DNA of 64,000 nucleotides, taken from assembly GCF_001427635.1 (NCBI RefSeq), contig NZ_LMHA01000002.1:496001-560000 (forward strand), read 5' to 3'. Position 1 is the stretch's first letter. The number at the start of each line of letters is the position of its first letter. Shown piece after piece: positions 1 to 64,000 of the stretch. This stretch comes from Pseudoxanthomonas sp. Root65 (GTDB taxonomy: Bacteria; Pseudomonadota; Gammaproteobacteria; Xanthomonadales; Xanthomonadaceae). The notes under the pieces are model-generated. The model saw only the letters and a program-made list of their open reading frames with translations. It searched no databases and had not been told where the DNA came from. A program made the position numbers and the translations under genes.

Positions 1-1
1 G

Positions 2-211
2 GTGCGCGCGCAGGGGCGGCTCGGGCGCAGCCTGGGTTGTCCGGCGGTCGGCACTGCCGTGGCCAAGCCGCTGATCGACAGCATCCGCGGCGGCTCGTTC
101 CTGTTCGCCTACTACCCCGATCCCGCCTGGCTGAAGCACTCGCGCCTGCTGGGCGCCGACTGCGGGAGCGGTGTCGCCGCCCACGCCGCATCGCCTACGC
201 CGGGCGGATGA
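2..211 (+). CDS. murein L,D-transpeptidase catalytic-domain family protein, C-terminal fragment
   Basis: The last roughly 65 codons of a gene that begins before the window. The reading frame is open from the left edge and stops at 209-211. The peptide has the end of a YkuD_2-type catalytic domain: a Gly-Arg-Ser-Leu-Gly-Cys-Pro-Ala-Val segment (the SxGCP active-site signature with the nucleophilic Cys), then a run with YYPDPAWLKHS typical of the family's C-terminus. Members are exported proteins that act on peptidoglycan. The start, signal peptide and upstream half cannot be seen, so the call rests on this tail only. Confidence 0.65.
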   Translation: MRAQGRLGRSLGCPAVGTAVAKPLIDSIRGGSFLFAYYPDPAWLKHSRLLGADCGSGVAAHAASPTPGG

Positions 212-217
212 CGGCGG

Positions 218-1078
218 TCAGAGCTTGAGCGGAATTTTCAGGTAGCGTCGCCCGTTGTCCTCCGGCGCCGGCAGATGGCCGGCGCGGATGTTGACCTGCA
301 GTGACGGCAGCAGCAGCGTCGGTGCCGGCAGCGTCGCATCGCGCGCTTCGCGCATGGCGACGAAGCTGTCTTCGTCCACGCCGCCACCGATGTGCACATT
401 GCCGGCCTTTTCGTCGGCCACCGTGGTTTGCCATGCGTAGTGGTCGCGCCCCGGCGCCTTGTAGTCGTGGCAGAGGTACAGCGTGGTCTGTGGCGGCAGC
501 GCCAGCAGTTTCTGGATCGAGCGGTACAGCGTGCGCGCATCGCCGCCGGGGAAGTCCGCGCGCGCGGTGCCGTAGTCGGGCATGAACAGCGTGTCGCCGA
601 CGAACACCGCATCGCCGATGCGATAGGACACGCAGGCCGGCGTGTGGCCGGGGGTGTGGATCACCTCGACCTGCAACTCACCGAGCGGGAACGTCTCGCC
701 ATCGCGGAACAGGCGGTCGAACTCGCGGCCGTCGCCACTGACATCATCCAGCCCGAACACCGGCGCGAACGTGCGCTGCACCTCGATGATGTGTTCGCCG
801 ATGCCGACCGGTGCGCCGGTCTTCTCCTTCAGGTACGGCGCCGCGCTGAGATGGTCGGCGTGCGCGTGCGTTTCCAGGATCCAGTGCGCCGTCAGGTCGT
901 GGTCGGCGATGAAGCCGAGCACGGTATCCGCCGCGCGATGCGAGGCGCGGCCGGAGCGATGGTCGTAATCCAGCACCGGATCGATGATCGCGGCGTGGCG
1001 CGTGGCCGGGTCCCACACCACGTAGGTGATGGTGTGGGTCGCCTCGTCGAACCAGGCATGCAGGGCAGGGGTGGCCAT
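218..1078 (-). CDS. MBL-fold persulfide dioxygenase-like hydrolase (ETHE1/Blh type)
   Basis: 286-residue metallo-beta-lactamase-fold protein. Metal ligands are visible: HAHADH at residues 71-76, His145 in HTPGHT, Asp162 and His204 in CHDYK. The spacing is that of ETHE1/Blh persulfide dioxygenases, which oxidise glutathione persulfide to sulfite. I start at the ATG at 1078, which has GGAG five bases upstream, rather than an in-frame codon 12 residues earlier. It is divergent from an ArsR/BigR-type repressor and close to a rhodanese, the arrangement of bigR-blh loci that detoxify H2S in Xylella and Agrobacterium. Unlike some Blh proteins there is no N-terminal DUF442 domain. Regulation by the neighbouring repressor is inferred from the palindrome at 1104-1123. 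Confidence 0.85.
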   Translation of the reverse strand: MATPALHAWFDEATHTITYVVWDPATRHAAIIDPVLDYDHRSGRASHRAADTVLGFIADHDLTAHWILETHAHADHLSAAPYLKEKTGAPVGIGEHIIEVQRTFAPVFGLDDVSGDGREFDRLFRDGETFPLGELQVEVIHTPGHTPACVSYRIGDAVFVGDTLFMPDYGTARADFPGGDARTLYRSIQKLLALPPQTTLYLCHDYKAPGRDHYAWQTTVADEKAGNVHIGGGVDEDSFVAMREARDATLPAPTLLLPSLQVNIRAGHLPAPEDNGRRYLKIPLKL

Positions 1079-1103
1079 GGAAACTCCGGTGGGGTTGCCT
1101 TTA

Positions 1104-1123
1104 AATTTAGGCAATACTAAATT
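1104..1123. promoter_or_regulatory. candidate BigR-type operator in the divergent promoter
   Basis: A perfect 7+6+7 inverted repeat, AATTTAG-GCAATA-CTAAATT, inside an AT-rich island between the divergent hydrolase and ArsR-family genes. ArsR-family repressors such as BigR bind AT-rich palindromes over the -10 region of such intergenic spaces. The position and symmetry are direct observations; the binding protein is inferred. Confidence 0.6.
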
Positions 1124-1151
1124 AAGTTATATCTAAAGCAAGGGTGGTCCG

Positions 1152-1463
1152 ATGTCCTTGAAGCAACGCGAACTGGAACAGCTGCGCGCCAGCGCCGCAG
1201 ATGCCGCGGCGTTGATGCGGGCACTGGGTCATGACGGCCGGCTGCTGGTCCTGTGCACCCTGGTCGCGCAGGGCGAGTGTAGTGCCGGCGAACTGGCGCA
1301 GCAGGTCGGGCTGAGCCCGTCCGCGTTGTCGCAGCATCTGGCCAGGATGCGCGAGGACGGGCTGGTCGACAGTCGCCGCGAGGCCCAGAGCATTCATTAC
1401 CGCATCGTCGAGCCTCGCGTGGCGCGGGTCGTGGCGCTGTTGAAGGACCTGTATTGCCCATGA
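1152..1463 (+). CDS. bigR: ArsR-family transcriptional regulator, BigR/SqrR-like persulfide sensor
   Basis: 103-residue winged-helix repressor with a helix-turn-helix around residues 46-70 (ELAQQVGLSPSALSQHLARM). Cys35 in the LC-T-L segment and Cys102 two residues from the end are spaced like the two redox cysteines of BigR/SqrR, which form a tetrasulfide or disulfide link when persulfides accumulate and then leave DNA. There is no metal-binding ELCVCDL motif, arguing against an arsenic sensor. It starts at ATG 1152 with AAGGG upstream and is followed after 10 bases by the rhodanese gene, probably one transcript. The symbol is assigned by family resemblance. Confidence 0.8.
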   Translation: MSLKQRELEQLRASAADAAALMRALGHDGRLLVLCTLVAQGECSAGELAQQVGLSPSALSQHLARMREDGLVDSRREAQSIHYRIVEPRVARVVALLKDLYCP

Positions 1464-1473
1464 GGAGGCACCC

Positions 1474-1995
1474 ATGACGATTCCTTCGATTTCACCCGAA
1501 CAGGCCCGGGCGCTGTTGGCCGACGGCGCGGTGCTGGTGGACATCCGCAACCACGACGAACACGCGCGCGAACACATCCCGGGCGCCGTGCTGTGGCTGG
1601 TCTCGCAGCCGGCGGTGCCTTTGCCGAAGGGCGCGGCGAAGACGGTGGTCTTCCATTGCCGTTCCGGTGCACGCACGCAGGCGAACGCCGCCAGGCTGGC
1701 CGCTGCGGCGGGCTGCGACGCGTTCCTGCTGTCCGGCGGACTGGACGCCTGGAAGCGGGCCGGCCTGCCGGTAAAGCAGGACCGTCGCCAGCCGATCGAA
1801 CTGATGCGGCAGGTGCAGATCGCCGCCGGTTCGATGGTATTGACGGGCGTGGTGATCGCAGCCACGTTGTCGCCCTATGGCGTGCTGCTGTCCGGTTTCG
1901 TCGGCGCGGGGCTGGTGTTCGCCGGTGTCAGCGGCTTCTGCGGCATGGCGCGCCTGCTGGCGTGGATGCCCTGGAACCGCCGCACAGTGCCATGA
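1474..1995 (+). CDS. inner-membrane rhodanese with C-terminal DUF2892 helices (YgaP type)
   Basis: 173 residues. The N-terminal half is a rhodanese domain with the active-site loop HCRSGART and Cys62 as the sulfur-accepting residue. The C-terminal half has two hydrophobic helices (about residues 117-165) typical of DUF2892, ending in GFCGMARLLAWMPWN. This is the architecture of E. coli YgaP, a membrane-anchored sulfurtransferase with its catalytic domain in the cytoplasm. It follows the BigR-like repressor gene directly, so it probably moves or consumes sulfane sulfur in the same sulfide response. Confidence 0.85.
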   Translation: MTIPSISPEQARALLADGAVLVDIRNHDEHAREHIPGAVLWLVSQPAVPLPKGAAKTVVFHCRSGARTQANAARLAAAAGCDAFLLSGGLDAWKRAGLPVKQDRRQPIELMRQVQIAAGSMVLTGVVIAATLSPYGVLLSGFVGAGLVFAGVSGFCGMARLLAWMPWNRRTVP

Positions 1996-2031
1996 TCCCC
2001 TCCATCCCCTGTCCGCCGCCCGGAGCCGTCC

Positions 2032-2514
2032 ATGAGTGATTCCCAGCACATCCGCATCACCCTGGAGCAGGAAGAGGACTACAGCTTCCGCATCCGTTTC
2101 GACGACACCACCATCGCCGACCTGATGGCCGACGAACCCCCGCCGCTGGGCAAGGGCGAGGGCCCGAATCCGACGCGGCTGCTGGTATCGGCGGTGGCCA
2201 ACTGCCTGTCCGCCAGCCTGCTGTTCGCGCTACGCAAGTTCAAGAACACACCCGGCAAGCTGGTGACCCATGCCACGGCGGAACTGGTGCGCAACGAGCA
2301 GGGCAGGCTGCGGGTGGGCCACATCCATGCCGACATCCGGCTGGCCGAGGCCGGCACGGCGCATGCCTCGCTGGAGCGCATCCTGGCCCAGTTCGAGAAC
2401 TTCTGCGTGGTGACCGAGAGCGTCCGCCACGGCATCGAGGTGTCCGTCAGCATCACCGACGCCGATGGCGTCCAGCTGCACGGCACCGCACGTACGGCAC
2501 AGGGCGAGTCCTGA
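2032..2514 (+). CDS. OsmC family peroxidase-like protein
   Basis: 160-residue protein with the two conserved cysteines of the OsmC/Ohr fold: Cys58 in ANCLSASL and Cys125 in NFCVVTESV. OsmC proteins are dimeric thiol peroxidases that reduce organic hydroperoxides; some also react with hydropersulfides. It lies 36 bases after the rhodanese gene on the same strand. The context suggests a part in sulfane-sulfur or peroxide detoxification, but the substrate cannot be read from sequence. It starts at ATG 2032. Confidence 0.8.
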   Translation: MSDSQHIRITLEQEEDYSFRIRFDDTTIADLMADEPPPLGKGEGPNPTRLLVSAVANCLSASLLFALRKFKNTPGKLVTHATAELVRNEQGRLRVGHIHADIRLAEAGTAHASLERILAQFENFCVVTESVRHGIEVSVSITDADGVQLHGTARTAQGES

Positions 2515-2536
2515 GCTGTGGGTGGGGGCGGGCTGC

Positions 2537-2609
2537 TCCTGTGGGAGCGACGTAAGTCGCGATGAAGCTTTACCGATGGCCCTTCGCGACTTACGTCGCT
2601 CCCACAGGA
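2537..2609. repeat. REP-like inverted pair, family A, copy 1
   Basis: Two exact inverted copies of a 23-bp unit (TGTGGGAGCGACGTAAGTCG plus CGA) at 2540-2562 and 2584-2606, extended by TCC/GGA to give the full span. The same unit recurs at about 3.8, 30.8 and 59.3 kb, always as an inverted pair between genes. Such pairs resemble REP/BIME elements mobilised by RAYT transposases; no RAYT gene is in this window. Confidence 0.9.
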
Positions 2610-2706
2610 CAAGGGAGGAGACCGGCAAGCCTAGCTCCCCCGGATCGCCGCCGGCGGTCGGCCATGGCATGATCCTGTCCTCCGCCGTCCGTAGCCGAAG
2701 CCGTCC

Positions 2707-3744
2707 GTGATCGCGCCCATTAAGGGGAAGGCCACCTCGCTGGACATCGCCCACCTGGCGGGCGTGTCGCAGCCCACCGTGTCGCGCGCACTGCGCGGAA
2801 GCCCGATGGTCAACGAGGAGACGCGCAAGCGCATCCTCGCCATCGCCGAACAGCTCAACTACAAGGTCGACAAGAACGCGTCCAACCTGCGCCGCCAGCA
2901 TTCCGGCACGCTGGCGCTGCTGTTCTTCGAGGATCCGACGCCGGACGAATCGGCGATCAATCCCTTCTTCCTGTCGATGCTGGGCAGCATCACCCGCGCC
3001 TGCGCGCTGCGCGGTTACGACCTGCTGATCTCCTTCCAGCAGCTGTCCAACGACTGGCAGGCCGACTACGAAGACAGCAAGAAGGCCGACGGCATCATCC
3101 TGCTCGGCTACGGCGATTACCTGGAATCGCGCAGCCGGCTGGAGCGCCTGGTCGAGCAGGGCACGCATTTCGTCCGCTGGGGCGCGGTGCAGCCGGACAC
3201 GCCGGGCGTGTCGATCGGCTGCGACAACACCCAGGGCGGGCACGACATCACCGCGCACCTGCTCGCGCAGGGGCGTCGTCGTGTCGCCTTCCTCGGCCAC
3301 GCCTCCAACCACTATCCGGAATTCTTCGAGCGCTACCTCGGCCACCGGCAGGCGCTGGAAGCCGCCGGCCTGATGGCCGATCCGGCGCTGCAGGTCGATG
3401 CGATCACCACCGAACAGTCAGGCCACGAGGCGGCCAGCGTGTTGCTGGCGCGGGGCGCGGTGTTCGATGCGGTGTTCGCCGCCAGCGACCTGATCGCGGT
3501 CGGCGCGATGAAGGCGTTGATGGAGCATGGCAAGCGTGTTCCGGAGGACGTCGCGGTGGCGGGCTTCGACGATATCCCGCTGGCCAGTTCGATGAACCCC
3601 GGACTGTCCACCGTGCAGCAGGACACCAAGCGCGCGGGCACCTTGCTGGTGGAAACCCTGCTGGCGCTGATCAATGGCGAACCGGCGGAGAGCCAGGCCA
3701 TTCCGGTGAAGCTGGCGTTGCGGGGGTCTACGGCAGCGAAGTGA
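2707..3744 (+). CDS. LacI-family regulator of the maltose/maltodextrin locus
   Basis: 345 residues. The N-terminal DNA-binding domain (about 10-60) carries the LacI helix-turn-helix (DIAHLAGVSQPTVSRALRG) and a hinge helix; the rest is a periplasmic-binding-protein-like sugar domain. It starts at GTG 2707, with no better ATG before the helix-turn-helix. It is upstream of, and opposite to, an alpha-amylase gene and belongs to a cluster with an MFS sugar transporter, alpha-glucosidase and TonB receptor. It is therefore probably the local repressor responding to maltose or maltodextrin. A 19-bp sequence found twice in the cluster with a central CG, as in LacI operators, is its likely target. Confidence 0.85.
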   Translation: MIAPIKGKATSLDIAHLAGVSQPTVSRALRGSPMVNEETRKRILAIAEQLNYKVDKNASNLRRQHSGTLALLFFEDPTPDESAINPFFLSMLGSITRACALRGYDLLISFQQLSNDWQADYEDSKKADGIILLGYGDYLESRSRLERLVEQGTHFVRWGAVQPDTPGVSIGCDNTQGGHDITAHLLAQGRRRVAFLGHASNHYPEFFERYLGHRQALEAAGLMADPALQVDAITTEQSGHEAASVLLARGAVFDAVFAASDLIAVGAMKALMEHGKRVPEDVAVAGFDDIPLASSMNPGLSTVQQDTKRAGTLLVETLLALINGEPAESQAIPVKLALRGSTAAK

Positions 3745-3753
3745 CCGGGCTTT

Positions 3754-3869
3754 TGTGGGAGCGACCTAAGTCGCGAAGGTATGCGCTCAGCCGACCATGA
3801 TGTCGGAGGGCAGCTCCCAAGCTTTCCCGGCAGGCATGGTCTGCGATCGCGACTTACGTCGCTCCCACA
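3754..3869. repeat. REP-like inverted pair, family A, copy 2
   Basis: Unit at 3754-3776 (one base changed, ACCTAAG) and its inverted partner at 3847-3869. It fills most of the space between the convergent LacI-family and alpha-amylase genes, where it could act as a bidirectional terminator or RNA stabiliser. Confidence 0.85.
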
Positions 3870-3885
3870 ACGGAAGGTGCGCTGC

Positions 3886-5574
3886 TCAATCCGCCTTCGG
3901 TGACTTGCGCGCCATCAGCTCGGCGAGGCGCGCGCGGGTGTCGACGCGGGTGATCGGCGCGTCCAGCAGGAACACGCGCACGCCGTGCGCCGGCACGTCC
4001 GCCTGCAGACGGTTGCGCACGCGCTGCGTCTTGCCGGTGAACGCATCGCGCCAGGTGCCGGCCTGCAGGTGATCGGACACCGACAACGTCGCCGGTGCGT
4101 CGGCCTTGTTCAGCAGCACCAGGGCGGTCTGGTTGATGCCGTCGTGCTGCAGCACGCGGTAGAACACCGCCTGGTCACCCTTCAGGCGCACGTTGAGTTG
4201 CAGGCCGCGCTGCAGGGCCGGGGTGTCGCGGCGCAGGTGGGCGATGCGCTTGAGCGGCGCGAAGATCGCACTCTCCGGCGCCGCGTCGATGCGTTCCTGG
4301 CCGAAGTAGTTGCGGTTGCCGGCGTGCTCGGCGTTGCCGCGCTCGAAGCCCACCTCCGAGCCGTAGTAGATCACCGGAATGCCGCGCGCCGTGAACAGCC
4401 AGTTGTGCGCATCGATGAAGCCGGTATCGGCGGCCTTCATGCGCGCCATGTCGTGGTTGTCGTAGAACGTCATCAGGTCGTACGGATTGGCGTACGGGCC
4501 GTCTTCCAGATACAGCGCCTTGCCGAGCTCCTCGTAGCTGACGCCGGGCTTCTCGAACACCTCCGTCAGCTTTCCCTTCAGCGGGAAGTCGAGCACGCTG
4601 TAGCCGCCGTTGCGGGTCCAGGTATGCCCGGCGATGCTGGCCGCGTCATAGTTGAAGTTCTCGCCGAACATGAAGAAGCCCGGCTTCTTCGCGCGGATGC
4701 GGTCGGCGAATTCCTTCCAGAACGCGTGCGGCATCCAGGCGATGGTGTCCACGCGGAACGCGGCAGCGCCCTGGTCGATCCACTGCTCGTACGCACCGAC
4801 CAGGTACTCCATCACGGCCGGATTGTCCTCGTTGAAGTCCGACAGCTGCGCCAGTCCGCCGCCGGTGTTGTAGAACGCGTGCATCGGCTTGCGGCGCGGG
4901 TCCAGCTTGTCGGGGTCCAGGTTCTGGTGATCGGCGATCAGTTTGCCGTCCTTGTCCCACACCTTGCCGTACTGCGGCTGCAGGGTCGGCATGGAGTAGG
5001 CGGGCGAGCCGTGGTTGCCGACGATGTCGAGCACCACGTCCAGCTGCTGCTCCTTCATCGCCGCAGTGAAGCCGGCGAAGTCCAGGCCCTCGCTGGGCAG
5101 GTGTTCGTCGAGCTTGTAGAAGTTGATGCCCCAGTAGCCGTGGTAGCCGGTCTTGCCGCGGTCGGTGAACATCCCCTCCCACTTCACTTCTTCGCCGCCG
5201 GTGAAGGCCTGGTCGGGGTTGTCGATGATCGGCGTGATCCACACCGAGGTGAAGCCGAGGCCGCGGATGTAGCCGGCGTTGTCCAGCACGCCCTTGAAGT
5301 CGCCCCCCAGGTAGCCGACGTTGTCGCTCTGGCCCGCGGGTGCGCCGGGCGTGGGGCGGTCGAACGTCGGATTCTTCCCCCCCTGGTCGCGGTGATCGTT
5401 CGACGGGTCGCCGTTGACGAAGCGATCGGTCAGCACGAAGTAGACGGCTTCCTTCGCGAAGGGTTCGGTGGTGCCGTAGAACGCATCGACGGGTGTGGCC
5501 GCCAGCGTGGTCGCGGGCGCACACAGCAGCGAGGCCAGCAGCAGGGCGAGCGGACGGGGTGTGGGAAGACGCAT
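3886..5574 (-). CDS. secreted GH13 alpha-amylase family glycoside hydrolase
   Basis: 562 residues with a signal peptide (about 1-26, Ala-Thr-Thr-Leu-Ala-Ala before the mature end), so it acts in the periplasm or outside. The four GH13 regions are present: DIVGNH (183-188), FRVDTIAW with nucleophile Asp276, FGENFN with acid/base Glu305, and YDNHD with Asp375. It would hydrolyse alpha-1,4-glucans to maltodextrins for the TonB receptor and MFS transporter encoded nearby. Its ATG at 5574 overlaps the TGA of the MFS gene, so the two are probably translationally coupled. Upstream in-frame codons lie inside the MFS gene and are rejected as starts. Confidence 0.9.
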   Translation of the reverse strand: MRLPTPRPLALLLASLLCAPATTLAATPVDAFYGTTEPFAKEAVYFVLTDRFVNGDPSNDHRDQGGKNPTFDRPTPGAPAGQSDNVGYLGGDFKGVLDNAGYIRGLGFTSVWITPIIDNPDQAFTGGEEVKWEGMFTDRGKTGYHGYWGINFYKLDEHLPSEGLDFAGFTAAMKEQQLDVVLDIVGNHGSPAYSMPTLQPQYGKVWDKDGKLIADHQNLDPDKLDPRRKPMHAFYNTGGGLAQLSDFNEDNPAVMEYLVGAYEQWIDQGAAAFRVDTIAWMPHAFWKEFADRIRAKKPGFFMFGENFNYDAASIAGHTWTRNGGYSVLDFPLKGKLTEVFEKPGVSYEELGKALYLEDGPYANPYDLMTFYDNHDMARMKAADTGFIDAHNWLFTARGIPVIYYGSEVGFERGNAEHAGNRNYFGQERIDAAPESAIFAPLKRIAHLRRDTPALQRGLQLNVRLKGDQAVFYRVLQHDGINQTALVLLNKADAPATLSVSDHLQAGTWRDAFTGKTQRVRNRLQADVPAHGVRVFLLDAPITRVDTRARLAELMARKSPKAD

Positions 5575-6959
5575 CAGTGCACCTGCGGCGGGAGGGAAGA
5601 CGGGGTATCGGTGGCTTCGTGCACGCCGGCGAGCGACACGGCCGCGATCAGCAGGCTGGCCCCGCTGATGACGAGGGCGAAGATCGCCTGGTTGTCGAAC
5701 AGGCCGCGCAATGCCGGGCCGAGCACGGTTGCCGCCACGATCTGCGGCACCACGATGAACATGTTGAAGATACCCATGTAGATGCCCATCTTCTCCGCCG
5801 GCACATGGCTGGAGAGCAGGGCGTAAGGCATCGACAGGATGCTGGCCCAGGCAACGCCGACCAGTGCGAACGAGCCGATCAACCACACGGGCTCGGGCAC
5901 GAACCACATCGACAGGAAACCGATGCCGCCCAGCACCAGCGAACCGGCATGCACGGCCTTGCGGTTCAAGGGCAGGCGCGCGGCATAGAAGCTCAGCAGC
6001 AGTGCGACCAGCATCGACGACAGGCCGTAGTAGCCCATGTACGAGCCCACCAGGTCCGCCGCGTCCTGGAACGCGGCGTTGGCCGACTGGAATGCGGCCG
6101 CCTGCGCCGGCAGCGCCATGTCGAACGCAGCGGGATCCGGCGCGGCCGCCTTGAACACGTGCTCGGTCAGCCCGGGCGTGGCCATGCTCCACATGGCGAA
6201 GAACGCCAGCCAGCTGAAGAACTGCACCACGCCCAGGCGACGCATCTGTGCGGGCATGTGGATCACGTGGTGGACGATCTCGCTGACGACATTGCCCTGC
6301 GCGCGCTTCTCCGCCTTGAAGCGCTCGAGATCCTCGGGCGGATACTCGCGCGTGGTGAGGATGGTCATCAGGATGCTAGCCATGAAGACGAATGCACCGA
6401 TGGCGAAAGCGATCTTCACCGACGGCGGCACCACCCCGGGGCCGGCCTCGTTGGAGACGCCGAGCTGGGCGATGAACCAAGGCAGATTGCTGGCCACCCA
6501 GGTGCCGATGCCGATGATCAGGGTCTGCAGCACGAAGCCATAGGAGCGCTGTTCTTCCGGCAGCTTGTCGGCAACCAGCGCGCGGAACGGTTCCATGCTG
6601 ATGTTGATGCTCGCGTCCAGCACCCACAGCAGGCCGGCGGCGATCCACAGCGTGGGCGAGTGGGGCATGAACACCAGTGCGATCGAACTGAGGATCGCAC
6701 CGGCAAGGAAGTAGGGACGACGACGGCCCAGCAACGGATGCCAGGTGCGGTCGCTGAAGTAGCCGATCACCGGTTGCACCAGCAGGCCCGTCAGCGGCGC
6801 GGCGATCCACAGCAGCGGCAGCGCTTCCTTCTCCGCGCCCAGCGTCTGGAAGATCCGCGACATGAAGCCGCCCTGCAGTGCGAAGCCGAACTGGATGCCG
6901 AGAAAGCCGAACGACATGTTCCATATCTGCCAGAAGGACAGGCGGGGCTTGGCGGTCAT
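5574..6959 (-). CDS. MFS sugar transporter (GPH/SLC45-like maltose or maltodextrin importer)
   Basis: 461-residue integral membrane protein with about 12 hydrophobic segments and the GRRRPYF loop seen in sucrose/maltose proton symporters. It would take up maltose or short maltodextrins across the inner membrane. It starts at ATG 6959 with AGGGA upstream and is the first gene of a two-gene operon with the alpha-amylase. It is divergent from the alpha-glucosidase. The intergenic region holds the candidate LacI operator at 7211-7229. Similar transporters sit in the maltose locus of Xanthomonas campestris. Confidence 0.85.
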   Translation of the reverse strand: MTAKPRLSFWQIWNMSFGFLGIQFGFALQGGFMSRIFQTLGAEKEALPLLWIAAPLTGLLVQPVIGYFSDRTWHPLLGRRRPYFLAGAILSSIALVFMPHSPTLWIAAGLLWVLDASINISMEPFRALVADKLPEEQRSYGFVLQTLIIGIGTWVASNLPWFIAQLGVSNEAGPGVVPPSVKIAFAIGAFVFMASILMTILTTREYPPEDLERFKAEKRAQGNVVSEIVHHVIHMPAQMRRLGVVQFFSWLAFFAMWSMATPGLTEHVFKAAAPDPAAFDMALPAQAAAFQSANAAFQDAADLVGSYMGYYGLSSMLVALLLSFYAARLPLNRKAVHAGSLVLGGIGFLSMWFVPEPVWLIGSFALVGVAWASILSMPYALLSSHVPAEKMGIYMGIFNMFIVVPQIVAATVLGPALRGLFDNQAIFALVISGASLLIAAVSLAGVHEATDTPSSLPPQVH

Positions 6960-7332
6960 TCGGGTTCCCTGGCAGCGTGGCGCGGTCGAAGTGCGTACTC
7001 GCCATGGCGAGCGTGGCGGCATCTTGCCGACATGCGCGACCGATTCCATGCTGCACCGCAAACAACACCGGCACGCGAGGCAGAGTGTGTCGAGGCGCAT
7101 GCTTCGACCATGCGTGTGGCCCAAACCCTTGGCCTGCCTGCATTTCGGCAGCGGTACGTGGCGATCGGCACGCCGTCGCGCATGGCGAATGCATTCCAAC
7201 GGCTGCATGAGCTGCATACGTATTCATGCCCGACCGCTCCGCGTCACACTCACGCGTGGCGACCGCTCGTGGAATAGTGGCGCCCGCCGAGCGCACCGGA
7301 GGGGTGCGCTACGCATTGCGACGGGTGCATCG
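6960..7332. promoter_or_regulatory. divergent promoter region of the maltose locus
   Basis: 373 bases without a gene between the MFS transporter (minus) and the alpha-glucosidase (plus). It contains the 19-bp candidate operator at 7211-7229. I see no confident -35/-10 pair and no other conserved element. Confidence 0.5.
7211..7229. promoter_or_regulatory. candidate LacI-family operator, copy 1
   Basis: GCTGCATACGTATTCATGC, with an 8-bp palindromic core ATACGTAT centred on CG. Its exact reverse complement occurs at 9117-9135 upstream of the TonB receptor. Identity stops at both ends of the 19 bp, as expected for a conserved binding site in otherwise unrelated promoters. Confidence 0.65.
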
Positions 7333-8949
7333 ATGACGAAGAACAACTGGTGGCGCGGCGCGGTGATCTACCAGATCTACCCCCGCAGCTTCCTGGACAC
7401 CAACGGGGACGGGGTCGGGGACCTGCCGGGCATCGTCGAGAAGCTCGACTACATCGCCGGCCTGGGCGTGGACGCCATCTGGATCTCGCCGTTCTTCAAG
7501 TCGCCGATGGCCGACTTCGGTTACGACATCGCCGACTACCGCGACGTCGATCCGCTGTTCGGCACGCTGGAGGACTTCGATCGCCTGCTGGCCAAGGCGC
7601 ATGCGCTGGGCGTCAAGGTGATGATCGACCAGGTGCTGAGCCACTGCTCGGCCGAGCATGCGTGGTTCAAGGAAAGCCGCGAGAGCCGCGACAATCCGAA
7701 GGCCGACTGGTACGTGTGGGCCGATCCGAAGGAAGACGGCACGCCGCCCAACAACTGGATGTCGCTGTTCGGCGGCGTCGCCTGGCGCTGGGAGCCGCGC
7801 CGCGAGCAGTACTACCTGCACAACTTCCTGGCCAGCCAGCCAGACCTGAACTTCCACAACCCGGCGGTGCAGCAGGCCACGCTGGACAACGTGCAGTTCT
7901 GGCTGGACCGGGGCGTGAATGGCCTGCGCCTGGACGCCATCAACTTCTGCTTCCACGACGCGCAGCTGCGCGACAACCCGCCGAAGCCGAAGGACCAACG
8001 CGTGGGTCGCGGCTTCAGCCCCGACAACCCCTACGCCTACCAGTACCACTACTACAACAACACGCAGCCGGAGAACCTGCCGTTCCTGGAGCGCTTGCGC
8101 GCGCTACTGGACCGCTATCCGGATGCCGCCGCGCTCGGCGAGATCTCCTCCGAGGATTCGCTGGCGACCACCGCCGAGTACGTCACCGACCAGCGCCTGC
8201 ACATGGGCTACAGCTTCGAGCTGTTGACCGACGACGGCACTGCGGCCTACATCCGCGGCACGGTCGAACGGCTGGAAGCGGCGATGGTCGAAGGCTGGCC
8301 GTGCTGGGCGGTGTCCAACCACGACGTGCAGCGCGCGGTGACCCGCTGGGGCAACGGCGACGCTTCGCCGGCGCTGGCCGCGCAACTTGTGGCGCTGGTG
8401 TGTTCACTGCGCGGTTCCGTCTGCCTGTACCAGGGCGAGGAACTGGGCCTGCCCGAAGCCGACGTGCCTTACGAAGCGCTGCAGGATCCCTACGGCAAGA
8501 CGTTTTGGCCCAACTTCAAGGGACGCGATGGGTGCCGTACGCCGATGCCGTGGAACGACGGTGAGCGCGCCGGCTTCAGCGATGGCGCGCCGTGGCTGCC
8601 GATTCCCGCCGAACATCGCGCGATCAACGTGGTGAAGCAGGAGGCCGATCCGGACTCCGTCCTCAACACCGTGCGTGGGTTCCTCGCCTGGCGACGCACG
8701 CTGCCGGCGCTGCGCAGCGGCAGCATCCGTTTCCTCGATGCGCCCGAACCGGTACTCGCCTTCGTGCGCGAGGAAGCCGGGCAGCGCGTCCTGGCCGTAT
8801 TCAACCTGTCCGCGCAGGCCGTGCACTGGCCGTTGCCGGATGACGTCGCCGCCGAAGCGCTGGAAGGCCACGGCCTGCAGCGCGCAACGGTGGAGGGCAG
8901 GACGTTGTCGCTGCCACCGCGCGGCGTGCACTTCGCACGGATGGCCTGA
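7333..8949 (+). CDS. GH13 alpha-glucosidase, XgtA type
   Basis: 538 residues, cytoplasmic (no signal peptide). Catalytic residues are Asp201 in LRLDAIN (nucleophile), Glu270 in ALGEIS (acid/base) and Asp331 in SNHD. Length and residue numbers match my recollection of the Xanthomonas campestris alpha-glucosyl transfer enzyme XgtA (GH13 subfamily 23), which cleaves maltose and can transfer single glucosyl units. It would split maltose or maltodextrins brought in by the MFS transporter. It starts at ATG 7333; the upstream ribosome-binding site is weak. The open frame runs further upstream, but that stretch is regulatory DNA. Confidence 0.92.
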   Translation: MTKNNWWRGAVIYQIYPRSFLDTNGDGVGDLPGIVEKLDYIAGLGVDAIWISPFFKSPMADFGYDIADYRDVDPLFGTLEDFDRLLAKAHALGVKVMIDQVLSHCSAEHAWFKESRESRDNPKADWYVWADPKEDGTPPNNWMSLFGGVAWRWEPRREQYYLHNFLASQPDLNFHNPAVQQATLDNVQFWLDRGVNGLRLDAINFCFHDAQLRDNPPKPKDQRVGRGFSPDNPYAYQYHYYNNTQPENLPFLERLRALLDRYPDAAALGEISSEDSLATTAEYVTDQRLHMGYSFELLTDDGTAAYIRGTVERLEAAMVEGWPCWAVSNHDVQRAVTRWGNGDASPALAAQLVALVCSLRGSVCLYQGEELGLPEADVPYEALQDPYGKTFWPNFKGRDGCRTPMPWNDGERAGFSDGAPWLPIPAEHRAINVVKQEADPDSVLNTVRGFLAWRRTLPALRSGSIRFLDAPEPVLAFVREEAGQRVLAVFNLSAQAVHWPLPDDVAAEALEGHGLQRATVEGRTLSLPPRGVHFARMA

Positions 8950-9270
8950 TTTCCGCTGCGCGGCGTCCTGCCGCAGGCGGTCTCCGCATCGTGGTCGGAT
9001 GCCATGGGGCGCGCTCTCGCGTGTCATTCATGAAGCATGCGCGCGCACGTGGGTGCAGGCATCCGCATGCCTATTTTTCCGTACGGAATGCGTGTTACGC
9101 GCGGCGCCGGAAATATGCATGAATACGTATGCAGCGCGATTTGTGCGGCTGCGCACGCCACTACCATGGCCGCACATTCCGGGGCGCCTTGTCCCGGCAT
9201 GGAAGACCCGGGCGATCGCATCGTGCGACGCACCCGGTTCATCGCATACAACGTCCTTGGAGAGGGGAAC
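8950..9270. promoter_or_regulatory. regulatory region upstream of the TonB receptor
   Basis: 321 bases without a supported gene. It holds a perfect 12-bp palindrome TTCCGTACGGAA at 9077-9088 and the candidate LacI-type operator at 9117-9135. The open frame runs through it into the receptor, but the good ribosome-binding site and signal peptide place the start at 9271. Confidence 0.5.
9117..9135. promoter_or_regulatory. candidate LacI-family operator, copy 2
   Basis: GCATGAATACGTATGCAGC, the exact reverse complement of 7211-7229, placed about 135 bases before the TonB receptor start. It links the receptor to the same regulator as the transporter and glucosidase genes. Confidence 0.65.
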
Positions 9271-12033
9271 ATGCAACTCAAGCGCAACCTGCTGAGCGCG
9301 GCGTTGGCGTCCGCCATCGCGCTCACCGCGACCGGTGTACAGGCCCAGACCGCCCAGACCGCCACCGACCAGACGCCCGCGACCGACGCGACCGAACTCG
9401 ACACCGTTGTCGTCACCGGCATCCGCCGCGGCATCGAGAGTGCGATTTCGGTCAAGCGCGACGCCACCTCCATTGTCGAAGCCGTTTCCGCCGAAGACAT
9501 CGGCAAGTTGCCGGATGTCAGCATCGGCGAATCGATCGGCCGTCTGCCCGGCCTGGCCGCGCAACGCGTCGCCGGTCGCGCGCAGGTGATCAGCGTGCGC
9601 GGGCTGTCGCCCGACTTCTCCACCACGACGCTCAACGGTCGCGAGATGGTCAGCACCGGCGACAACCGCAGCGTCGAGTTCGACCAGTATCCTTCCGAAC
9701 TCGTCGCCGGCGTGACGGTCTACAAGACACCCGATGCCGGTCTCATCGGCCAGGGCCTGTCGGGCACGATCGACATGCAGACCGTGCGCCCGCTGAGCTT
9801 CGATGCGCCGGTCGGTACGATCGGCGTGCGTGGCCAGCGCAACTCGCTGGGCGCCGCAGCGGATTCGTCGGCTTACGGCGAACGCATCAACGCCAGCTAC
9901 ATCACGCAGAACGAGGCGCGCACGTTCGGCTTCTCGATCGGCTACTCGCACACCACCACGCCGATCCAGGAGAACCAGGTTGGCCTGTACGAGCCGTGGC
10001 AGGCGATCGGCGACAACTGGCGTCCGGGCGTACCGGCCGGCACGTTCTACTCCGACGGCATCAAGGCGCTGCGTCGCACTGGCGAAACCAAGCGCGATGG
10101 CGTGATGGCGACGCTGCAGTTCCGGCCGTCGAACGCATGGACCAGCACGCTGGACCTGTTCCACTCGGAGGCCGAGCAGGTCGATACGGCCAACCAGTTC
10201 GAAGTGCATATCGGTGACTACAACGGCGGCTACGGCCGGCTTCAGGTCACCAACCCCGCGATCAACGGTAGCAACACCTTCACCGGCGGCACCGTCGGCA
10301 ATGTGTATCCGCTGGTTCGCGGCATGTACAACAAGCGCGAGGACGAGATCAACGCGTTCGGTTGGAACAACGAGTTCACCGCCGGCCAGGCACGCATCGT
10401 CGCCGACATCGGCTGGTCGCGCGCCAAGCGCGACGAGCTCAATCTCGAGAACAACACGCAGATGCTGCCGGCGCCGCAGTTGGACGCGTTGCAGCTGCAG
10501 ATTCGCAACAACGGATTTTCGCAGATCAACCCGGGTCGCGACTATTCGAATCCGGAATCGTTGTACCTGACCGGCACGATCTACGGCTCGGGCTACGGCA
10601 AGGTGCCGAACGTGGTCGATGAGCTGCGCACGGGCAAGCTGGCGGCGTCGTTCCCCGCACCGTCGTTCCTGTCTTGGATGTCCGACATCGACGTCGGCCT
10701 GAACTACGCCGACCGCGAGAAGAACAAGCGCCAGCCCGAGGGCAACATCAACCTCGGCCCACAGGGCAACACCACGATCGCCTCGGACCTGCAGTACCGT
10801 CCGGTCGACCTGAGCTTCGCCGGCATCGGCTACATCCCGTCCTGGAACGTGCCGGCGGCGGTCGCTCGCTACATGACGTTCGAGCCGAGCGACGACGCGT
10901 TCCCATACCTGGTCGCCAAGGCCTGGGACGTGCGCGAAAAGACCACCACGGCCTACCTGCGCGGCAACATCGATACCGAGTGGGGCAACGTCAGCGTGCG
11001 CGGCAACGCCGGCGTGCAGGTCCAGCGTGTAGACCAGTCGTCCGACGCAATCCGTCTCAGCAGCGGCGGCAATCCGCAGTCCATCCAGCTGGGCAAGACC
11101 TTCACCGACGTGCTGCCGAGCATGAACCTGGCGTTCGGCTTCGAGAACGACCAGACCCTGCGCGTTGCACTGGCCAAGCAGGTCGCTCGCCCGCGCGTCG
11201 ACCAGTTGCGTGCCTCGCTGGAGGTGAATGCGTCCGATGGTCCGGATCAGGACAACGGTCTGCGCAACAGCTTCGCCAGTGGCGGCAACCCGCTGCTGGA
11301 TCCGTGGCGCGCCTATGCGTTCGACGTGTCCTACGAGAAGTATTTCGGCACCAAGGCGTATGTCGCGGCGGCCTATTTCTACAAGGACCTGCGCAACTAC
11401 ATCTACACCCAGACCGACCCGTTCTACGACCTGTCGGCTTACACGCCCGACATTCCGCCGAACGCGAACTATCCGGGTATTGGCGTCGATCCGATCGGCA
11501 GCTACACGCGGCCGGTGAACGGCGAGGGCGGCACGCTGCAGGGCCTGGAACTGACGGCGTCGCTGCCGTTCGAGATGTTCAGCGAAACGCTGCAGGGCTT
11601 CGGTGCGGTGGCCAGCGCCACGTTCAACGACAGCAACATCCAGATTCGCGATCCGGAAAGCGCCTCCAGCGTCGGTGGCGGTGACATCGATCTGCCAGGT
11701 CTGTCCAAGCGCGTGTACAACCTGACGGTGTACTTCGAGAAGAACGGCTTCGAGGCGCGCGTCAACCAGCGTCGTCGCTCCGACTTCATTGGCGAGATCG
11801 GCAACTTCAACGGCAACCGCACGCTGCGCTACGTCGTCGGCGAGAACATCACCGACGCACAGATCAGCTATTCGTTCCCGGAAGGTCATGCGCTGGGTGG
11901 GCTGAGCATCCTGCTGCAGGCCAGCAACCTGACGGACGAGGCGTACCAGACCTACGCCGGCACCAAGGACCGTCCGCTGGAATACGTCGAATGGGGTCGC
12001 AGCTACCTGCTGGGTGTCAGCTACAAGTTCTGA
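9271..12033 (+). CDS. TonB-dependent receptor of the maltose/maltodextrin locus
   Basis: 920-residue outer-membrane receptor. Signal peptide about residues 1-26; plug domain about 45-180 beginning with a TonB-box-like TELDTVVVTGIR; the rest is a 22-strand barrel ending in Tyr-Lys-Phe, the aromatic terminus recognised by BAM. It is of the Xanthomonas/Caulobacter receptor type often used for sugar uptake. ATG 9271 is preceded by GGAGAGGGG. Context with amylase, transporter and glucosidase indicates maltodextrin as the likely ligand, comparable to the X. campestris maltose receptor. A rho-independent terminator follows. Confidence 0.9.
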   Translation: MQLKRNLLSAALASAIALTATGVQAQTAQTATDQTPATDATELDTVVVTGIRRGIESAISVKRDATSIVEAVSAEDIGKLPDVSIGESIGRLPGLAAQRVAGRAQVISVRGLSPDFSTTTLNGREMVSTGDNRSVEFDQYPSELVAGVTVYKTPDAGLIGQGLSGTIDMQTVRPLSFDAPVGTIGVRGQRNSLGAAADSSAYGERINASYITQNEARTFGFSIGYSHTTTPIQENQVGLYEPWQAIGDNWRPGVPAGTFYSDGIKALRRTGETKRDGVMATLQFRPSNAWTSTLDLFHSEAEQVDTANQFEVHIGDYNGGYGRLQVTNPAINGSNTFTGGTVGNVYPLVRGMYNKREDEINAFGWNNEFTAGQARIVADIGWSRAKRDELNLENNTQMLPAPQLDALQLQIRNNGFSQINPGRDYSNPESLYLTGTIYGSGYGKVPNVVDELRTGKLAASFPAPSFLSWMSDIDVGLNYADREKNKRQPEGNINLGPQGNTTIASDLQYRPVDLSFAGIGYIPSWNVPAAVARYMTFEPSDDAFPYLVAKAWDVREKTTTAYLRGNIDTEWGNVSVRGNAGVQVQRVDQSSDAIRLSSGGNPQSIQLGKTFTDVLPSMNLAFGFENDQTLRVALAKQVARPRVDQLRASLEVNASDGPDQDNGLRNSFASGGNPLLDPWRAYAFDVSYEKYFGTKAYVAAAYFYKDLRNYIYTQTDPFYDLSAYTPDIPPNANYPGIGVDPIGSYTRPVNGEGGTLQGLELTASLPFEMFSETLQGFGAVASATFNDSNIQIRDPESASSVGGGDIDLPGLSKRVYNLTVYFEKNGFEARVNQRRRSDFIGEIGNFNGNRTLRYVVGENITDAQISYSFPEGHALGGLSILLQASNLTDEAYQTYAGTKDRPLEYVEWGRSYLLGVSYKF

Positions 12034-12055
12034 TCACGTAAACCGTGCGCTCCCG

Positions 12056-12088
12056 GCCCGTCGGCGTCATGCCGGCGGGCTTTTTCTT
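12056..12088 (+). terminator. rho-independent terminator of the TonB receptor gene
   Basis: Ten-base-pair stem GCCCGTCGGC/GCCGGCGGGC with one G-T pair and a GTCAT loop, followed by CTTTTTCTTT-like T-rich sequence. Confidence 0.8.
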
Positions 12089-12122
12089 TGCAGGACCGTG
12101 CCTGTTGCTGGTCCACACGCAA

Positions 12123-12150
12123 CAAAAAAGGCCAGGCATGCGCCTGGCCT
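12123..12150 (-). terminator. terminator downstream of tRNA-Ala
   Basis: Perfect 9-bp stem AGGCCAGGC/GCCTGGCCT with a 4-base loop. On the minus strand it is followed by a run of T (A-run 12123-12129 on plus), so it terminates the tRNA transcript. Confidence 0.8.
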
Positions 12151-12161
12151 TTCGTGTTGGA

Positions 12162-12237
<76 letters not shown>

Positions 12238-12254
12238 ACAAGAACGGTTTCATT

Positions 12255-13364
12255 CTAGCCCGCCGCCGCGGCCGGTGCCAAGCCTGCGCGGTCCAGGATC
12301 GGGGTCAGCACCGGGGCCAGTTCGCGGTGCCGCCAGCCCGACAGCGCAGCCGGCCACTGGCCGGATTCCTGCAGCGCTTCGAGATAGCGGCGGGAGGCCA
12401 GCACGCCATCGGGCAGGCCGAGTTCCGCGCTGCGCGCCGACACCGCATCCTGCAGCCGCTTGACCTGGGCCTTGTCGCCGTCGGTGGCCGCGCGGGCCAC
12501 CGGCATCGACGACTCATCGTCCAGTGGCGTGGCGAGCGCCTGCCAGACCGCATCGGCCAGCTTGCGCGGCGCCTTGGGCTGGGTATCGAACAGGCGCAGC
12601 AGCGCCCCCTTGTCCTCCGGCGGCGTGCGCGCCAGCGCCACCGCCAGTTCGTTGTCCAGGATCCAGCTGCGCGGCTTGTCGCTGGCGCGCGCCTGCGTCT
12701 CGCGCCAGCGCAGCAGGCGCACCAGCCGCCGCTGCGCATCGGCATCGAGGAACTGCGCACTGCGCATCGACAGGTGCGGCCAGCGCTCGCCTTCGTCGTG
12801 CGCGGCGTTGTCGACGAACCGCGCGCAGTCCTCTTCCACCCACGAGCGGCGGCCGGTGGCGTCCAGCCCGGCCAGCAGCGCATCGTGCACGGCGAATAGG
12901 TAGCGCACGTCGTCGGCGGCGTAGTGCAGCTGCGACTCGCTGAGCGGACGACGCAGCCAGTCCGAGCGGGTCTCGCCCTTGGGCAGGGCGACGCCGGTAA
13001 TGCGCTCGACCAGCTTCTGGTAGCCGATGCCCGACGCGATGCCGGCGATGGCGGCGGCGATCTGCGTATCGAACAACGGCGAGGGTAGGGCGTCGCAGGC
13101 GACCTTGAACGCCACCAGGTCCTCGCTGGCGCTATGCATGACCTTGGTGATCGAGGTGTCCAGCAGCCACGGCCGCAGCGCATCGGTCATGCCCGGGGCC
13201 AGGGGGTCGACCAGCAGCACGTCGTCGTCGAGGGCTATCTGTACCAGCGCGAGCTGGGGCCAGTAGGTGCGCTCGCGGACGAACTCGGTATCCAGGCCGA
13301 TCCGCGTCGGCCGGCGTTGCAGGTGCGCGTCCAGCGCGGCGGGGGTGTCGATCCAGTGGGGCAC
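12255..13364 (-). CDS. rnd: ribonuclease D
   Basis: 369 residues. The DEDDy exonuclease domain spans about 1-190, with DTEF near residue 25 and YAADDVRYL carrying the Tyr/Asp pair of motif III; an HRDC nucleic-acid-binding domain follows at about 205-285. RNase D trims 3' ends of tRNA precursors and other stable RNAs. The start is GTG 13364, with GGAG six bases upstream and no in-frame ATG in a better place. It lies just upstream of tRNA-Ala on the same strand. Confidence 0.92.
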
Positions 13365-13498
13365 GTAATCTCCGCGTGATGCGTCGTTTGCTCAGTCAGG
13401 GGACAATAACCTAAGGTCCCGGCTCAGCCGGTATGGTCTGCCGGTCTTGTCGGCCGGCATTCTCTCACGGGGCCGCCGGCTCCCATCACGGAGGGTGT

Positions 13499-15337
13499 TT
13501 GCGCGCGATTCTCGCCGCCTTGTTGCTGTCGCTTCCCTGGATCGCGGGGTGTTCGCGCGATGCGGCGGAAGCCGGTGCCGCGGATACCGGCGCGGACGCA
13601 ATCCGCATGCCGAGCGTCACCGTCACCGGCGATGACAGCGCCGTGGACGAACTGAACTGGCGCCCGCCCAGCGTCGAACTGACGACCGAGGACGTCGCGG
13701 ATGCGCATCGGCGTGCTGCCAGCGCCCTGTCCGAGGGGCGGCTGTTCGACGGCCCCGACGATGCAATCCCGCTCTACCTCGCCCTGCAGCGCCTCGATGC
13801 CGACGATGCGCGTGCCAGGACCGGTCTGGGCCGCAGCCTCGATCGCCTGCTGGACCAGGGGGCGCAGGCGCTGCGGCATGCCGAGGACCGTACCGAATCG
13901 CTACGCCGTGCACGCCAGATCGCGGCCGTGGCGCGCACGGTGGCGCCGGCGGATCCGGCGGTCGGCACCTACCTGGCGCGGGTGGACGAGATCGACCAGC
14001 TCACGCGACTGAACGTGGCCGCCGAGCGCGCGTTGCGCGAAGGTGCGCTAGGCGAAGCCGGGGGCGGCGCACTGGCGGGTTTCCGCGAAGTGCTGAAATG
14101 GAAGCCGGGCCAGGCGCGTGCGTTGCAGGGCATCGCCGCGGTCGAGAGCGCGATGATCCGTCGCGCCGAAGAAGCCGCATTGGCCAGCGATTTCACGACC
14201 GCGCGGACCTGGCTGGAGCATGCGGCCCGCGTGCGCGAGGATGCGCAGACGGTGGCCGATGCGCGCGTGCGGGTGGAAGCGATTCGCCTGGCGCGCATCG
14301 TCGAGTTGCGCGACGCCGGCGTGCGCGACATGGCCACGCCGCTCGGGCTGAAGGACGCGCGCATGAAGCTGGCCGAGGTGCTGCGCATCGCCGAACCGGG
14401 CAACCGCGTGGCGGCCGACTTCCGCCAGCGCATCGACCTGGCCACGCATTACGGCCTGTTCCGTCCGGGACAGGCATTCACCGATGCGCTGCACCATGGC
14501 GGACGTGGGCCGGAAATGGTGGTGGTGCCGCATGGCGGCTTCCTGATGGGCGCGGCCGATGACGAGGCCGGCGCGGCCGACGCCGAGAAGCCCGCGCATT
14601 ACGTGCGCTTCGATCGCGGCTTTGCGATGGCCAGGCACCCGGTGACGGTGGGCCAGTTCCGCCGGTTCGTCGAGGCCACCCAGTACCGCCCGCGCGCCAC
14701 GCGGCGCGGGCATTCGGTGGTCTACGACGAGCGCAGCGGCAATTTCGTCCGTCGCAGCGGGGTGGACTGGCGGTCGGACTACGCGGGCCAGCCGGCCAGC
14801 GACGACATGCCGGTGCTGCACGTCAGCGTGTACGACGCCGAAGCCTACGCCGAATGGCTGGCCGGCCAGACCGGGCACGGCTACCGGCTGCCCAGCGAAG
14901 CCGAGTACGAATACGCGCAGCGCGCCGGTCAGCAGGGCCGCTATCCCTGGGGCAACGGGCAACCTCCGCGCGGCATTGCCAACCTGACCGGCGGCAACGA
15001 CCGCTCGCCCAGCGGGCGCGACTGGAACAATGCCTTCGTCGGCTACGGCGATGGCTACTGGGGCCCGGCCCCGGCGGGGCGCTTCCGTGCCAACGCATTC
15101 GGCCTGAAGGACCTGGAGGGCAACACCAGCGAGTGGGTGGGGGACTGCTGGCACGCCAGCTACCGGCGCGCGCCTGCGGACGGGGCGGCGTGGTTCAATC
15201 CCGGCTGCCGGTCGCGGGTGGTGCGGGGTGGCTCGTGGGCCAGTTCCCCGGCCCAGGCGCGCGCGGCATGGCGTTCGTCCTCGGATTCGGATATGACTAA
15301 TGCGCGGGTGGGCTTCCGCGTTGTACGCGGCATCTAG
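13499..15337 (+). CDS. lipoprotein with formylglycine-generating-enzyme (FGE-sulfatase) fold domain
   Basis: 612 residues from TTG 13499, which sits just after GGAGGG and gives a short signal ending in the lipobox IAGC; an ATG 22 codons upstream (13433) is the alternative. Residues about 40-330 are helical and TPR-like; about 335-612 is an FGE-sulfatase (SUMF1) domain with GGFLMG, HPVTVGQFRRFV, YRLPSEAEYEYA and VVRGGSW motifs. Most such bacterial proteins are not sulfatase activators: they use the fold for ligand binding or other oxidations. Two cysteines (in GDCW and NPGC) fall in the late part of the domain; whether they match the copper-site pair of true FGE was not established. No sulfatase gene is nearby. 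Confidence 0.75.
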   Translation: MRAILAALLLSLPWIAGCSRDAAEAGAADTGADAIRMPSVTVTGDDSAVDELNWRPPSVELTTEDVADAHRRAASALSEGRLFDGPDDAIPLYLALQRLDADDARARTGLGRSLDRLLDQGAQALRHAEDRTESLRRARQIAAVARTVAPADPAVGTYLARVDEIDQLTRLNVAAERALREGALGEAGGGALAGFREVLKWKPGQARALQGIAAVESAMIRRAEEAALASDFTTARTWLEHAARVREDAQTVADARVRVEAIRLARIVELRDAGVRDMATPLGLKDARMKLAEVLRIAEPGNRVAADFRQRIDLATHYGLFRPGQAFTDALHHGGRGPEMVVVPHGGFLMGAADDEAGAADAEKPAHYVRFDRGFAMARHPVTVGQFRRFVEATQYRPRATRRGHSVVYDERSGNFVRRSGVDWRSDYAGQPASDDMPVLHVSVYDAEAYAEWLAGQTGHGYRLPSEAEYEYAQRAGQQGRYPWGNGQPPRGIANLTGGNDRSPSGRDWNNAFVGYGDGYWGPAPAGRFRANAFGLKDLEGNTSEWVGDCWHASYRRAPADGAAWFNPGCRSRVVRGGSWASSPAQARAAWRSSSDSDMTNARVGFRVVRGI

Positions 15338-15353
15338 CCGCCAGGGAGAGGGC

Positions 15354-16265
15354 ATGAGGCAAGATCCTAACGGGCGTTCGCAATACGGGCAGGGCGGCGG
15401 CCGTCGTGGCGGCGGACTGGGCAACCTGCGCTGGCTGATCCTGCTGGGCTTCCTGATCTACGGCGGCTGCTATTACCTCAACAACCGCGTGGTCGATCCC
15501 TACACCGGCGAGAAGGTGCTGATCGACGGCTCCATCGGCGTGGAGGAAGAGAAAGCGCTGGGGCTGCAGGCCTACGAGGAAATCCTGCAGCAGGAGCGTC
15601 CGGTCGATCCGAATTCGCAGATCGCCCAGCAGGTGCGCACCATCGCGCAGCGCCTGATCGCCAAGATCCCCGAGGTCGAAGCGGCGATCGCGGCGGAGAA
15701 GGGCACCCAGCCCAGCGGCAACTGGAAATCCTTCGAGTGGGACGTCAACGTCATCGAGTCCGAGCAGGCCAATGCCTTCTGCCTGCCGGGCGGCAAGATG
15801 GCGGTCTACACCGGGCTGATTCCCGTCGCCCAGAACGCCGACGCCGTGGCAGTGGTGATGGGCCACGAGATCGCCCATGCGCTGCTGCGTCATGGCGCGC
15901 AACGCATGTCGCAGCAGAAGCTCACCCAGATCGGCCAGATGGCCGGCGCGATGAGCGGCATGGACCCGCAACAGCAGCAGATGGTGATGGCCGCGATGGG
16001 CTACGGCTACCTGCTGCCGTACGCGCGCGAGCATGAAACGCAGGCCGATGAAGTGGGTCTGATGCTGGCCGCTGCCGCCTGCTTCAATCCGCAGGAAGCC
16101 GTGCCGCTGTGGCAGCGCATGAGCGAAGCGAGTGGCGGCCAGGCCCCGCCGGAATTCTCGTCCACCCATCCCAACCCCGGCACGCGCATCCAGAACCTGA
16201 CCGCGCTGATGCCGAAGGCGATGGAGTACCGGCAGAAGTTCTGCCAGCAGGGCGCCGCGCAGTGA
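15354..16265 (+). CDS. membrane-anchored neutral zinc metallopeptidase (M48 type)
   Basis: 303 residues. A Gly/Arg-rich N-terminus, one transmembrane helix (about 25-42), then a periplasmic or extracytoplasmic metalloprotease domain with zinc motif HEIAH (171-175) and a downstream EHETQADEVG with the third ligand Glu. It resembles BepA/LoiP-type M48 proteases of envelope quality control. ATG 15354 is preceded by AGGGAGAG; the frame continues upstream into the preceding gene but lacks a ribosome-binding site there. Its TGA overlaps the ATG of the next gene. Confidence 0.85.
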   Translation: MRQDPNGRSQYGQGGGRRGGGLGNLRWLILLGFLIYGGCYYLNNRVVDPYTGEKVLIDGSIGVEEEKALGLQAYEEILQQERPVDPNSQIAQQVRTIAQRLIAKIPEVEAAIAAEKGTQPSGNWKSFEWDVNVIESEQANAFCLPGGKMAVYTGLIPVAQNADAVAVVMGHEIAHALLRHGAQRMSQQKLTQIGQMAGAMSGMDPQQQQMVMAAMGYGYLLPYAREHETQADEVGLMLAAAACFNPQEAVPLWQRMSEASGGQAPPEFSSTHPNPGTRIQNLTALMPKAMEYRQKFCQQGAAQ

Positions 16266-16807
16266 TGCGCCTGCTGCGAGCGGTGCTGCTGGCGACGGCG
16301 ATGGCCGCCGCGCCGGCACATGCCGAGGTCAAGGACGCCACGCCGCAAGGCTTCACCCTGGAAAATTCGGTGTGGGTGCCCACCACGCCCCAGGCCGCCT
16401 ACGCCGCGCTGATGAACGATGTCGGCCGCTGGTGGCCGGCCGACCACACTTGGTGGGGCGATGCGTCCCGACTGTCCATCAGCGAGAAGGCCGGCGGCTG
16501 CTTCTGCGAGATCAACGGCGCGCAGCAGGCCTGGCACATGACCGTGACGTTCACCGATCCCGGCAAGCTGCTGCGCATGACCGGCGGCCTGGGCCCGTTG
16601 CAGGGCATGGGCCTGCACGGCGCGCTGGAATGGCGCTTCGTCGCGGAGAACGACGGCACCCGCATCACCCTGTGGTACCGCGTCGGCGGTTACACGCCGG
16701 ACGACATCGGCAAGTTCGCGCCGGTCGTGGACAAGGTGCAGGGGCAGCAACTCGGCGGACTGGCCACGTTCCTGCGCACACCGCCCGCATCGACCCCTTC
16801 GCGTTGA
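16265..16807 (+). CDS. exported SRPBCC-superfamily protein
   Basis: 180 residues with a signal peptide (cleavage about after Ala-His-Ala, residue 20). The rest has START/SRPBCC (AHSA1/polyketide-cyclase-like) features: an early WVPTTPQAAYAALM helix region and ALEWRFV...TRITLWYRVGGY strands. This fold binds hydrophobic ligands; the ligand is unknown. It is coupled to the upstream metallopeptidase by a TGATG overlap, so both probably act outside the cytoplasm, in the same process. Confidence 0.6.
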   Translation: MRLLRAVLLATAMAAAPAHAEVKDATPQGFTLENSVWVPTTPQAAYAALMNDVGRWWPADHTWWGDASRLSISEKAGGCFCEINGAQQAWHMTVTFTDPGKLLRMTGGLGPLQGMGLHGALEWRFVAENDGTRITLWYRVGGYTPDDIGKFAPVVDKVQGQQLGGLATFLRTPPASTPSR

Positions 16808-16841
16808 GCTTCAACCCATTCCCACAGGAGAGCAGGACCGC

Positions 16842-17081
16842 ATGAGCATCCGTCTGACGGAAAAAGACACTGGCCGCACGCTGGGCACGATCTCGCAGGA
16901 AGACTTCCAGCTGCTGGTCGGCCACATGGAAGAGGAGTCCTCGACCGACCAGGACTACTACGTCGAACACACCGCGATCGACGCGCTGGAAGCCCTGGGC
17001 GCCAGCGCCGGATTCGTCACACTGCTGCGCAATGCGGTGGGCGAATCGGAAGGGATCGATGTGGTGTGGGCGGAGGCGTAA
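16842..17081 (+). CDS. conserved hypothetical protein
   Basis: 79 residues, acidic, soluble, with no signal peptide or recognisable domain. The C-terminal half (DALEALGASAGFVTLLRNAV) looks like a small alpha/beta fold. It begins at ATG 16842 with AGGAG about 12 bases upstream. I do not recognise it and assign no function. Confidence 0.6.
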   Translation: MSIRLTEKDTGRTLGTISQEDFQLLVGHMEEESSTDQDYYVEHTAIDALEALGASAGFVTLLRNAVGESEGIDVVWAEA

Positions 17082-17134
17082 GCCTCGGCGGCTACCGGGG
17101 ATGGGTTGAGCAGGAGAGATGCGATCTGGACGCT

Positions 17135-17584
17135 GTGCTCAGATCCAATCGCGGCGTATCGGAGCTGACGCTGCGCTTGGTCCAGCGCAGCGCTTCCGAG
17201 TGGGGTTGCACGCTCTCGCTCGTCGGCGAGCATTGGGATGTCGGCCAGGGTCGTCCGTTCACGGGAACCGTGGACGGGTTCATCTTGACGACGACAGCGC
17301 TCGATGCGCTGCATCGCCATCTGCTGTCCTGGCTGAGCAGCCCCTTGGACGCACTCGTCCCCTCGCGCCTGGACGCGGTGTTGGAACTTGCGGCGCCGGG
17401 CCAGACCTTGTGCTTCCGATTCGGTCCAGTCGATCACGTCCTTGCCGCCGTCGGAAAGCCTGTCGTAGGCATCCGCTTTTCCATGGGTGAGCTGGCGGGC
17501 AGCTTCCACCTGGTCTGCGACCCGTCGTGCCTCGCCCTGTTTGCCGACGGGTTGGCGCATGCGTTGCAGACCATCAGGGCGTAG
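17135..17584 (+). CDS. hypothetical protein, possibly immunity-like
   Basis: The frame is open from 17066 to 17584. The start is uncertain: GTG 17066 overlaps the preceding gene, and GTG 17135 is a later option with AGGAGAG about 20 bases upstream; I list the shorter form of about 149 residues. The protein is soluble, with alternating strands and a terminal segment FHLVCDPSCLALFADGL. A one-domain protein of this size in a run of small unknown genes is often an orphan immunity or similar protein, but that is only a guess from context. Confidence 0.45.
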   Translation: MLRSNRGVSELTLRLVQRSASEWGCTLSLVGEHWDVGQGRPFTGTVDGFILTTTALDALHRHLLSWLSSPLDALVPSRLDAVLELAAPGQTLCFRFGPVDHVLAAVGKPVVGIRFSMGELAGSFHLVCDPSCLALFADGLAHALQTIRA

Positions 17585-17663
17585 GGCGATGGCGCAGGAA
17601 GGAGAGGGTGACGGGAATCAACAAGGACGCCGTCTTTCGTCTGCCATCAAGTCGAGGCGCTGA

Positions 17664-18026
17664 ATGAGATTCTCACCGGGCGAGTTGGCGATCCGTCGCC
17701 CCCTCTGGATCGCATTGAGCGATCTCTACCTCGACACGGAGCCGTCGTGGAACCGGGTCGCCGAACAATGTGCCCGCTCGCCGTTCGCCATCCCGGCATT
17801 GCAGCGCATCCTGTTCGACGAAGTGCATCCCGTGGTCCATCTGAACCTGTGGTCGGTTGCCGGCGTCTGGGATGGCTTCGACGAGGATTGGCTCGTCAGC
17901 CGCATCGTCTCCCGCAGGCGCAAACCCTGGTTCCGGCTTCCCTGGCCGGAGGACCGACGATATCCCTGGCGCGAACTGAAGCCGCTGATCATCGCGTTGC
18001 GCCAGGGTGACGAACCTGTACGTTGA
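17664..18026 (+). CDS. DUF7079-like conserved protein
   Basis: 120 residues. The pattern RRPLWIALSDLYLDTE followed by ILFDEVHPVVHLNLWSVAG and GFDEDWLV matches my recollection of the DUF7079 family, small alpha-helical proteins of unknown function that are often found singly near mobile or toxin-immunity regions. It starts at ATG 17664, 80 bases after the preceding hypothetical gene. No catalytic motif is visible. Confidence 0.6.
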   Translation: MRFSPGELAIRRPLWIALSDLYLDTEPSWNRVAEQCARSPFAIPALQRILFDEVHPVVHLNLWSVAGVWDGFDEDWLVSRIVSRRRKPWFRLPWPEDRRYPWRELKPLIIALRQGDEPVR

Positions 18027-18068
18027 CGGGAGCAGTCAGACGGCCGTGGACGCGGGATACTGAGGTAG

Positions 18069-18097
18069 CCCGGGTAGAGCCGAAGGCGAAACCCGGG
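18069..18097. repeat. short palindromic repeat (CCCGGGT hairpin)
   Basis: CCCGGGT at 18069-18075 and ACCCGGG at 18091-18097 flank a 15-base loop. It is in a gene-free stretch of about 240 bases and resembles dispersed 'GTAGCCCGGGT' palindromes seen in many proteobacteria. Confidence 0.5.
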
Positions 18098-18267
18098 AAT
18101 CCGCGCTGCCAGGCGTCCCGCGATCTTTCCTGCAGGGCATGCCATGACGAGCACAACGCCCTGCATCGCCATCACCAGGCTGACCTCCGGCAGCGCATCC
18201 TTGCGTTGGGACAAGAGTCGGCCGCCTCTCGGCGGGTGACGTCCCCCTTTCACATGGAGCCCTGCCC

Positions 18268-18708
18268 ATGGCCGTACAGCGTGACCGTCCCTATGCCGGC
18301 ATGAACTTTCATGTCGACCTCGGCCTGGGCCACGGGCCCGATGCCGGCGTGTCGGAGGTGTTGTTCCCGGCCGCGCGGCTGCAGCTCAACGAGTACCGCA
18401 ACGGCAACGACAAGGTGCCCGAAGCGATCAAGCTGTCCACGCTGACGCACTACGACAATCTGGTGCTGCGGCGGGGCGTGATCGGTTCGCTGGCGTGGTA
18501 CCAGTGGTGGAACGAGGCGCGCAACGGCGGCGATGCCCGACGCACCGTCACGGTCACGCTGCTGGACGAACAGGGCAATCCGGCGATGAGCTGGCGCTTC
18601 CTGCGCGCGCGACCGGCGGGCTACCTGACCTCGCCCCTGGATGCGGTGGAAGCGGAGACGGTATTCGAAACGCTGGAGATCGCGTTCGACCGCTTCGAAG
18701 TCGAGTAA
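18268..18708 (+). CDS. phage tail tube / eCIS inner-tube family protein (T4 gp19-like)
   Basis: 146 residues with the hallmarks of the gp19/Pvc1/Afp1 tail-tube family: early NFHVDLG and FPAARLQLNEYRNGND segments, central IKLSTLTHYDNLVLRRGVIGS, WYQWWNEAR, and a C-terminal SPLDAVEAETVFETLEIAFDRFEVE strand. In contractile injection systems this protein stacks as hexamers to form the inner tube. No sheath, baseplate, spike or ATPase gene is next to it; flanking genes are small unknowns. ATG 18268 has GGAG eight bases upstream. It may be a relic, a solitary domesticated gene, or part of a system encoded elsewhere. Confidence 0.75.
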   Translation: MAVQRDRPYAGMNFHVDLGLGHGPDAGVSEVLFPAARLQLNEYRNGNDKVPEAIKLSTLTHYDNLVLRRGVIGSLAWYQWWNEARNGGDARRTVTVTLLDEQGNPAMSWRFLRARPAGYLTSPLDAVEAETVFETLEIAFDRFEVE

Positions 18709-18711
18709 CCG

Positions 18712-18927
18712 TCAGTCCAGAGGATCGCGCGGCGGTTCGCGCAGGAACTCCAGGATGCAGCCGACCGTCAGTCCGAGCAGCGCGCATCCGAGCGCCATCG
18801 CGGCGGAGGCGGGTTCCTTGCCGGTCAGGTGGAACAGACCCAGTCCCGCGACGACCCCCAACAGCAAGGGCACCAGCAGGCGGGGTTTGGACCACAGGTC
18901 CGCCAGCAGGTACGCCATCAGTTCCAT
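18712..18927 (-). CDS. small inner-membrane protein
   Basis: 71 residues with two hydrophobic helices (about 16-33 and 42-61) and a charged tail EFLREPPRDPLD. No family recognised. It begins at ATG 18927, six bases after the stop of a small exported-protein gene on the same strand, so the two are probably co-transcribed. It ends four bases from the convergent tail-tube-like gene. Confidence 0.55.
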   Translation of the reverse strand: MELMAYLLADLWSKPRLLVPLLLGVVAGLGLFHLTGKEPASAAMALGCALLGLTVGCILEFLREPPRDPLD

Positions 18928-18933
18928 GGGCGC

Positions 18934-19224
18934 TCAGCGCGCAGGAGAGGCGGGGCAGGTGGCGACGGTAACCGTTTCGTACATCTGCAGCGTCCATCCA
19001 TCGGGTTCGAGCCGGTAGCGGCGCTGCGTCTGCGTGGCGCCGACGCACTGGACGAGCAGCACGGTAGAGCCTGGACCGGCGGCGGCCAGGTCGAGCGGCT
19101 CGGTACAGCCGACCGCCTTGCATCGTGGCGTCGTCTGCGCGGTGGCGGTGTGCGTCGCCCATCCCGCCAGTGCAGGCAGGATCATGACGGTCGAGTACAG
19201 CGCGAGCCTGATGAAACCTGGCAT
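18934..19224 (-). CDS. small exported hypothetical protein
   Basis: 96 residues from ATG 19224. A hydrophobic N-terminus (about 5-30, ending near Ala-Thr-Ala-Gln) looks like a signal peptide. The mature part has four cysteines (two early in RCKAVGC, two later in VQC and ATC) that could form disulfides in the periplasm. Longer in-frame starts upstream give an Arg/Ser-rich N-terminus unlike a protein and are rejected. No family recognised. Confidence 0.5.
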   Translation of the reverse strand: MPGFIRLALYSTVMILPALAGWATHTATAQTTPRCKAVGCTEPLDLAAAGPGSTVLLVQCVGATQTQRRYRLEPDGWTLQMYETVTVATCPASPAR

Positions 19225-19312
19225 GCATCGTCTCCGCAGCGCCACGTGGCGTGGTCCGGTGACGGTACGCCGCCGCCAGGTCCCGGGCAAGCCCGGGACG
19301 CGGGAGCTTCGC

Positions 19313-19483
19313 TCAGAGCTTGCTGAAGAGCGTGGCCGCGACCAGCAGGCCGAAGCCGGCGACCACCAGCCAGAACGCATGCGGGGCCAGCACCGGCACG
19401 TAGCCGAACTTCGCCGCGATGCCGCCGCCGCCGAGCAGCAGCGCGATCAGCCAGACGCCGAAGGTGGGAGGAGTGAGTTTCAT
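19313..19483 (-). CDS. very small membrane protein (56 residues)
   Basis: ATG 19483 with AAGGA upstream, stop at 19313-19315. The protein starts MKLTPPTFGVWLIALLL and has two hydrophobic helices (about 8-24 and 36-54) separated by a short AAKFGYVPVLAPH loop. It is typical of a DUF-type two-helix inner-membrane protein; function unknown. It lies between the PHA reductase gene and the exported hypothetical gene on the same strand. Confidence 0.7.
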   Translation of the reverse strand: MKLTPPTFGVWLIALLLGGGGIAAKFGYVPVLAPHAFWLVVAGFGLLVAATLFSKL

Positions 19484-19550
19484 CGGGAATCCTTGTCGAA
19501 GGTGCGTGTTGATTCGCAGGGAACGGGAAGACGGGGACGCGGCGTGCCGC

Positions 19551-20291
19551 TCAGAAGCTCATGAACAGTCCGCCGTTGACCGGCAGGTTGGCGCCGGTGA
19601 TGTAGCCGGCATCGTCGGCGCTGAGGAAGGCGACCGCGCGCGCGATGTCGCCCGGCTGGCCGATGCGGCCGACCGGCACCGAGGCGACGGTGCGGTCGCG
19701 GACCTCGTCGGGCATGGCGCGCGTCATCGGTGTTTCGACATAGCCGGGCGACACGCTGTTGACGGTCACGCCCTTGCGCGCGACCTCGCGCGCCAGCGAC
19801 ATCGAGAACCCATGCAGGCCGGCCTTGGCCGCGGCGTAGTTCACCTGGCCGAAATTGCCGGTCTGCCCGCTGACCGAACTGATATTGACGATCCGTCCGA
19901 AGCCGCGCGCCTGCATGCCGTCCACCGCGTGGCGGCACAGATTGAACACGCTGTCCAGGTTCACAACGAGCACCGCGTCCCACTGCGCCTTCTCCATCTT
20001 GCGCAGGGTCGCGTCGCGGGTGATGCCGGCGTTGTTGACCAGGATGTCGAGCGTGCCGTAGCGGGCTTCGATATCGCGCACGAACGCAGCACAGGCATCG
20101 AAGTCGGCCACGTCGACGGTGGCGGTTTCGATGTCCAGCGCGGCCGTCTGCGCGCGGAACTGTTGCAATCGCTCAGGGGAAGCGGGCAGGTCGGCGGCGA
20201 TGACCTTGCGACCGGCGCGTGCCAGGGCCTGGCAGATCGCCAGTCCCAGCCCACCCATGCCACCGGTCACCACGGCGATGCGTTGCGTCAT
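19551..20291 (-). CDS. SDR-family acetoacetyl-CoA reductase paralogue
   Basis: 246-residue short-chain dehydrogenase. The Rossmann motif TGGMGGLG is near residue 9; NNAGIT and catalytic Ser, Tyr-x-x-x-Lys (YAAAK) follow. Overall it resembles PhaB, which reduces acetoacetyl-CoA to (R)-3-hydroxybutyryl-CoA with NADPH for polyhydroxyalkanoate synthesis. A closer PhaB is encoded at 21046-21786, with phaR between them, so this is a paralogue that may prefer another 3-oxoacyl substrate. It starts at ATG 20291. The PHA synthase gene is not in the window. Confidence 0.75.
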   Translation of the reverse strand: MTQRIAVVTGGMGGLGLAICQALARAGRKVIAADLPASPERLQQFRAQTAALDIETATVDVADFDACAAFVRDIEARYGTLDILVNNAGITRDATLRKMEKAQWDAVLVVNLDSVFNLCRHAVDGMQARGFGRIVNISSVSGQTGNFGQVNYAAAKAGLHGFSMSLAREVARKGVTVNSVSPGYVETPMTRAMPDEVRDRTVASVPVGRIGQPGDIARAVAFLSADDAGYITGANLPVNGGLFMSF

Positions 20292-20314
20292 GCGGAGTTC
20301 CTGTATTTCGGCTC

Positions 20315-20345
20315 AAAAAAAGGCCCGCGCAACGGGGCGCGGGCC
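20315..20345 (-). terminator. terminator after phaR
   Basis: Perfect 9-bp stem GGCCCGCGC/GCGCGGGCC (20322-20330 and 20337-20345), read on the minus strand into seven T. It ends the phaR transcript just before the downstream reductase gene. Confidence 0.8.
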
Positions 20346-20365
20346 GGATTTCACTGCGTAGGGCG

Positions 20366-20869
20366 TCAGCGTGCGCGCGTCTTCGGCGTTTCGCGCGGGG
20401 TTTCCTTCGGCTTGACCGTGGTCGGGCGACCCATGCCACCGGTCAGGTTGCGCTGGAATTCCTGCCACAGCTCCATGTTGCGCTCGGTGAGCTGGTTCAT
20501 CATGGTCCACGGCGTCTGGCCGAGCAGGTTGCCCATCTGGCTGCGGAACTGCTGCTGCTGTTCCATGAACAACTGCATGCTGCGCTCCAGGTAGTTGCCC
20601 ATGAAGCCCTGCAGCGAGTCGCCGTAGAAACGGATGATCTGGCTCAACAACTGCGTGGACAGCACCGGCTCGCCGTCCTGTTCCTGCTCGCTGATGATCT
20701 GCAGGAGCACGGTGCGGGTCAGGTCGTTGCCGGTCTTGGCGTCGCGAACCTCGAAGTCCTCGCCATCGACGATCAGCTGGCGCACGTCCTCGATGGTGAT
20801 GTAGCTGGAGATCTCGGTGTCGTACAGGCGACGGTTGGGGTACTTCTTGATGATGCGGATCGCAGCCAT
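20366..20869 (-). CDS. phaR: polyhydroxyalkanoate synthesis repressor PhaR
   Basis: 167 residues. The N-terminal PHB/PHA accumulation regulator DNA-binding domain (IIKKYPNRRLYDTEISSYIT) is followed by two PHB-accumulation-regulator repeats (about 65-130) rich in Gln, and a basic tail. PhaR binds both PHA granules and DNA, releasing promoters such as phaP when granules form. It starts at ATG 20869. Flanking acetoacetyl-CoA reductase genes fit a PHA metabolic locus. Confidence 0.92.
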   Translation of the reverse strand: MAAIRIIKKYPNRRLYDTEISSYITIEDVRQLIVDGEDFEVRDAKTGNDLTRTVLLQIISEQEQDGEPVLSTQLLSQIIRFYGDSLQGFMGNYLERSMQLFMEQQQQFRSQMGNLLGQTPWTMMNQLTERNMELWQEFQRNLTGGMGRPTTVKPKETPRETPKTRAR

Positions 20870-20990
20870 TGAGTCTTCGCTCTAAACGCGTATGACGGCA
20901 GCATGACGCAGCGCAACAGCCCTTGCAACAGGCCGCAAGGCAGGGGCGCCCTGTTCAGCGAAGGAAACATGCTGCGCAGCATCGGAACGG

Positions 20991-21014
20991 ACGACGCCCC
21001 TTGCGGGGCGTCGT
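20991..21014. repeat. hairpin between phaB and phaR
   Basis: Perfect 10-bp stem ACGACGCCCC/GGGGCGTCGT with a TTGC loop downstream of phaB on the minus strand. No U-tract follows, so it is a weak terminator or a processing or stability stem. Confidence 0.5.
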
Positions 21015-21045
21015 GTGACATGTCATCGGGGCAACGTGAAGGGCC

Positions 21046-21786
21046 TCACCAGCCCATGTGGTGGCCGCCGTTGATGTCCAGGTTGGAGCCGGTGATCCAC
21101 GCCGCCTGGTCGTCAACCAGGAACGCCACCGCATAGGCGATCTCCTCCGGTTTGCCGAGGCGGCCGGTGGGAATGTCGGCGGCGATCTTGGCGCGCACCT
21201 CCTCCGGCACCGCCATCACCATGTCGGTGGCCACGTAGCCGGGCGAAACGGTGTTGACGGTGATGCCGAGCTTGGCATTCTCGCGCGCCAGCGAAATGGT
21301 GAAGCCATGCATGCCGGCCTTGGCGGCGGCGTAGTTGGCCTGGCCGTACTGGCCCTTCAGGCCGTTGATCGAACTGATCTGGATGATGCGGCCCCACTTG
21401 CGGTCGCGCATGCCTTCGATCACCGGGCGGGTGACGTTGAACACCGAGTTGAGGTTGGTGTTGATCACGTCGCCCCACTGCCCGGAGGACATCTTGTGGA
21501 AGGTGCCGTCGCGGGTGATGCCGGCGTTGTTGATCAGCACTTCGACCGGGCCGAGCGTCTGCTCGACCTCCTTGACCATCGCTTCAGCTTCGTCGGGCGA
21601 GGTCACATCGCCCTTGACCAGCGCGAAGTCGTAGCCATCGGCCTTCATCTGCGCCTGCCACGCGCGCGCCTTTTCCTCGTTGCGGTAATTGGTGGCGACC
21701 TTGTGGCCCATGTCGGCCAGCTTCTTGCAGATGGCGGTACCGATACCTCCGGTGCCGCCGGTGACCAGGGCGACGCGCGATGTCAT
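21046..21786 (-). CDS. phaB: acetoacetyl-CoA reductase PhaB
   Basis: 246 residues; SDR with TGGTGGIG cofactor loop, NNAGIT, catalytic Ser in ISSINGLKGQ and YAAAK, and the C-terminal DINGGHHMGW typical of PhaB. It reduces acetoacetyl-CoA with NADPH to (R)-3-hydroxybutyryl-CoA. ATG 21786 has AAGGAGA upstream; the longer open frame reaching 21993 lacks a ribosome-binding site and is rejected. It is upstream of phaR on the same strand. Confidence 0.9.
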   Translation of the reverse strand: MTSRVALVTGGTGGIGTAICKKLADMGHKVATNYRNEEKARAWQAQMKADGYDFALVKGDVTSPDEAEAMVKEVEQTLGPVEVLINNAGITRDGTFHKMSSGQWGDVINTNLNSVFNVTRPVIEGMRDRKWGRIIQISSINGLKGQYGQANYAAAKAGMHGFTISLARENAKLGITVNTVSPGYVATDMVMAVPEEVRAKIAADIPTGRLGKPEEIAYAVAFLVDDQAAWITGSNLDINGGHHMGW

Positions 21787-21830
21787 GTGGGGAATCTCCT
21801 TGGACCGTCCAAGCCGACGGCCGTCCGATT

Positions 21831-22751
21831 CTAGACAGCGCCTGCGGCAGGATTGTTGTGCGCTGCAGCGAACATCAGTGATGTCACTTTTGGCAGGCGA
21901 TCCGGGCGGAATTCGCGTCGGGCGAGCCGCAGGGCGACGGCCGGCGTCCGTGCACCGTCGAGCGCCGTCGGCGGTTGGCCCAGCAGCTGCCACGCGGCCC
22001 GCAGGGCGGGAAGCGGTGCGTCGTCGTCGACCGGCAGGGCCGCCATCGATTTCGACAGCTTGTGGCCTTCGGCATCCACGATCAGCGGCAGGTGCAGGTA
22101 CGCGGGCGTGGGCAGGCCGAGCGCGCGTTGCAGCAGGATCTGCCGCGGCGTCGAATCGAGCAGGTCGGCACCGCGCACCACGTGCGTAATGCCCTGCGCC
22201 GCGTCGTCGACGACCACCGCCAGCTGGTAGGCCCAGAAGCCGTCGGCACGGCGCAGGACCACATCGCCCACGTCGCGGTCCACCTGTTGCTTTAGCTCAC
22301 CCTGCAGGCCGTCCTGGAAGGCCACCGTCGTGTCGTCGACCACGCGCAGGCGGACGGCGGGCGGCCGCGCGGGATCGTGCGCGATGCACCTGCGATGGAT
22401 GCCGCTGCTGGCGGCCAGGTCGGTACGGCTGCAGCGGCACTCGAATGCGCTGCCGTCGGCCAGCAGCTGCGACAGCGCGTCGGCATACAGCGGGTGCCGG
22501 CCGCTCTGCCAGACCACCGGTTCGTCGGACACCAGGCCGAACGCGGCCAGCGTGGCGAGCTGCCGCTGGGCGGCGCCGGGCACTTCGCGAGGTGGATCGA
22601 GGTCTTCCACCCGTACCAGCCAACATCCGTCGTGATGGCGCGCCAGCAGCCAACTGCCCAGCGCGGCCACCAGCGAGCCGAAATGCAGCGCGCCGGTCGG
22701 CGACGGCGCGAAGCGGCCGCGGTAGGGCATGGAGGGATCGCGTTCGGTCAT
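21831..22751 (-). CDS. gluQ: glutamyl-Q tRNA(Asp) synthetase
   Basis: 306 residues; a truncated glutamyl-tRNA synthetase paralogue without the anticodon-binding domain. HIGH-type motif [10 protein letters not shown] near residue 18, zinc-site cysteines in ECRCS and HRRC, and KLSKS near residue 233. It glutamylates queuosine at the wobble position of tRNA-Asp. Start at ATG 22751, or seven codons later at a second Met. It is divergent from htpX. Confidence 0.9.
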
Positions 22752-22871
22752 TCGTCAGACACTACCGGAAGCTGAACCGTACAGTCAGCAAGCCGCTTGA
22801 ATTCGCAGCGGCACAGCCGCAATTCTGCGTCGTTGCCGTTCGCTCATGCACGACCCTTGGAGATCCGAACC

Positions 22872-23753
22872 GTGTTTACCCGTGTTGCATTGTTCCTGGC
22901 CACCAATTTCGCGGTGCTCGTGCTGGCCGGCATCGTCATGTCCATCCTGGGGGTCAACCCGAACCAGATGGGCGGCCTGCTGGTGTTCGCGGCGATCTTC
23001 GGTTTCGGCGGCTCGCTGATCTCGCTGCTGACCTCGAAATGGATGGCCAAGCGCGCCACCGGCGCGGTGGTGATCGAGCAGCCGCGCAACGATACCGAGC
23101 GCTGGCTGGTGGCCACTGTCCAGCGGCAGGCGCAGGCCGTCGGCATCGGCATGCCGGAAGTGGCGGTCTACGACGCCCCCGAGATCAACGCCTTCGCCAC
23201 CGGCGCCAACCGCAACAACGCCCTGGTGGCGGTGTCCACCGGCCTGCTGCGGCAGATGAACCAGGACGAGGCCGAAGCCGTGCTGGGTCACGAGGTGGCC
23301 CACGTCGCCAACGGCGACATGGTCACCATGGCCCTGCTGCAGGGCGTGCTGAACACCTTTGTGATCGTGCTGGCGCGCGTGGTCGGCGGCATCGTCGACG
23401 GCTTCCTCTCGGGCAACCGCGAGGGCGGTGGGCGTGGCTTCGGCTACTACATCATCGTGATGGTGCTGGAAGTGGTGTTCGGCCTGTTCGCCACGATGAT
23501 CGCGATGTGGTTCTCGCGCCGCCGCGAGTTCCGCGCCGACCACGGCGGTGCCACGCTGGCTGGCCGGCAGAAGATGATCGCCGCACTGGAACGCCTGGGT
23601 CAGCAGCAGCGCCCGAGCACGCTGCCGGCGCAGGTCGAGGCCTTCGGCATCGCCGGCGGCATCGGCCAGGGTATGAAGAAGCTGTTCCTGAGCCACCCGC
23701 CGCTTGAGGACCGCATTGCCGCGCTGCGCGCGCAGCAGGGCACGTTCGCCTGA
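22872..23753 (+). CDS. htpX: protease HtpX
   Basis: 293 residues, the same length as E. coli HtpX. Two N-terminal transmembrane helices (about 5-28 and 35-55), zinc motif HEVAH at 140-144, and further hydrophobic segments around 155-215. HtpX is an M48 inner-membrane protease that degrades misfolded membrane proteins with FtsH. Start GTG 22872 with TTGGAG upstream; upstream in-frame codons add a non-homologous extension. A strong terminator follows. Confidence 0.92.
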
Positions 23754-23780
23754 GCCGCATCGGCCTGCTGCATTGAACGA

Positions 23781-23810
23781 AAAACCCGCCGGAAGGCGGG
23801 TTTTTCTTTT
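23781..23810. terminator. bidirectional terminator between htpX and fimX
   Basis: Stem AACCCGCC/GGCGGGTT with GGAA loop (23783-23802), T-run to the right and A-run to the left, so it can serve both convergent genes. Confidence 0.85.
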
Positions 23811-23834
23811 CGCGTCTACGGCGCTGAGGGCCGG

Positions 23835-25910
23835 TCAGCTGAAGTCGTAGTTCATCGCCGGGCCGGGCGCGGCCAGGAAGTTGCCTTCCACGTAATCCAG
23901 GCTGGCGGTGAACAGGAACGCCATGGTCGCTGCGTCCTGCACGTGTTCGGCCACCGTCAGGATGCCCAGCGCCTGCGCGCGCTCGGAGATCTCTCGGATC
24001 TTCTGCTGGTGCTCCGTGTTCTTGCCCAGGTCCTCGCTGAAGACGCGGTCGATCTTGAGGAAGGTCGGCTGGAAGTGCGACAGCAACTGGAACGAATCCA
24101 GGCCCGCGCCGAAATGCTCCAGGCCAACCTGGCAGCCGAGCTTGGCCGCTGCGGACTGGAACGCCTGCGCCTGCCGCAGATGCGTGAACACCTTGGCTTC
24201 CGGCGTCTGCAGCCACAGGCGGTCGCCCGGCACGTCGTGCGCGGCCAGTTGCTTGGCGATCACGTCGAGCAAGCGGTTGTCGGCGAAGGAGGCCGGGCTG
24301 ACCTTCACCACCATGCGCGTGTCGTGACCGGCGCGCTTGCGCTCGGCCAGCACCTCGATGGCGCGGTTGACCACCCAGCGGTCGATCGCATCGAGCAGGC
24401 CGTTGTCCTCGGCGATGCCGATGAAGGACTGCGGCTGCACGATTTCGCCATTGGATTCCAGCCGCAGCAGCGCTTCGTACACTTCGCCCGGCTCGCCCTG
24501 CAGGCTGACCACCGGCTGGTAGTGCAGCCGGAAGCTGCCGTCCTGCAGTGCCGACTGCAGGCGCTGGATCCAGTTCTGCACGCGCTCTTCCTCGGCGCGA
24601 TCCACCGCGCCGGGGTCGAAGATCTCGATGCGGTTGCCGCCGAGGTTGGTGGCCGTCTGCAGCCCATCCGTCGCGCGCGTCAGCACCGGGCCGACGCTGG
24701 CGATCTTCTCGCCGATCTGCACGCCGCCGATGCTGGTGGTGACCGAGGCGGAACGCTCGCCCACGTTGAAGACATGCGAGGCGTAGGACGCGCGCAGCTT
24801 CTCGGCCAGTGCCGCGGTCTGCGCATGGTTGCCGCGCAGCAGGACCGCGAAGGTGCGTTCGCCGAAACGCGCGGCGATGGTGCCGGCGTCCAGCTTCTCC
24901 GACAGGCGCGCCGCCAGGGCGGCGGCCAGCGCATCGGCCGAGTCGATGCCGATCTCGGACAGCAGGCGCTGATAGTGATCGGGCTCGATCAGCAGCAGCG
25001 CGTACTGGTCTTCACCACGGGCCACTTGGGCCACCGCGTTTTCCAGCTCGCGCAGGAAGGTGGGCCGGTTGAGCAGGCCGGTAACCATGTCCCGCTGGCG
25101 CAGGTCCTCGACCTCGCGGGCGAGTTCGGGGTCGAACTCCTCGCGGCGGCGGAACACCACCTGCACGCAGGCCTCGCCCTCGTAGGTGGCGGTGGCGAAC
25201 TCCAGCGTGGCCGGGAAACTGTCGCCGTCGATGCTGCGGGCTTCCAGTTCGAAGCGCGGCGGCGGTGGTTCGCCCTTGCTGAGCTTCTTCAGCAGGGCCT
25301 TGAAGTCGTTGACGTACTGCGGACCCACCAGGTCCAGCAGCGAAAGGCCTTCGACATCCTCGAACGACTCGAAGCCGAACATCTCCAGATAGGCGTCGTT
25401 GGCCCGGATGTGCATGCCTTCGTGGATGTAGGCGATCGGGTCGCGCGAGGACGAGATCAGCGCATCGCAGCGACGCTCGGTTTCGCGCATCTGGCCTTCC
25501 AGCCGGCGCTGCGAGCGACGCGCGTCCAGGTCCGCCCATTCGCGACGCAGGACCGTCAGCACGTGCTCCGGGCGACCGCGCAGGGCGATCGCGCGGGCAC
25601 CGGCGGCCTGATCGGCGAGCAGGTCGGCCTCGCTGATCGCATCGGCCAGCACGATCACCGGGATGTCCTTGCCGCTGGCATCGACCTGGCCCAGCACGGT
25701 GGCCAGGGGGATGCCCTTGGCCGTGCGCGAGGCCAGCAGCAGGTCCATCGGCTGGGCGGCGACCATCTGGCCCAGTTCGGCGGCGTCGAGCGGTCGCAGC
25801 GGACGCACGGCGATGCCGCCGTTGCGCAAGGTGGAAACGATGGCTTCCGCGTCCTCGGCGCTGTCGTCCACCAGGGTCAGTCGAAGCGTGGTGTCTTTGC
25901 CGATCTGCAT
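23835..25910 (-). CDS. fimX: FimX-like c-di-GMP receptor (REC-like, PAS, degenerate GGDEF, degenerate EAL)
   Basis: 691 residues, the typical FimX length. Domains in order: REC-like (about 8-130), PAS (140-260), GGDEF (265-430) whose signature is FGERT in place of GGDEF, and EAL (440-691) with EALLRLES kept but catalytic positions altered (LEHFGAG where active enzymes have EDFGTG). It should therefore bind c-di-GMP without hydrolysing it and signal to PilZ and the type IV pilus machinery for twitching. ATG 25910 has GGAAA upstream. The open frame continues upstream into the neighbouring gene but with no support. Confidence 0.85.
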   Translation of the reverse strand: MQIGKDTTLRLTLVDDSAEDAEAIVSTLRNGGIAVRPLRPLDAAELGQMVAAQPMDLLLASRTAKGIPLATVLGQVDASGKDIPVIVLADAISEADLLADQAAGARAIALRGRPEHVLTVLRREWADLDARRSQRRLEGQMRETERRCDALISSSRDPIAYIHEGMHIRANDAYLEMFGFESFEDVEGLSLLDLVGPQYVNDFKALLKKLSKGEPPPPRFELEARSIDGDSFPATLEFATATYEGEACVQVVFRRREEFDPELAREVEDLRQRDMVTGLLNRPTFLRELENAVAQVARGEDQYALLLIEPDHYQRLLSEIGIDSADALAAALAARLSEKLDAGTIAARFGERTFAVLLRGNHAQTAALAEKLRASYASHVFNVGERSASVTTSIGGVQIGEKIASVGPVLTRATDGLQTATNLGGNRIEIFDPGAVDRAEEERVQNWIQRLQSALQDGSFRLHYQPVVSLQGEPGEVYEALLRLESNGEIVQPQSFIGIAEDNGLLDAIDRWVVNRAIEVLAERKRAGHDTRMVVKVSPASFADNRLLDVIAKQLAAHDVPGDRLWLQTPEAKVFTHLRQAQAFQSAAAKLGCQVGLEHFGAGLDSFQLLSHFQPTFLKIDRVFSEDLGKNTEHQQKIREISERAQALGILTVAEHVQDAATMAFLFTASLDYVEGNFLAAPGPAMNYDFS

Positions 25911-26007
25911 GCAGCGTTTCCGCGAGGAGAGCGCGTTTAATACCCGAACGTGTGAGACGAGTCCAATGCAACCGTCGCAGATGCGGACATGGCCGGCGGC
26001 CGGTGGA

Positions 26008-27027
<1,020 letters not shown>

Positions 27028-27130
27028 GTCGGGTCTGAAAACAAGCACCCGCCGGGTCCGGCGGGTTTCCGCATTCTATCCGGCCGGCCGCCCTGCGCGG
27101 CGGGTACGCCTCACCTCCAGGAGCAGCAGC

Positions 27131-27697
27131 ATGGCCAGTTATGGCATGAACGACGTCAAGAACGGGATGAAGATCCTGATCAACAACGAGCCGGCGATCA
27201 TCAGCGACACCGAGTACGTCAAGCCGGGCAAGGGCCAGGCCTTCACTCGCGTGAAGTACCGCCTCATCAAGAGCGGCCGCGTGCAGGAAATCACCATGAA
27301 GAGCACCGACTCGGTCGAGGCGGCGGACGTGGTGGACACCGACATGCAGTACCTCTACTCCGATGGCGAGTACTGGCACTTCATGCAGCAGGAGACCTTC
27401 GAGCAGGTGCAGGCCGACAAGGCCGGCATGGGCGGCGCCGAGAAGTGGCTCAAGGGTGAGGAAGACTGCGTAGTGACGCTGTGGAACGGCAATCCGATCC
27501 AGGTGACCCCGCCGAATTTCGTCGAGCTGCAGATCACCGAGACCGACCCGGGCGTGAAGGGCGACACCGCCGGTACCGGCGGCAAGCCGGCCACGCTGGA
27601 AACCGGCGCGGTGGTGCGGGTGCCGCTGTTCGTCGGCCAGGATGAAGTGATCAAGGTCGACACGCGCACCGGCGAATACGTCAGCCGCGTCAAGTGA
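27131..27697 (+). CDS. efp: elongation factor P
   Basis: 188 residues, three beta-barrel domains. The modification loop [10 protein letters not shown] has Lys34 at the PGKGQ tip, the residue beta-lysylated by EpmA/EpmB, agreeing with epmB next door. EF-P relieves ribosome stalling at consecutive prolines. ATG 27131. Its TGA overlaps the ATG of the following small membrane protein gene. Confidence 0.97.
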
Positions 27698-27912
27698 TGG
27701 AGCAGCTCGCGCTTTACCTGGGCGTCTGGGCCGCCGGCGTGTTGCTGGCCGGGCTGGGCGTGATGCTGTGCTGGAATGCCACCCTGCCGCGGCTGTTCCC
27801 GCAGGTGCCGCGGCTCGGCTACGGGCGGGCGCTGGCACTGATGCTGCTGTGCTGGCTGCTGTTCGGCGCCGGCGCTTTCGGCATCACCTACACCCTGGGC
27901 TTCGGGATCTGA
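27697..27912 (+). CDS. small two-helix membrane protein
   Basis: 71 residues with two long hydrophobic helices (about 5-27 and 46-70) and a short polar turn (TLPRLFPQVPRLGYGR). It is translationally coupled to efp by a TGATG overlap and followed six bases later by the deaminase gene. No function can be assigned. Confidence 0.65.
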   Translation: MEQLALYLGVWAAGVLLAGLGVMLCWNATLPRLFPQVPRLGYGRALALMLLCWLLFGAGAFGITYTLGFGI

Positions 27913-27918
27913 CCCTGC

Positions 27919-29256
27919 ATGACCGACACTGCACCTGACCCCTGCGACCTGTTGATCGAAGCCGGCTATGTGGTGCCTGTCATCCCGCATGGCGTAGTGC
28001 TGGAACAGCATGCGGTGGCCGTCACCGGCGGCCGCATCGTCGCCATCCTGCCGGTGGCCGAGGCGCGCACGCGCTTCGCCCCGCGCGAGACCGTGTCGCG
28101 GCCGGAGGCGGCGCTGATTCCCGGCATGGTCAACGCGCATACGCACAACCCGATGACACTGCTGCGTGGCGTGGCCGACGACCTGCCGCTGAAGGTATGG
28201 CTGCAGGAGCACATCTGGCCGATCGAAGCGGCGGTGATCGGCCCCGATTTCGTCGCTGACGGCATCACCCTGGCGATCGCGGAGATGCTGCGTGGCGGCA
28301 CCACCTGCGTCAACGAGAACTACTTCTTCCCGGACGTGCAGGCGGCGACCTACAAGCGGCACGGCTTCCGCGCGCGCGTCGGCCTGCCGGTGATCGACTT
28401 CCCGACAGCGTGGGCGTCGTCGGACGATGAATACTTCGAGAAAGCGGGCGAAGTGCACGATCAATGGCGCGACGACGCGCTGATCGCCACCGCCTTCGCC
28501 CCGCACGCGCCGTATACGGTCAACGACGCCAATTTCGAGCGCGTGCGCATGCTGTCCGACCAGCTCGACGTGCCGGTGCACCTGCATCTGCACGAGACCG
28601 CGCAGGAAGTGGAACAGTCGCTGGAGAAGCACGGACAGCGCCCGATCGCGCGGCTGGACCGGCTGGGCCTGTTCAACGACCGCCTGATCGCCATCCACAT
28701 GACCCAGCTGACCGAGGCGGAAATCCATCTCTGCGCCGAACGCGGCGTCAGCGTGGTGCACTGCCCGGAATCCAACCTCAAGCTGGCCTCCGGCTTCTGC
28801 CCGGCCTGTGCGCTGGAACGTGCAGGCGTGACGCTGGCGGTCGGTACCGACGGCTGCGCCAGCAACAACGACCTGGACATGTTCAGCGAAACCCGCACGG
28901 CCGCGCTGCTGGCCAAGGCCGTGGCGCAGGACGCCGCCGCGCTGGATGCGTTCAGCGCGCTGCGTGCGGCTACGCTGGGTGGCGCGAAGGCGATCGGTTT
29001 CGACGACCGCGTCGGCTCCATCGAGCCGGGCAAGGACGCCGACCTGGTCTGCGTGGATCTGTCGGCACTGGAGACGCAACCGCTGCACTACGTGGTGTCG
29101 CAGCTGATCTATGCCACCGGCCGCCAGCAGGTCAGCGACGTGTGGATCGCCGGCAAGGCCAAGCTGCGCCAGCGCGTGCTGGTCGACATCGATATCGACG
29201 GCGTCATCGCCAATGCGCGGCAGTGGCGCGAGCGGATTGCCAGACTGGGCCGTTGA
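27919..29256 (+). CDS. mtaD: amidohydrolase, S-adenosylhomocysteine/5-methylthioadenosine deaminase type (TRZ/ATZ family)
   Basis: 445 residues; metal-dependent amidohydrolase barrel. Metal ligands His74 and His76 in VNAHTHN, a central HLHET, HMTQL, and [13 protein letters not shown] carrying the Asp. This pattern fits MTA/SAH deaminases and related aminohydrolases that convert adenosine moieties to inosine. It is upstream of ubiG, a SAM-dependent methyltransferase, which fits recycling of SAH, but chlorohydrolase-like or guanine-type substrates cannot be excluded. Confidence 0.75.
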
Positions 29257-29263
29257 ATCTACC

Positions 29264-29362
29264 GTCGTCATCCCGGCGAACGCCGGGATCCATGCTGATC
29301 TTCCCCTTGATGGGGATGACGAACGCAACGTCAACGTGGGTCCCAGCTTCCGCTGGGACGAC
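29264..29362. repeat. palindromic repeat pair, family B, copy 1
   Basis: A short palindrome built on TCATCCCGGCGAACGCCGGG at 29267-29292 is followed by an inverted relative (GTCCCAGCTTCCGCTGGGAC) at 29340-29359. The same family recurs near 35.4-35.6 and 46.1 kb. It occupies the space between the deaminase gene and ubiG. Confidence 0.75.
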
Positions 29363-29404
29363 GTAATGGCGTCCCATTGGGCCGGCCCGCTCTACAATGA
29401 CGGG

Positions 29405-30124
29405 ATGAAGACCCAGACTTCCCCCCTCGACGACAACTTCAACCAGGCCGAACTCGACAAGTTCGGCGCGCTGGCGAACCGCTGGTGGGACCCGGATGGC
29501 CCGCAGAAGGCGCTGCATGCGCTGAATCCCGTCCGCCTGCAGTACGTGCGCGACCGTGTCCGCCTGCCGGGCGCGGCGGTGCTGGACGTGGGCTGTGGTG
29601 GCGGCCTGCTGAGCGAGGCACTGGCGCGCGAGGGCGCGCAGGTCACCGCGATCGACCTGGCGCCGGAACTGGTGAAGATGGCGCGGTTGCACAAGCTGGA
29701 ATCGGGCGTGCAGGTGGACTACCAGCTGCGTTCGGTCGAATCGCTGGCCGAGGAGCGGCCCGGCAGTTTCGACGTGGTCACCTGCATGGAGATGCTGGAG
29801 CACGTCCCCGATCCGGCCTCGATTATCCGCGCCTGCCACGCGCTGCTGAAACCGGGCGGGCAGTTGTTCCTGTCCACGCTGAACCGCACGCCCGCCGCAT
29901 TCGCGCTGGCCATCGTCGGCGCGGAGTACCTCGCCCGCCTGCTGCCGAAGGGAACGCATCACTACCGGGAATTCATCCGGCCCTCGGAACTGGCCGCCTG
30001 GCTGCGTGATGCCGGCTTCCAGCTGCAGGACGTGACCGGCCTGGCCTACGAACCGTGGCGCCAGCGCGCGCGGCTGACCTCGCGCACCGACGTGAACTAT
30101 CTCGCCAGCGCGGTGAAGCCATGA
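29405..30124 (+). CDS. ubiG: ubiquinone biosynthesis O-methyltransferase UbiG
   Basis: 239 residues; class I SAM methyltransferase with the motif [16 protein letters not shown] near residue 60 and the UbiG N-terminus [20 protein letters not shown]. UbiG carries out both O-methylations in ubiquinone synthesis. ATG 29405 is chosen; upstream in-frame codons run through repeat DNA. Its stop overlaps the ATG of mupP (ATGA), an arrangement shared with pseudomonads. Confidence 0.95.
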
Positions 30125-30816
30125 CGGCGCCGGGCTTTCCGCGCGCTGCGTTGTTTGACCTGGACGGCACGCTGCTGGACAGCGCGCCGGACATGCTCGC
30201 CACGGCCAACCGCATGCGCGCCTCGCGCGATCTCGGCCCGATGACGCTTGACGTATTGCGCCCGCATGTGTCGAAGGGTGCACGCGCGATGCTGGCCGCC
30301 GCGTTTCCCGCAATGGAGCAGGCGCCTCGCGAAGCACTGGTGCCGGAGTTCCTGGCGATCTATCAGGAAGAACTCGGCCGCCACAGCGTGCTGTTCGACG
30401 GCGTGGCGGAGATGCTCGACGCGCTGGAGGCGGCGGGCAGCACCTGGGGCATCGTCACCAACAAGCCGGAATACCTGGCGCGCGACATCCTGCCGCAACT
30501 CGGCTGGGACACGCGCTGCGCCGTGCTGATCGGCGGCGACACCCTGGCCGAGAAGAAGCCGCATCCCTTGCCGCTGCAGGTCGCCGCCGAACGCATCGGC
30601 ATGGCCATCGCCGACTGCGTGTACGTGGGCGACGACGAGCGCGACATCCAGGCGGCCCGTGCGGCCGGCATGCCGTCGATCGCGGCGTTGTGGGGGTACC
30701 GGCAGGCGCATGAGGAGCCGGCGGAATGGGGTGCAGATGTCCTGGCGGAATGGCCGGCGGAACTGGCCCAGACGACGGCCTGGCCCTCGACAGAATTCAG
30801 CGTGGCAGCGACGTAA
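30121..30816 (+). CDS. mupP: HAD phosphatase, MupP/Gph type (N-acetylmuramic acid 6-phosphate phosphatase)
   Basis: 231 residues; HAD fold with DLDGTLLD (nucleophile Asp13, Asp15), TNKP, and [16 protein letters not shown]. It could be phosphoglycolate phosphatase, but position directly after ubiG, with start/stop overlap, matches MupP of the pseudomonad cell-wall recycling route (MurNAc-6P to MurNAc). The last four codons and the TAA fall inside a REP-like element at 30802-30823, so the native C-terminus may have been replaced by repeat insertion. Confidence 0.8.
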
Positions 30817-30902
30817 GTCGCGATCGATGTGGCGGGATGGCCTGTCTCGCGTCATTGGTATCCACGTGCTCGACTTCCATCGCGACTTACGTCGCTCCCA
30901 CA
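30802..30902. repeat. REP-like inverted pair, family A, copy 3
   Basis: Left unit 30802-30823 (one base changed, GTGGCAGCG) and an exact inverted unit at 30880-30902. The left unit overlaps the 3' end of mupP and supplies its stop codon. Confidence 0.85.
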
Positions 30903-30927
30903 CGTCTCCCGCACCGCCAACACGCCG

Positions 30928-31635
30928 ATGTCCGACTCCGCCGCCCTCGACAGCTTTCTCGACAAATGGCGTGCACGGTGGCCAGAGTGGTCGGTGGCCG
31001 AGGTGTTCGTCGCGCCGGCGCGCCGTGACATCGCCGTGGCATGGTTCGCGTTGCTGCAGGAGTTCGATGACGTACTGAACGTCAGCGGCGACCCCATGCC
31101 CGCCGATGCCAAGCTGGCGTGGTGGAGCGAGGAACTGCGGGGCTGGAGCGCGCAGCGTTCGCGCCACCCGTTGGGCCGCCGGCTGGAGCCGGTGCGTGCC
31201 GCATGGTCTGCGCTGGGCGACGCCTTGCCCGCCTTGGTGGCCGCGCGTGAAACCCCGTCGTCGGGCGAAGCGGCCTTCGCCGCGCTGGCGGGCTATGGCG
31301 CGGCCGTCGCCGCAGTGGAGGCCGAGGTGCTGGGGCGTGCGCCCGCGACGGATGCGGTCGTTGCACAGGTGCTGGCCGCTCGTCTGGCCGACCTGGGCGC
31401 GTCCGCCGTGCCGACCGCCTTCCGTCAGCCGGACGACGGGGCGGCCGTGCCCGCTTGGGCGACGGACCTGCTGCGGCGATGGGACGGACGGCGGGAAGGC
31501 GCGCGCGAACGTCGCGTCCTCGCCGCCTACATGCGGGGAAGGGTGGTGCGCCTGGCCCGACAGGGCGTGCCGGCGGCATTGCCGTCGCGTCCCGTGTTGC
31601 TGTTCGCCGGCTGGCGCGCCGCCCGCGGCGACTGA
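30928..31635 (+). CDS. squalene/phytoene synthase-like protein
   Basis: 235 residues, mostly alpha-helical. The segment FDDVLN followed by KLAWWSEELRGW and HPLGRRLEP resembles the first half of squalene/phytoene synthases (HpnC/HpnD group), and a trans-prenyltransferase helical fold is likely. A clear second Asp-rich motif is not visible, so it may be a non-catalytic or divergent member, like the NDUFAF6-type assembly proteins. ATG 30928; a longer frame upstream runs through REP DNA. Confidence 0.5.
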   Translation: MSDSAALDSFLDKWRARWPEWSVAEVFVAPARRDIAVAWFALLQEFDDVLNVSGDPMPADAKLAWWSEELRGWSAQRSRHPLGRRLEPVRAAWSALGDALPALVAARETPSSGEAAFAALAGYGAAVAAVEAEVLGRAPATDAVVAQVLAARLADLGASAVPTAFRQPDDGAAVPAWATDLLRRWDGRREGARERRVLAAYMRGRVVRLARQGVPAALPSRPVLLFAGWRAARGD

Positions 31636-31741
31636 AGGCGCCGCATATCGCCGCGATAGCCGCAGGAAAGCGTCGTAACGGACTGTTTCATCTGGGGATT
31701 CGGGGCAGGGCGTACAATGCGCGGCATCCACTCCCCCGTGC

Positions 31742-32680
31742 ATGATCATGTCGCCCTCGCTCCCTGCGGTGCCCCGCGCCGACCTTCCCGATGTCGCCCA
31801 TCAACGCGTGCCGCTGGCCCGTCCGCTGGACTGGGTGGGCATGGAACACATCGCGCTGCCGGTGCGCGTCGCCGACGGGCAGGGCGGACACCTGCAGGTC
31901 GCCGCCAGCATCGACCTGTCGGTGAACCTGGCCAACGCCGATGCACGTGGCATCCACATGTCGCGCCTGTACCTGCAGCTGCAGGACGGGCTGGCGCGTG
32001 AGGCGATCACGCCGGCCGGACTGCGGCACCTGTTGCAGGACAGCGTGGCGTCGCAGGCGGGACTGGCCACCAGCGCACACCTGAAGGTCCGCTACGACGC
32101 CCTCCTGCAGCGCAAGGCGCTGGAGAGCGATTACGCCGGCTGGAAGCGCTACCCGGTGGAGATCGACGCCACGCTGGTCGACGGCCATCTCCATCTGGCG
32201 CTGGCGTTCTCGGTCGAGTATTCCAGCACGTGTCCCGCCTCCGCCGCACTGTCGCGGCAGGCCAATGCCGAGCGCTTCGTCGGCGATTTCGCCACCGCGC
32301 AGGGGGTGTCGGTCGCGGCCGTACACGACTGGCTGGCCTCCGAGCGCGGCCTGGCCGCCACTCCGCATGCCCAGCGCAGCCGCGCCAGCGTGCGCGTGGA
32401 ATTGCGGCCGCAGTTCGACGAATTGCCGCTGGTGGCGCTGGTCGATGCCATCGAAGCCGCCCTCGGCACGCCCGTGCAGACCGCGGTCAAGCGCGTCGAC
32501 GAACAGGCGTTCGCCCGCCTCAACGCCGAAAACCTGATGTTCTGTGAGGACGCCGCCCGCCGCGTGGCATCCGTCCTCTCCGGCGACGCCCGCGTGGCCC
32601 GCTACGACGCCACCGTGGCGCACTACGAAAGCCTGCATCCGCACGATGCCGTGGCCCGGGTCAGCGGCAGCAACGACTGA
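31742..32680 (+). CDS. folE2: GTP cyclohydrolase FolE2 (type IB)
   Basis: 312 residues; COG1469 family with conserved Cys164 in SSTCPAS and Glu/His-rich strands. FolE2 converts GTP to 7,8-dihydroneopterin triphosphate, first step of folate and of some modified-base pathways, and unlike zinc FolE can use other metals. Start ATG 31742, with a second Met two codons later. No Zur-box-like palindrome is obvious upstream. Whether zinc FolE exists elsewhere in the genome is unknown. Confidence 0.92.
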   Translation: MIMSPSLPAVPRADLPDVAHQRVPLARPLDWVGMEHIALPVRVADGQGGHLQVAASIDLSVNLANADARGIHMSRLYLQLQDGLAREAITPAGLRHLLQDSVASQAGLATSAHLKVRYDALLQRKALESDYAGWKRYPVEIDATLVDGHLHLALAFSVEYSSTCPASAALSRQANAERFVGDFATAQGVSVAAVHDWLASERGLAATPHAQRSRASVRVELRPQFDELPLVALVDAIEAALGTPVQTAVKRVDEQAFARLNAENLMFCEDAARRVASVLSGDARVARYDATVAHYESLHPHDAVARVSGSND

Positions 32681-32756
32681 GCCGCCGGCCGGCCCCACCG
32701 TCGAGTCACATTTACCCGCTATCCGCGCTATGCTCCGTCGCTGACGGTACGGCGGA

Positions 32757-34430
32757 ATGGATATGGGGAATCCACGGCGCCCGGCACGCTGTCTGCTGCT
32801 CTGGCTCTGGCTGAGCGTAGCGGCACTGCCTGCCACTGCACAGACTCTCAACGTGTCCCGGCTCGCGGACGACGCGCCCGCGCGCGAGGTCGTGTCCGGC
32901 GCGCTCGACGGGCGCTTCGTACCCGCCCGCGACGGTCTGATCTTCGAGTCCGTGACCGAACCGCGCTGGTGGCGCGTGGTCAGCCCGGTGGATGTGGATG
33001 CCGGCCTGCAGCCGCACCTGGTGGTGCGCGCGCCGTATCAGAACCGCATCACCCTGTGGATCGGCGACGGGCCGCCGCTGACGCGGAGCCTGTTCGCCGA
33101 CGACGCCGACCTGGCGTTCTCGGCGCGCGCATTGGCGTTCCCGCTGCCTGACGGCGTGCGTGCCGGGCAGCCACTCTACCTGCGCGTGCAATCGGTAGGC
33201 GGCACGCCCATGCCGTTGTCCATCGAGCCGTTGCGGTCGGTCCATCGGCAGGACCTGGAACACGTCACCTGGCGCGCGATGGTGCTGGGTGCGATGGGCG
33301 TGCTGACGGTACTGGCGCTGGGCTTCTGCATCGGGCTGGGCGAGCGCAGCTACGGCTTCCTTGCGCTGACCCTGCTGTCGCAGGCGCTGTTCCTGGCACT
33401 GGCCGGCGGCGAGTTGCGCAGCGTCGAGATCTTCGGCCACGTGCTGGGTTCGGACCCACGCATGGCGCGCGTGGCGGGCATGCTGTCGGTGATCGCCAGC
33501 AACACCTTCTTGGCGTTCTACCTGGAACTTGCGCGGAATGGGCCCCGCATCTTGTGGTTGATGCGGGCCTGCAACTTGCTGCTGGGCGGCCTGATCCTCG
33601 CGTCGCTGGCCACCACCCACACGTGGGTGCCGCGGCTGGGCAATGGCGTGCTGCTGCTCGCCACGGCCGCCGTGCTGCTGGCCGCCATAAACGGCACGCT
33701 GCGGCGGCAGCGGCCCGCCTTCTTCCTGCTGCTCTCGTGGCTGCCGATGATGCTGCTGACCGCCGCGCGCGTGGGCGAACTGCTCGGCTGGTGGGTGGGA
33801 CCGGTCTGGTTGATCCATGCGTTCCCGATGGGCTTCGCACTGGCCGGCCTGGTGCTCACCGTCGGTCTGGCCGACCGCATGCAACAGCTGCGGCGCGATC
33901 GCGACCACGCCAGCCAACTCGCCGCACAGGACACACTGACGGGCGTGCTGTCGCGGACGGCGATCATCGAGCAGTTGCAGCGTGAAGTGGAGTTCGCCCA
34001 TGCACAGGGCACGCCGCTGTCGGTGGTGTTCTTCGACATCGACCACTTCAAGCGCATCAACGACGAACACGGCCATCCCGTGGGCGACCAGAGTCTGCGT
34101 CTTGTGGCCACCCGTACGCGCGGCAAGCTACGCAAGCGCGATTTCCTCGGCCGCTACGGCGGCGACGAAATGCTGGTGCTGCTGCCCGATACCACGTTCG
34201 ACAACGCGCTGGTCGTGGCCGAGCATTTGCGGGCCGCAGTGAACAACCGTCCCCTGACCATCGATGGCCGCGTCATCGATACCAGTCTCAGCCTGGGCGT
34301 GGCGCAGCTGGCCGAAGGCGAAACCTTCGAGCGGCTGCTGGAGCGTGTGGACGTGGCGCTTTACTCCAGCAAATCGGCCGGACGCGACCGCGTCACCGGC
34401 GACCTTTCCCTGCAACCAGGAGATGCCTGA
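32757..34430 (+). CDS. membrane diguanylate cyclase (7TMR-DISM plus GGDEF)
   Basis: 557 residues. Signal peptide (about 8-28), a periplasmic 7TMR-DISMED-like domain (30-175), seven transmembrane helices (180-380), and a C-terminal GGDEF domain (395-550) with FFDIDHFKRINDEHGH and RYGGDEM, a conservative change from GGDEF. It should make c-di-GMP in response to a periplasmic ligand. ATG 32757. The following gene begins at the next base after its TGA, indicating one operon. Confidence 0.88.
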   Translation: MDMGNPRRPARCLLLWLWLSVAALPATAQTLNVSRLADDAPAREVVSGALDGRFVPARDGLIFESVTEPRWWRVVSPVDVDAGLQPHLVVRAPYQNRITLWIGDGPPLTRSLFADDADLAFSARALAFPLPDGVRAGQPLYLRVQSVGGTPMPLSIEPLRSVHRQDLEHVTWRAMVLGAMGVLTVLALGFCIGLGERSYGFLALTLLSQALFLALAGGELRSVEIFGHVLGSDPRMARVAGMLSVIASNTFLAFYLELARNGPRILWLMRACNLLLGGLILASLATTHTWVPRLGNGVLLLATAAVLLAAINGTLRRQRPAFFLLLSWLPMMLLTAARVGELLGWWVGPVWLIHAFPMGFALAGLVLTVGLADRMQQLRRDRDHASQLAAQDTLTGVLSRTAIIEQLQREVEFAHAQGTPLSVVFFDIDHFKRINDEHGHPVGDQSLRLVATRTRGKLRKRDFLGRYGGDEMLVLLPDTTFDNALVVAEHLRAAVNNRPLTIDGRVIDTSLSLGVAQLAEGETFERLLERVDVALYSSKSAGRDRVTGDLSLQPGDA

Positions 34431-35345
34431 GTGGATCCGCAAGCCGCGCGCCCCCGTTTCCCCGTCGACCAGTTGCAGGTCGGTGACCTGTTGCTGATGC
34501 TCGGCAAGAGCCAGCTGTCGAAGCTGATCGCCTGGTTCGGCGACAGCGCCTACAGCCATGTATCGCTGGTGTCGGCGGACGGACTGCTGATCGAGGGCAT
34601 CCGTCCGGCGGTCAAGGAGAGTCCGCTGGCGGCGCGACTGGCACCGGACGGCCCGGTGGTGTTCGTCGATGCCTATCGTTCGCTGGCCGCCGACGGTAGC
34701 CCGTTGAGTGAGGACGATCGCGCCGTGGTGCTGCGCCATGCGCGCTCGCTGATCGGCACCACGTTCGCGCAGGACGACTTGGTGACGATCGGCCTGCTGG
34801 TCGCCCTGCGCGGCAAACCGCGGCATCTGCCGGTGTGGTTGCGCTGGCTCATCCGCGAAGCCACCGACCATGCGATTCGTGCGGATTCGGACAGGATGCT
34901 CTGCAGCGAATTCGCCTATCGCGCCTTTGCCGACGCGGACACCGTGCCTGCGCGCCGGCTGGCGCGTCCCATCGTGCCAGGCGAACCGAGCGACCTGCCG
35001 TTCCCCGACGTGGATTACATCAAGCTGCAGGAAGAAGTGCGCGAGATGCTGAAGCCGAAACGCAAGGCGCTGGAGCAGGACGCGCTCGGGGTCGATGCGG
35101 TCACCGGCGGCACGCCGGTCTGGGACTCGGTGGATGCCCTGCATCTGGACGATGCCGCGCTGGACGCTTCGATCATGGCGCTGCGTGAGCGACTGGGACT
35201 GGAATCGCCGCATGCGAAAGCCGCCAACAGCGTGGACGCCGTATTGGGCACGGCCTGGCCCGAAGTAGGCCCGCCGAACCCCAAGCTGGTCCGCCCGCGC
35301 GATCTGGCGGACAGCCCCGCCAGTCGTTATCTCGGGCGACTATAA
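34431..35345 (+). CDS. permuted NlpC/P60 (YiiX/YaeF-like) hydrolase
   Basis: 304 residues. An N-terminal GDLLLMLG, then FGDSAYSHVSLV with catalytic His43, and MLCSEFAYR with catalytic Cys158: the order (His before Cys) of permuted papain-like NlpC/P60 enzymes. Such proteins cleave cell-wall or lipid amides. No signal peptide is visible. GTG 34431 with AGGAG upstream, directly after the diguanylate cyclase stop. The C-terminal 100 residues are unique and charged. Confidence 0.7.
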   Translation: MDPQAARPRFPVDQLQVGDLLLMLGKSQLSKLIAWFGDSAYSHVSLVSADGLLIEGIRPAVKESPLAARLAPDGPVVFVDAYRSLAADGSPLSEDDRAVVLRHARSLIGTTFAQDDLVTIGLLVALRGKPRHLPVWLRWLIREATDHAIRADSDRMLCSEFAYRAFADADTVPARRLARPIVPGEPSDLPFPDVDYIKLQEEVREMLKPKRKALEQDALGVDAVTGGTPVWDSVDALHLDDAALDASIMALRERLGLESPHAKAANSVDAVLGTAWPEVGPPNPKLVRPRDLADSPASRYLGRL

Positions 35346-35384
35346 GCAGGCTGGAGCCATCTGCCTGTTGGAAAGTCCCTGTAT

Positions 35385-35628
35385 CCGTCGTCCCAGCGTA
35401 TGCCGGGATCCAGTGCCTTTGCTGGGACTGCACGTCGGCGAGTCCCAGCTTGAGCAATCGGCTTTGGAAGACATCGGCATGACGATAGCGGCCCCGTTGC
35501 ATCCAGATCCGTCGTCCCAGCGAACGCTGGGACCCATTGGCTCGTGCTGTTGCTCGTAACGCGGCGCGTCGACGCAGAACCGCGCACAGGCAACAGCAAA
35601 TGGGTCCCAGCGTTCGCTGGGACGACGA
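35385..35628. repeat. palindromic repeat cluster, family B
   Basis: Three family-B palindromes in a gene-free stretch of about 530 bases: GTCGTCCCAGCG/CCGGGATCC near 35385-35413, GTCGTCCCAGCGAACGCTGG near 35509-35539, and its inverted form at 35600-35628. The rest of 35346-35711 contains nothing I can support. Confidence 0.75.
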
Positions 35629-35711
35629 GCCGGGGGGGGCGTTGCCTTGCTAAGACCCAATCCGTCGTCGCTGCAGCGTCGGGATGGCGGGAAGGGTTTG
35701 CGTCGTCGACG

Positions 35712-35925
35712 CAAGCGCGTCGCAACGCGCCCGGTTGGCGAACAACGTGCGGTTACTTCCCGCGTTCGAGGACGAGCAGGGGGTCGATGCGCGTGTCGAA
35801 CCGCGCCCCCGGAAACCTGAAGCGCCACGGCGCTCAAGCGCGTCGCAACGCGCCCGGGTGGCGAACAGTGGGCGGTTACTTCCCGCGTTCGAGGACCAGC
35901 AGAGGGTCGATGCGCACATCGAACC
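35712..35925. repeat. 91-bp direct repeat including the 3' end of the M23 peptidase gene
   Basis: 35712-35802 and 35835-35925 align with constant offset of 123 bases and no gaps. The second copy covers the last 17 codons of the M23 peptidase gene. The first copy, just downstream of the gene, still encodes RFDTRIDPLLVLERGK plus stop on the minus strand. It is a partial duplication or the tail of a deleted paralogue. Confidence 0.85.
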
Positions 35926-36730
35926 AGTTCATCCCCCAATGCAGATGTGGCCCCGTCGCACGCCCGGTCGCGCCGACGGCGCCGATCACCTGGCCCGGCT
36001 CGATGCGGTCGCCCACCTTCACGTCGATGCGCGACAGGTGCAGGAAGTTGGAACTGACGCCGTGGCCGTGGTCGAGCAGCACGGTGCCACCCGTCAGATA
36101 GAGGTCGGGGGATGCGAAGGTCACGATGCCACCCGCGGGCGCCTTGATCGGAGTACCGGTCGGCGCCGCGATGTCCATGCCCGAGTGGCCGGCGCCAGGC
36201 TTGCCGTTGTAGATGCGGCCATTGCCGAAGCGGCCGCTGATGCGGCCTTGCACCGGCCACTGGAACGGCAGGGCGAAGTCGGCGCGATCATCGTCGCGGA
36301 GGCGCGCGGCGGTGACCATCGCCTGTTCGCGCTGGATGCGGGCGGCGATCTCCGCGGGCGGGTCGACCGTCTTCGGCGGCACGCCGTTGACGCGTTCGAG
36401 CGGCCAGTCGCGCGGGGTCACCGCGACGACGACCGATTCCGTGCGGCCGGACGGCGTGGTGACGTCCACGGTCAGCGGCCCCGTTTCATCGCGGCCCACG
36501 CCGAGCACGACGGTACCGTAACCGGTGCTGCGCAGCAGGCGGTCGCGATAACGCACCTGGCTTCCCGGCGGCACCTTGCCGAACACCAGCGCGCCCTGCG
36601 ACACGCTCGCCGGGAACACCACACGCTCTTCCTGCGAAACCGGCGCTATCGACGCGGCATCCTGCGCGGCGACCAGCGGAATCCATCCGGCACACACTGC
36701 GGCGAACAGCGCCGCCACCACCAGCTTCAA
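35876..36730 (-). CDS. M23-family peptidoglycan endopeptidase
   Basis: 284 residues; signal peptide (about 1-22), a beta-rich N-terminal domain, then a LytM/M23 domain with zinc ligands His182 and Asp186 (HSGMD) and His262/His264 (GPHLHWG). It should cleave peptidoglycan peptide bridges in the periplasm. The start is TTG 36730, overlapping the TGA of pyrC as TTGA with GGAG upstream, so translation is probably coupled. Its 3' end is duplicated downstream. Confidence 0.88.
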   Translation of the reverse strand: MKLVVAALFAAVCAGWIPLVAAQDAASIAPVSQEERVVFPASVSQGALVFGKVPPGSQVRYRDRLLRSTGYGTVVLGVGRDETGPLTVDVTTPSGRTESVVVAVTPRDWPLERVNGVPPKTVDPPAEIAARIQREQAMVTAARLRDDDRADFALPFQWPVQGRISGRFGNGRIYNGKPGAGHSGMDIAAPTGTPIKAPAGGIVTFASPDLYLTGGTVLLDHGHGVSSNFLHLSRIDVKVGDRIEPGQVIGAVGATGRATGPHLHWGMNWFDVRIDPLLVLERGK

Positions 36731-38073
36731 CGTGCGAACTCCAGGCGCTGCCCATTGGGGGTGCCGACCAGGTGTTCGCCATTCCAGACCATGCGGCCAT
36801 TGACCCAGGTGGCGCCGATCCGAGAGCGGAACGTACGGCCTTCGAACGGCGACCAGCCGACCTTGGACAGCACGTCCTCGCGCTTCACGGTGAGCGGCTC
36901 ATCGTCGATCAGCACCAGATCGGCGAAGTAGCCTTCGCGCAGGTAGCCGCGCTCCTTCACGTCGAACAGCTGCGCCGGCGCATGGGCGAACTTCTGCACC
37001 ACGCGGGTCACGTCCATACGTCCTTCGTGCACCAGTTCCAGTGCGGCGACCAGCGCGTACTGCACCAGCGGCAGGCCGGAGGGCGCCTGCACGTAGGGCT
37101 TTTCCTTCTCTTCCAGCGTGTGCGGCGCGTGGTCGGTCGCCAGCACGTCGATCACGTCGTCCACCAGCGCACGGATCAGCACCTCGCGGTCGCTGGCGTC
37201 CTTGATGGCCGGGTTGCACTTGATCAGGTTGCCGAGTGCGGCGTAGTCGGCGCGGTCGAAGCGCAGGAAGTGGATGCAGGTTTCGGCGGTGATCTGCTTG
37301 CGCGCGCCATCCGCGTGCACCAGCGGGCCGGGGGTGAACAGCGCCAGTTCGTCGGCGGTGGAGATGTGCAGCACATGCAGGCGTGTGCCGTGCTTGCGCG
37401 CCAGCGACATCGCCAGCCGGGTGGACTTGATGCAGGCCTCGCGGCTGCGGATGTCGGGGTGGTGTTCGGCCGACAGGGCGTCGCCGTACTTCGCCTGGAA
37501 CGCCGCCAGGTTGGCGTCGATGGTCGGCGTGTCTTCGCAGTGGGTGATGATGGGCGTGGGCGCTTCGCGGAAGATCGCGTCCAGCGTGTCCGGATTGTCG
37601 ACCAGCATGTTGCCGGTGGAGGCGCCCATGAACACCTTGATCCCCGGCGCGGTCTTCGGGTCCAGCGTGCGGATCGCCTCCAGGTTGTCGTTGCTGGCGC
37701 CCATGTAGAAGCCGTAGTTGCCCCAGGCGCGGCCCTTGGCGCGCTGGTACTTGTCTTCCAGCGCAGCGGCGTCGAGCGTGGGCGGGCTGGTGTTGGGCAT
37801 GTCCATGAAGGTGGTCAGGCCACCGGCCACGGCCGCCGCCGACTCGGTCGCCATGTCGCCCTTGTGCGGCATGCCCGGTTCGCGGAAATGCACCTGGTCG
37901 TCGATCATCCCCGGCAGCAGCAGCCGACCGGCGGCGTCGATCACGAGGTCGTCGCCCTGCGGCCGGATCTCGGCGGCGATGCGGGCGATGCGGCCGTCCT
38001 CGATGCGCAGGTCACCTTCGGTGACGCGGCCTTCATTGACCAGACGGGCGTTGACGATGACGGTGGCGGGCAT
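36727..38073 (-). CDS. pyrC: dihydroorotase (class I, PyrC/AllB-like)
   Basis: 448 residues; amidohydrolase barrel. The first metal motif reads DDQVHFREPG (Gln60, His62), where most dihydroorotases have His-x-His; carboxylated Lys146 in KVFMGAS, THCED, HVLHIS and ATDHAPH are present. The DQVH form also occurs in a known dihydroorotase subgroup, so activity is likely but metal binding differs. It would form dihydroorotate in pyrimidine synthesis. ATG 38073 overlaps the yidD stop (TGATG). It is downstream of yidD and upstream of M23. Confidence 0.85.
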   Translation of the reverse strand: MPATVIVNARLVNEGRVTEGDLRIEDGRIARIAAEIRPQGDDLVIDAAGRLLLPGMIDDQVHFREPGMPHKGDMATESAAAVAGGLTTFMDMPNTSPPTLDAAALEDKYQRAKGRAWGNYGFYMGASNDNLEAIRTLDPKTAPGIKVFMGASTGNMLVDNPDTLDAIFREAPTPIITHCEDTPTIDANLAAFQAKYGDALSAEHHPDIRSREACIKSTRLAMSLARKHGTRLHVLHISTADELALFTPGPLVHADGARKQITAETCIHFLRFDRADYAALGNLIKCNPAIKDASDREVLIRALVDDVIDVLATDHAPHTLEEKEKPYVQAPSGLPLVQYALVAALELVHEGRMDVTRVVQKFAHAPAQLFDVKERGYLREGYFADLVLIDDEPLTVKREDVLSKVGWSPFEGRTFRSRIGATWVNGRMVWNGEHLVGTPNGQRLEFAR

Positions 38074-38333
38074 CAGGGGTTCCTGGAGGGGCAAGAAGGG
38101 GAGGGGTGCGCGTGGCCGCAGGGCGGCACCGGATCGTATCCGCCGGGGTGCAGGGGATGGCAGCGGCCGATCCGGCGAAGCGCCAGCCAGCCGCCCTTGA
38201 CCGGGCCGAAGCGGCCGATCGCCTCCATGGCGTACTCCGAGCACGACGGGACGAAGCGGCAGCGCGGCCCTAGCATAGGACTGATGAAGCGCTTGTAGCC
38301 CTTCAGCAGCAGGATGAGCAGGCGGGCGAGCAT
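38073..38333 (-). CDS. yidD: membrane protein insertion efficiency factor YidD
   Basis: 86 residues with the full YidD signature: [48 protein letters not shown]. YidD assists YidC-dependent insertion of inner-membrane proteins. Usually it sits beside rnpA/yidC near oriC; here it is in an operon with pyrC. ATG 38333; upstream in-frame Met codons are less plausible. Confidence 0.92.
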
Positions 38334-38398
38334 GGCCCGATGATACCGCGTCGGGTTGCCGCTGCCCGCTGGGTAGGCTATAAAAGCGCGCTTTCCCG

Positions 38399-39553
38399 AT
38401 GCTCGGGAAGAACAAGGAAGCGCTGTTCGTGGCTGCAAAGAAACCTGCGAAGAAGGCCGCCAAGGCCGCCAAGAAACCCGCTCAGACCGTCGCCAAGAAG
38501 CCTGTCGTGAAGAAGGCTGTCGCCAAGAAGCCGGCCCCCAAGCCGGTCGCGAAGAAAGCGGCCCCCAAGCCTGTCGCCAAGAAACCGGCTGCCAAGAAGG
38601 CCGCTCCGGCCAAGAAGGCGGCCCCGGCGAAGAAGCCCGTGGCCAAGCCTGCGGCCAAGAAGGCAGTGCCGGTCAAGAAGGCGGTCGCCAAGGTAACCAA
38701 GCCCGCAGTCGTCAAGAAACCTGCGCCCGCGCCGGCCACCAAGGCGCCCGCCGCCAAGGCGGCTCCGGCGAAGGCACCGGCCAAGTCCGCAAAGCCCGCT
38801 CCCACCCCCGCACCGAAGCCTGCTGCAAAGCCGGCTCCGGCAAAGTCCGCCCCCACCGCGGCTGCGACCAAGACTCCCGTGCCTGTGACCGCCGCGAAGG
38901 CGGCTGCCCCGGCCCCGGCGCCCGCCGCCAAGGTTCCGTCCCCCCCGAAGCCTGTGCCAGTCCCGAAAACGAATACCAAGAACGCCAAAACCGCTGCTGC
39001 CGTCGAAGCGCCCCTCAGCCCCCGTCCCGCCGTCGCCCGTCCCGTGGGGAAGGTTGCGGTCGCCGTGGCGGCCCGGCCTTCCGCGCCGGTCGTGCGCGGC
39101 AAGGTGAAAGAAGTGCCCTACAAGACCGATGAAGCCACCGGTCGTCCGATCGTGCCGACCGGCTACAAGCCCTCACCCGACGAGGAGTACATGAGCACCC
39201 TCCAGCTCGAGTACTTCCGCCAGCGCCTGCTGCAATGGCGTGGCGACCTGGTCGAGGAATCCAAGCAGACCATCGAGAACCTCAAGGACGAAGTCCGCGA
39301 CATCGGCGACGAGGCCGAGCGTGCGACCCGCGAGACCGAGAACTCGCTGGAGCTGCGTACCCGCGACCGCTACCGCAAGCTGATCGGCAAGATCGACAGC
39401 ACGCTCAAGCGGCTGGACGCGGGCGATTACGGCTACTGCGTCGATACCGGCGAAGAGATCGGCCTCGATCGCCTGGAGGCGCGCCTCACCGCCGAGCGCA
39501 CCATCGACGCGCAGGAGCGCTGGGAGCACCTGCAGAAGCAGCAGGGTGACTGA
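38399..39553 (+). CDS. dksA: DksA-family RNA polymerase-binding protein with histone H1-like tail
   Basis: 384 residues in two parts. Residues 1 to about 245 are a low-complexity Lys/Ala/Pro-rich tail with many KKPA/KKAA units, like histone H1 or AlgP. Residues about 260-384 are DksA: a coiled coil ([20 protein letters not shown] and on) and a C-terminal [20 protein letters not shown] segment. Only the first of the four zinc-finger cysteines remains. DksA binds RNA polymerase through the secondary channel with ppGpp. The tail should bind nucleic acid. A terminator follows at 39575-39601. Confidence 0.85.
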
Positions 39554-39574
39554 GCCCGGCCTCTTCCGCAAACG

Positions 39575-39601
39575 AAAAGCCCCGCTCCGGCGGGGCTTTT
39601 T
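39575..39601. terminator. terminator between dksA and the MFS gene
   Basis: Stem GCCCCGC/GCGGGGC with TCCG loop, flanked by A-run on the left and T-run on the right, so it can serve both convergent genes. Confidence 0.85.
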
Positions 39602-39619
39602 CGTGGGCGACCGGATCCG

Positions 39620-40861
39620 CTACTGCAGTTCGCGCAGGTCCAGCCGCCGCAGCCGCGGCGCTTTCCAGGCGGTCACGCCGGCCACCGCCAGGATCGCGAA
39701 ACCGCCCACGATCACCGCCGGCACCAGTCCCAGCAGGCGCGCCATCGTGCCGGCGTAGAACGCACCCAGTTCGTTCGACGAACTGACGAAGATACCGTTG
39801 ATCGACGACACGCGCCCGCGCATATCGTCGGGCGTGGACAGCTGCAGGATGGTCGAGCGGACCACCACCGAGACGCCGTCGCACATGCCGTAGAACAGCA
39901 GGATTCCCGCCGACAGCCAGAAACTGCGCGACAGGCCGAAGGCGATGACGGCCAGGCCGAAGCCCGCCACGGCGAACAGCAGCACGCGTCCGGCGTGTTG
40001 CTGCAGAGGATGGCGGGCCAGCCACAGCCCCACGCAGACAGAACCGGCTGCCGGCATCGCGCGCAGGATGCCGAGGCCTTCCGGGCCGTAATGCAGGATG
40101 TCGTGGATGAAGGCCGGCAGCATCGCCACCACGCCGCCCAGCAGCACCGAGAACATGTCCAGCGCCATTGCGCCCAGCATGATCTGGTTACCCAGCACGA
40201 AGCGCGCACCCTGCGCGATGCTGGCGAACACCGGCAGGCTGACCGCCGGCGGTCCCGGCTCTTCCACGCGCAGGCGCGCCAGCACGATGGCCGCCATCAG
40301 CGCGAACACCACCGCCATCGCGTACGACAGCGTCTTGCCACCGAAACCCACCAGCAGGCCGCCCAGCGCGGGGCCGGTGACCAGCGCCGCCTGGAAGATT
40401 ACGCTGCCCAGCCCCGCCGCCCGTACGAAGTCCTCGCGCGGCAGCACCTTCGCGAACAACGCGTTGTAGACCGGACCGAGGAAGGAGCGCGCCATCCCGG
40501 TCAGCGCGATGGCGGCGTAGATCGGCCATGTGCCGTGGAACGGCAACCGTCCGGCGGCGACGGCGACCAGGATCGCTGCCGTGGTCGCCAGCGCCGCGCA
40601 GGCGATGATGCCCACGCGCCGCCGTGGGAGGTGATCGACGAGGTAGCCGGCGAACGGCGCCACGCAGAAGAAGGGCAGCACTTCCGCCAGGCCCACCAGG
40701 CCCAGCGAGAACGGATCGCGGGTCAGTTCGTAGATATGCCAGCCGACGGTAACCGCGACGATCTGGTACGACAGCAGCGCGCAGATGCGGTACGCCAGTA
40801 CCGCCGCATAGCCACGGTTGCGCAGCAGCGAGAACGCGGAAGGTGTACCGGTTCCGCTCAC
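39620..40861 (-). CDS. MFS transporter (EntS/MFS_3 type)
   Basis: 413 residues with about 12 transmembrane helices, an early conserved loop DHLPRRRVGI and a second-half repeat. It resembles EntS-like efflux carriers; substrate unknown. Start GTG 40861 overlaps the sufE stop (GTGA), so it is coupled to sufE. Convergent with dksA. Confidence 0.8.
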   Translation of the reverse strand: MSGTGTPSAFSLLRNRGYAAVLAYRICALLSYQIVAVTVGWHIYELTRDPFSLGLVGLAEVLPFFCVAPFAGYLVDHLPRRRVGIIACAALATTAAILVAVAAGRLPFHGTWPIYAAIALTGMARSFLGPVYNALFAKVLPREDFVRAAGLGSVIFQAALVTGPALGGLLVGFGGKTLSYAMAVVFALMAAIVLARLRVEEPGPPAVSLPVFASIAQGARFVLGNQIMLGAMALDMFSVLLGGVVAMLPAFIHDILHYGPEGLGILRAMPAAGSVCVGLWLARHPLQQHAGRVLLFAVAGFGLAVIAFGLSRSFWLSAGILLFYGMCDGVSVVVRSTILQLSTPDDMRGRVSSINGIFVSSSNELGAFYAGTMARLLGLVPAVIVGGFAILAVAGVTAWKAPRLRRLDLRELQ

Positions 40862-41295
40862 TTCGCGTTCGCGGCCGTCTCGCGGATGAAGGCCAGCAGT
40901 GAGGCCAGGCCGTTGCTGCGGGTGGGCGAGAGATGCTTGGCCAGGCCGATGTCGGCGATGTAGTCGGGCGAGGTGGCCAGGATCTCCGCGGCAGAACGTC
41001 CCGCGTAGACGCGCAAGGCGAGGAAGATCAGTCCGGAGACGATCGCCGAATCACTGACCGCATGGAAATCCAGCTTCGCCGCGTCGCCCGCGGGCACGAT
41101 CCAGACCATCGACTGGCAGCCGAGCAGGCGGTGCTCCTCGCGCTTCCATTCCTCGGGAAACGGCGGCAGCTTGCGGCCCAGATCGATCAGGTACTGGTAG
41201 CGTTCGGACCAGTCGCCGAAGAAGGCGAATTCGTCCTTGATTGCCGCCTGCGCCTCGGCAGCGGTGGGTTCGAGCGGGAAGATCGTGTCGGTCAT
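40858..41295 (-). CDS. SufE family cysteine desulfurase sulfur acceptor
   Basis: 145 residues with the sulfur-accepting Cys60 in LLGCQSMVW and the SufE fold. It takes persulfide sulfur from SufS or CsdA for iron-sulfur cluster assembly. As no desulfurase gene is adjacent, SufE and CsdE cannot be separated. ATG 41295. Confidence 0.88.
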   Translation of the reverse strand: MTDTIFPLEPTAAEAQAAIKDEFAFFGDWSERYQYLIDLGRKLPPFPEEWKREEHRLLGCQSMVWIVPAGDAAKLDFHAVSDSAIVSGLIFLALRVYAGRSAAEILATSPDYIADIGLAKHLSPTRSNGLASLLAFIRETAANAK

Positions 41296-41320
41296 GGGGT
41301 GAGCAAGTCTGGTTCAGAAG

Positions 41321-41452
41321 CCCCTCTCCCGTCGGGAGAGGGGTCGGGGAGAGGGTACGGCGAAGTCCGTGTGGTGCCGGCATCCAGATCTCGCCACACC
41401 CTCATCCGGCGCTGCGCGCCACCTTCTCCCGCAGGGAGAAGGGAGCAGCAGC
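41321..41452. repeat. two hairpin repeats between cysS and sufE
   Basis: Perfect 10-bp stem CCCCTCTCCC/GGGAGAGGGG (41321-41343, 3-base loop) and 9-bp stem CCTTCTCCC/GGGAGAAGG (41432-41452). They belong to a dispersed palindrome type common in this family. The intergenic space has no gene. Confidence 0.75.
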
Positions 41453-42841
41453 TCACGCCCGCTTCCAGCGCACGCCCTGCGGCGTGTCTTCCAGCAGGAT
41501 GCCTTCGGCCGCCAGCTGGTCGCGGATGGCATCGGAACGGGCGAAGTCGCGGGACGTCTTGGCGGCCGCACGCTCGTCGATCAGTGCCTGGATACGCGCA
41601 TCGTCGTCGGTCGAGGTGCCACGGCCGAACCACTCGGCCGGATCCTGCTGCAGCAGGCCGAGCACGCGACCGGCGCCGAGCAGTTCCGATTTCAATCGCT
41701 GCTTCTCCGCGTCGCCGCTGGCCTTGCGCGCTTCGGCGGCGATGCGCGCCACCTCGGCCAGCGCCAAGGGCGTGTTGAGATCGTCGTCCAGCGCGTCCTC
41801 GATCGCCGGCGGCGTCACCGCGGGGCCATCGACATCGCCCAGGTCACGCAGCGTGCCGTACAGCCGGTCCAGCGTGTTCTTCGACTGCTCGACCAGCGCC
41901 TCGGACCAGTCCAGCGGCTGCCGGTAGTGCGCGGACAGCAGGGCGTAGCGCAGCGCTTCCGGCGGATGCCGCTGCAGCAGGTCGTGCACCTTCTCGATGT
42001 TGCCCAGCGACTTGCTCATCTTGGCGCCGCCGAAGTTGAGCATGCCGTTGTGCAGCCAGAAGCGCGCGAACGGCTTGTGCGAACCGTCGGCATGCTTGTG
42101 TGCGCACTCGCTCTGCGCCACTTCGTTCTCGTGATGCGGGAACTGCAGGTCCACGCCGCCGGCATGGAGGTCGATGGTTTCGCCCAGGTGGGCCGCGGCC
42201 ATCGCCGAGCATTCGATATGCCAACCCGGACGACCGATGCCCCAGGGCGACTCCCAGCCCGGCAGATCCGGGGTGGAGGGCTTCCACAGCACGAAATCGC
42301 CCGGATCGCGCTTGTATGGCGCCACTTCCACCCGCGCACCGGCGAGCATTTCCTCCGGGTCGCGGCCCGACAGCTTGCCGTATTCGGCAAAGCTGCCCAC
42401 CGCGAACAGCACGTGGCCTTCGGCGGCATACGCATGGCCGCCGGCGATCAGCTGTTCGATCATCGCGATGATGTGCGGGATATGCGCGGTGGCGGCCGGT
42501 TCGATGTCCGGCGCGAACTCGCCGGTGACGCCCAGGCCGGCCATGTCGTCGCGGTAGGCGGCGGCATAGCGGTCGGTGATGGCCGAAATCGGCACCCCCA
42601 GCTCCTTGGCCGCCGCGTTGATCTTGTCGTCCACGTCGGTGATGTTGCGGGCGTAGCGCAGCTGGCCGAAACGGCGGCGCAGCAGGGCCGCCAGCACGCC
42701 GAACACGACCGGCCCGCGGGCATTGCCGATGTGAACGTAGTTGTAGACGGTGGGCCCGCAGACGTACATGTTCGGGATCGGGCCAAGCGGTTGGAAATCC
42801 TCGACCCGACGGGTGAGGTTGTTGTGCAGGCGCAGGGTCAT
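41453..42841 (-). CDS. cysS: cysteinyl-tRNA synthetase
   Basis: 462 residues. Zinc ligand Cys28 in VCGPTVY, HIGN signature at 37-40, IECSAMA, and KMSKS near residue 268. Length and motifs are those of class I CysRS. It charges tRNA-Cys. ATG 42841. Confidence 0.97.
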
Positions 42842-42982
42842 GGGGACAGGGCAGGAGAGAGCACGGGAATTCTAACGCCACCGCCGCGCGCAGGGGCCCT
42901 GCGGCGCATCCGGCGGCGATGTTCAGCCCCACTCAAGGCGCGATCCCTACACTGAGGCCCCTGGATACCGCTCGCAGGCCAC

Positions 42983-43486
42983 ATGCTCCGCCTCCGCACC
43001 ACCCTTTTCCTGTCCTGTCTTCTGCTCACCGCGCCCGCCGTGGCGCAGGAGCGGGTGATCCCGACGGAAAACGTGCGCCTGGACTATGCGCAGGTGCTGG
43101 GTGTCGAGCCGGTCTACCAGACCCTGCGCGCCACGCGCACCGAGCAGCGCTGCGACGAAGTGCCCGCCGCCACGCCCGAGGCGCAGCCGCCGGAGCAGGA
43201 CGAAAGCCGCTGGAGCCGGATGGTCGACTCGGTCCGCGGCTGGTTCGGCGGTGACGCCGAGCCGGAGCGGGCGCCCCCGGTGACGCTGCCCCCGGTCAAG
43301 GTCAACTGCCGCGTGGTGCCGATCGAGCGCGAATTCCAGCGCCCCATTGCCTACGACGTGGACTACATCTACAAGGGCGTGAAGTACCGTTCGCGCCTGG
43401 CCGAAGACCCCGGCAACCGCCTGCGCATCCGCATCTCCGTGGTGCCCTACGTGGCGCCCGCCCAGTCCACCGCCAGCGGCCCCTGA
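42983..43486 (+). CDS. exported protein with YcfJ-like C-terminal domain
   Basis: 167 residues. Signal peptide (about 1-21, ending AVAQ), two cysteines (about 57 and 109), and a C-terminal pattern YDVDYIYKGVKYRSRLAEDPGN similar to YcfJ/17-kDa antigen family outer-membrane proteins, but the glycine-zipper part is absent. Probably periplasmic or envelope-associated. Function unknown. It is followed by the arginine leader. Confidence 0.6.
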   Translation: MLRLRTTLFLSCLLLTAPAVAQERVIPTENVRLDYAQVLGVEPVYQTLRATRTEQRCDEVPAATPEAQPPEQDESRWSRMVDSVRGWFGGDAEPERAPPVTLPPVKVNCRVVPIEREFQRPIAYDVDYIYKGVKYRSRLAEDPGNRLRIRISVVPYVAPAQSTASGP

Positions 43487-43559
43487 TTCCGTGCCTGGTT
43501 GCACACGCAACCGAATCCATCCTTGCGCTGCGCCGCAGCACATGCGAGCATTCGCGCCC

Positions 43560-43652
43560 ATGAAGATGAACGCACACGCCCATGCAGACAGCGCGGCCTC
43601 GCAGGCCTCGAGCATGACCTCGCGTGCGCGTCGACCGGAATCCTGCATCTAG
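43560..43652 (+). CDS. argL: arginine leader peptide (candidate)
   Basis: A 30-codon frame starting at ATG 43560 (ATGs at 43542, 43566 and 43614 are alternatives; none has a strong ribosome-binding site). Near its end is Thr-Ser-Arg-Ala-Arg-Arg: Arg codons CGT at 43623 and 43629 and the usually rare CGA at 43632. The stop TAG is at 43650-43652. The G of the stop is the first base of a segment that can pair with the terminator. The symbol is provisional. The frame matters for ribosome position, not for the peptide. Confidence 0.65.
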   Translation: MKMNAHAHADSAASQASSMTSRARRPESCI

Positions 43653-43711
43653 CTGGGTAGCCCGGACGTTTTCGCCTGTTCGCCGGAACCCAGCCAGAGG
43701 CTGGGTTTTTT
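43623..43711 (+). promoter_or_regulatory. candidate arginine attenuator of the acetylornithine transcarbamylase-argG operon
   Basis: Antiterminator: GCTGGGT (43652-43658) pairs with ACCCAGC (43688-43694), extended by CCGG (43662-43665) with CCGG (43683-43686). Terminator: AACCCAGCC (43687-43695) with GGCTGGGTT (43699-43707), then six T. They are mutually exclusive because both use 43688-43694. A ribosome stalled on the Arg codons leaves 43652-43658 free and favours antitermination; one at the stop codon covers it and favours termination. Confidence 0.75.
43687..43711 (+). terminator. attenuator terminator upstream of acetylornithine transcarbamylase
   Basis: 9-bp stem AACCCAGCC/GGCTGGGTT with AGA loop and T6 tail, 47 bases before the start codon of the first structural gene. 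Confidence 0.85.
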
Positions 43712-43757
43712 CGTTTCTGAAGCCCGTTTGCCACATTCCCGACACCAGGATGCCGTA

Positions 43758-44762
43758 ATGAAGCACTTCTTGAACACGCAGGACTGGAGCCGCAGCGACC
43801 TCGACGCGCTGCTGACGCAGGCCGCCCTCTACAAGCAGCACAAGCTGGGCGATGCGCTGAAAGGCAAGTCCATCGCCCTGGTGTTCTTCAATCCGTCCAT
43901 GCGCACCCGCACCAGCTTCGAGCTGGGCGCGTTCCAGCTGGGCGGCCATGCGGTAGTGCTGCAGCCGGGCAAGGACGCGTGGCCGATCGAGTTCAACCTG
44001 GGCACGGTGATGGACGGCGACACCGAAGAGCACATCGCCGAAGTGGCGAAGGTGCTGGGCCGCTACGTCGACCTGATCGGCGTGCGTGCGTTCCCGAAGT
44101 TCGTCGACTGGACCTACGACCGCGAGGACATCGTGCTCACGTCGTTCGCCAAGTATTCGCCGGTGCCGGTGATCAACATGGAAACCATCACCCATCCCTG
44201 CCAGGAACTGGCGCATGCGCTGGCGCTGCAGGAGCACTTCGGTACCCAGGACCTGCGCGGCAAGAAGTACGTGCTCACCTGGACCTATCACCCCAAGCCG
44301 CTCAATACCGCCGTGGCCAACTCGGCGCTGACCATCGCCACGCGCCTTGGCATGGACGTGACCCTGCTGTGCCCCACGCCGGACTACGTGCTGGACGAGC
44401 GCTACATGGGCTGGGCCGAACAGAACGTGGCCGAGAGCGGCGGTTCGCTGCAGGTGAGCCACGACATCGACAGCGCCTATGCCGGCGCCGACGTGGTGTA
44501 CGCCAAGAGCTGGGGCGCGCTGCCGTTCTTCGGCAACTGGGAGCCGGAAAAGCCGATCCGCGACCAGTACAAGCACTTCATCGTCGACGAGCGGAAGATG
44601 GCGCTGACCAACAACGGCGTCTTCAGCCACTGCCTGCCGCTGCGCCGCAACGTCAAGGCCACCGACGGCGTGATGGATTCGCCGCAGTGCATCGCCATCG
44701 ACGAAGCCGAGAACCGCTTGCATGTGCAGAAGGCGATCATGGCCGCCCTGATGCAGCAGTGA
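43758..44762 (+). CDS. argF': N-acetylornithine carbamoyltransferase
   Basis: 334 residues, very close to the Xanthomonas campestris enzyme as I recall it. Carbamoyl-phosphate motif SMRTRTS (47-53), Glu90 in DTEEH (equivalent to the Glu92 that favours acetylornithine over ornithine), HPCQ and HCLPLRRN. It makes N-acetylcitrulline from N-acetylornithine and carbamoyl phosphate. ATG 43758. First gene of the arginine cluster, behind the attenuator. Confidence 0.95.
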
Positions 44763-44764
44763 GC

Positions 44765-44846
44765 GGAGAGGAGTGAGGAGTGAGCGAAAGCGCTCGCCCG
44801 CCACTCCCCCCGCGATCCCGCTTCTCCTCACTCCTCACTCCTCTCC
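44765..44846. repeat. 20-bp perfect inverted repeat between the first arginine gene and argG
   Basis: GGAGAGGAGTGAGGAGTGAG (44765-44784) and its exact reverse complement (44827-44846), loop 42 bases. It fills the intergenic space within the operon and would form a stable RNA stem. No U-tract follows, so it is not an ordinary terminator. Confidence 0.85.
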
Positions 44847-44865
44847 ACTCACTCCTCCCACACCC

Positions 44866-46062
44866 ATGAACGACTCCAAAGACATCGTCCTCGCCTTCTC
44901 TGGCGGCCTCGACACCAGCTTCTGCGTGCCCTATCTGAAGGAACGCGGCTGGAACGTGCATACCGTGTTCGCCGACACCGGCGGGGTGGATGCCGAAGAG
45001 CGCGCCTTCATCGAGCAGCGCGCCGCCGAGCTGGGCGTGGCCAGCCACGTCACCGTCGATGGCGGTCCCGCCATCTGGGACGGCTTCGTCAAGCCGTTCG
45101 TGTGGGCGGGCGAGGGTTACCAGGGCCAGTATCCGTTGCTGGTGTCCGACCGCTACCTGATCGTCGATGCGGCACTGAAGCGCGCCGCCGAACTGGGCAC
45201 CAATGCCATCGCGCACGGCTGCACCGGCATGGGCAACGACCAGGTGCGCTTCGACCTGGCGGTGAAGGCCAGCGGCGACTACCGGATCGTGGCGCCGATC
45301 CGCGAGATCCAGAAGGAACACACGCAGACCCGCGCGTACGAACAGGCCTACCTGGAAGAGCGCGGCTTCGGCGTGCGCGCCAAGCAGAAGAGCTACACCA
45401 TCAACGAGAACCTGCTGGGCCTGACCATGTCCGGCGGCGAGATCGACACGTGGTCCGCGCCGGGCGAAGGCGCACGTGGCTGGTGCGCACCGCGTGCCGA
45501 GTGGCCCGAAGCACCGCTGCGGGTGACGATCGGTTTCAAGCACGGTGAAGCGGTTAGCCTGGACGGCCAACCCGTCGCCGGGGCCGCGCTGCTGGCCAAG
45601 TTGAATGCGCTGTTCGCGCCTTACGGAGTCGGTCGTGGCGTGTATACCGGCGACACCGTGATCGGCCTGAAGGGCCGCATCGTGTTCGAGGCGCCGGGCC
45701 TGGTGTCGCTGCTGGCCGCGCACCGCGCGCTGGAAGAGACCGTGCTGACCAAACAGCAGAACCGCTTCAAGCCGGAGGTCGCGCGCAAGTGGGTGGAGCT
45801 GGTGTACGAAGGCTTCTACCACGATCCGCTGAAGGCGGACCTGGAGGCCTTCCTGCAGTCCTCTCAGGCCACCGTCAACGGCGAGGTGGTGCTGGAGACC
45901 CGTGGTGGTCGCGTCGATGCGGTGGCGGTGACGTCGCCGCACATCCTCAACGCCAAGGGCGCGACCTATGCGCAGTCGGCAGACTGGGGCGTGGAGGAAG
46001 CGGAAGGCTTCATCAAGCTGTTCGGCATGAGCTCGACCCTGTGGGCCGAGATCAATCGCTGA
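44866..46062 (+). CDS. argG: argininosuccinate synthase
   Basis: 398 residues; ATP pyrophosphatase loop [10 protein letters not shown] (9-18), followed by the [15 protein letters not shown] citrulline/aspartate-site segment. It joins citrulline and aspartate. In this pathway citrulline comes from N-acetylcitrulline by the ArgE-type deacetylase encoded next. ATG 44866; upstream in-frame codons are in the inverted-repeat region. Confidence 0.97.
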
Positions 46063-46082
46063 GTCTTCAGGAAAAGCCCTGC

Positions 46083-46178
46083 CGTCATTCCAGCGCAAGC
46101 TGGAATCCAAATTGATTCTGCCTCGAATGCTTCAGAGGCAAGAGCAGAATGGATCCCGGCGTTCGCCGGGATGACGTC
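46083..46178. repeat. palindromic repeat pair, family B, copy 3
   Basis: GTCATTCCAGCGCAAGCTGG at 46083-46108 region and an inverted relative (GATCCCGGCGTTCGCCGGGA) around 46149-46178, between argG and argE. Confidence 0.75.
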
Positions 46179-46208
46179 TGAAACGACGACGGTCCACGGA
46201 TACCCACC

Positions 46209-47291
46209 ATGTTGCCATCAGTTCTCCAACACCTCGAAAAACTGGTGTCCTTCGACACCCGCAATCCCCCGCGCGATATCGGCACCGATGGGATCTTCGA
46301 CTACCTGCGCGCGCAGCTGCCGGACTTCCGCATCGAAGTGACCGACCACGGCGCGGGCGCGGTGTCATTCTTCGCCGTGCGGGGCCAGCCGAAGCGGGTG
46401 TTCAACGTGCACCTGGACACGGTGCCGTCGTCGCCGGCCTGGAGCGCCAGCCCGCATGTGCTGCGTGTCGAAGGCGATCGCGCCATCGGCCTGGGGGCCT
46501 GCGACATCAAGGGTGCGGCGGCAGCGCTGGTCGCGGCCGCGCAGGTGACGCAGGGGGACGCAGCGTTCCTGTTCACCACCGACGAGGAAGCGAACGATGC
46601 GCGCTGCATCGCCGCGTTCCTCGCCCGCGACCACGGCTTCGGCGAAGCCATCATCGCCGAACCGACGCGCTGCGAAGCCGTGCTCGCACACCGAGGCATC
46701 AGCGCCGTCCGCATGGCATTCACTGGACAGGCGGGACATGCCTCGGCCGAGAACGCGCTGTCGCTCAGCGCGCTGCACAACGCCATGCGCTGGGGCACGA
46801 CCGTGCTGGATTTCGTGCAGGACCAGCATCACCTGCGCTTCGGCGGGCTGACCGGCCTGCGCTTCAACATCGGTCGGGTCGAAGGCGGCATCAAGGCGAA
46901 CATGATCGCCCCGAGCGCGGAAGTCCGCTTCGGCTTCCGGCCGCTGCCGTCGCAGGACATGGACCAGTTGCACGCCACGTTCCGCGGGTTCGCCAACGCC
47001 GATGCGCTGGCCGAGTACGAAGAGACCTTCCGCGGCCCGTCGCTGCCATCGGGCGATGTCGCCCGCGCCGAGGAGCGCCGCCTCGCCGCGCGCGACCTGG
47101 CCGACGAACTCGGCTTGACGATCGGCAACGCGGTGGATTTCTGGACCGAGGCCTCGCTGTTCTCGGCCGCGGGCCTCACCGCCTTCGTCTACGGGCCGGG
47201 CGACATCGCCCAGGCGCATACGGCGGACGAGTGGGTGTCGCTCGAACAGTTGCAGCGTTACGCCGATAGCGTGGCAAGGATTCTCCAGTAA
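46209..47291 (+). CDS. argE: acetylornithine/N-acetylcitrulline deacetylase (M20)
   Basis: 360 residues; M20 peptidase-family metals: HLDTVPSS, GACDIKGAAAAL, TTDEEAND. In xanthomonads this enzyme deacetylates N-acetylcitrulline, the product of the acetylornithine transcarbamylase, and its position next to those genes supports that. ATG 46209. A dispersed palindrome separates it from the next gene. Confidence 0.92.
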   Translation: MLPSVLQHLEKLVSFDTRNPPRDIGTDGIFDYLRAQLPDFRIEVTDHGAGAVSFFAVRGQPKRVFNVHLDTVPSSPAWSASPHVLRVEGDRAIGLGACDIKGAAAALVAAAQVTQGDAAFLFTTDEEANDARCIAAFLARDHGFGEAIIAEPTRCEAVLAHRGISAVRMAFTGQAGHASAENALSLSALHNAMRWGTTVLDFVQDQHHLRFGGLTGLRFNIGRVEGGIKANMIAPSAEVRFGFRPLPSQDMDQLHATFRGFANADALAEYEETFRGPSLPSGDVARAEERRLAARDLADELGLTIGNAVDFWTEASLFSAAGLTAFVYGPGDIAQAHTADEWVSLEQLQRYADSVARILQ

Positions 47292-47295
47292 CCCC

Positions 47296-47358
47296 GTAGG
47301 GCGGGCCTTGGCCCGCCGTGCGCAACCCGAAGAGGTGGCGGGCCAAGGCCCGCCCTAC
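47296..47358. repeat. 22-bp inverted repeat inside the arginine operon
   Basis: GTAGGGCGGGCCTTGGCCCG plus CC at 47296-47317 and its exact reverse complement at 47337-47358, loop 19 bases. It is a dispersed palindrome type. It sits between argE and the NAGS/K gene and could stabilise or terminate part of the transcript. Confidence 0.85.
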
Positions 47359-47371
47359 AAAGCAAGAAGAC

Positions 47372-48691
47372 ATGGAATCGAACAAGCAAACCCGCCAGAC
47401 CATCATCCGCCTGCTGTCCAGCATGGCCAGTGCGAAGGAGATCTCCCAGTACGTCAAGCGTTTCTCGCAACTGGACGCGAAGCGCTTCGCGGTGGTGAAG
47501 GTCGGCGGCGCGGTGCTGCGCGACGACCTGGAGGCACTGACGTCCTCGCTGACCTTCCTGCAGGAAGTCGGCCTGACGCCGATCGTCGTGCACGGTGCCG
47601 GTCCACAGCTGGATGAGGAAATGACGGCCGCCGGGATCACCAAGCAGACCGTCAACGGCCTGCGCGTGACCACGCCGGAGGTGCTGGCGATCGTGCGCAA
47701 GGTGTTCCTGCAACAGAACTTGGCGCTGGTGGAAGCGCTGCAGCAGGTCGGTGCGCGCGCGACGTCCATCGTGTCGGGCGTATTCGAGGCCGAATACAAG
47801 GACCAGGCGACTTACGGCCTGGTCGGCGACGTCACCCGCATCAACCAGGCCCCGATCGAGGCCAGCATGAAGGCCGGTTCCATCCCGGTGATCGCCAGCA
47901 TGGGCGAAACCGTGGGCGGCCAGATCCTCAACATCAACGCCGACTTCGCCGCCAACGAACTGGTGCAGGTACTGCAGCCGTACAAGATCATCTTCCTGAC
48001 CGGCACCGGTGGCCTGCTGGATGCGGAGGGGCGCGTGATCGATTCGATCAACCTGTCCACCGAATACGACGAGCTGATGGCGCAGCCGTGGATCAACGGC
48101 GGCATGCGGGTGAAGATCGAGCAGATCAAGGACCTGCTGGACCGGTTGCCGCTGACCTCGTCGGTGTCCATCACCAAGCCGGCCGAACTGGCCAAGGAGC
48201 TGTTCACCCATCGCGGCTCGGGCACGCTGGTGCGTCGCGGCGAGCGGGTACTGCGTTTCGAGGGCGGCTGGGAAGGCGTGGACCTGCCGCGCCTGAAGAC
48301 GCTGATCGAATCCAGCTTCGGCCGCACGCTGCTGCCGGACTACTTCGAGCGCACCACGCCCTACCGCGTCTACATCAGCGAGAACTACCGCACCGCGCTG
48401 ATCCTGACGCAGGAGGAAGGCTTCGCCTATCTCGACAAATTCGCGGTGCTGGACGATGCGCAGGGCGAAGGCCTGGGTCGTGCGGTCTGGCACGTGATGC
48501 GCGAGGAGAACCCGCAGCTGTTCTGGCGCTCGCGCCACAACAACCAGGTCAACATCTTCTACTACGCCGAGTCCGACGGCTGCTACAAGCAGGAGAAGTG
48601 GAAGGTGTTCTGGTACGGCATCGAGGACTTCGGCGACATCGAGCGCTGCGTGGCGCATTGCCGCACGCGCTTGCCGACACTGAAGGACTGA
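47372..48691 (+). CDS. argB: bifunctional N-acetylglutamate synthase/kinase (NAGS/K)
   Basis: 439 residues. Residues about 30-280 are an amino-acid kinase domain ([19 protein letters not shown](R)VKIEQ); about 290-439 is a GNAT/NAT domain ([28 protein letters not shown]). This fused architecture is known from Xanthomonas and related to mitochondrial NAGS. It carries the first two steps of arginine synthesis and is the expected site of arginine feedback. ATG 47372. Confidence 0.95.
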
Positions 48692-48692
48692 C

Positions 48693-49316
48693 ATGACGAA
48701 CCCATCGCTTCCCGCCGCCTGGCAGCAGGTTCCCGTCCTGACCGGGCGCCACGCGCGCCTGGAGCCGATGTCGCGCGAGCACATCCAGTGCCTGCGCGCC
48801 GCCTTGGCCGGCGACGCCCTGGCCACGCTGTGGTTCACGCAGGTGCCGAAGGCGGCGGATGCGGAGGCCTACGTCGAGGTCGTGCTCGCGGCGCAGGCCG
48901 ACGGTCGCGTACTGCCGTTCGTCGTGCGTGATGCCAGCGGCCGCGTCGTCGGCAGCACGCGCTACTACGGGCTGGAAGCGGACGTGCCCAAGCTCAGTAT
49001 CGGCTACACCTGGTATGCGCCCGAGGTGCAGCGGACCGGCGTCAACACCGAGACCAAGCTGTTGCTGCTCGCCCACGCGTTCGAGACACTGGGCTGCATC
49101 AGCGTGGTGTTCGAGACCAGCTGGTTCAACCAGCGCTCGCGCGCGGCCATCGCCCGGCTGGGCGCCAAGCAGGACGGCGTGCTGCGCAACCACAAGCGCC
49201 ACGCCGACGGTTCGCCGCGCGATACCGTCGTCTTTTCCATCATCGACAGCGAGTGGCCCGCGGTGAAACGCAACCTGCAGGCCCGGCTGGCGCAGCACGA
49301 ACAGGATTCCCCATGA
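48693..49316 (+). CDS. GNAT-family N-acetyltransferase
   Basis: 207 residues, RimJ/RimL-like: LEPMSREHI near the start, VVGSTRYYG, a central [24 protein letters not shown] acetyl-CoA region, and [22 protein letters not shown]. The acceptor is unknown. It is locked between NAGS/K and argC with a one-base gap and an ATGA overlap, so it probably works in the same pathway or hitchhikes on it. Confidence 0.8.
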
Positions 49317-50275
49317 GCAGCAAGAAGACCGTCGGCATCGTCGGCGCCCGCGGCCACACCGGCGCGGAGCTGATCCGCCTGATCGCCCACCATCCGCATC
49401 TCGCGCTGGCCTTCGTGTCCTCGCGCGAGCTGGACGGGCAGCGGGTCAGCGACCACATCCCCGGTTTCAGCGGCGAACTGCGCTACGAGAACCTCAGCCA
49501 CGAGCAGGTCGGCGGCAAGGGCGCGGACGCGGTGATCCTGGCGCTGCCCAATGGCAAGGCGGCGCAACTGGTCGCCGCCATCGACGCGCAGGCGCCGGAC
49601 GCGGTCGTCGTCGACCTGTCGGCGGACTTCCGCTTCGATGAGCGCTGGTACTACGGCCTGCCCGAGCTGACCCGGCAGACGTACGCGGGGCAGAAGCGCA
49701 TCAGCAATCCCGGCTGCTATGCCACCGCCATGCAGCTGGCCATCGCGCCGCTGCGCGACCGTCTGGCCGGACCGCCGCAGTGCTTCGGCGTGTCGGGCTA
49801 TTCCGGCGCCGGCACCACGCCCTCGGACAAGAACAACACCGAGCTGCTGCGCGACAACCTGATGCCGTACGCGCTGACCGACCACATGCACGAGCGCGAG
49901 GTCAGCCGGCAGCTCGGCCTGCCGGTGGAATTCATGCCGCATGTCGCACCGCACTTCCGCGGCATCACCATGACGGTCAACCTGTGGTTGCAGCAGGCGA
50001 TGACGGTCGATGACGTCCGTGCGCTGTATCGCCAGCGCTACGCGGACGAGCCGCTGATCCGCATCCTCGACGAGGCGCCCTGGGTCAGCCGCATCGCCGG
50101 CCGGCATGGCGTGGAGATCGGCGGCTTCACCCTGGCGCCCGGCGGCAAGCGGCTGGTGGTGGTGGCCACGCTCGACAACCTGCTCAAGGGTGCGGCCACG
50201 CAGGCGATGCAGAACCTCAACCTGGCGTTCGGGTTCAACGAACTGGACAGCATTCCGCAGGAGATGGTGGCATGA
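49313..50275 (+). CDS. argC: N-acetyl-gamma-glutamyl-phosphate reductase
   Basis: 320 residues; NADP-binding [14 protein letters not shown], catalytic Cys135 in SNPGCYATA. Third step of arginine synthesis. ATG 49313 overlaps the GNAT stop, and its own stop overlaps argH (ATGA). Confidence 0.95.
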
Positions 50276-51564
50276 GCGACCTGTTGTGGCAGAAACCCGG
50301 CGTGGCGGTGGACGCGGAGATCCAGCGTTTCCTCGCCGGTGACGACGTGCTGCTGGACCGCGAGTTCTTCCTGCACGACATCCAGGCCAGCGCCGCGCAC
50401 GCGGAAGGCCTGCAGCGCATCGGCATCCTGTCCGGCGACGAACTGACGGGCTTGAAGCGCGAACTCGACACCCTGGCGGACGACTTCCGTCGCGGCGACT
50501 TCATCCTTGATGAACGCTTCGAGGATGGCCACTCCGCCATCGAGGCGCGGCTGACCGAGCGGCTGGGCGATGCCGGCCGCAAGATCCACACCGGCCGCAG
50601 CCGCAACGACCAGATCCTCGTCGCCACGCGCCTGTGGCTGAAGGAAAAGCTGGCGCGCGTGGCCACGCTGTCGCGCGAGATCGCCAAGGTCGCGCTGGAC
50701 CGCGCGCAGGCTGAACGCGACCTGCCGCTTCCCGGCTACACGCATATCCAGCGCGCCGTCGTGTCGTCGGCGGGCATGTGGTGGGCCGGCTGGGCCGAAG
50801 CCTTCCTCGACAACGCGATCCGCGCGCGCGACACGCTGGCGCTGGTCGATGCCAATCCGCTCGGCACTGCCGCCGGCTACGGCGTCAACCTGAAGCTGGA
50901 CCGCGAACACACCACTGCCGCGCTCGGCTTTGCGCGCATGCAGGTCAGTCCGATCTACGCGCAGCTCTCGCGCGGCAAGTTCGAGATGGCCGCGCTGGAA
51001 GCGCTGGGCGGCGCCACGCTCGACCTGCGCCGCATCGCCTGGGACCTGTCGCTGTTCACCAGCGCGGAATTCGGCTTCGTCGCACTGCCGGCGCAGTACA
51101 CCACCGGCAGTTCCATCATGCCGAACAAGCGCAATCCCGATGTCATCGAGCTGATGCGCGCCACCCACGCCAGCGTGTCGGCCGCACGCAGCGAGATCGA
51201 ACAGCTGCTGTCGCTGCCGTCCGGCTACCACCGCGACCTGCAGGCCAGCAAGGGCGCCATCTTCCACGGCTTCGGCCGCGGCTTGCCGGCGCTGGAACTG
51301 CTGCCCGCGCTGCTGGCCAACCTGGAATGGCGTGAAGACAAGCTGCGGGCCGCGATCGATTCCGGCATGTACGCCACCGACGTCGCCGTGGAAGCTGCGG
51401 TCGCCGGCGTGCCGTTCCGCGAGGCCTACAAGGCCGCCGCCGCGTCTGCCGACAGTGCGGGGCAGGGTCGCACGCCCGAAGGCAGCCTCGCCGCACGCGT
51501 GTCGCCCGGTGCGGCCGCCGACCTGCGCCTGGACGAACTGCTCGCACGCTGGAGTGCGCTGTGA
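50272..51564 (+). CDS. argH: argininosuccinate lyase
   Basis: 430 residues, fumarase/aspartase superfamily signature [12 protein letters not shown] plus HTGRSRNDQ. Splits argininosuccinate to arginine and fumarate. ATG 50272; the stop overlaps the next gene (GTGA). Confidence 0.97.
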
Positions 51565-51818
51565 CGCGCTATCTGGTCATGGCGATGCGGCGCCCGGGTT
51601 TCGATGAGGCCGTCATCGCCCCGCACATCGGCTTCCTCGACGAACTGCGGGCTGCCGGGCGGCTGGAGATGACGGGCGGCTTCAGCGACAGGAGCGGCGG
51701 TGCTTACGTGCTGATCAATGTCGCCTCGCTGGACGAAGCGGAGGCGATCGCCGCACGCGATCCCCTCGCGCTGACCGGGACGTCGCAACTGACGGTTTAC
51801 GAATGGAACACCCGCTGA
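51561..51818 (+). CDS. YciI-like protein
   Basis: 85 residues with the YciI fold pattern: H(I)[18 protein letters not shown], then [25 protein letters not shown]. Small dimeric ferredoxin-like proteins of unknown or dehydrochlorinase-like activity. Start GTG 51561, coupled to argH. Its place in the arginine-proline cluster is conserved-looking, but the role is unknown. Confidence 0.8.
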
Positions 51819-51827
51819 GCTGATCCG

Positions 51828-52976
51828 ATGACCCACGCCACGCCGCTGCCGTTCACCGAACACCCGTTGCCGGCCTGGCGACGCGCCGTGCTGAAGGTCG
51901 GCAGCAGCCTGCTGGCAGCCGACGGCGAAGGTCTCAGTCCGCGGCATGCGCTGAACCTGGCGCAGTTCGTGTCGTCCAGCATCGCGGCGGGCAGGGAAGT
52001 GGTCATCGTCTCGTCGGGCGCGGTCGCGGCGGGTCGCGGCCTGCTGCACCGCAAGCCGCAGGCCGGTGTGGCGATGGCCGAACGGCAGGCGCTGGCAGCG
52101 TTGGGCCAGGCGCAGCTGATCGCGCTGTGGCAGCGCTTCTTCGACCGTCCCGTCGCGCAGGTCCTGCTGACGCATGACGACCTGCGCAACCGCCGCCGTT
52201 ACCTCAACGCGCGCGCCACGCTGCAGGAACTGCTGGCACTCGGCGCCCTGCCGGTGGTCAACGAGAACGACACCGTGTCGGTCGACGAGCTCAAGCTCGG
52301 CGACAACGACAATCTCGCCGCCGTGGTCGCGGCGCTGATCGATGCCGATGCGCTGTTCATCGCCACCGACATCGACGGCTTCTACACCGCCAACCCGCGC
52401 ACGCATGTGGACGCGCAGCCGATTCTCGACGTGGAAGCGCTGACCCCCGAGTTCTTCGCCATGGCCGGCGGTGCCGGCAGCGGCGTCGGCACCGGCGGCA
52501 TGCATACCAAGCTGGAAGCGGCGGCCAAGGCGGCGGCGGCCGGCATCGAGACCTTCCTGTTCAACGGCACGCAGGCCACCACCGTGTCGGCGCTGTCGCG
52601 CGGCGCGTTGCTGGGCACGCGGTTCCGTCCCGCGCAGAACCGGCTGGCCGCGCGCAAGTACTGGCTGCGCAACGTGCCGGTGGAGTCCGGGGCCATCGTG
52701 GTCGATGTCGGCGCGGCGAATGCGATGGGGCAGAAGGGCGCCTCGCTGCTGCCGGGCGGCGTGACGACCGCCGAGGGCGATTTCCGTCGCGGCGACATGG
52801 TCGAGCTGGTGCTGCGCGACGCGGCGGGCGACCGTCGCATCGCCTGCGGCGTCAGCCAGTATTCGGCGGTCGACATCCGCCGCATCGCACGCCGCCATTC
52901 GCGCGAGATCGAAGCCATCCTTGGTTACACCTACGGCGAGAACGTCGTCCATCGCGACGATCTGGTGCTGCTGTGA
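51828..52976 (+). CDS. proB: glutamate 5-kinase
   Basis: 382 residues: amino-acid kinase domain ([35 protein letters not shown]) and C-terminal PUA domain (about 290-370). First step of proline synthesis. ATG 51828. Followed 22 bases later by proA. Confidence 0.96.
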
Positions 52977-52998
52977 CGATGCTGGGCAAGGAGTTCGC

Positions 52999-54261
52999 AT
53001 GACCGAAATCACGACGCTGGCGCTGCAATGCCGCGACGCGGCCACCGCCATCGCATCCTTGCCGACGGAAGCGAAGAACACCCTGCTGCGCGCGATGGCC
53101 GATGCGCTGCTGGCCGACGAAGCCGCGATCCTGGCGGCCAATGCGCGTGATCTGGAAGCGGCGGCAGCGAAAGGCATCGGCACTGCCATGCTGGACCGCC
53201 TGCGGCTGGATGTGGCGCGTCTGCACGGCATCGCGGCCGCCGTGCGCGAGGTGGCGGATCTGCCCGATCCGGTGCGGCAGGTGACCCGCGCCTACGACCG
53301 TCCCAACGGCATCCACGTCGAACGCGTGCGCGTGCCGCTGGGCGTGATCGCGATGATCTACGAGGCGCGGCCGAACGTCACCGCCGATGCGGCGGCACTG
53401 TGCCTGAAGGCCGGCAACGCGGTGATCCTGCGCGGCGGGTCGGAGGCGATCCATTCCAACACCGCCATCGCAGCGGCCTTGAAGCGTGCGCTGCGCGAGG
53501 CGGGCCTGCCCGACGCGGTGCTGACGCTGGTCGAGGACCTGCGCCGCGAGACCATCCTGGAGCTGATCCAGCTCAGCGACATCGTCGACCTGGTGATCCC
53601 GCGCGGGGGCGAGGGGCTGATCCGCTTCGTTGCCGAACACGCGCGGGTGCCGGTCATCAAGCACTACAAGGGCGTCTGCCACCAGTACGTCGATGCGGGC
53701 GCGGACGAGGACCTGGCGCTGGCCCTGCTGCTGGACGGCAAGGTGTCGCGACCGTCGGCCTGCAATTCGCTGGAGACGCTGCTGGTCCACCGCGACATCG
53801 CGTCGACGTTCCTGCCGCGCGCGGCCGAGGCGCTGCGTGCGCGCGGCGTCGAGGTGCGGGCGGATACGGATGCGCAGGCGCTGATGCCCGGTGCGGTCGC
53901 CGCGACGGACGAGGATTTCGCCGCCGAGTTCCTCGATCTGGTGATCGCGGTCGGCGTGGTGGACGACCTGGACGCCGCCATCGCCCATATCCGCCGCTAC
54001 ACGTCAGACCACACCGAGGTCATCGTCACCCGCGATGCGGCGCATGCGGAGAAATTCCTCAACGCCTTGCGCTCAGCCGTGGTGATGGTCAATGCCTCGT
54101 CGAGGTTCTCGGATGGCGGTGAGCTGGGGCTGGGGGCGGAGATCGGCATCTCCACCACGCGCCTGCATAGCTATGGCCCGATGGGGTTGGAAGCGCTGAC
54201 GGTGGAGCGGTTTGTGGTGCGGGGGGAAGGGCAGGTGCGGCATCCGGACCTGCTGGGCTGA
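52999..54261 (+). CDS. proA: gamma-glutamyl phosphate reductase
   Basis: 420 residues; aldehyde dehydrogenase fold with catalytic Cys255 in [10 protein letters not shown] and IYEARPNVT near residue 120. Reduces glutamyl-5-phosphate to the semialdehyde. ATG 52999 with AAGGAG upstream. Last gene of the cluster; the next sequence is an AT-richer patch. Confidence 0.97.
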
Positions 54262-54284
54262 AAAGTTGCTGGCCAATTTAGCTC

Positions 54285-54306
54285 TTGGGGTTCGTGGCTC
54301 ACCCCA
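54285..54306. repeat. left flanking repeat of the YaaC patch
   Basis: TTGGGGTTCGTGGCTCACCC plus CA; nearly the same sequence, with one extra base, is at 55544-55566 on the other side of the YaaC-like gene in the same orientation. Confidence 0.7.
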
Positions 54307-54320
54307 GCTGATGGTCCTTT

Positions 54321-55409
54321 CTATTGCTCCGCGTACACGTATCCCGTTCCGCCCGTTGTTGGAGTCTTCTCTTTCGCGCTAGCCAGCGTCGCATGGTTCG
54401 AAAGGAAGTCGCTAACAGCTACCGGGTACAACCATGAAACAAGGTCTATCGCCTCTATGATCGTAGGAAGGGCGGCATCCGGGATGTGTCCCTTTAGTAG
54501 CGCGGTCCACTGTGCTGGGAAGTAGCGCACCAACATTCCGAGTGCATACGAGATTGAGAATAGCGTCTCAACCCTTGATAGCCAGACGTCATCTGGATAC
54601 CTCGCAACCAACCATAGCCGGCCGATACTCAAAGTGTCCGTCATGTCCGTGAATCCCGGAAACTGGCCGGTGTCATTGGGGCCTTCATAGAAGAAATCTT
54701 TAGGGTTTTCACCGATGAAGGAGTAGCTCGTGCCCTTGAAAAGCGCGTCGCAATAGGCTCTGTCAACAAACGGCCGGTGCGTTCTAGGTATAGAGACCGT
54801 CATTCTCTTTTTGTCGTCAGAGCTTGTGTGCGACCACAATGAGCAAAGTGACGTGTTCCTCCATGCGATATTGCTGCGTTCAAGTTGTGGAAGACGTGCT
54901 AGCAAGTCGCCAACGCAGTAGGCGTGTCCCTTCACTGAGCCGCGCTCGCGGGACACCATGTTCACGAGGGAACTGTTGTTTCGCAACATTGTGCAGCGAG
55001 CAGTGGATTCACTCAGCTCGATAAATGCTCCATTCTGTAAAGCCTTCACCTTGAGGCAATGGAAGTCTGGAGAGTCTCGCCTGAGCTCTTTCGCCCAGTC
55101 CTCGCAAGTCAGTCCATGGGATGCTTTGAGTGCGGACTCGCGAATACCTCGGCTCAGCATAAGAACGAGGCCGCGCGACAGATTCATCACCCCGTAGTAG
55201 AGAAGTAGAGGGCGAATGGCCGGATCAGCGTTCGCAGCAGACTCGAAATAGGAGCGGCCATGAGAGAAAGGGGATGCAATCTCCCTTGCTTGTCCCGTTC
55301 CGGCCTGTCTGCCATGAAATCCTAGGTAAGCAGTTTTCACTCGCTCCGTTGACTCAAAGTCACGAAGAACTTTCCATGCCTTATCTTCCAGCGTGCGGCC
55401 AGGCCCCAT
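54321..55409 (-). CDS. YaaC-like protein
   Basis: About 362 residues from ATG 55409 (GGGGA upstream); GTG 55436 and ATG 55424 are alternatives. The segment SPFSHGRSYFESAANADPAIRP followed by LLLYYGVMNLSRGLVLML matches the YaaC-like family (PF14175), mostly alpha-helical proteins of unknown function. Base composition is clearly AT-richer than its neighbours, and repeats and tRNA-like fragments flank it, so it was probably acquired. A defence role is possible by context only; no nuclease or other catalytic motif is visible. Confidence 0.65.
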   Translation of the reverse strand: MGPGRTLEDKAWKVLRDFESTERVKTAYLGFHGRQAGTGQAREIASPFSHGRSYFESAANADPAIRPLLLYYGVMNLSRGLVLMLSRGIRESALKASHGLTCEDWAKELRRDSPDFHCLKVKALQNGAFIELSESTARCTMLRNNSSLVNMVSRERGSVKGHAYCVGDLLARLPQLERSNIAWRNTSLCSLWSHTSSDDKKRMTVSIPRTHRPFVDRAYCDALFKGTSYSFIGENPKDFFYEGPNDTGQFPGFTDMTDTLSIGRLWLVARYPDDVWLSRVETLFSISYALGMLVRYFPAQWTALLKGHIPDAALPTIIEAIDLVSWLYPVAVSDFLSNHATLASAKEKTPTTGGTGYVYAEQ

Positions 55410-55486
55410 AGCATCCCCGTGCATTCGCCGCAGCACCTATTGCTGCGTCCTTGCACGTTACACCCATTAAACCTTGTGGGTAGCGC

Positions 55487-55573
55487 ATAGGTTGGGGTGA
55501 ACGAAGTGAAGCCCAACGTCGGTACGCGGACATCTCTTGGTGTTGGGGTTCGCAAGCTCACCCCAACCTATGG
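55487..55573. repeat. inverted repeat right of the YaaC gene
   Basis: CATAGGTTGGGGTGA (55487-55501) and its exact reverse complement (55559-55573), with secondary GCCCAAC/GTTGGGGT-like pairing inside. The right arm includes the repeat shared with the left flank (55544-55566). Confidence 0.75.
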
Positions 55574-55606
55574 CCTGCCACAGCAGCGGTAGGGGCAACG
55601 CCCCGT

Positions 55607-55640
55607 GGCGGAGAGGGAGGGAGTCGAACCTCAAGCCGCG
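55607..55640 (-). pseudogene. fragment resembling the 3' end of a tRNA-Ser
   Basis: On the minus strand it ends ...TTCGACTCCCTCCCTCTCCGCCA, with a T-loop-like TTCGACT and a CCTCTCC-G-CCA acceptor as in tRNA-Ser. The T-stem pairs poorly and no 5' half is present. It may be an att-like relic of an element that used a tRNA gene. Confidence 0.4.
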
Positions 55641-55657
55641 TGGGTGATTCGCTTGGG

Positions 55658-55728
55658 TGCCGGAAATAGGAATCGAACCTGACCCTGCAGGATCATCGCT
55701 TCCGCGGCGATCCGTGCAATTTCGGCAT
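55658..55728 (-). pseudogene. degenerate tRNA-like sequence
   Basis: Minus strand: 5' TGCCGAAAT can pair with 3' ATTTCCGGCA; a 5-bp stem ATCGC/GCGAT encloses a 7-base loop CGCGGAA; a T-arm-like AGGTTCGATTCCT follows. The D-arm is missing, base 33 is G, and the end is ACCC rather than ACCA. It is probably a decayed or mobile-element-borne tRNA. Confidence 0.4.
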
Positions 55729-55740
55729 CCTGCGGGCATG

Positions 55741-55763
55741 AAAAAACCGCCACTAGGGCGGTT
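55741..55763 (-). terminator. terminator after tRNA-Pro
   Basis: Stem AACCGCC/GGCGGTT around ACTAG, read on the minus strand into six T. Confidence 0.75.
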
Positions 55764-55786
55764 TCGTCGTAACACGCTGAATCTAT

Positions 55787-55863
<77 letters not shown>

Positions 55864-56009
55864 ACTGAGCGCGACATTGTAGTGAAGGCGCCGGGCCGAG
55901 GCAAGACTTCGATGCGGGACCCGACTTCCGTCCCGGCCGGACCCCGCAAAAGCTGCGGGGGCTGCGGCGGGCACGTAAAATGTGCCGTTCACGAAAGCCG
56001 GAGTCTCCC

Positions 56010-57392
56010 TTGATCAAGCCCCGTACCCCGCCTGGCGTCATGGAGCTGCTCCCGCGCGAGCAGATCGCCTTCCAGCGCATGCTGGACACCATCCGCCGGA
56101 ACTACGAGCGCTTCGGCTTCCTGCCGGTGGAAACCCCCGTCTTCGAACTGTCCGAGACCCTGCTGACCAAGTCCGGCGGCGAGACCGAACGGCAGGTCTA
56201 CTTCGTCCAGTCCACCGGCGCCCTGGCCAAGGAAGGCGAAGGCCTGCCCGAACTGGCCCTGCGCTTCGACCTGACCGTGCCGCTGGCCCGCTACGTGGCC
56301 GAGCACGAACACGAACTGACCTTCCCCTTCCGCCGCTACCAGATCCAGCGCGTCTACCGCGGCGAACGCGCCCAGCGCGGCCGCTTCCGCGAGTTCTACC
56401 AGTGCGACATCGACGTGATCGGCAAGGACGCGCTGAGCGTGCGCTTCGACGCCGAGATCCTGGCCGTCATCCATGCCGTCTTCAGCGAACTGGGAATCGG
56501 CGACTTCACCATCCAGCTCAACAACCGCAAGCTGATGCGCGGCTTCTTCGAGGCACAGGGCGCCACCGACAGCGAGCAGCAGGCGCTGGTACTGCGCGAG
56601 GTCGACAAGCTGGACAAGCGCGGCGCCGACTACGTGCGCGAGACGCTGACCGGCGAAGGCTTCGGCATGTCGGCCGACAGCGTGGACCGCATCCTCGACT
56701 TCGTGGCCGTGCGCAGCAGCGGCCATGCCGACGCGCTGGCGCGACTGGAAGCGCTGGGGCAGGGCAGCGATACCTTCAACCAGGGCATCGCCGAACTGCG
56801 CGAAGTGCTGGACCTGGTCAAGGCGCTGGGCGTGCCCGAAAGCGCGTACTGCCTGAACTTCTCCATCGCCCGCGGCCTGGACTACTACACCGGCACCGTC
56901 TACGAAACCCAGCTGGATGGCTACCCGCAGATCGGCTCGATCTGCTCCGGCGGCCGCTACGAAGACCTGGCCAGCCACTACACCAAGTCCAAGCTGCCCG
57001 GCGTGGGCATCTCGATCGGCCTGACCCGCCTGTTCTGGCAACTGCGCGAGGCCGGCCTGATCGCCGGCAGTGACGAAAGCAGCGTGCAGGCCATGGTCGC
57101 CCTGATGGACGACGGCCAGCTGGCCGAGTCGCTCGACATCGCGCGCCGCCTGCGTGCGGCCGGAATCAACACCGAAGTGCAGATGGAAGGCCGCAAGCTG
57201 GCCAAGCAGTTCCAGTACGCCTCGCGTGCCGGCATCCGCTTCGTGGTGCTGGTGGGCGAGGACGAACGCGCGCGCGGCGTGGTGACGGTCAAGGACCTGC
57301 AACGCGAGCAGCAGTTCGAAGTGACGCGCGAGGAACTGGCCAGCAGCCTGAGAGTGGAGCTGGAACAGGCCCGCGCACTGGCGGGGCGCTGA
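56010..57392 (+). CDS. hisS: histidyl-tRNA synthetase
   Basis: 460 residues from TTG 56010 (GGAG upstream); an ATG ten codons earlier at 55980 is the alternative. Class II motifs: [17 protein letters not shown](F)REF and [10 protein letters not shown] (histidine A). It charges tRNA-His. The following gene starts two bases after its stop. Confidence 0.95.
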
Positions 57393-57393
57393 C

Positions 57394-59283
57394 ATGAAAC
57401 CGATCCTGCTGGATGGCGCATCGCTCACCCGCGACAAGCTGGTCGAGATCGCCTTCGGTGCCAGCGTCGAGCTGGACAAGGGCGCGCTGAAGGCCGTGGC
57501 GCGTGCCGCCGACTTCCTGGCCGAACAGGTGCGCCGCGAAGAGCCGATCTACGGCGTGTCCACCGGCTTCGGCAGCAACGCCGACAAACTGCTCGGCGCG
57601 CATCCGCTGCGCGATGAACTGCCGGGCGCGCTGAAGTCCGGCCGCTCGCTGCACGAGGAACTGCAGTACAACCTGATCGTCACCCATGCGGTCTGCGTGG
57701 GCGAGCCGATGGCGCCGGAGATCGTCCGCGCCATGCTCGGCATCCGCATCAACACGCTGCTGAAGGGCCACTCCGGCATCCGCGTGGAGACGCTGCAGGC
57801 CATGGCGGCCATGCTCAACGCCGGCATCGTGCCGGTGGTGCCGTCGCTGGGTTCGGTCGGCGCTTCCGGCGACCTGGCGCCGCTTTCGCACCTGGCCATC
57901 GTGCTGCTGGGCGGTGGCGAGGCGTTCTACCAGGGCGAGCGCATCGCCGGCGCTGACGCATTGCGGCGCGCCGGCCTGTCGCCGGTCACGCTGTCGTACA
58001 AGGAAGGCCTGGCGCTGAACAACGGCACCGCGCAGATGCTGGCGATGGGCGTGCTGGCCACCTACCGGCTGGACCAGTTGCTGGACACCGCCGACGTGGC
58101 CGCCGCGATGACCATCGACGCGTTCGCCGGCCGCCTGGGCGCCTTCGCCGAGGAAGTGCATGCGTTGCGCCCGCATCCGGGCCAGGTGCACGTGGCCGCG
58201 CGCCTGCGCGAGCTGCTGGACGGCTCCACGCTGGCCGACATTCCCTACCACCTGGTGCCCAAGTTCCGCCCGTGGCTGCCGCGCAGCTGGGACACCGCCG
58301 AGGCGCAGGCGCTGCGCTTCGACATCGGCTGGGACTGGGTGCCGAGCGACCAGCGCCACGGCCGCGAGAAGTTCTACGACCGCTTCATGCCGTTCCGCGG
58401 CGGAAAGAAGCACCAGCCGCAGGACAGCTACTCGCTGCGCTGCATCCCGCAGGTGCACGGCGCCGTGCGTGACGCGGTCGAGCAGGCCCGGCGCGTGCTG
58501 GAGATCGAACTCAACGCGGTGACCGACAATCCGCTGGTGTTCCCCGACAAGCAGGCCGCGCACGTCGAGGAGCAGGTGATCTCTGCCGGCCACTTCCACG
58601 GCATGCCGCTGGCGCTGGCGATGAGCTACGTGAAGGCCGCCATTCCCACGCTCGCCTCGATCTCCGAGCGGCGCCTCAACAAGCTGGTCGATCCGGCCAC
58701 CAACGACGGCCTGCCGGCGTTCCTGATCGGCAACGAGGACGGCACCGAGTCGGGCCACATGATCGTGCAGTACACCGCGGCCGCCATCGTCAACGACCTG
58801 GCCAGCCGCGCGCACCCGGCCAGCGTGTTCTCGGTGCCGACCAGCGCGAATGCGGAAGACCACGTGTCGATGGGCGCCAACGAAGCGCGCCACGTGCTGG
58901 CGATGGTGCAGGACCTGGGCAAGGTGCTGGCGCTGGAGCTTTACACCGCCGCGCAGGCGCTGGATCTGCGCCGCGACATGATCAACGCCGCGCGTGCGCT
59001 GTCCGACCGCACCGATGCCGAAGGATTGGCGGTGAAGGTGGCCGGTGGCCCGCAGCCGGGTGCCGACGGACGTGAGGTTTTCCTGGCGGAAGTCGAAGCG
59101 CTGCGCGCGGCGCTGGCGTCTAGCGACGCCTTCCATCCCGGTCACGCGGTAGCAGCCGCACACGCGGCGATCCGCGCGAAGATCCCGTTCCTGGAACGCG
59201 ACCGCGCGCTGGATGGCGAAGTGGCCACCGCCGTGCGGCTGGTGGAGTCGGGCGAGATCCTGGCGGCGGTGCGCGGCCGCTGA
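57394..59283 (+). CDS. hutH: histidine ammonia-lyase family enzyme with internal insertion
   Basis: 629 residues. The MIO cofactor triad Ala157-Ser158-Gly159 is in GSVGASGDLAPLSH; the selectivity pair is Thr97-His98 (HAL has Ser-His, TAL His-Leu, PAL Phe-Leu), so histidine is the likeliest substrate. Residues about 280-341 are an extra, Trp/Pro/charged-rich insertion not in usual 510-residue HutH. It deaminates an aromatic amino acid, probably histidine to urocanate. Coupled to hisS; no hutU/hutI here, so another role is possible. Confidence 0.75.
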   Translation: MKPILLDGASLTRDKLVEIAFGASVELDKGALKAVARAADFLAEQVRREEPIYGVSTGFGSNADKLLGAHPLRDELPGALKSGRSLHEELQYNLIVTHAVCVGEPMAPEIVRAMLGIRINTLLKGHSGIRVETLQAMAAMLNAGIVPVVPSLGSVGASGDLAPLSHLAIVLLGGGEAFYQGERIAGADALRRAGLSPVTLSYKEGLALNNGTAQMLAMGVLATYRLDQLLDTADVAAAMTIDAFAGRLGAFAEEVHALRPHPGQVHVAARLRELLDGSTLADIPYHLVPKFRPWLPRSWDTAEAQALRFDIGWDWVPSDQRHGREKFYDRFMPFRGGKKHQPQDSYSLRCIPQVHGAVRDAVEQARRVLEIELNAVTDNPLVFPDKQAAHVEEQVISAGHFHGMPLALAMSYVKAAIPTLASISERRLNKLVDPATNDGLPAFLIGNEDGTESGHMIVQYTAAAIVNDLASRAHPASVFSVPTSANAEDHVSMGANEARHVLAMVQDLGKVLALELYTAAQALDLRRDMINAARALSDRTDAEGLAVKVAGGPQPGADGREVFLAEVEALRAALASSDAFHPGHAVAAAHAAIRAKIPFLERDRALDGEVATAVRLVESGEILAAVRGR

Positions 59284-59297
59284 GCGCAAGGGACGGT

Positions 59298-59361
59298 AGG
59301 TGTGGGAGCGACGTAAGTCGCGAGCTTTAAAGCCATCGCGACTTACGTCGCTCCCACACCT
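59298..59361. repeat. REP-like inverted pair, family A, copy 4
   Basis: Units at 59301-59323 and 59336-59358 with AGG/CCT extension, in the space between hutH and the convergent diguanylate cyclase. Confidence 0.9.
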
Positions 59362-59374
59362 GAAATCCCGAGCC

Positions 59375-61201
59375 CTACAACGTCCGCACGCAATCGCGCC
59401 CTTCGGCCTTGGCGGCGTACAGCGCCTGGTCGGCGACCTGCAGCGCGGATTCGAGGCTGTCGCGGGCGTCCAGGTCGACGCAGTGCACGCCGATGCTGGC
59501 GGATACGGCGATCTCCAGCGTGCCGCTGCGGCAAGGCGCGGCGCGAAGTGCCTGGCGCAGTTCCTCGGCCACCACGCTGGCTTCGCCCAGGCCCATGCCG
59601 GGCAGGGCGGCGATGAACTCCTCGCCACCGAACCGGGCCAGCAGCGCGCCATGCGGCCGGAGGGTTTCGGCCAGGGTGTTGGACGTGCAGCGCAGGCAGT
59701 CGTCGCCGACCAGGTGGCCGTAGGTGTCGTTGATGCGCTTGAAGTGGTCCAGGTCGATCATCAGCAGCGAGATCGGCCGCTGCGAATTGCGCGACTGCGA
59801 CAGCAGGTGCTCGAACGCCTCGCGGAAATGCGTGCGGTTGTAGAGGTCGGTCAGGCCGTCCAGGCGGCTGGATTCGCGCAGCCGGTGGTGCGCGCTCTCC
59901 AGTTCCGACATCGCCTGGCGCAGTTCGCCCGTGCGTTCGATGACTTGCGCCTCCAGCGAGGTCTTGGCCTGGCGCACGATGCGTTCGTTCTCGTTGCGCA
60001 GGGCGGCGTAGCGGTAGCCCAGTGCGACCGACAGCAGCAGCATCTCCAGCGCCGAGCCGATCTGCACGCCGTACTCGGTCAGGAAGGTCTTGGGCAGCAG
60101 GCCGAACGCCAGCGCCACGAAGATGCCGGTGCCCAGCAGGAACATCGCCCACGCCAGCAGGAACACCTTCGCCGGCCGGTAGCCGCTGCGCACCACCACC
60201 AGCGCGACCACCGCGATCCAGACGATGCTGGGGAACACCGCTGCCGAGGCGATCGGCGTGGCCACGTGGTAGGGCAGCTGGGTGGCGGCGATGCCGAGCA
60301 GCACGAAGAACGCGATGATCGCCTTGCTGATGCGGTCGCCCCATCGCCATCGCGTATTGAGGTCGAGGAAGGTGCGCGAGAACTGCTGCATGCCGATCTG
60401 CGCAAGGCATACCGACAGCGGTACCGCCTTGTCCGCCAGCCACGTGGAATGCGGCCAGAAGTATTCGAAGCCCAGCCCGTTGAGGGTGAACAGCACCAGT
60501 CCGAACGCGGTGATGTGGAACAGGTACCAGAAATAGCTGCCGTCGCGCAGCACCAGCCACAGCACCAGGTTGTAGAAGAACAGCGCCAGCAGGATGCCGT
60601 AGTAGATGCCAATGCCCAGCTGGCCGTCGCGCGAGAGTTCGGCGAACGCGGTGGGCGTATACAGGAACAGCGGCACCTGCATCGAGCTCTGGCTCTGCAC
60701 GCGGACCAGCAGGTCGACCTGTTCGCCGGTCGGCAGGTCGAGCCAGAAGTTGGGATGGCGGTAGCGGATGCTGCGTTGCTCGAACGGGAACGTGTCGCCG
60801 CCGACGTGGTGAACGACGCGTCCGTCCGGATAGCGCGCGTAGACATCGATGCGGTCGCTCAGCGCGTACTGCTGCACCAGCAGCCAGCGTTGCTCGCGCG
60901 GATTCCCGTTGGTGACGCCGACGTGGAACCAGAACGCGCCGGTCTGGAAGCCGAAAGATGCATCGCCGTCCGGCAGCGGCGAGAAGCGGCCCTCGGCCAG
61001 CTGGCGCATGGCGCCGTCGACGGTCGTGTCACCTGCGTTGTCGTGCAGGTAGGTGGTCTGCGGCGCGAGCGGCAGGTAGCTGGCGTCGGGCGCGATGCGG
61101 GCGGGCGTACCGGCGGCGGCCAGCAGGGGAATCCACGCGAGCAACAGGAGCAAGCCCGCCAGCCTGTGGCGCGCGAATGGCGAAGTGCCTGATGCCGTCA
61201 T
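59375..61201 (-). CDS. membrane diguanylate cyclase (7TMR-DISMED2, 7TM, GGDEF)
   Basis: 608 residues. Signal anchor (about 12-30), periplasmic 7TMR-DISMED2 domain (35-180), seven transmembrane helices (190-400), coiled coil (405-450), and GGDEF domain (455-608) with LMIDLDHFKRINDTYGH and active-site RFGGEEF. It should synthesise c-di-GMP on a periplasmic cue. ATG 61201. The second such enzyme in the window, but with a canonical GGEEF. Confidence 0.92.
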   Translation of the reverse strand: MTASGTSPFARHRLAGLLLLLAWIPLLAAAGTPARIAPDASYLPLAPQTTYLHDNAGDTTVDGAMRQLAEGRFSPLPDGDASFGFQTGAFWFHVGVTNGNPREQRWLLVQQYALSDRIDVYARYPDGRVVHHVGGDTFPFEQRSIRYRHPNFWLDLPTGEQVDLLVRVQSQSSMQVPLFLYTPTAFAELSRDGQLGIGIYYGILLALFFYNLVLWLVLRDGSYFWYLFHITAFGLVLFTLNGLGFEYFWPHSTWLADKAVPLSVCLAQIGMQQFSRTFLDLNTRWRWGDRISKAIIAFFVLLGIAATQLPYHVATPIASAAVFPSIVWIAVVALVVVRSGYRPAKVFLLAWAMFLLGTGIFVALAFGLLPKTFLTEYGVQIGSALEMLLLSVALGYRYAALRNENERIVRQAKTSLEAQVIERTGELRQAMSELESAHHRLRESSRLDGLTDLYNRTHFREAFEHLLSQSRNSQRPISLLMIDLDHFKRINDTYGHLVGDDCLRCTSNTLAETLRPHGALLARFGGEEFIAALPGMGLGEASVVAEELRQALRAAPCRSGTLEIAVSASIGVHCVDLDARDSLESALQVADQALYAAKAEGRDCVRTL

Positions 61202-61309
61202 GCCGGTCCCCCCCGGGTGCCGTCGCGGCCGCCGGGGTTTCCGGTCGGTCCTTCTGGCGTCCTTGGCAGTGTACTCATCGTCCCTGTCCGCTCCAGTCCA
61301 TTGCGGTCC

Positions 61310-61362
61310 CCCGTCTGTCTGTCCGGGACAACGGAATCGGCGGCGCCATCCAGACAGACGGG
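61310..61362. repeat. 12-bp inverted repeat upstream of the his promoter
   Basis: CCCGTCTGTCTG (61310-61321) and its exact complement CAGACAGACGGG (61351-61362), ending just before the -35 box. It may be an upstream regulatory site or the end of the opposite transcript. Confidence 0.55.
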
Positions 61363-61391
61363 TTGACGCTTTGCAGCAATCTGATTAATGT
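61363..61391 (+). promoter_or_regulatory. sigma-70 promoter of the his operon
   Basis: -35 TTGACG (61363-61368), 17-base spacer, -10 TAATGT (61386-61391). It is the only good promoter seen upstream of the TrpR-family gene and hisG. Confidence 0.7.
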
Positions 61392-61410
61392 ACTAGCGCA
61401 TTAATACATT
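61387..61410. promoter_or_regulatory. candidate operator of the TrpR-family regulator
   Basis: AATGTACTA (61387-61395), six bases, then TAATACATT (61402-61410): a 24-bp palindrome with one mismatch, overlapping the -10 box and transcription start. It lies just before the gene for a TrpR-family protein, so autoregulation of the his operon in response to histidine is likely. The GTACTAG core resembles TrpR-type operators. Confidence 0.65.
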
Positions 61411-61426
61411 GGATCACGAGTTCCGC

Positions 61427-61756
61427 ATGAAGCGCCGTTTCCCCCACGAAGCAGCGGATCCCGCCGCCGGCCCGGTGCAGGCGCTGTCCGAAGCCCTGTC
61501 CGCGCTGGACCGGCCGGACGAGGTGCGGGCCTTCCTCGAAGACCTCTGCACCCCGGCCGAGCTCGAAGCCATGTCCGACCGCTGGCGGGTGGTGCCGCTG
61601 CTGCTGAAGGGCGTGCCGTACCGCGAGATCCACGACCTGACCCAGGTCAGCGTGACCACCATCGGCCGCGTCGCGCGCACGCTGGAGCGGGGGGCGGGTG
61701 GCTACGCCACCGCCGTCCAGCGCCAGCAGGCCGCCGCGTCCTCCGCTTCCCACTGA
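61427..61756 (+). CDS. hisR: TrpR/YerC-family repressor (HisR-like)
   Basis: 109 residues from ATG 61427; a TTG at 61409 is inside the operator and less likely. The helix-turn-helix region [20 protein letters not shown] plus [21 protein letters not shown] is that of YerC/TrpR proteins. A member with this gene order, ahead of hisG, is known as HisR in other bacteria, repressing his genes with histidine. The symbol is assigned on that basis. Confidence 0.8.
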
Positions 61757-61763
61757 GTACCCC

Positions 61764-62678
61764 ATGAGTCCCTCCCTGACCCCCGCGACGCGCGAGCGTC
61801 TGCGTATCGCCATCCAGAAGAGCGGGCGGCTGGCCGAGCCGGCGCGCACGCTGCTGGCGGCCTGCGGCCTGAGCTGGCGCGAGAGCCGCGACAAGCTGTT
61901 CTGCTACGGCGAATCCCTGCCGGTCGACCTGCTGCTGGTGCGCGACGACGACATCCCCGGCCTGATCGCCGACGGCGTCTGCGATTTCGGCATCGTCGGC
62001 CGCAACGAACTGGACGAACAGGCCGGCGAGCGCGCATTGCTCGGCCTGCCGCAGGCCTACCGCGAACTGCGCCCGCTGGGCTTCGGCAGCTGCCGGCTGA
62101 TGCTGGCGGTGCCCGACAGCTGGGAGTGGGAAGGTCCGCAGCAGCTGCAGGGCCTGCGCATCGCCACCAGTTATCCGTCCGTCCTGCGGCAATGGTTGCA
62201 GGCGCGCGGCATCGATGCGGCGGTGGTGGAACTGTCCGGCTCGGTGGAGATCGCGCCCAAGCTGGGCACGGCGGACCTGATCTGCGATCTGGTGTCCAGC
62301 GGCGCCACGCTGGCGGCCAACCAGCTGAAACCGGTGGAAACGCTGCTCGACAGCGAGGCGGTGCTGGCAGGCCCGGCGCGCGAATTCGACGATGCCCGCG
62401 CCGGCCTGGCCGACATGCTGCTGCGCCGGCTCGACGGCGTGATGAAACTCAAGGACAGCAAGCTGCTGATGTTCCGCGCCGAGCGCGACACGGTGCCGGC
62501 GCTGTCGCGTCTGCTGACCGACAGCGAAGGCCTGGTGACGCTGCCCGGTGGCGAAGACGGTCCCCTCTCGTTGCAGGCGATGTGCCACGGCGCGGTCACC
62601 TGGCAACGGTTGGAGGAGCTGCAGCGCGCCGGTGCGCAGGGCCTGATGGTGCTGTCGGTCGAGAGGTCGCTGGCATGA
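61764..62678 (+). CDS. hisG: ATP phosphoribosyltransferase, long form
   Basis: 304 residues, of the long single-chain type with a C-terminal ACT-like regulatory domain (about 225-304), so no HisZ is needed. Contains [17 protein letters not shown] and [16 protein letters not shown]. First step of histidine synthesis, the expected target of histidine inhibition. ATG 61764. Stop overlaps hisD. Confidence 0.95.
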
Positions 62679-63988
62679 CCGCATCGCCTGCTCCCGTTTA
62701 CGACTGGAATGCGCTGGACGACGTGGCGCGCGAGGGCTTGCTCGCACGACCGGTGCAGACCGTCGCGCAGCGCACGCGTGATGCCGTCGCCGGCCTGCTC
62801 GCCGATGTGCAGGCGCGCGGCGATCTGGCGCTGCGCGACGTCACCGCGCGCTTCGATGGCGTTGAACTCGCGACGTTTGAAGTGAGCGAAGAGGAGTTCG
62901 CGGCCGCCCACACGGCCGTGCCCGCCGACCTGCGGCAGGCGATGCAGGAGGCGGCGGAGCGCATCGAAGCCTTCCACCGCGCCGGCATGGCGCAGCCCTA
63001 CGCGGTGGAAACCGCGCCGGGCGTGGTCTGCGAGCGGATGATCCTGCCGATCCCGCGCGTGGGCCTGTACGTGCCGGCAGGAAGTGCGCCGTTGCCGTCG
63101 ACGGCGCTGATGCTGGGTGTTCCTTCGCGCCTGGCCGGTTGCCGCGAGGTGGTGCTGTGCACGCCGCCGCGTCGCGACGGCACCGCCGATCCGGCGGTGC
63201 TGGTGGCCGCGCAGCTGACCGGCGTGCGCCGGGTGTTCAAGCTGGGCGGTGCGCAGGCGATCGCGGCGATGGCGTTCGGCACGGAGAGCGTGCCGGCCTG
63301 CGACAAGCTGTTCGGCCCCGGCAACAGCTACGTGACCGAAGCCAAGCGGCAGGTCGCGCAGGCCGGCGCCGCGGCCATCGACATGCCGGCCGGTCCGTCG
63401 GAAGTGCTGGTGATCGCCGATGCCGGCGCGGATGCGGCTTTTGTCGCGGCCGACCTGCTGTCGCAGGCCGAGCACGGCCCGGATTCGCAGGTGCTGCTGC
63501 TGTCCGACGACAGCAATCTGATCGAACGCGTGCAGGCCGAACTCGCCACCCAGCTCGCCGCGCTGGACCGCGCCGACATCGCCCGGCAGGCACTGTCGGC
63601 CTCGCGCCTGGTCAAGGTCGCCACGCTCGATGACGCCTTCGCCATCAGCAACCGCTATGCGCCGGAGCACCTGATCCTGGCGCTGCGCGCGCCGCGCGCC
63701 TGGCTGGACAAGGTGGAAGCGGCCGGTTCGGTGTTCCTCGGCGACTACACGCCGGAAGCGCTGGGCGATTACTGCAGCGGCACCAACCACGTGCTGCCGA
63801 CCGGCGGCGCTGCGCGTGCGTACAGCGGCGTGAGCGTGGCCAGTTTCCAGAATTTCGTCAGCGTGCAGTCGGCCAGCCGTGCCGGCGTTACCGCCATCGG
63901 CGGGTGCGCACTGACCCTCGCGCGCGCCGAAGGACTGGATGCGCATGCCAATGCCGTGGCGCTGCGCCTGCGCAAGGCGGCCGCATGA
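62675..63988 (+). CDS. hisD: histidinol dehydrogenase
   Basis: 437 residues; [25 protein letters not shown] and the terminal [11 protein letters not shown] zinc/catalytic region are present. Performs the last two steps of histidine synthesis. ATG 62675 overlaps the hisG stop. The next gene starts at 63985. Confidence 0.96.
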
Positions 63989-64000
63989 GCGCCGTGCTTT
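63985..64000 (+). CDS. start of next his gene (probably hisC), truncated by the window
   Basis: ATGAGCGCCGTGCTTT overlaps the hisD stop as ATGA. Only five codons are present (Met-Ser-Ala-Val-Leu). The usual his operon order makes histidinol-phosphate aminotransferase likely, but this is only inference. Confidence 0.4.

Follow-up and report, generated by a model that had tools for sequence, protein, structure and literature searches.

A putative arginine attenuator in the leader of the argF' gene cluster in Pseudoxanthomonas and its relatives

The leader ahead of the arginine-synthesis cluster in Pseudoxanthomonas sp. Root65 is, to judge from sequence comparison, very probably a ribosome-mediated transcription attenuator, with arginyl-tRNA as its gauge of arginine. 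It lies within the window, by which we mean the whole 64,000-nt stretch of DNA that was analysed. The leader has the anatomy of an attenuator, this anatomy is conserved with covariation of the paired strands and near-fixed spacing, and no ArgR was found in genomes of the family; leader translation, ribosome stalling and dependence on arginine would be expected of such an element. The first-pass annotation had put forward this interpretation and had set out in advance one pattern that would speak against it, namely that relatives keep the terminator and lose the leader features. Instead, the relatives keep the frame, the Arg codons, strand 2 and the spacing, with compensatory changes, in support of the interpretation.

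The leader frame opens with ATG 43560 and closes with TAG 43650-43652 (other features are given in Table 1). Its Arg codons are CGT 43623-43625, CGT 43629-43631 and CGA 43632-43634, with GCG between the two CGT codons and CCG after CGA. Strand 2 consists of GCTGGGT at 43652-43658 and CCGG at 43662-43665, and its partner is CCGG at 43683-43686 together with AACCCAGC at 43687-43694. The terminator arms are AACCCAGCC at 43687-43695 and GGCTGGGTT at 43699-43707, with a run of six T at 43706-43711 and the argF' ATG 46 bases further downstream, at 43758. All of these elements, from the leader frame to the distance to argF', match base for base what had been claimed for them. A terminator scan of 43480-43770 found one terminator against a mean of 0.1 in shuffled sequences. 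Because the core peptide stands upstream of argF' in 81/81 loci (the window and the 80 best named relatives) and an intrinsic terminator is present in 139/139 leaders scanned (2 of 141 loci, in which the core pattern was unmatched, were omitted), the element goes beyond chance.

Table 1. Features of the leader region and the downstream genes (window coordinates)
Feature	Position	Strand	Basis
Probable promoter: TTGCG ~37 nt and weak -10 (GAGCAT) ~8 nt before leader ATG	43525..43557	+	inferred
Predicted transcription start, 2 nt upstream of leader ATG	43558..43558	+	homology: aligns to Xoo5 position 1
Leader peptide ORF, 30 codons, MKMNAHAHADSAASQASSMTSRARRPESCI (then stop)	43560..43652	+	core conserved at peptide level; predicted translation
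Conserved core MTSRARR; regulatory codons CGT 43623, CGT 43629, CGA 43632	43614..43634	+	conservation, codon usage
Strand 1 of protector hairpin (1:2), partner within 43652-43668	43632..43646	+	pairing probability
Strand 2, antiterminator 5' arm (GCTGGGT 43652-43658, CCGG 43662-43665)	43652..43668	+	sequence, folding, covariation
Strand 3, antiterminator 3' arm, reused by terminator	43683..43694	+	sequence, folding, covariation
Intrinsic terminator (3:4) plus T run	43687..43711	+	sequence, terminator scans
argF', N-acetylornithine carbamoyltransferase, first gene after leader	43758..44762	+	NCBIfam NF003384, 642.7 bits (cut-off 288)
argG, argE, argB-type acetylglutamate kinase, GNAT-like gene, argC, argH	44866..51564	+	NCBIfam; GNAT-like gene from weak matches below cut-off
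proB and proA	51828..54261	+	NCBIfam; start 263 bases after argH

According to the mechanism that we propose, transcription would start 2 nt upstream of the leader ATG. A shortage of arginyl-tRNA would make a ribosome stall at CGT-GCG-CGT-CGA and cover strand 1, leaving strand 2 free to capture strand 3 while strand 4 is still to be synthesised; the terminator could then not form, and argF'-argG-argE-argB-argC-argH would be transcribed. With ample arginine, the ribosome would reach the stop codon, which lies next to strand 2 or within it, and cover that strand, whereupon strands 3 and 4 would end transcription near 43711 and leave over a short RNA, Xoo5.

Folding of 108 distinct leaders took the RNA downstream of an assumed ribosome edge, set 16 nt from where the P codon begins. 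With the third Arg codon in the A site, 108/108 leaders have strand 3 in an upstream pairing (probability at least 0.5) before strand 4 has been transcribed, and with the ribosome at the stop codon the terminator has a probability of at least 0.5, again in 108/108. When the full RNA is folded with the ribosome occupying the third Arg codon, 103/108 leaders still favour the terminator, so antitermination would need to be kinetic. A ribosome at the stop codon does not keep strand 3 free in every leader: in 46/108, that strand still pairs with the upstream linker, at a probability of at least 0.5, before strand 4 has been made. The protector hairpin, in which strand 2 pairs with upstream sequence, has a mean pairing probability of 0.82 in the window and a probability of at least 0.5 in 79/108 leaders, with the other 29 below. 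Without a ribosome, the window RNA prefers the antiterminator (2:3), and an untranslated leader would therefore read through in the window.

Pairing was compared across 145 distinct leaders, some of them fetched by pattern. Strands 2 and 3 pair at 7/7 positions in 123 of these, at 6 in 14 and at 5 in 8, and, when the linker is shuffled by mononucleotides, the native pairing outdoes 95% of the shuffled versions in 128/145 relatives and falls short of this in 17. The third pairing position is T-A in 101, C-G in 39, T-G in 3 and C-A in 2 leaders, with about 7 changes on the argF' tree. Where the same strand 3 base pairs in the terminator, 103 leaders have A-T and 42 have G-C, meaning that three strands change together. 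Strand 2 starts 38-40 nt past the core ATG in 136/145 leaders, and the distance from the core to the terminator varies from 59 to 89 nt. Among the properties that mark an attenuator, we thus find an antiterminator strand that is common to the terminator and conserved by covariation, a near-fixed distance from the regulatory codons to strand 2, and a leader ORF, of predicted translation, with codons for the product amino acid and a terminator ahead of the first gene.

The core is widespread among near relatives. SRARR precedes argF' in 87/87 distinct leaders fetched through ArgF' from four families, and the pattern MTSRARRP, with at most one mismatch, occurs in 164/299 genomes of the order. By hand count, these fall in the window's own family (79/79) and in families f12 (74/75), f2 (3/3) and f3 (6/10), with 2/132 in all remaining families of the order, where the matches have a single mismatch and are of doubtful meaning. 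Exact matches to the pattern were seen class-wide in 5/369 genomes, and those five are the genomes of that sample that belong to the order. The Rfam model RF02242 was found in 146/198 family genomes, 82 of them over its cut-off, and in 0/14 controls. From the 52 family genomes without an Rfam match, 13 were chosen, of which 10 have a full argF', and the core is present in 10/10 (L146-L155); by these counts, RF02242 taken alone underestimates the spread of the leader. An invariant Pro after RARR was considered and rejected, Arg, Ile, Met, Cys and Asn being among the residues found there. We also noted that a record titled Bacillus subtilis SK7B5 (L063) carries a Stenotrophomonas-like argF' region together with the leader, likely reflecting contamination or mislabelling.

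Selection on the peptide was counted in the 87 distinct leaders fetched through ArgF' from the four families. Eight residues, Ala-9, Ala-6, Thr-2, Ser-1, Arg0, Ala+1, Arg+2 and Arg+3, show 0 amino-acid changes, with codon changes by parsimony of 5, 18, 20, 3, 12, 11, 9 and 2, in that order. A total of 80 silent and 0 replacement changes at eight residues, five of them not Arg, suggests that the peptide itself is selected. The 143 argF' codons without an amino-acid change (Met and Trp aside) have a median of 10 codon changes, and 3/319 eight-codon windows of argF' are replacement-free, a rough comparison given that the leader's eight codons are not contiguous. Adding the loci fetched with the Rfam model (115 leaders) introduced one Thr to Ala change, in L089. 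Most silent sites of the core vary. The 261 core Arg codons of the 87 leaders include no AGA or AGG and, among those listed, one CGG. The third core Arg codon is CGA in 85/87 leaders, and CGA accounts for 4/287 Arg codons in 11 window genes (three of these being read from a few codons early). This third codon has 2 codon changes, and since 17.5% of the replacement-free argF' codons also have at most 3, the argument from the constancy of CGA rests mainly on the rarity of this codon. In a Salmonella his-leader assay, as given in the accessible part of the report, CGA was read more slowly than CGU and CGC, and de-attenuation was high with pairs that include CGA (PMC4046918); how regulatory codons are chosen has also been treated in theory (accessible part of PMC1183508). 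The Ser codon before the first Arg codon, at 43620-43622, is TCG in 84/87 leaders.

The Arg codons, and perhaps CGA, can be accounted for by a plain attenuator, but the invariant Thr, Ser and three Ala cannot, and for this reason we weighed the reading that A..A...MTSRARR in the exit tunnel, and not only scarce arginyl-tRNA, stalls the ribosome, perhaps with a small-molecule ligand, and works the same RNA switch. The 0 amino-acid against 80 codon changes at the eight residues argue for it, as does the precedent of orf34/SpeFL, where a leader peptide containing an Arg pair is likewise conserved (PMC6386406, in the part available). Distant families, however, use other Arg-rich peptides at the same place, the leader L089 has Ala for Thr, and a ligand-dependent stall would switch the operon on with the ligand, which makes little sense for arginine. 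Stalling by the nascent chain is possible but rather doubtful, and sensing through arginyl-tRNA is the reading that we prefer.

The distant families were represented by 31 loci from f4, f5, f6, f7, f9, f10 and f11 (f8 was absent), in each of which the region upstream of the best carbamoyltransferase match was taken. In 24/31, there is a like terminator, and the Arg-richest frame carries no fewer than 3 Arg codons over the 45 nt leading up to strand 2. Their leader peptides, for example ...ELRRRRTCPKQGWVEAV and MIKYAHQKIAIRRRRGTN, differ from that of the window, and 41/123 of such Arg codons start 21-26 nt before strand 2, where the core has its second and third Arg. L186, L207, L208 and L209 are loci with a doubtful strand 2 or frame. 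The element was not seen in 7/31 loci (L166, L168 (f11), L189, L202, L205, L210 and L211), with L210 and L211 resting on partial or weak carbamoyltransferase matches. We tentatively suggest that a plain Arg-rich attenuator may have been ancestral and may have become a sequence-specific ribosome-arrest peptide in the lineage uniting Xanthomonadaceae with three neighbouring families, that the frozen A..A...MTSRARR might make translation at the slow codon CGA acutely sensitive to arginyl-tRNA or a metabolite, and that this one attenuator might replace ArgR.

Part of the leader has been seen before. Rfam Xoo5 (RF02242) matches 43558-43682 at 52.5 bits (gathering cut-off 50), covering the 5' part of the leader and stopping at 43682, short of the terminator. 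In the available portion of the original report (PMC3039613), sRNA-Xoo5 was detected in Xanthomonas by 5' RACE and Northern blot, with no function assigned; the 5' end of the Xanthomonas oryzae RNA was mapped by RACE, the RACE and clone ends gave 124 nt, and the Northern bands were about 130 and 100 nt, both being present in early growth and the short band alone in later phases. Nowhere does the main text of that report use the words arginine, argF or leader. The Northern sizes published there are smaller than the 154 nt predicted in the window (43558 to 43711), which counts against the attenuator reading. The short RNA left by attenuation would correspond to the RNA seen as Xoo5. The Rfam entry is typed as an sRNA gene, and attenuator leader may describe it better.

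In the alignment, the first position of the Rfam model falls 2 nt upstream of the leader ATG. Transcription in the window species presumably begins at this same point, 43558, in which case the leader would be nearly leaderless. The data suggest such a near-leaderless start for the window's own family only; in f12 leaders, by eye, the TTG motif is further away from the ATG. Our own-family set comprised 107 leaders (L001-L110 and L142-L155 after merging, a few of them unplaced metagenome bins). Of these, 101 have an in-frame ATG 17-19 codons upstream of the core and 97 have TTG[CT][GA] starting 35-39 nt upstream of the leader ATG, while 2 are without ATG. A scan for the sigma-70 consensus found no promoter at 43525..43557. 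The history of Xoo5 also raises the question of whether the small RNA acts in trans, or the peptide does so like Sinorhizobium peTrpL, besides or instead of attenuation. Rfam and PMC3039613, in the part available, class Xoo5 as a small RNA, the leader is conserved at the peptide level, and peTrpL offers a precedent (PMC7298713, likewise in part). We consider action in trans unlikely, given that the loci fetched through ArgF' have the leader directly upstream of argF', with the antiterminator pairing, and that variation at most silent sites of the core opposes base-pairing in trans by this segment.

ArgR-type repression had been taken as the usual model. Using PF01316, we found ArgR in 0/99 family genomes, the window's own included, with the same search positive in 9/14 controls; ArgR-type repression is therefore unlikely in the window's genome, and it was set aside. 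Across the order, ArgR was found in 8/299 genomes, all in f11, where the core pattern had no match. The idea that ArgR and the leader strictly exclude each other was rejected, as f4-f10 are also without ArgR found and some of their loci are without the leader. At L168 (f11, G207:C17:19701-22050), an ArgR match lies ~1.2 kb from the carbamoyltransferase match on the opposite strand; neither Arg leader nor terminator was seen at this locus. The weakest alternative, an ordinary terminator with chance Arg codons in an untranslated leader and regulation through another repressor, draws on a terminator that is sound by itself and on a regulator search that covered ArgR (PF01316), making another regulator possible, but peptide-level selection, near-fixed codon-to-strand spacing, covariation and the unlike Arg-rich leaders of other families make it highly improbable.

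The attenuator that we favour resembles the trp, his and leu attenuators of Proteobacteria, which have a leader ORF with codons for the product and a stop codon by strand 2, and in which protector, antiterminator and terminator share strands. It differs from these in that its amino acid is arginine, that it would be nearly leaderless by homology, and that its core is frozen over four families, with the non-Arg residues invariant too. T-boxes bind tRNA directly and have no leader ORF. The arginine T-boxes of Firmicutes are similar in exerting RNA-level control of arginine genes (PMC1262725, whose available part assigns T-boxes to arginine and attenuators to histidine, threonine and phenylalanine), and the window has no Rfam match to a T-box. 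The speF leader orf34/SpeFL (PF10940) of enterobacteria is also a short ORF with consecutive Arg codons, the reading of which controls a downstream arginine/ornithine gene (PMC6386406, available part); unlike the window leader, it controls polyamine synthesis and acts via Rho and RNase G. A search of two leader peptides against Pfam, PF10940 included, matched 0 families. RF02242 has the same locus and sequence as the leader, recorded as a small RNA.

Among other sources, each available in part, the main text of PMC2965389 does not mention arginine or argF, PMC2659441 mentions arginine once, for speA, and PMC4997734 makes mention of a Pseudomonas aeruginosa carA leader peptide and of pyrimidine attenuation. 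The literature searched, with subscription papers mostly beyond its reach, held no description of arginine attenuation of arg genes. The claim of novelty in the first-pass annotation stands to this extent, but the 5' part of the leader was already Rfam Xoo5, catalogued as a small RNA. If the attenuator is real, arginine would join the amino acids with classical attenuators, a means of controlling arginine synthesis would be suggested for an order in which ArgR was mostly not found, and an orphan catalogued small RNA would become an attenuator by-product. The leaders would also offer a natural gradation, with plain Arg-rich forms at one end and a frozen peptide at the other, in which tRNA sensing could be separated from nascent-chain effects.

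The genes between argF' and the GNAT-like gene have as NCBIfam products argininosuccinate synthase, acetylornithine deacetylase and acetylglutamate kinase, and gene order and strand suggest that the arg genes after the leader are co-transcribed. By eye, the 400 bases upstream of carA and of argD in the same genome hold no comparable leader. The proline genes proB and proA, on the same strand and 263 bases past argH, may share the transcription of the arginine cluster.
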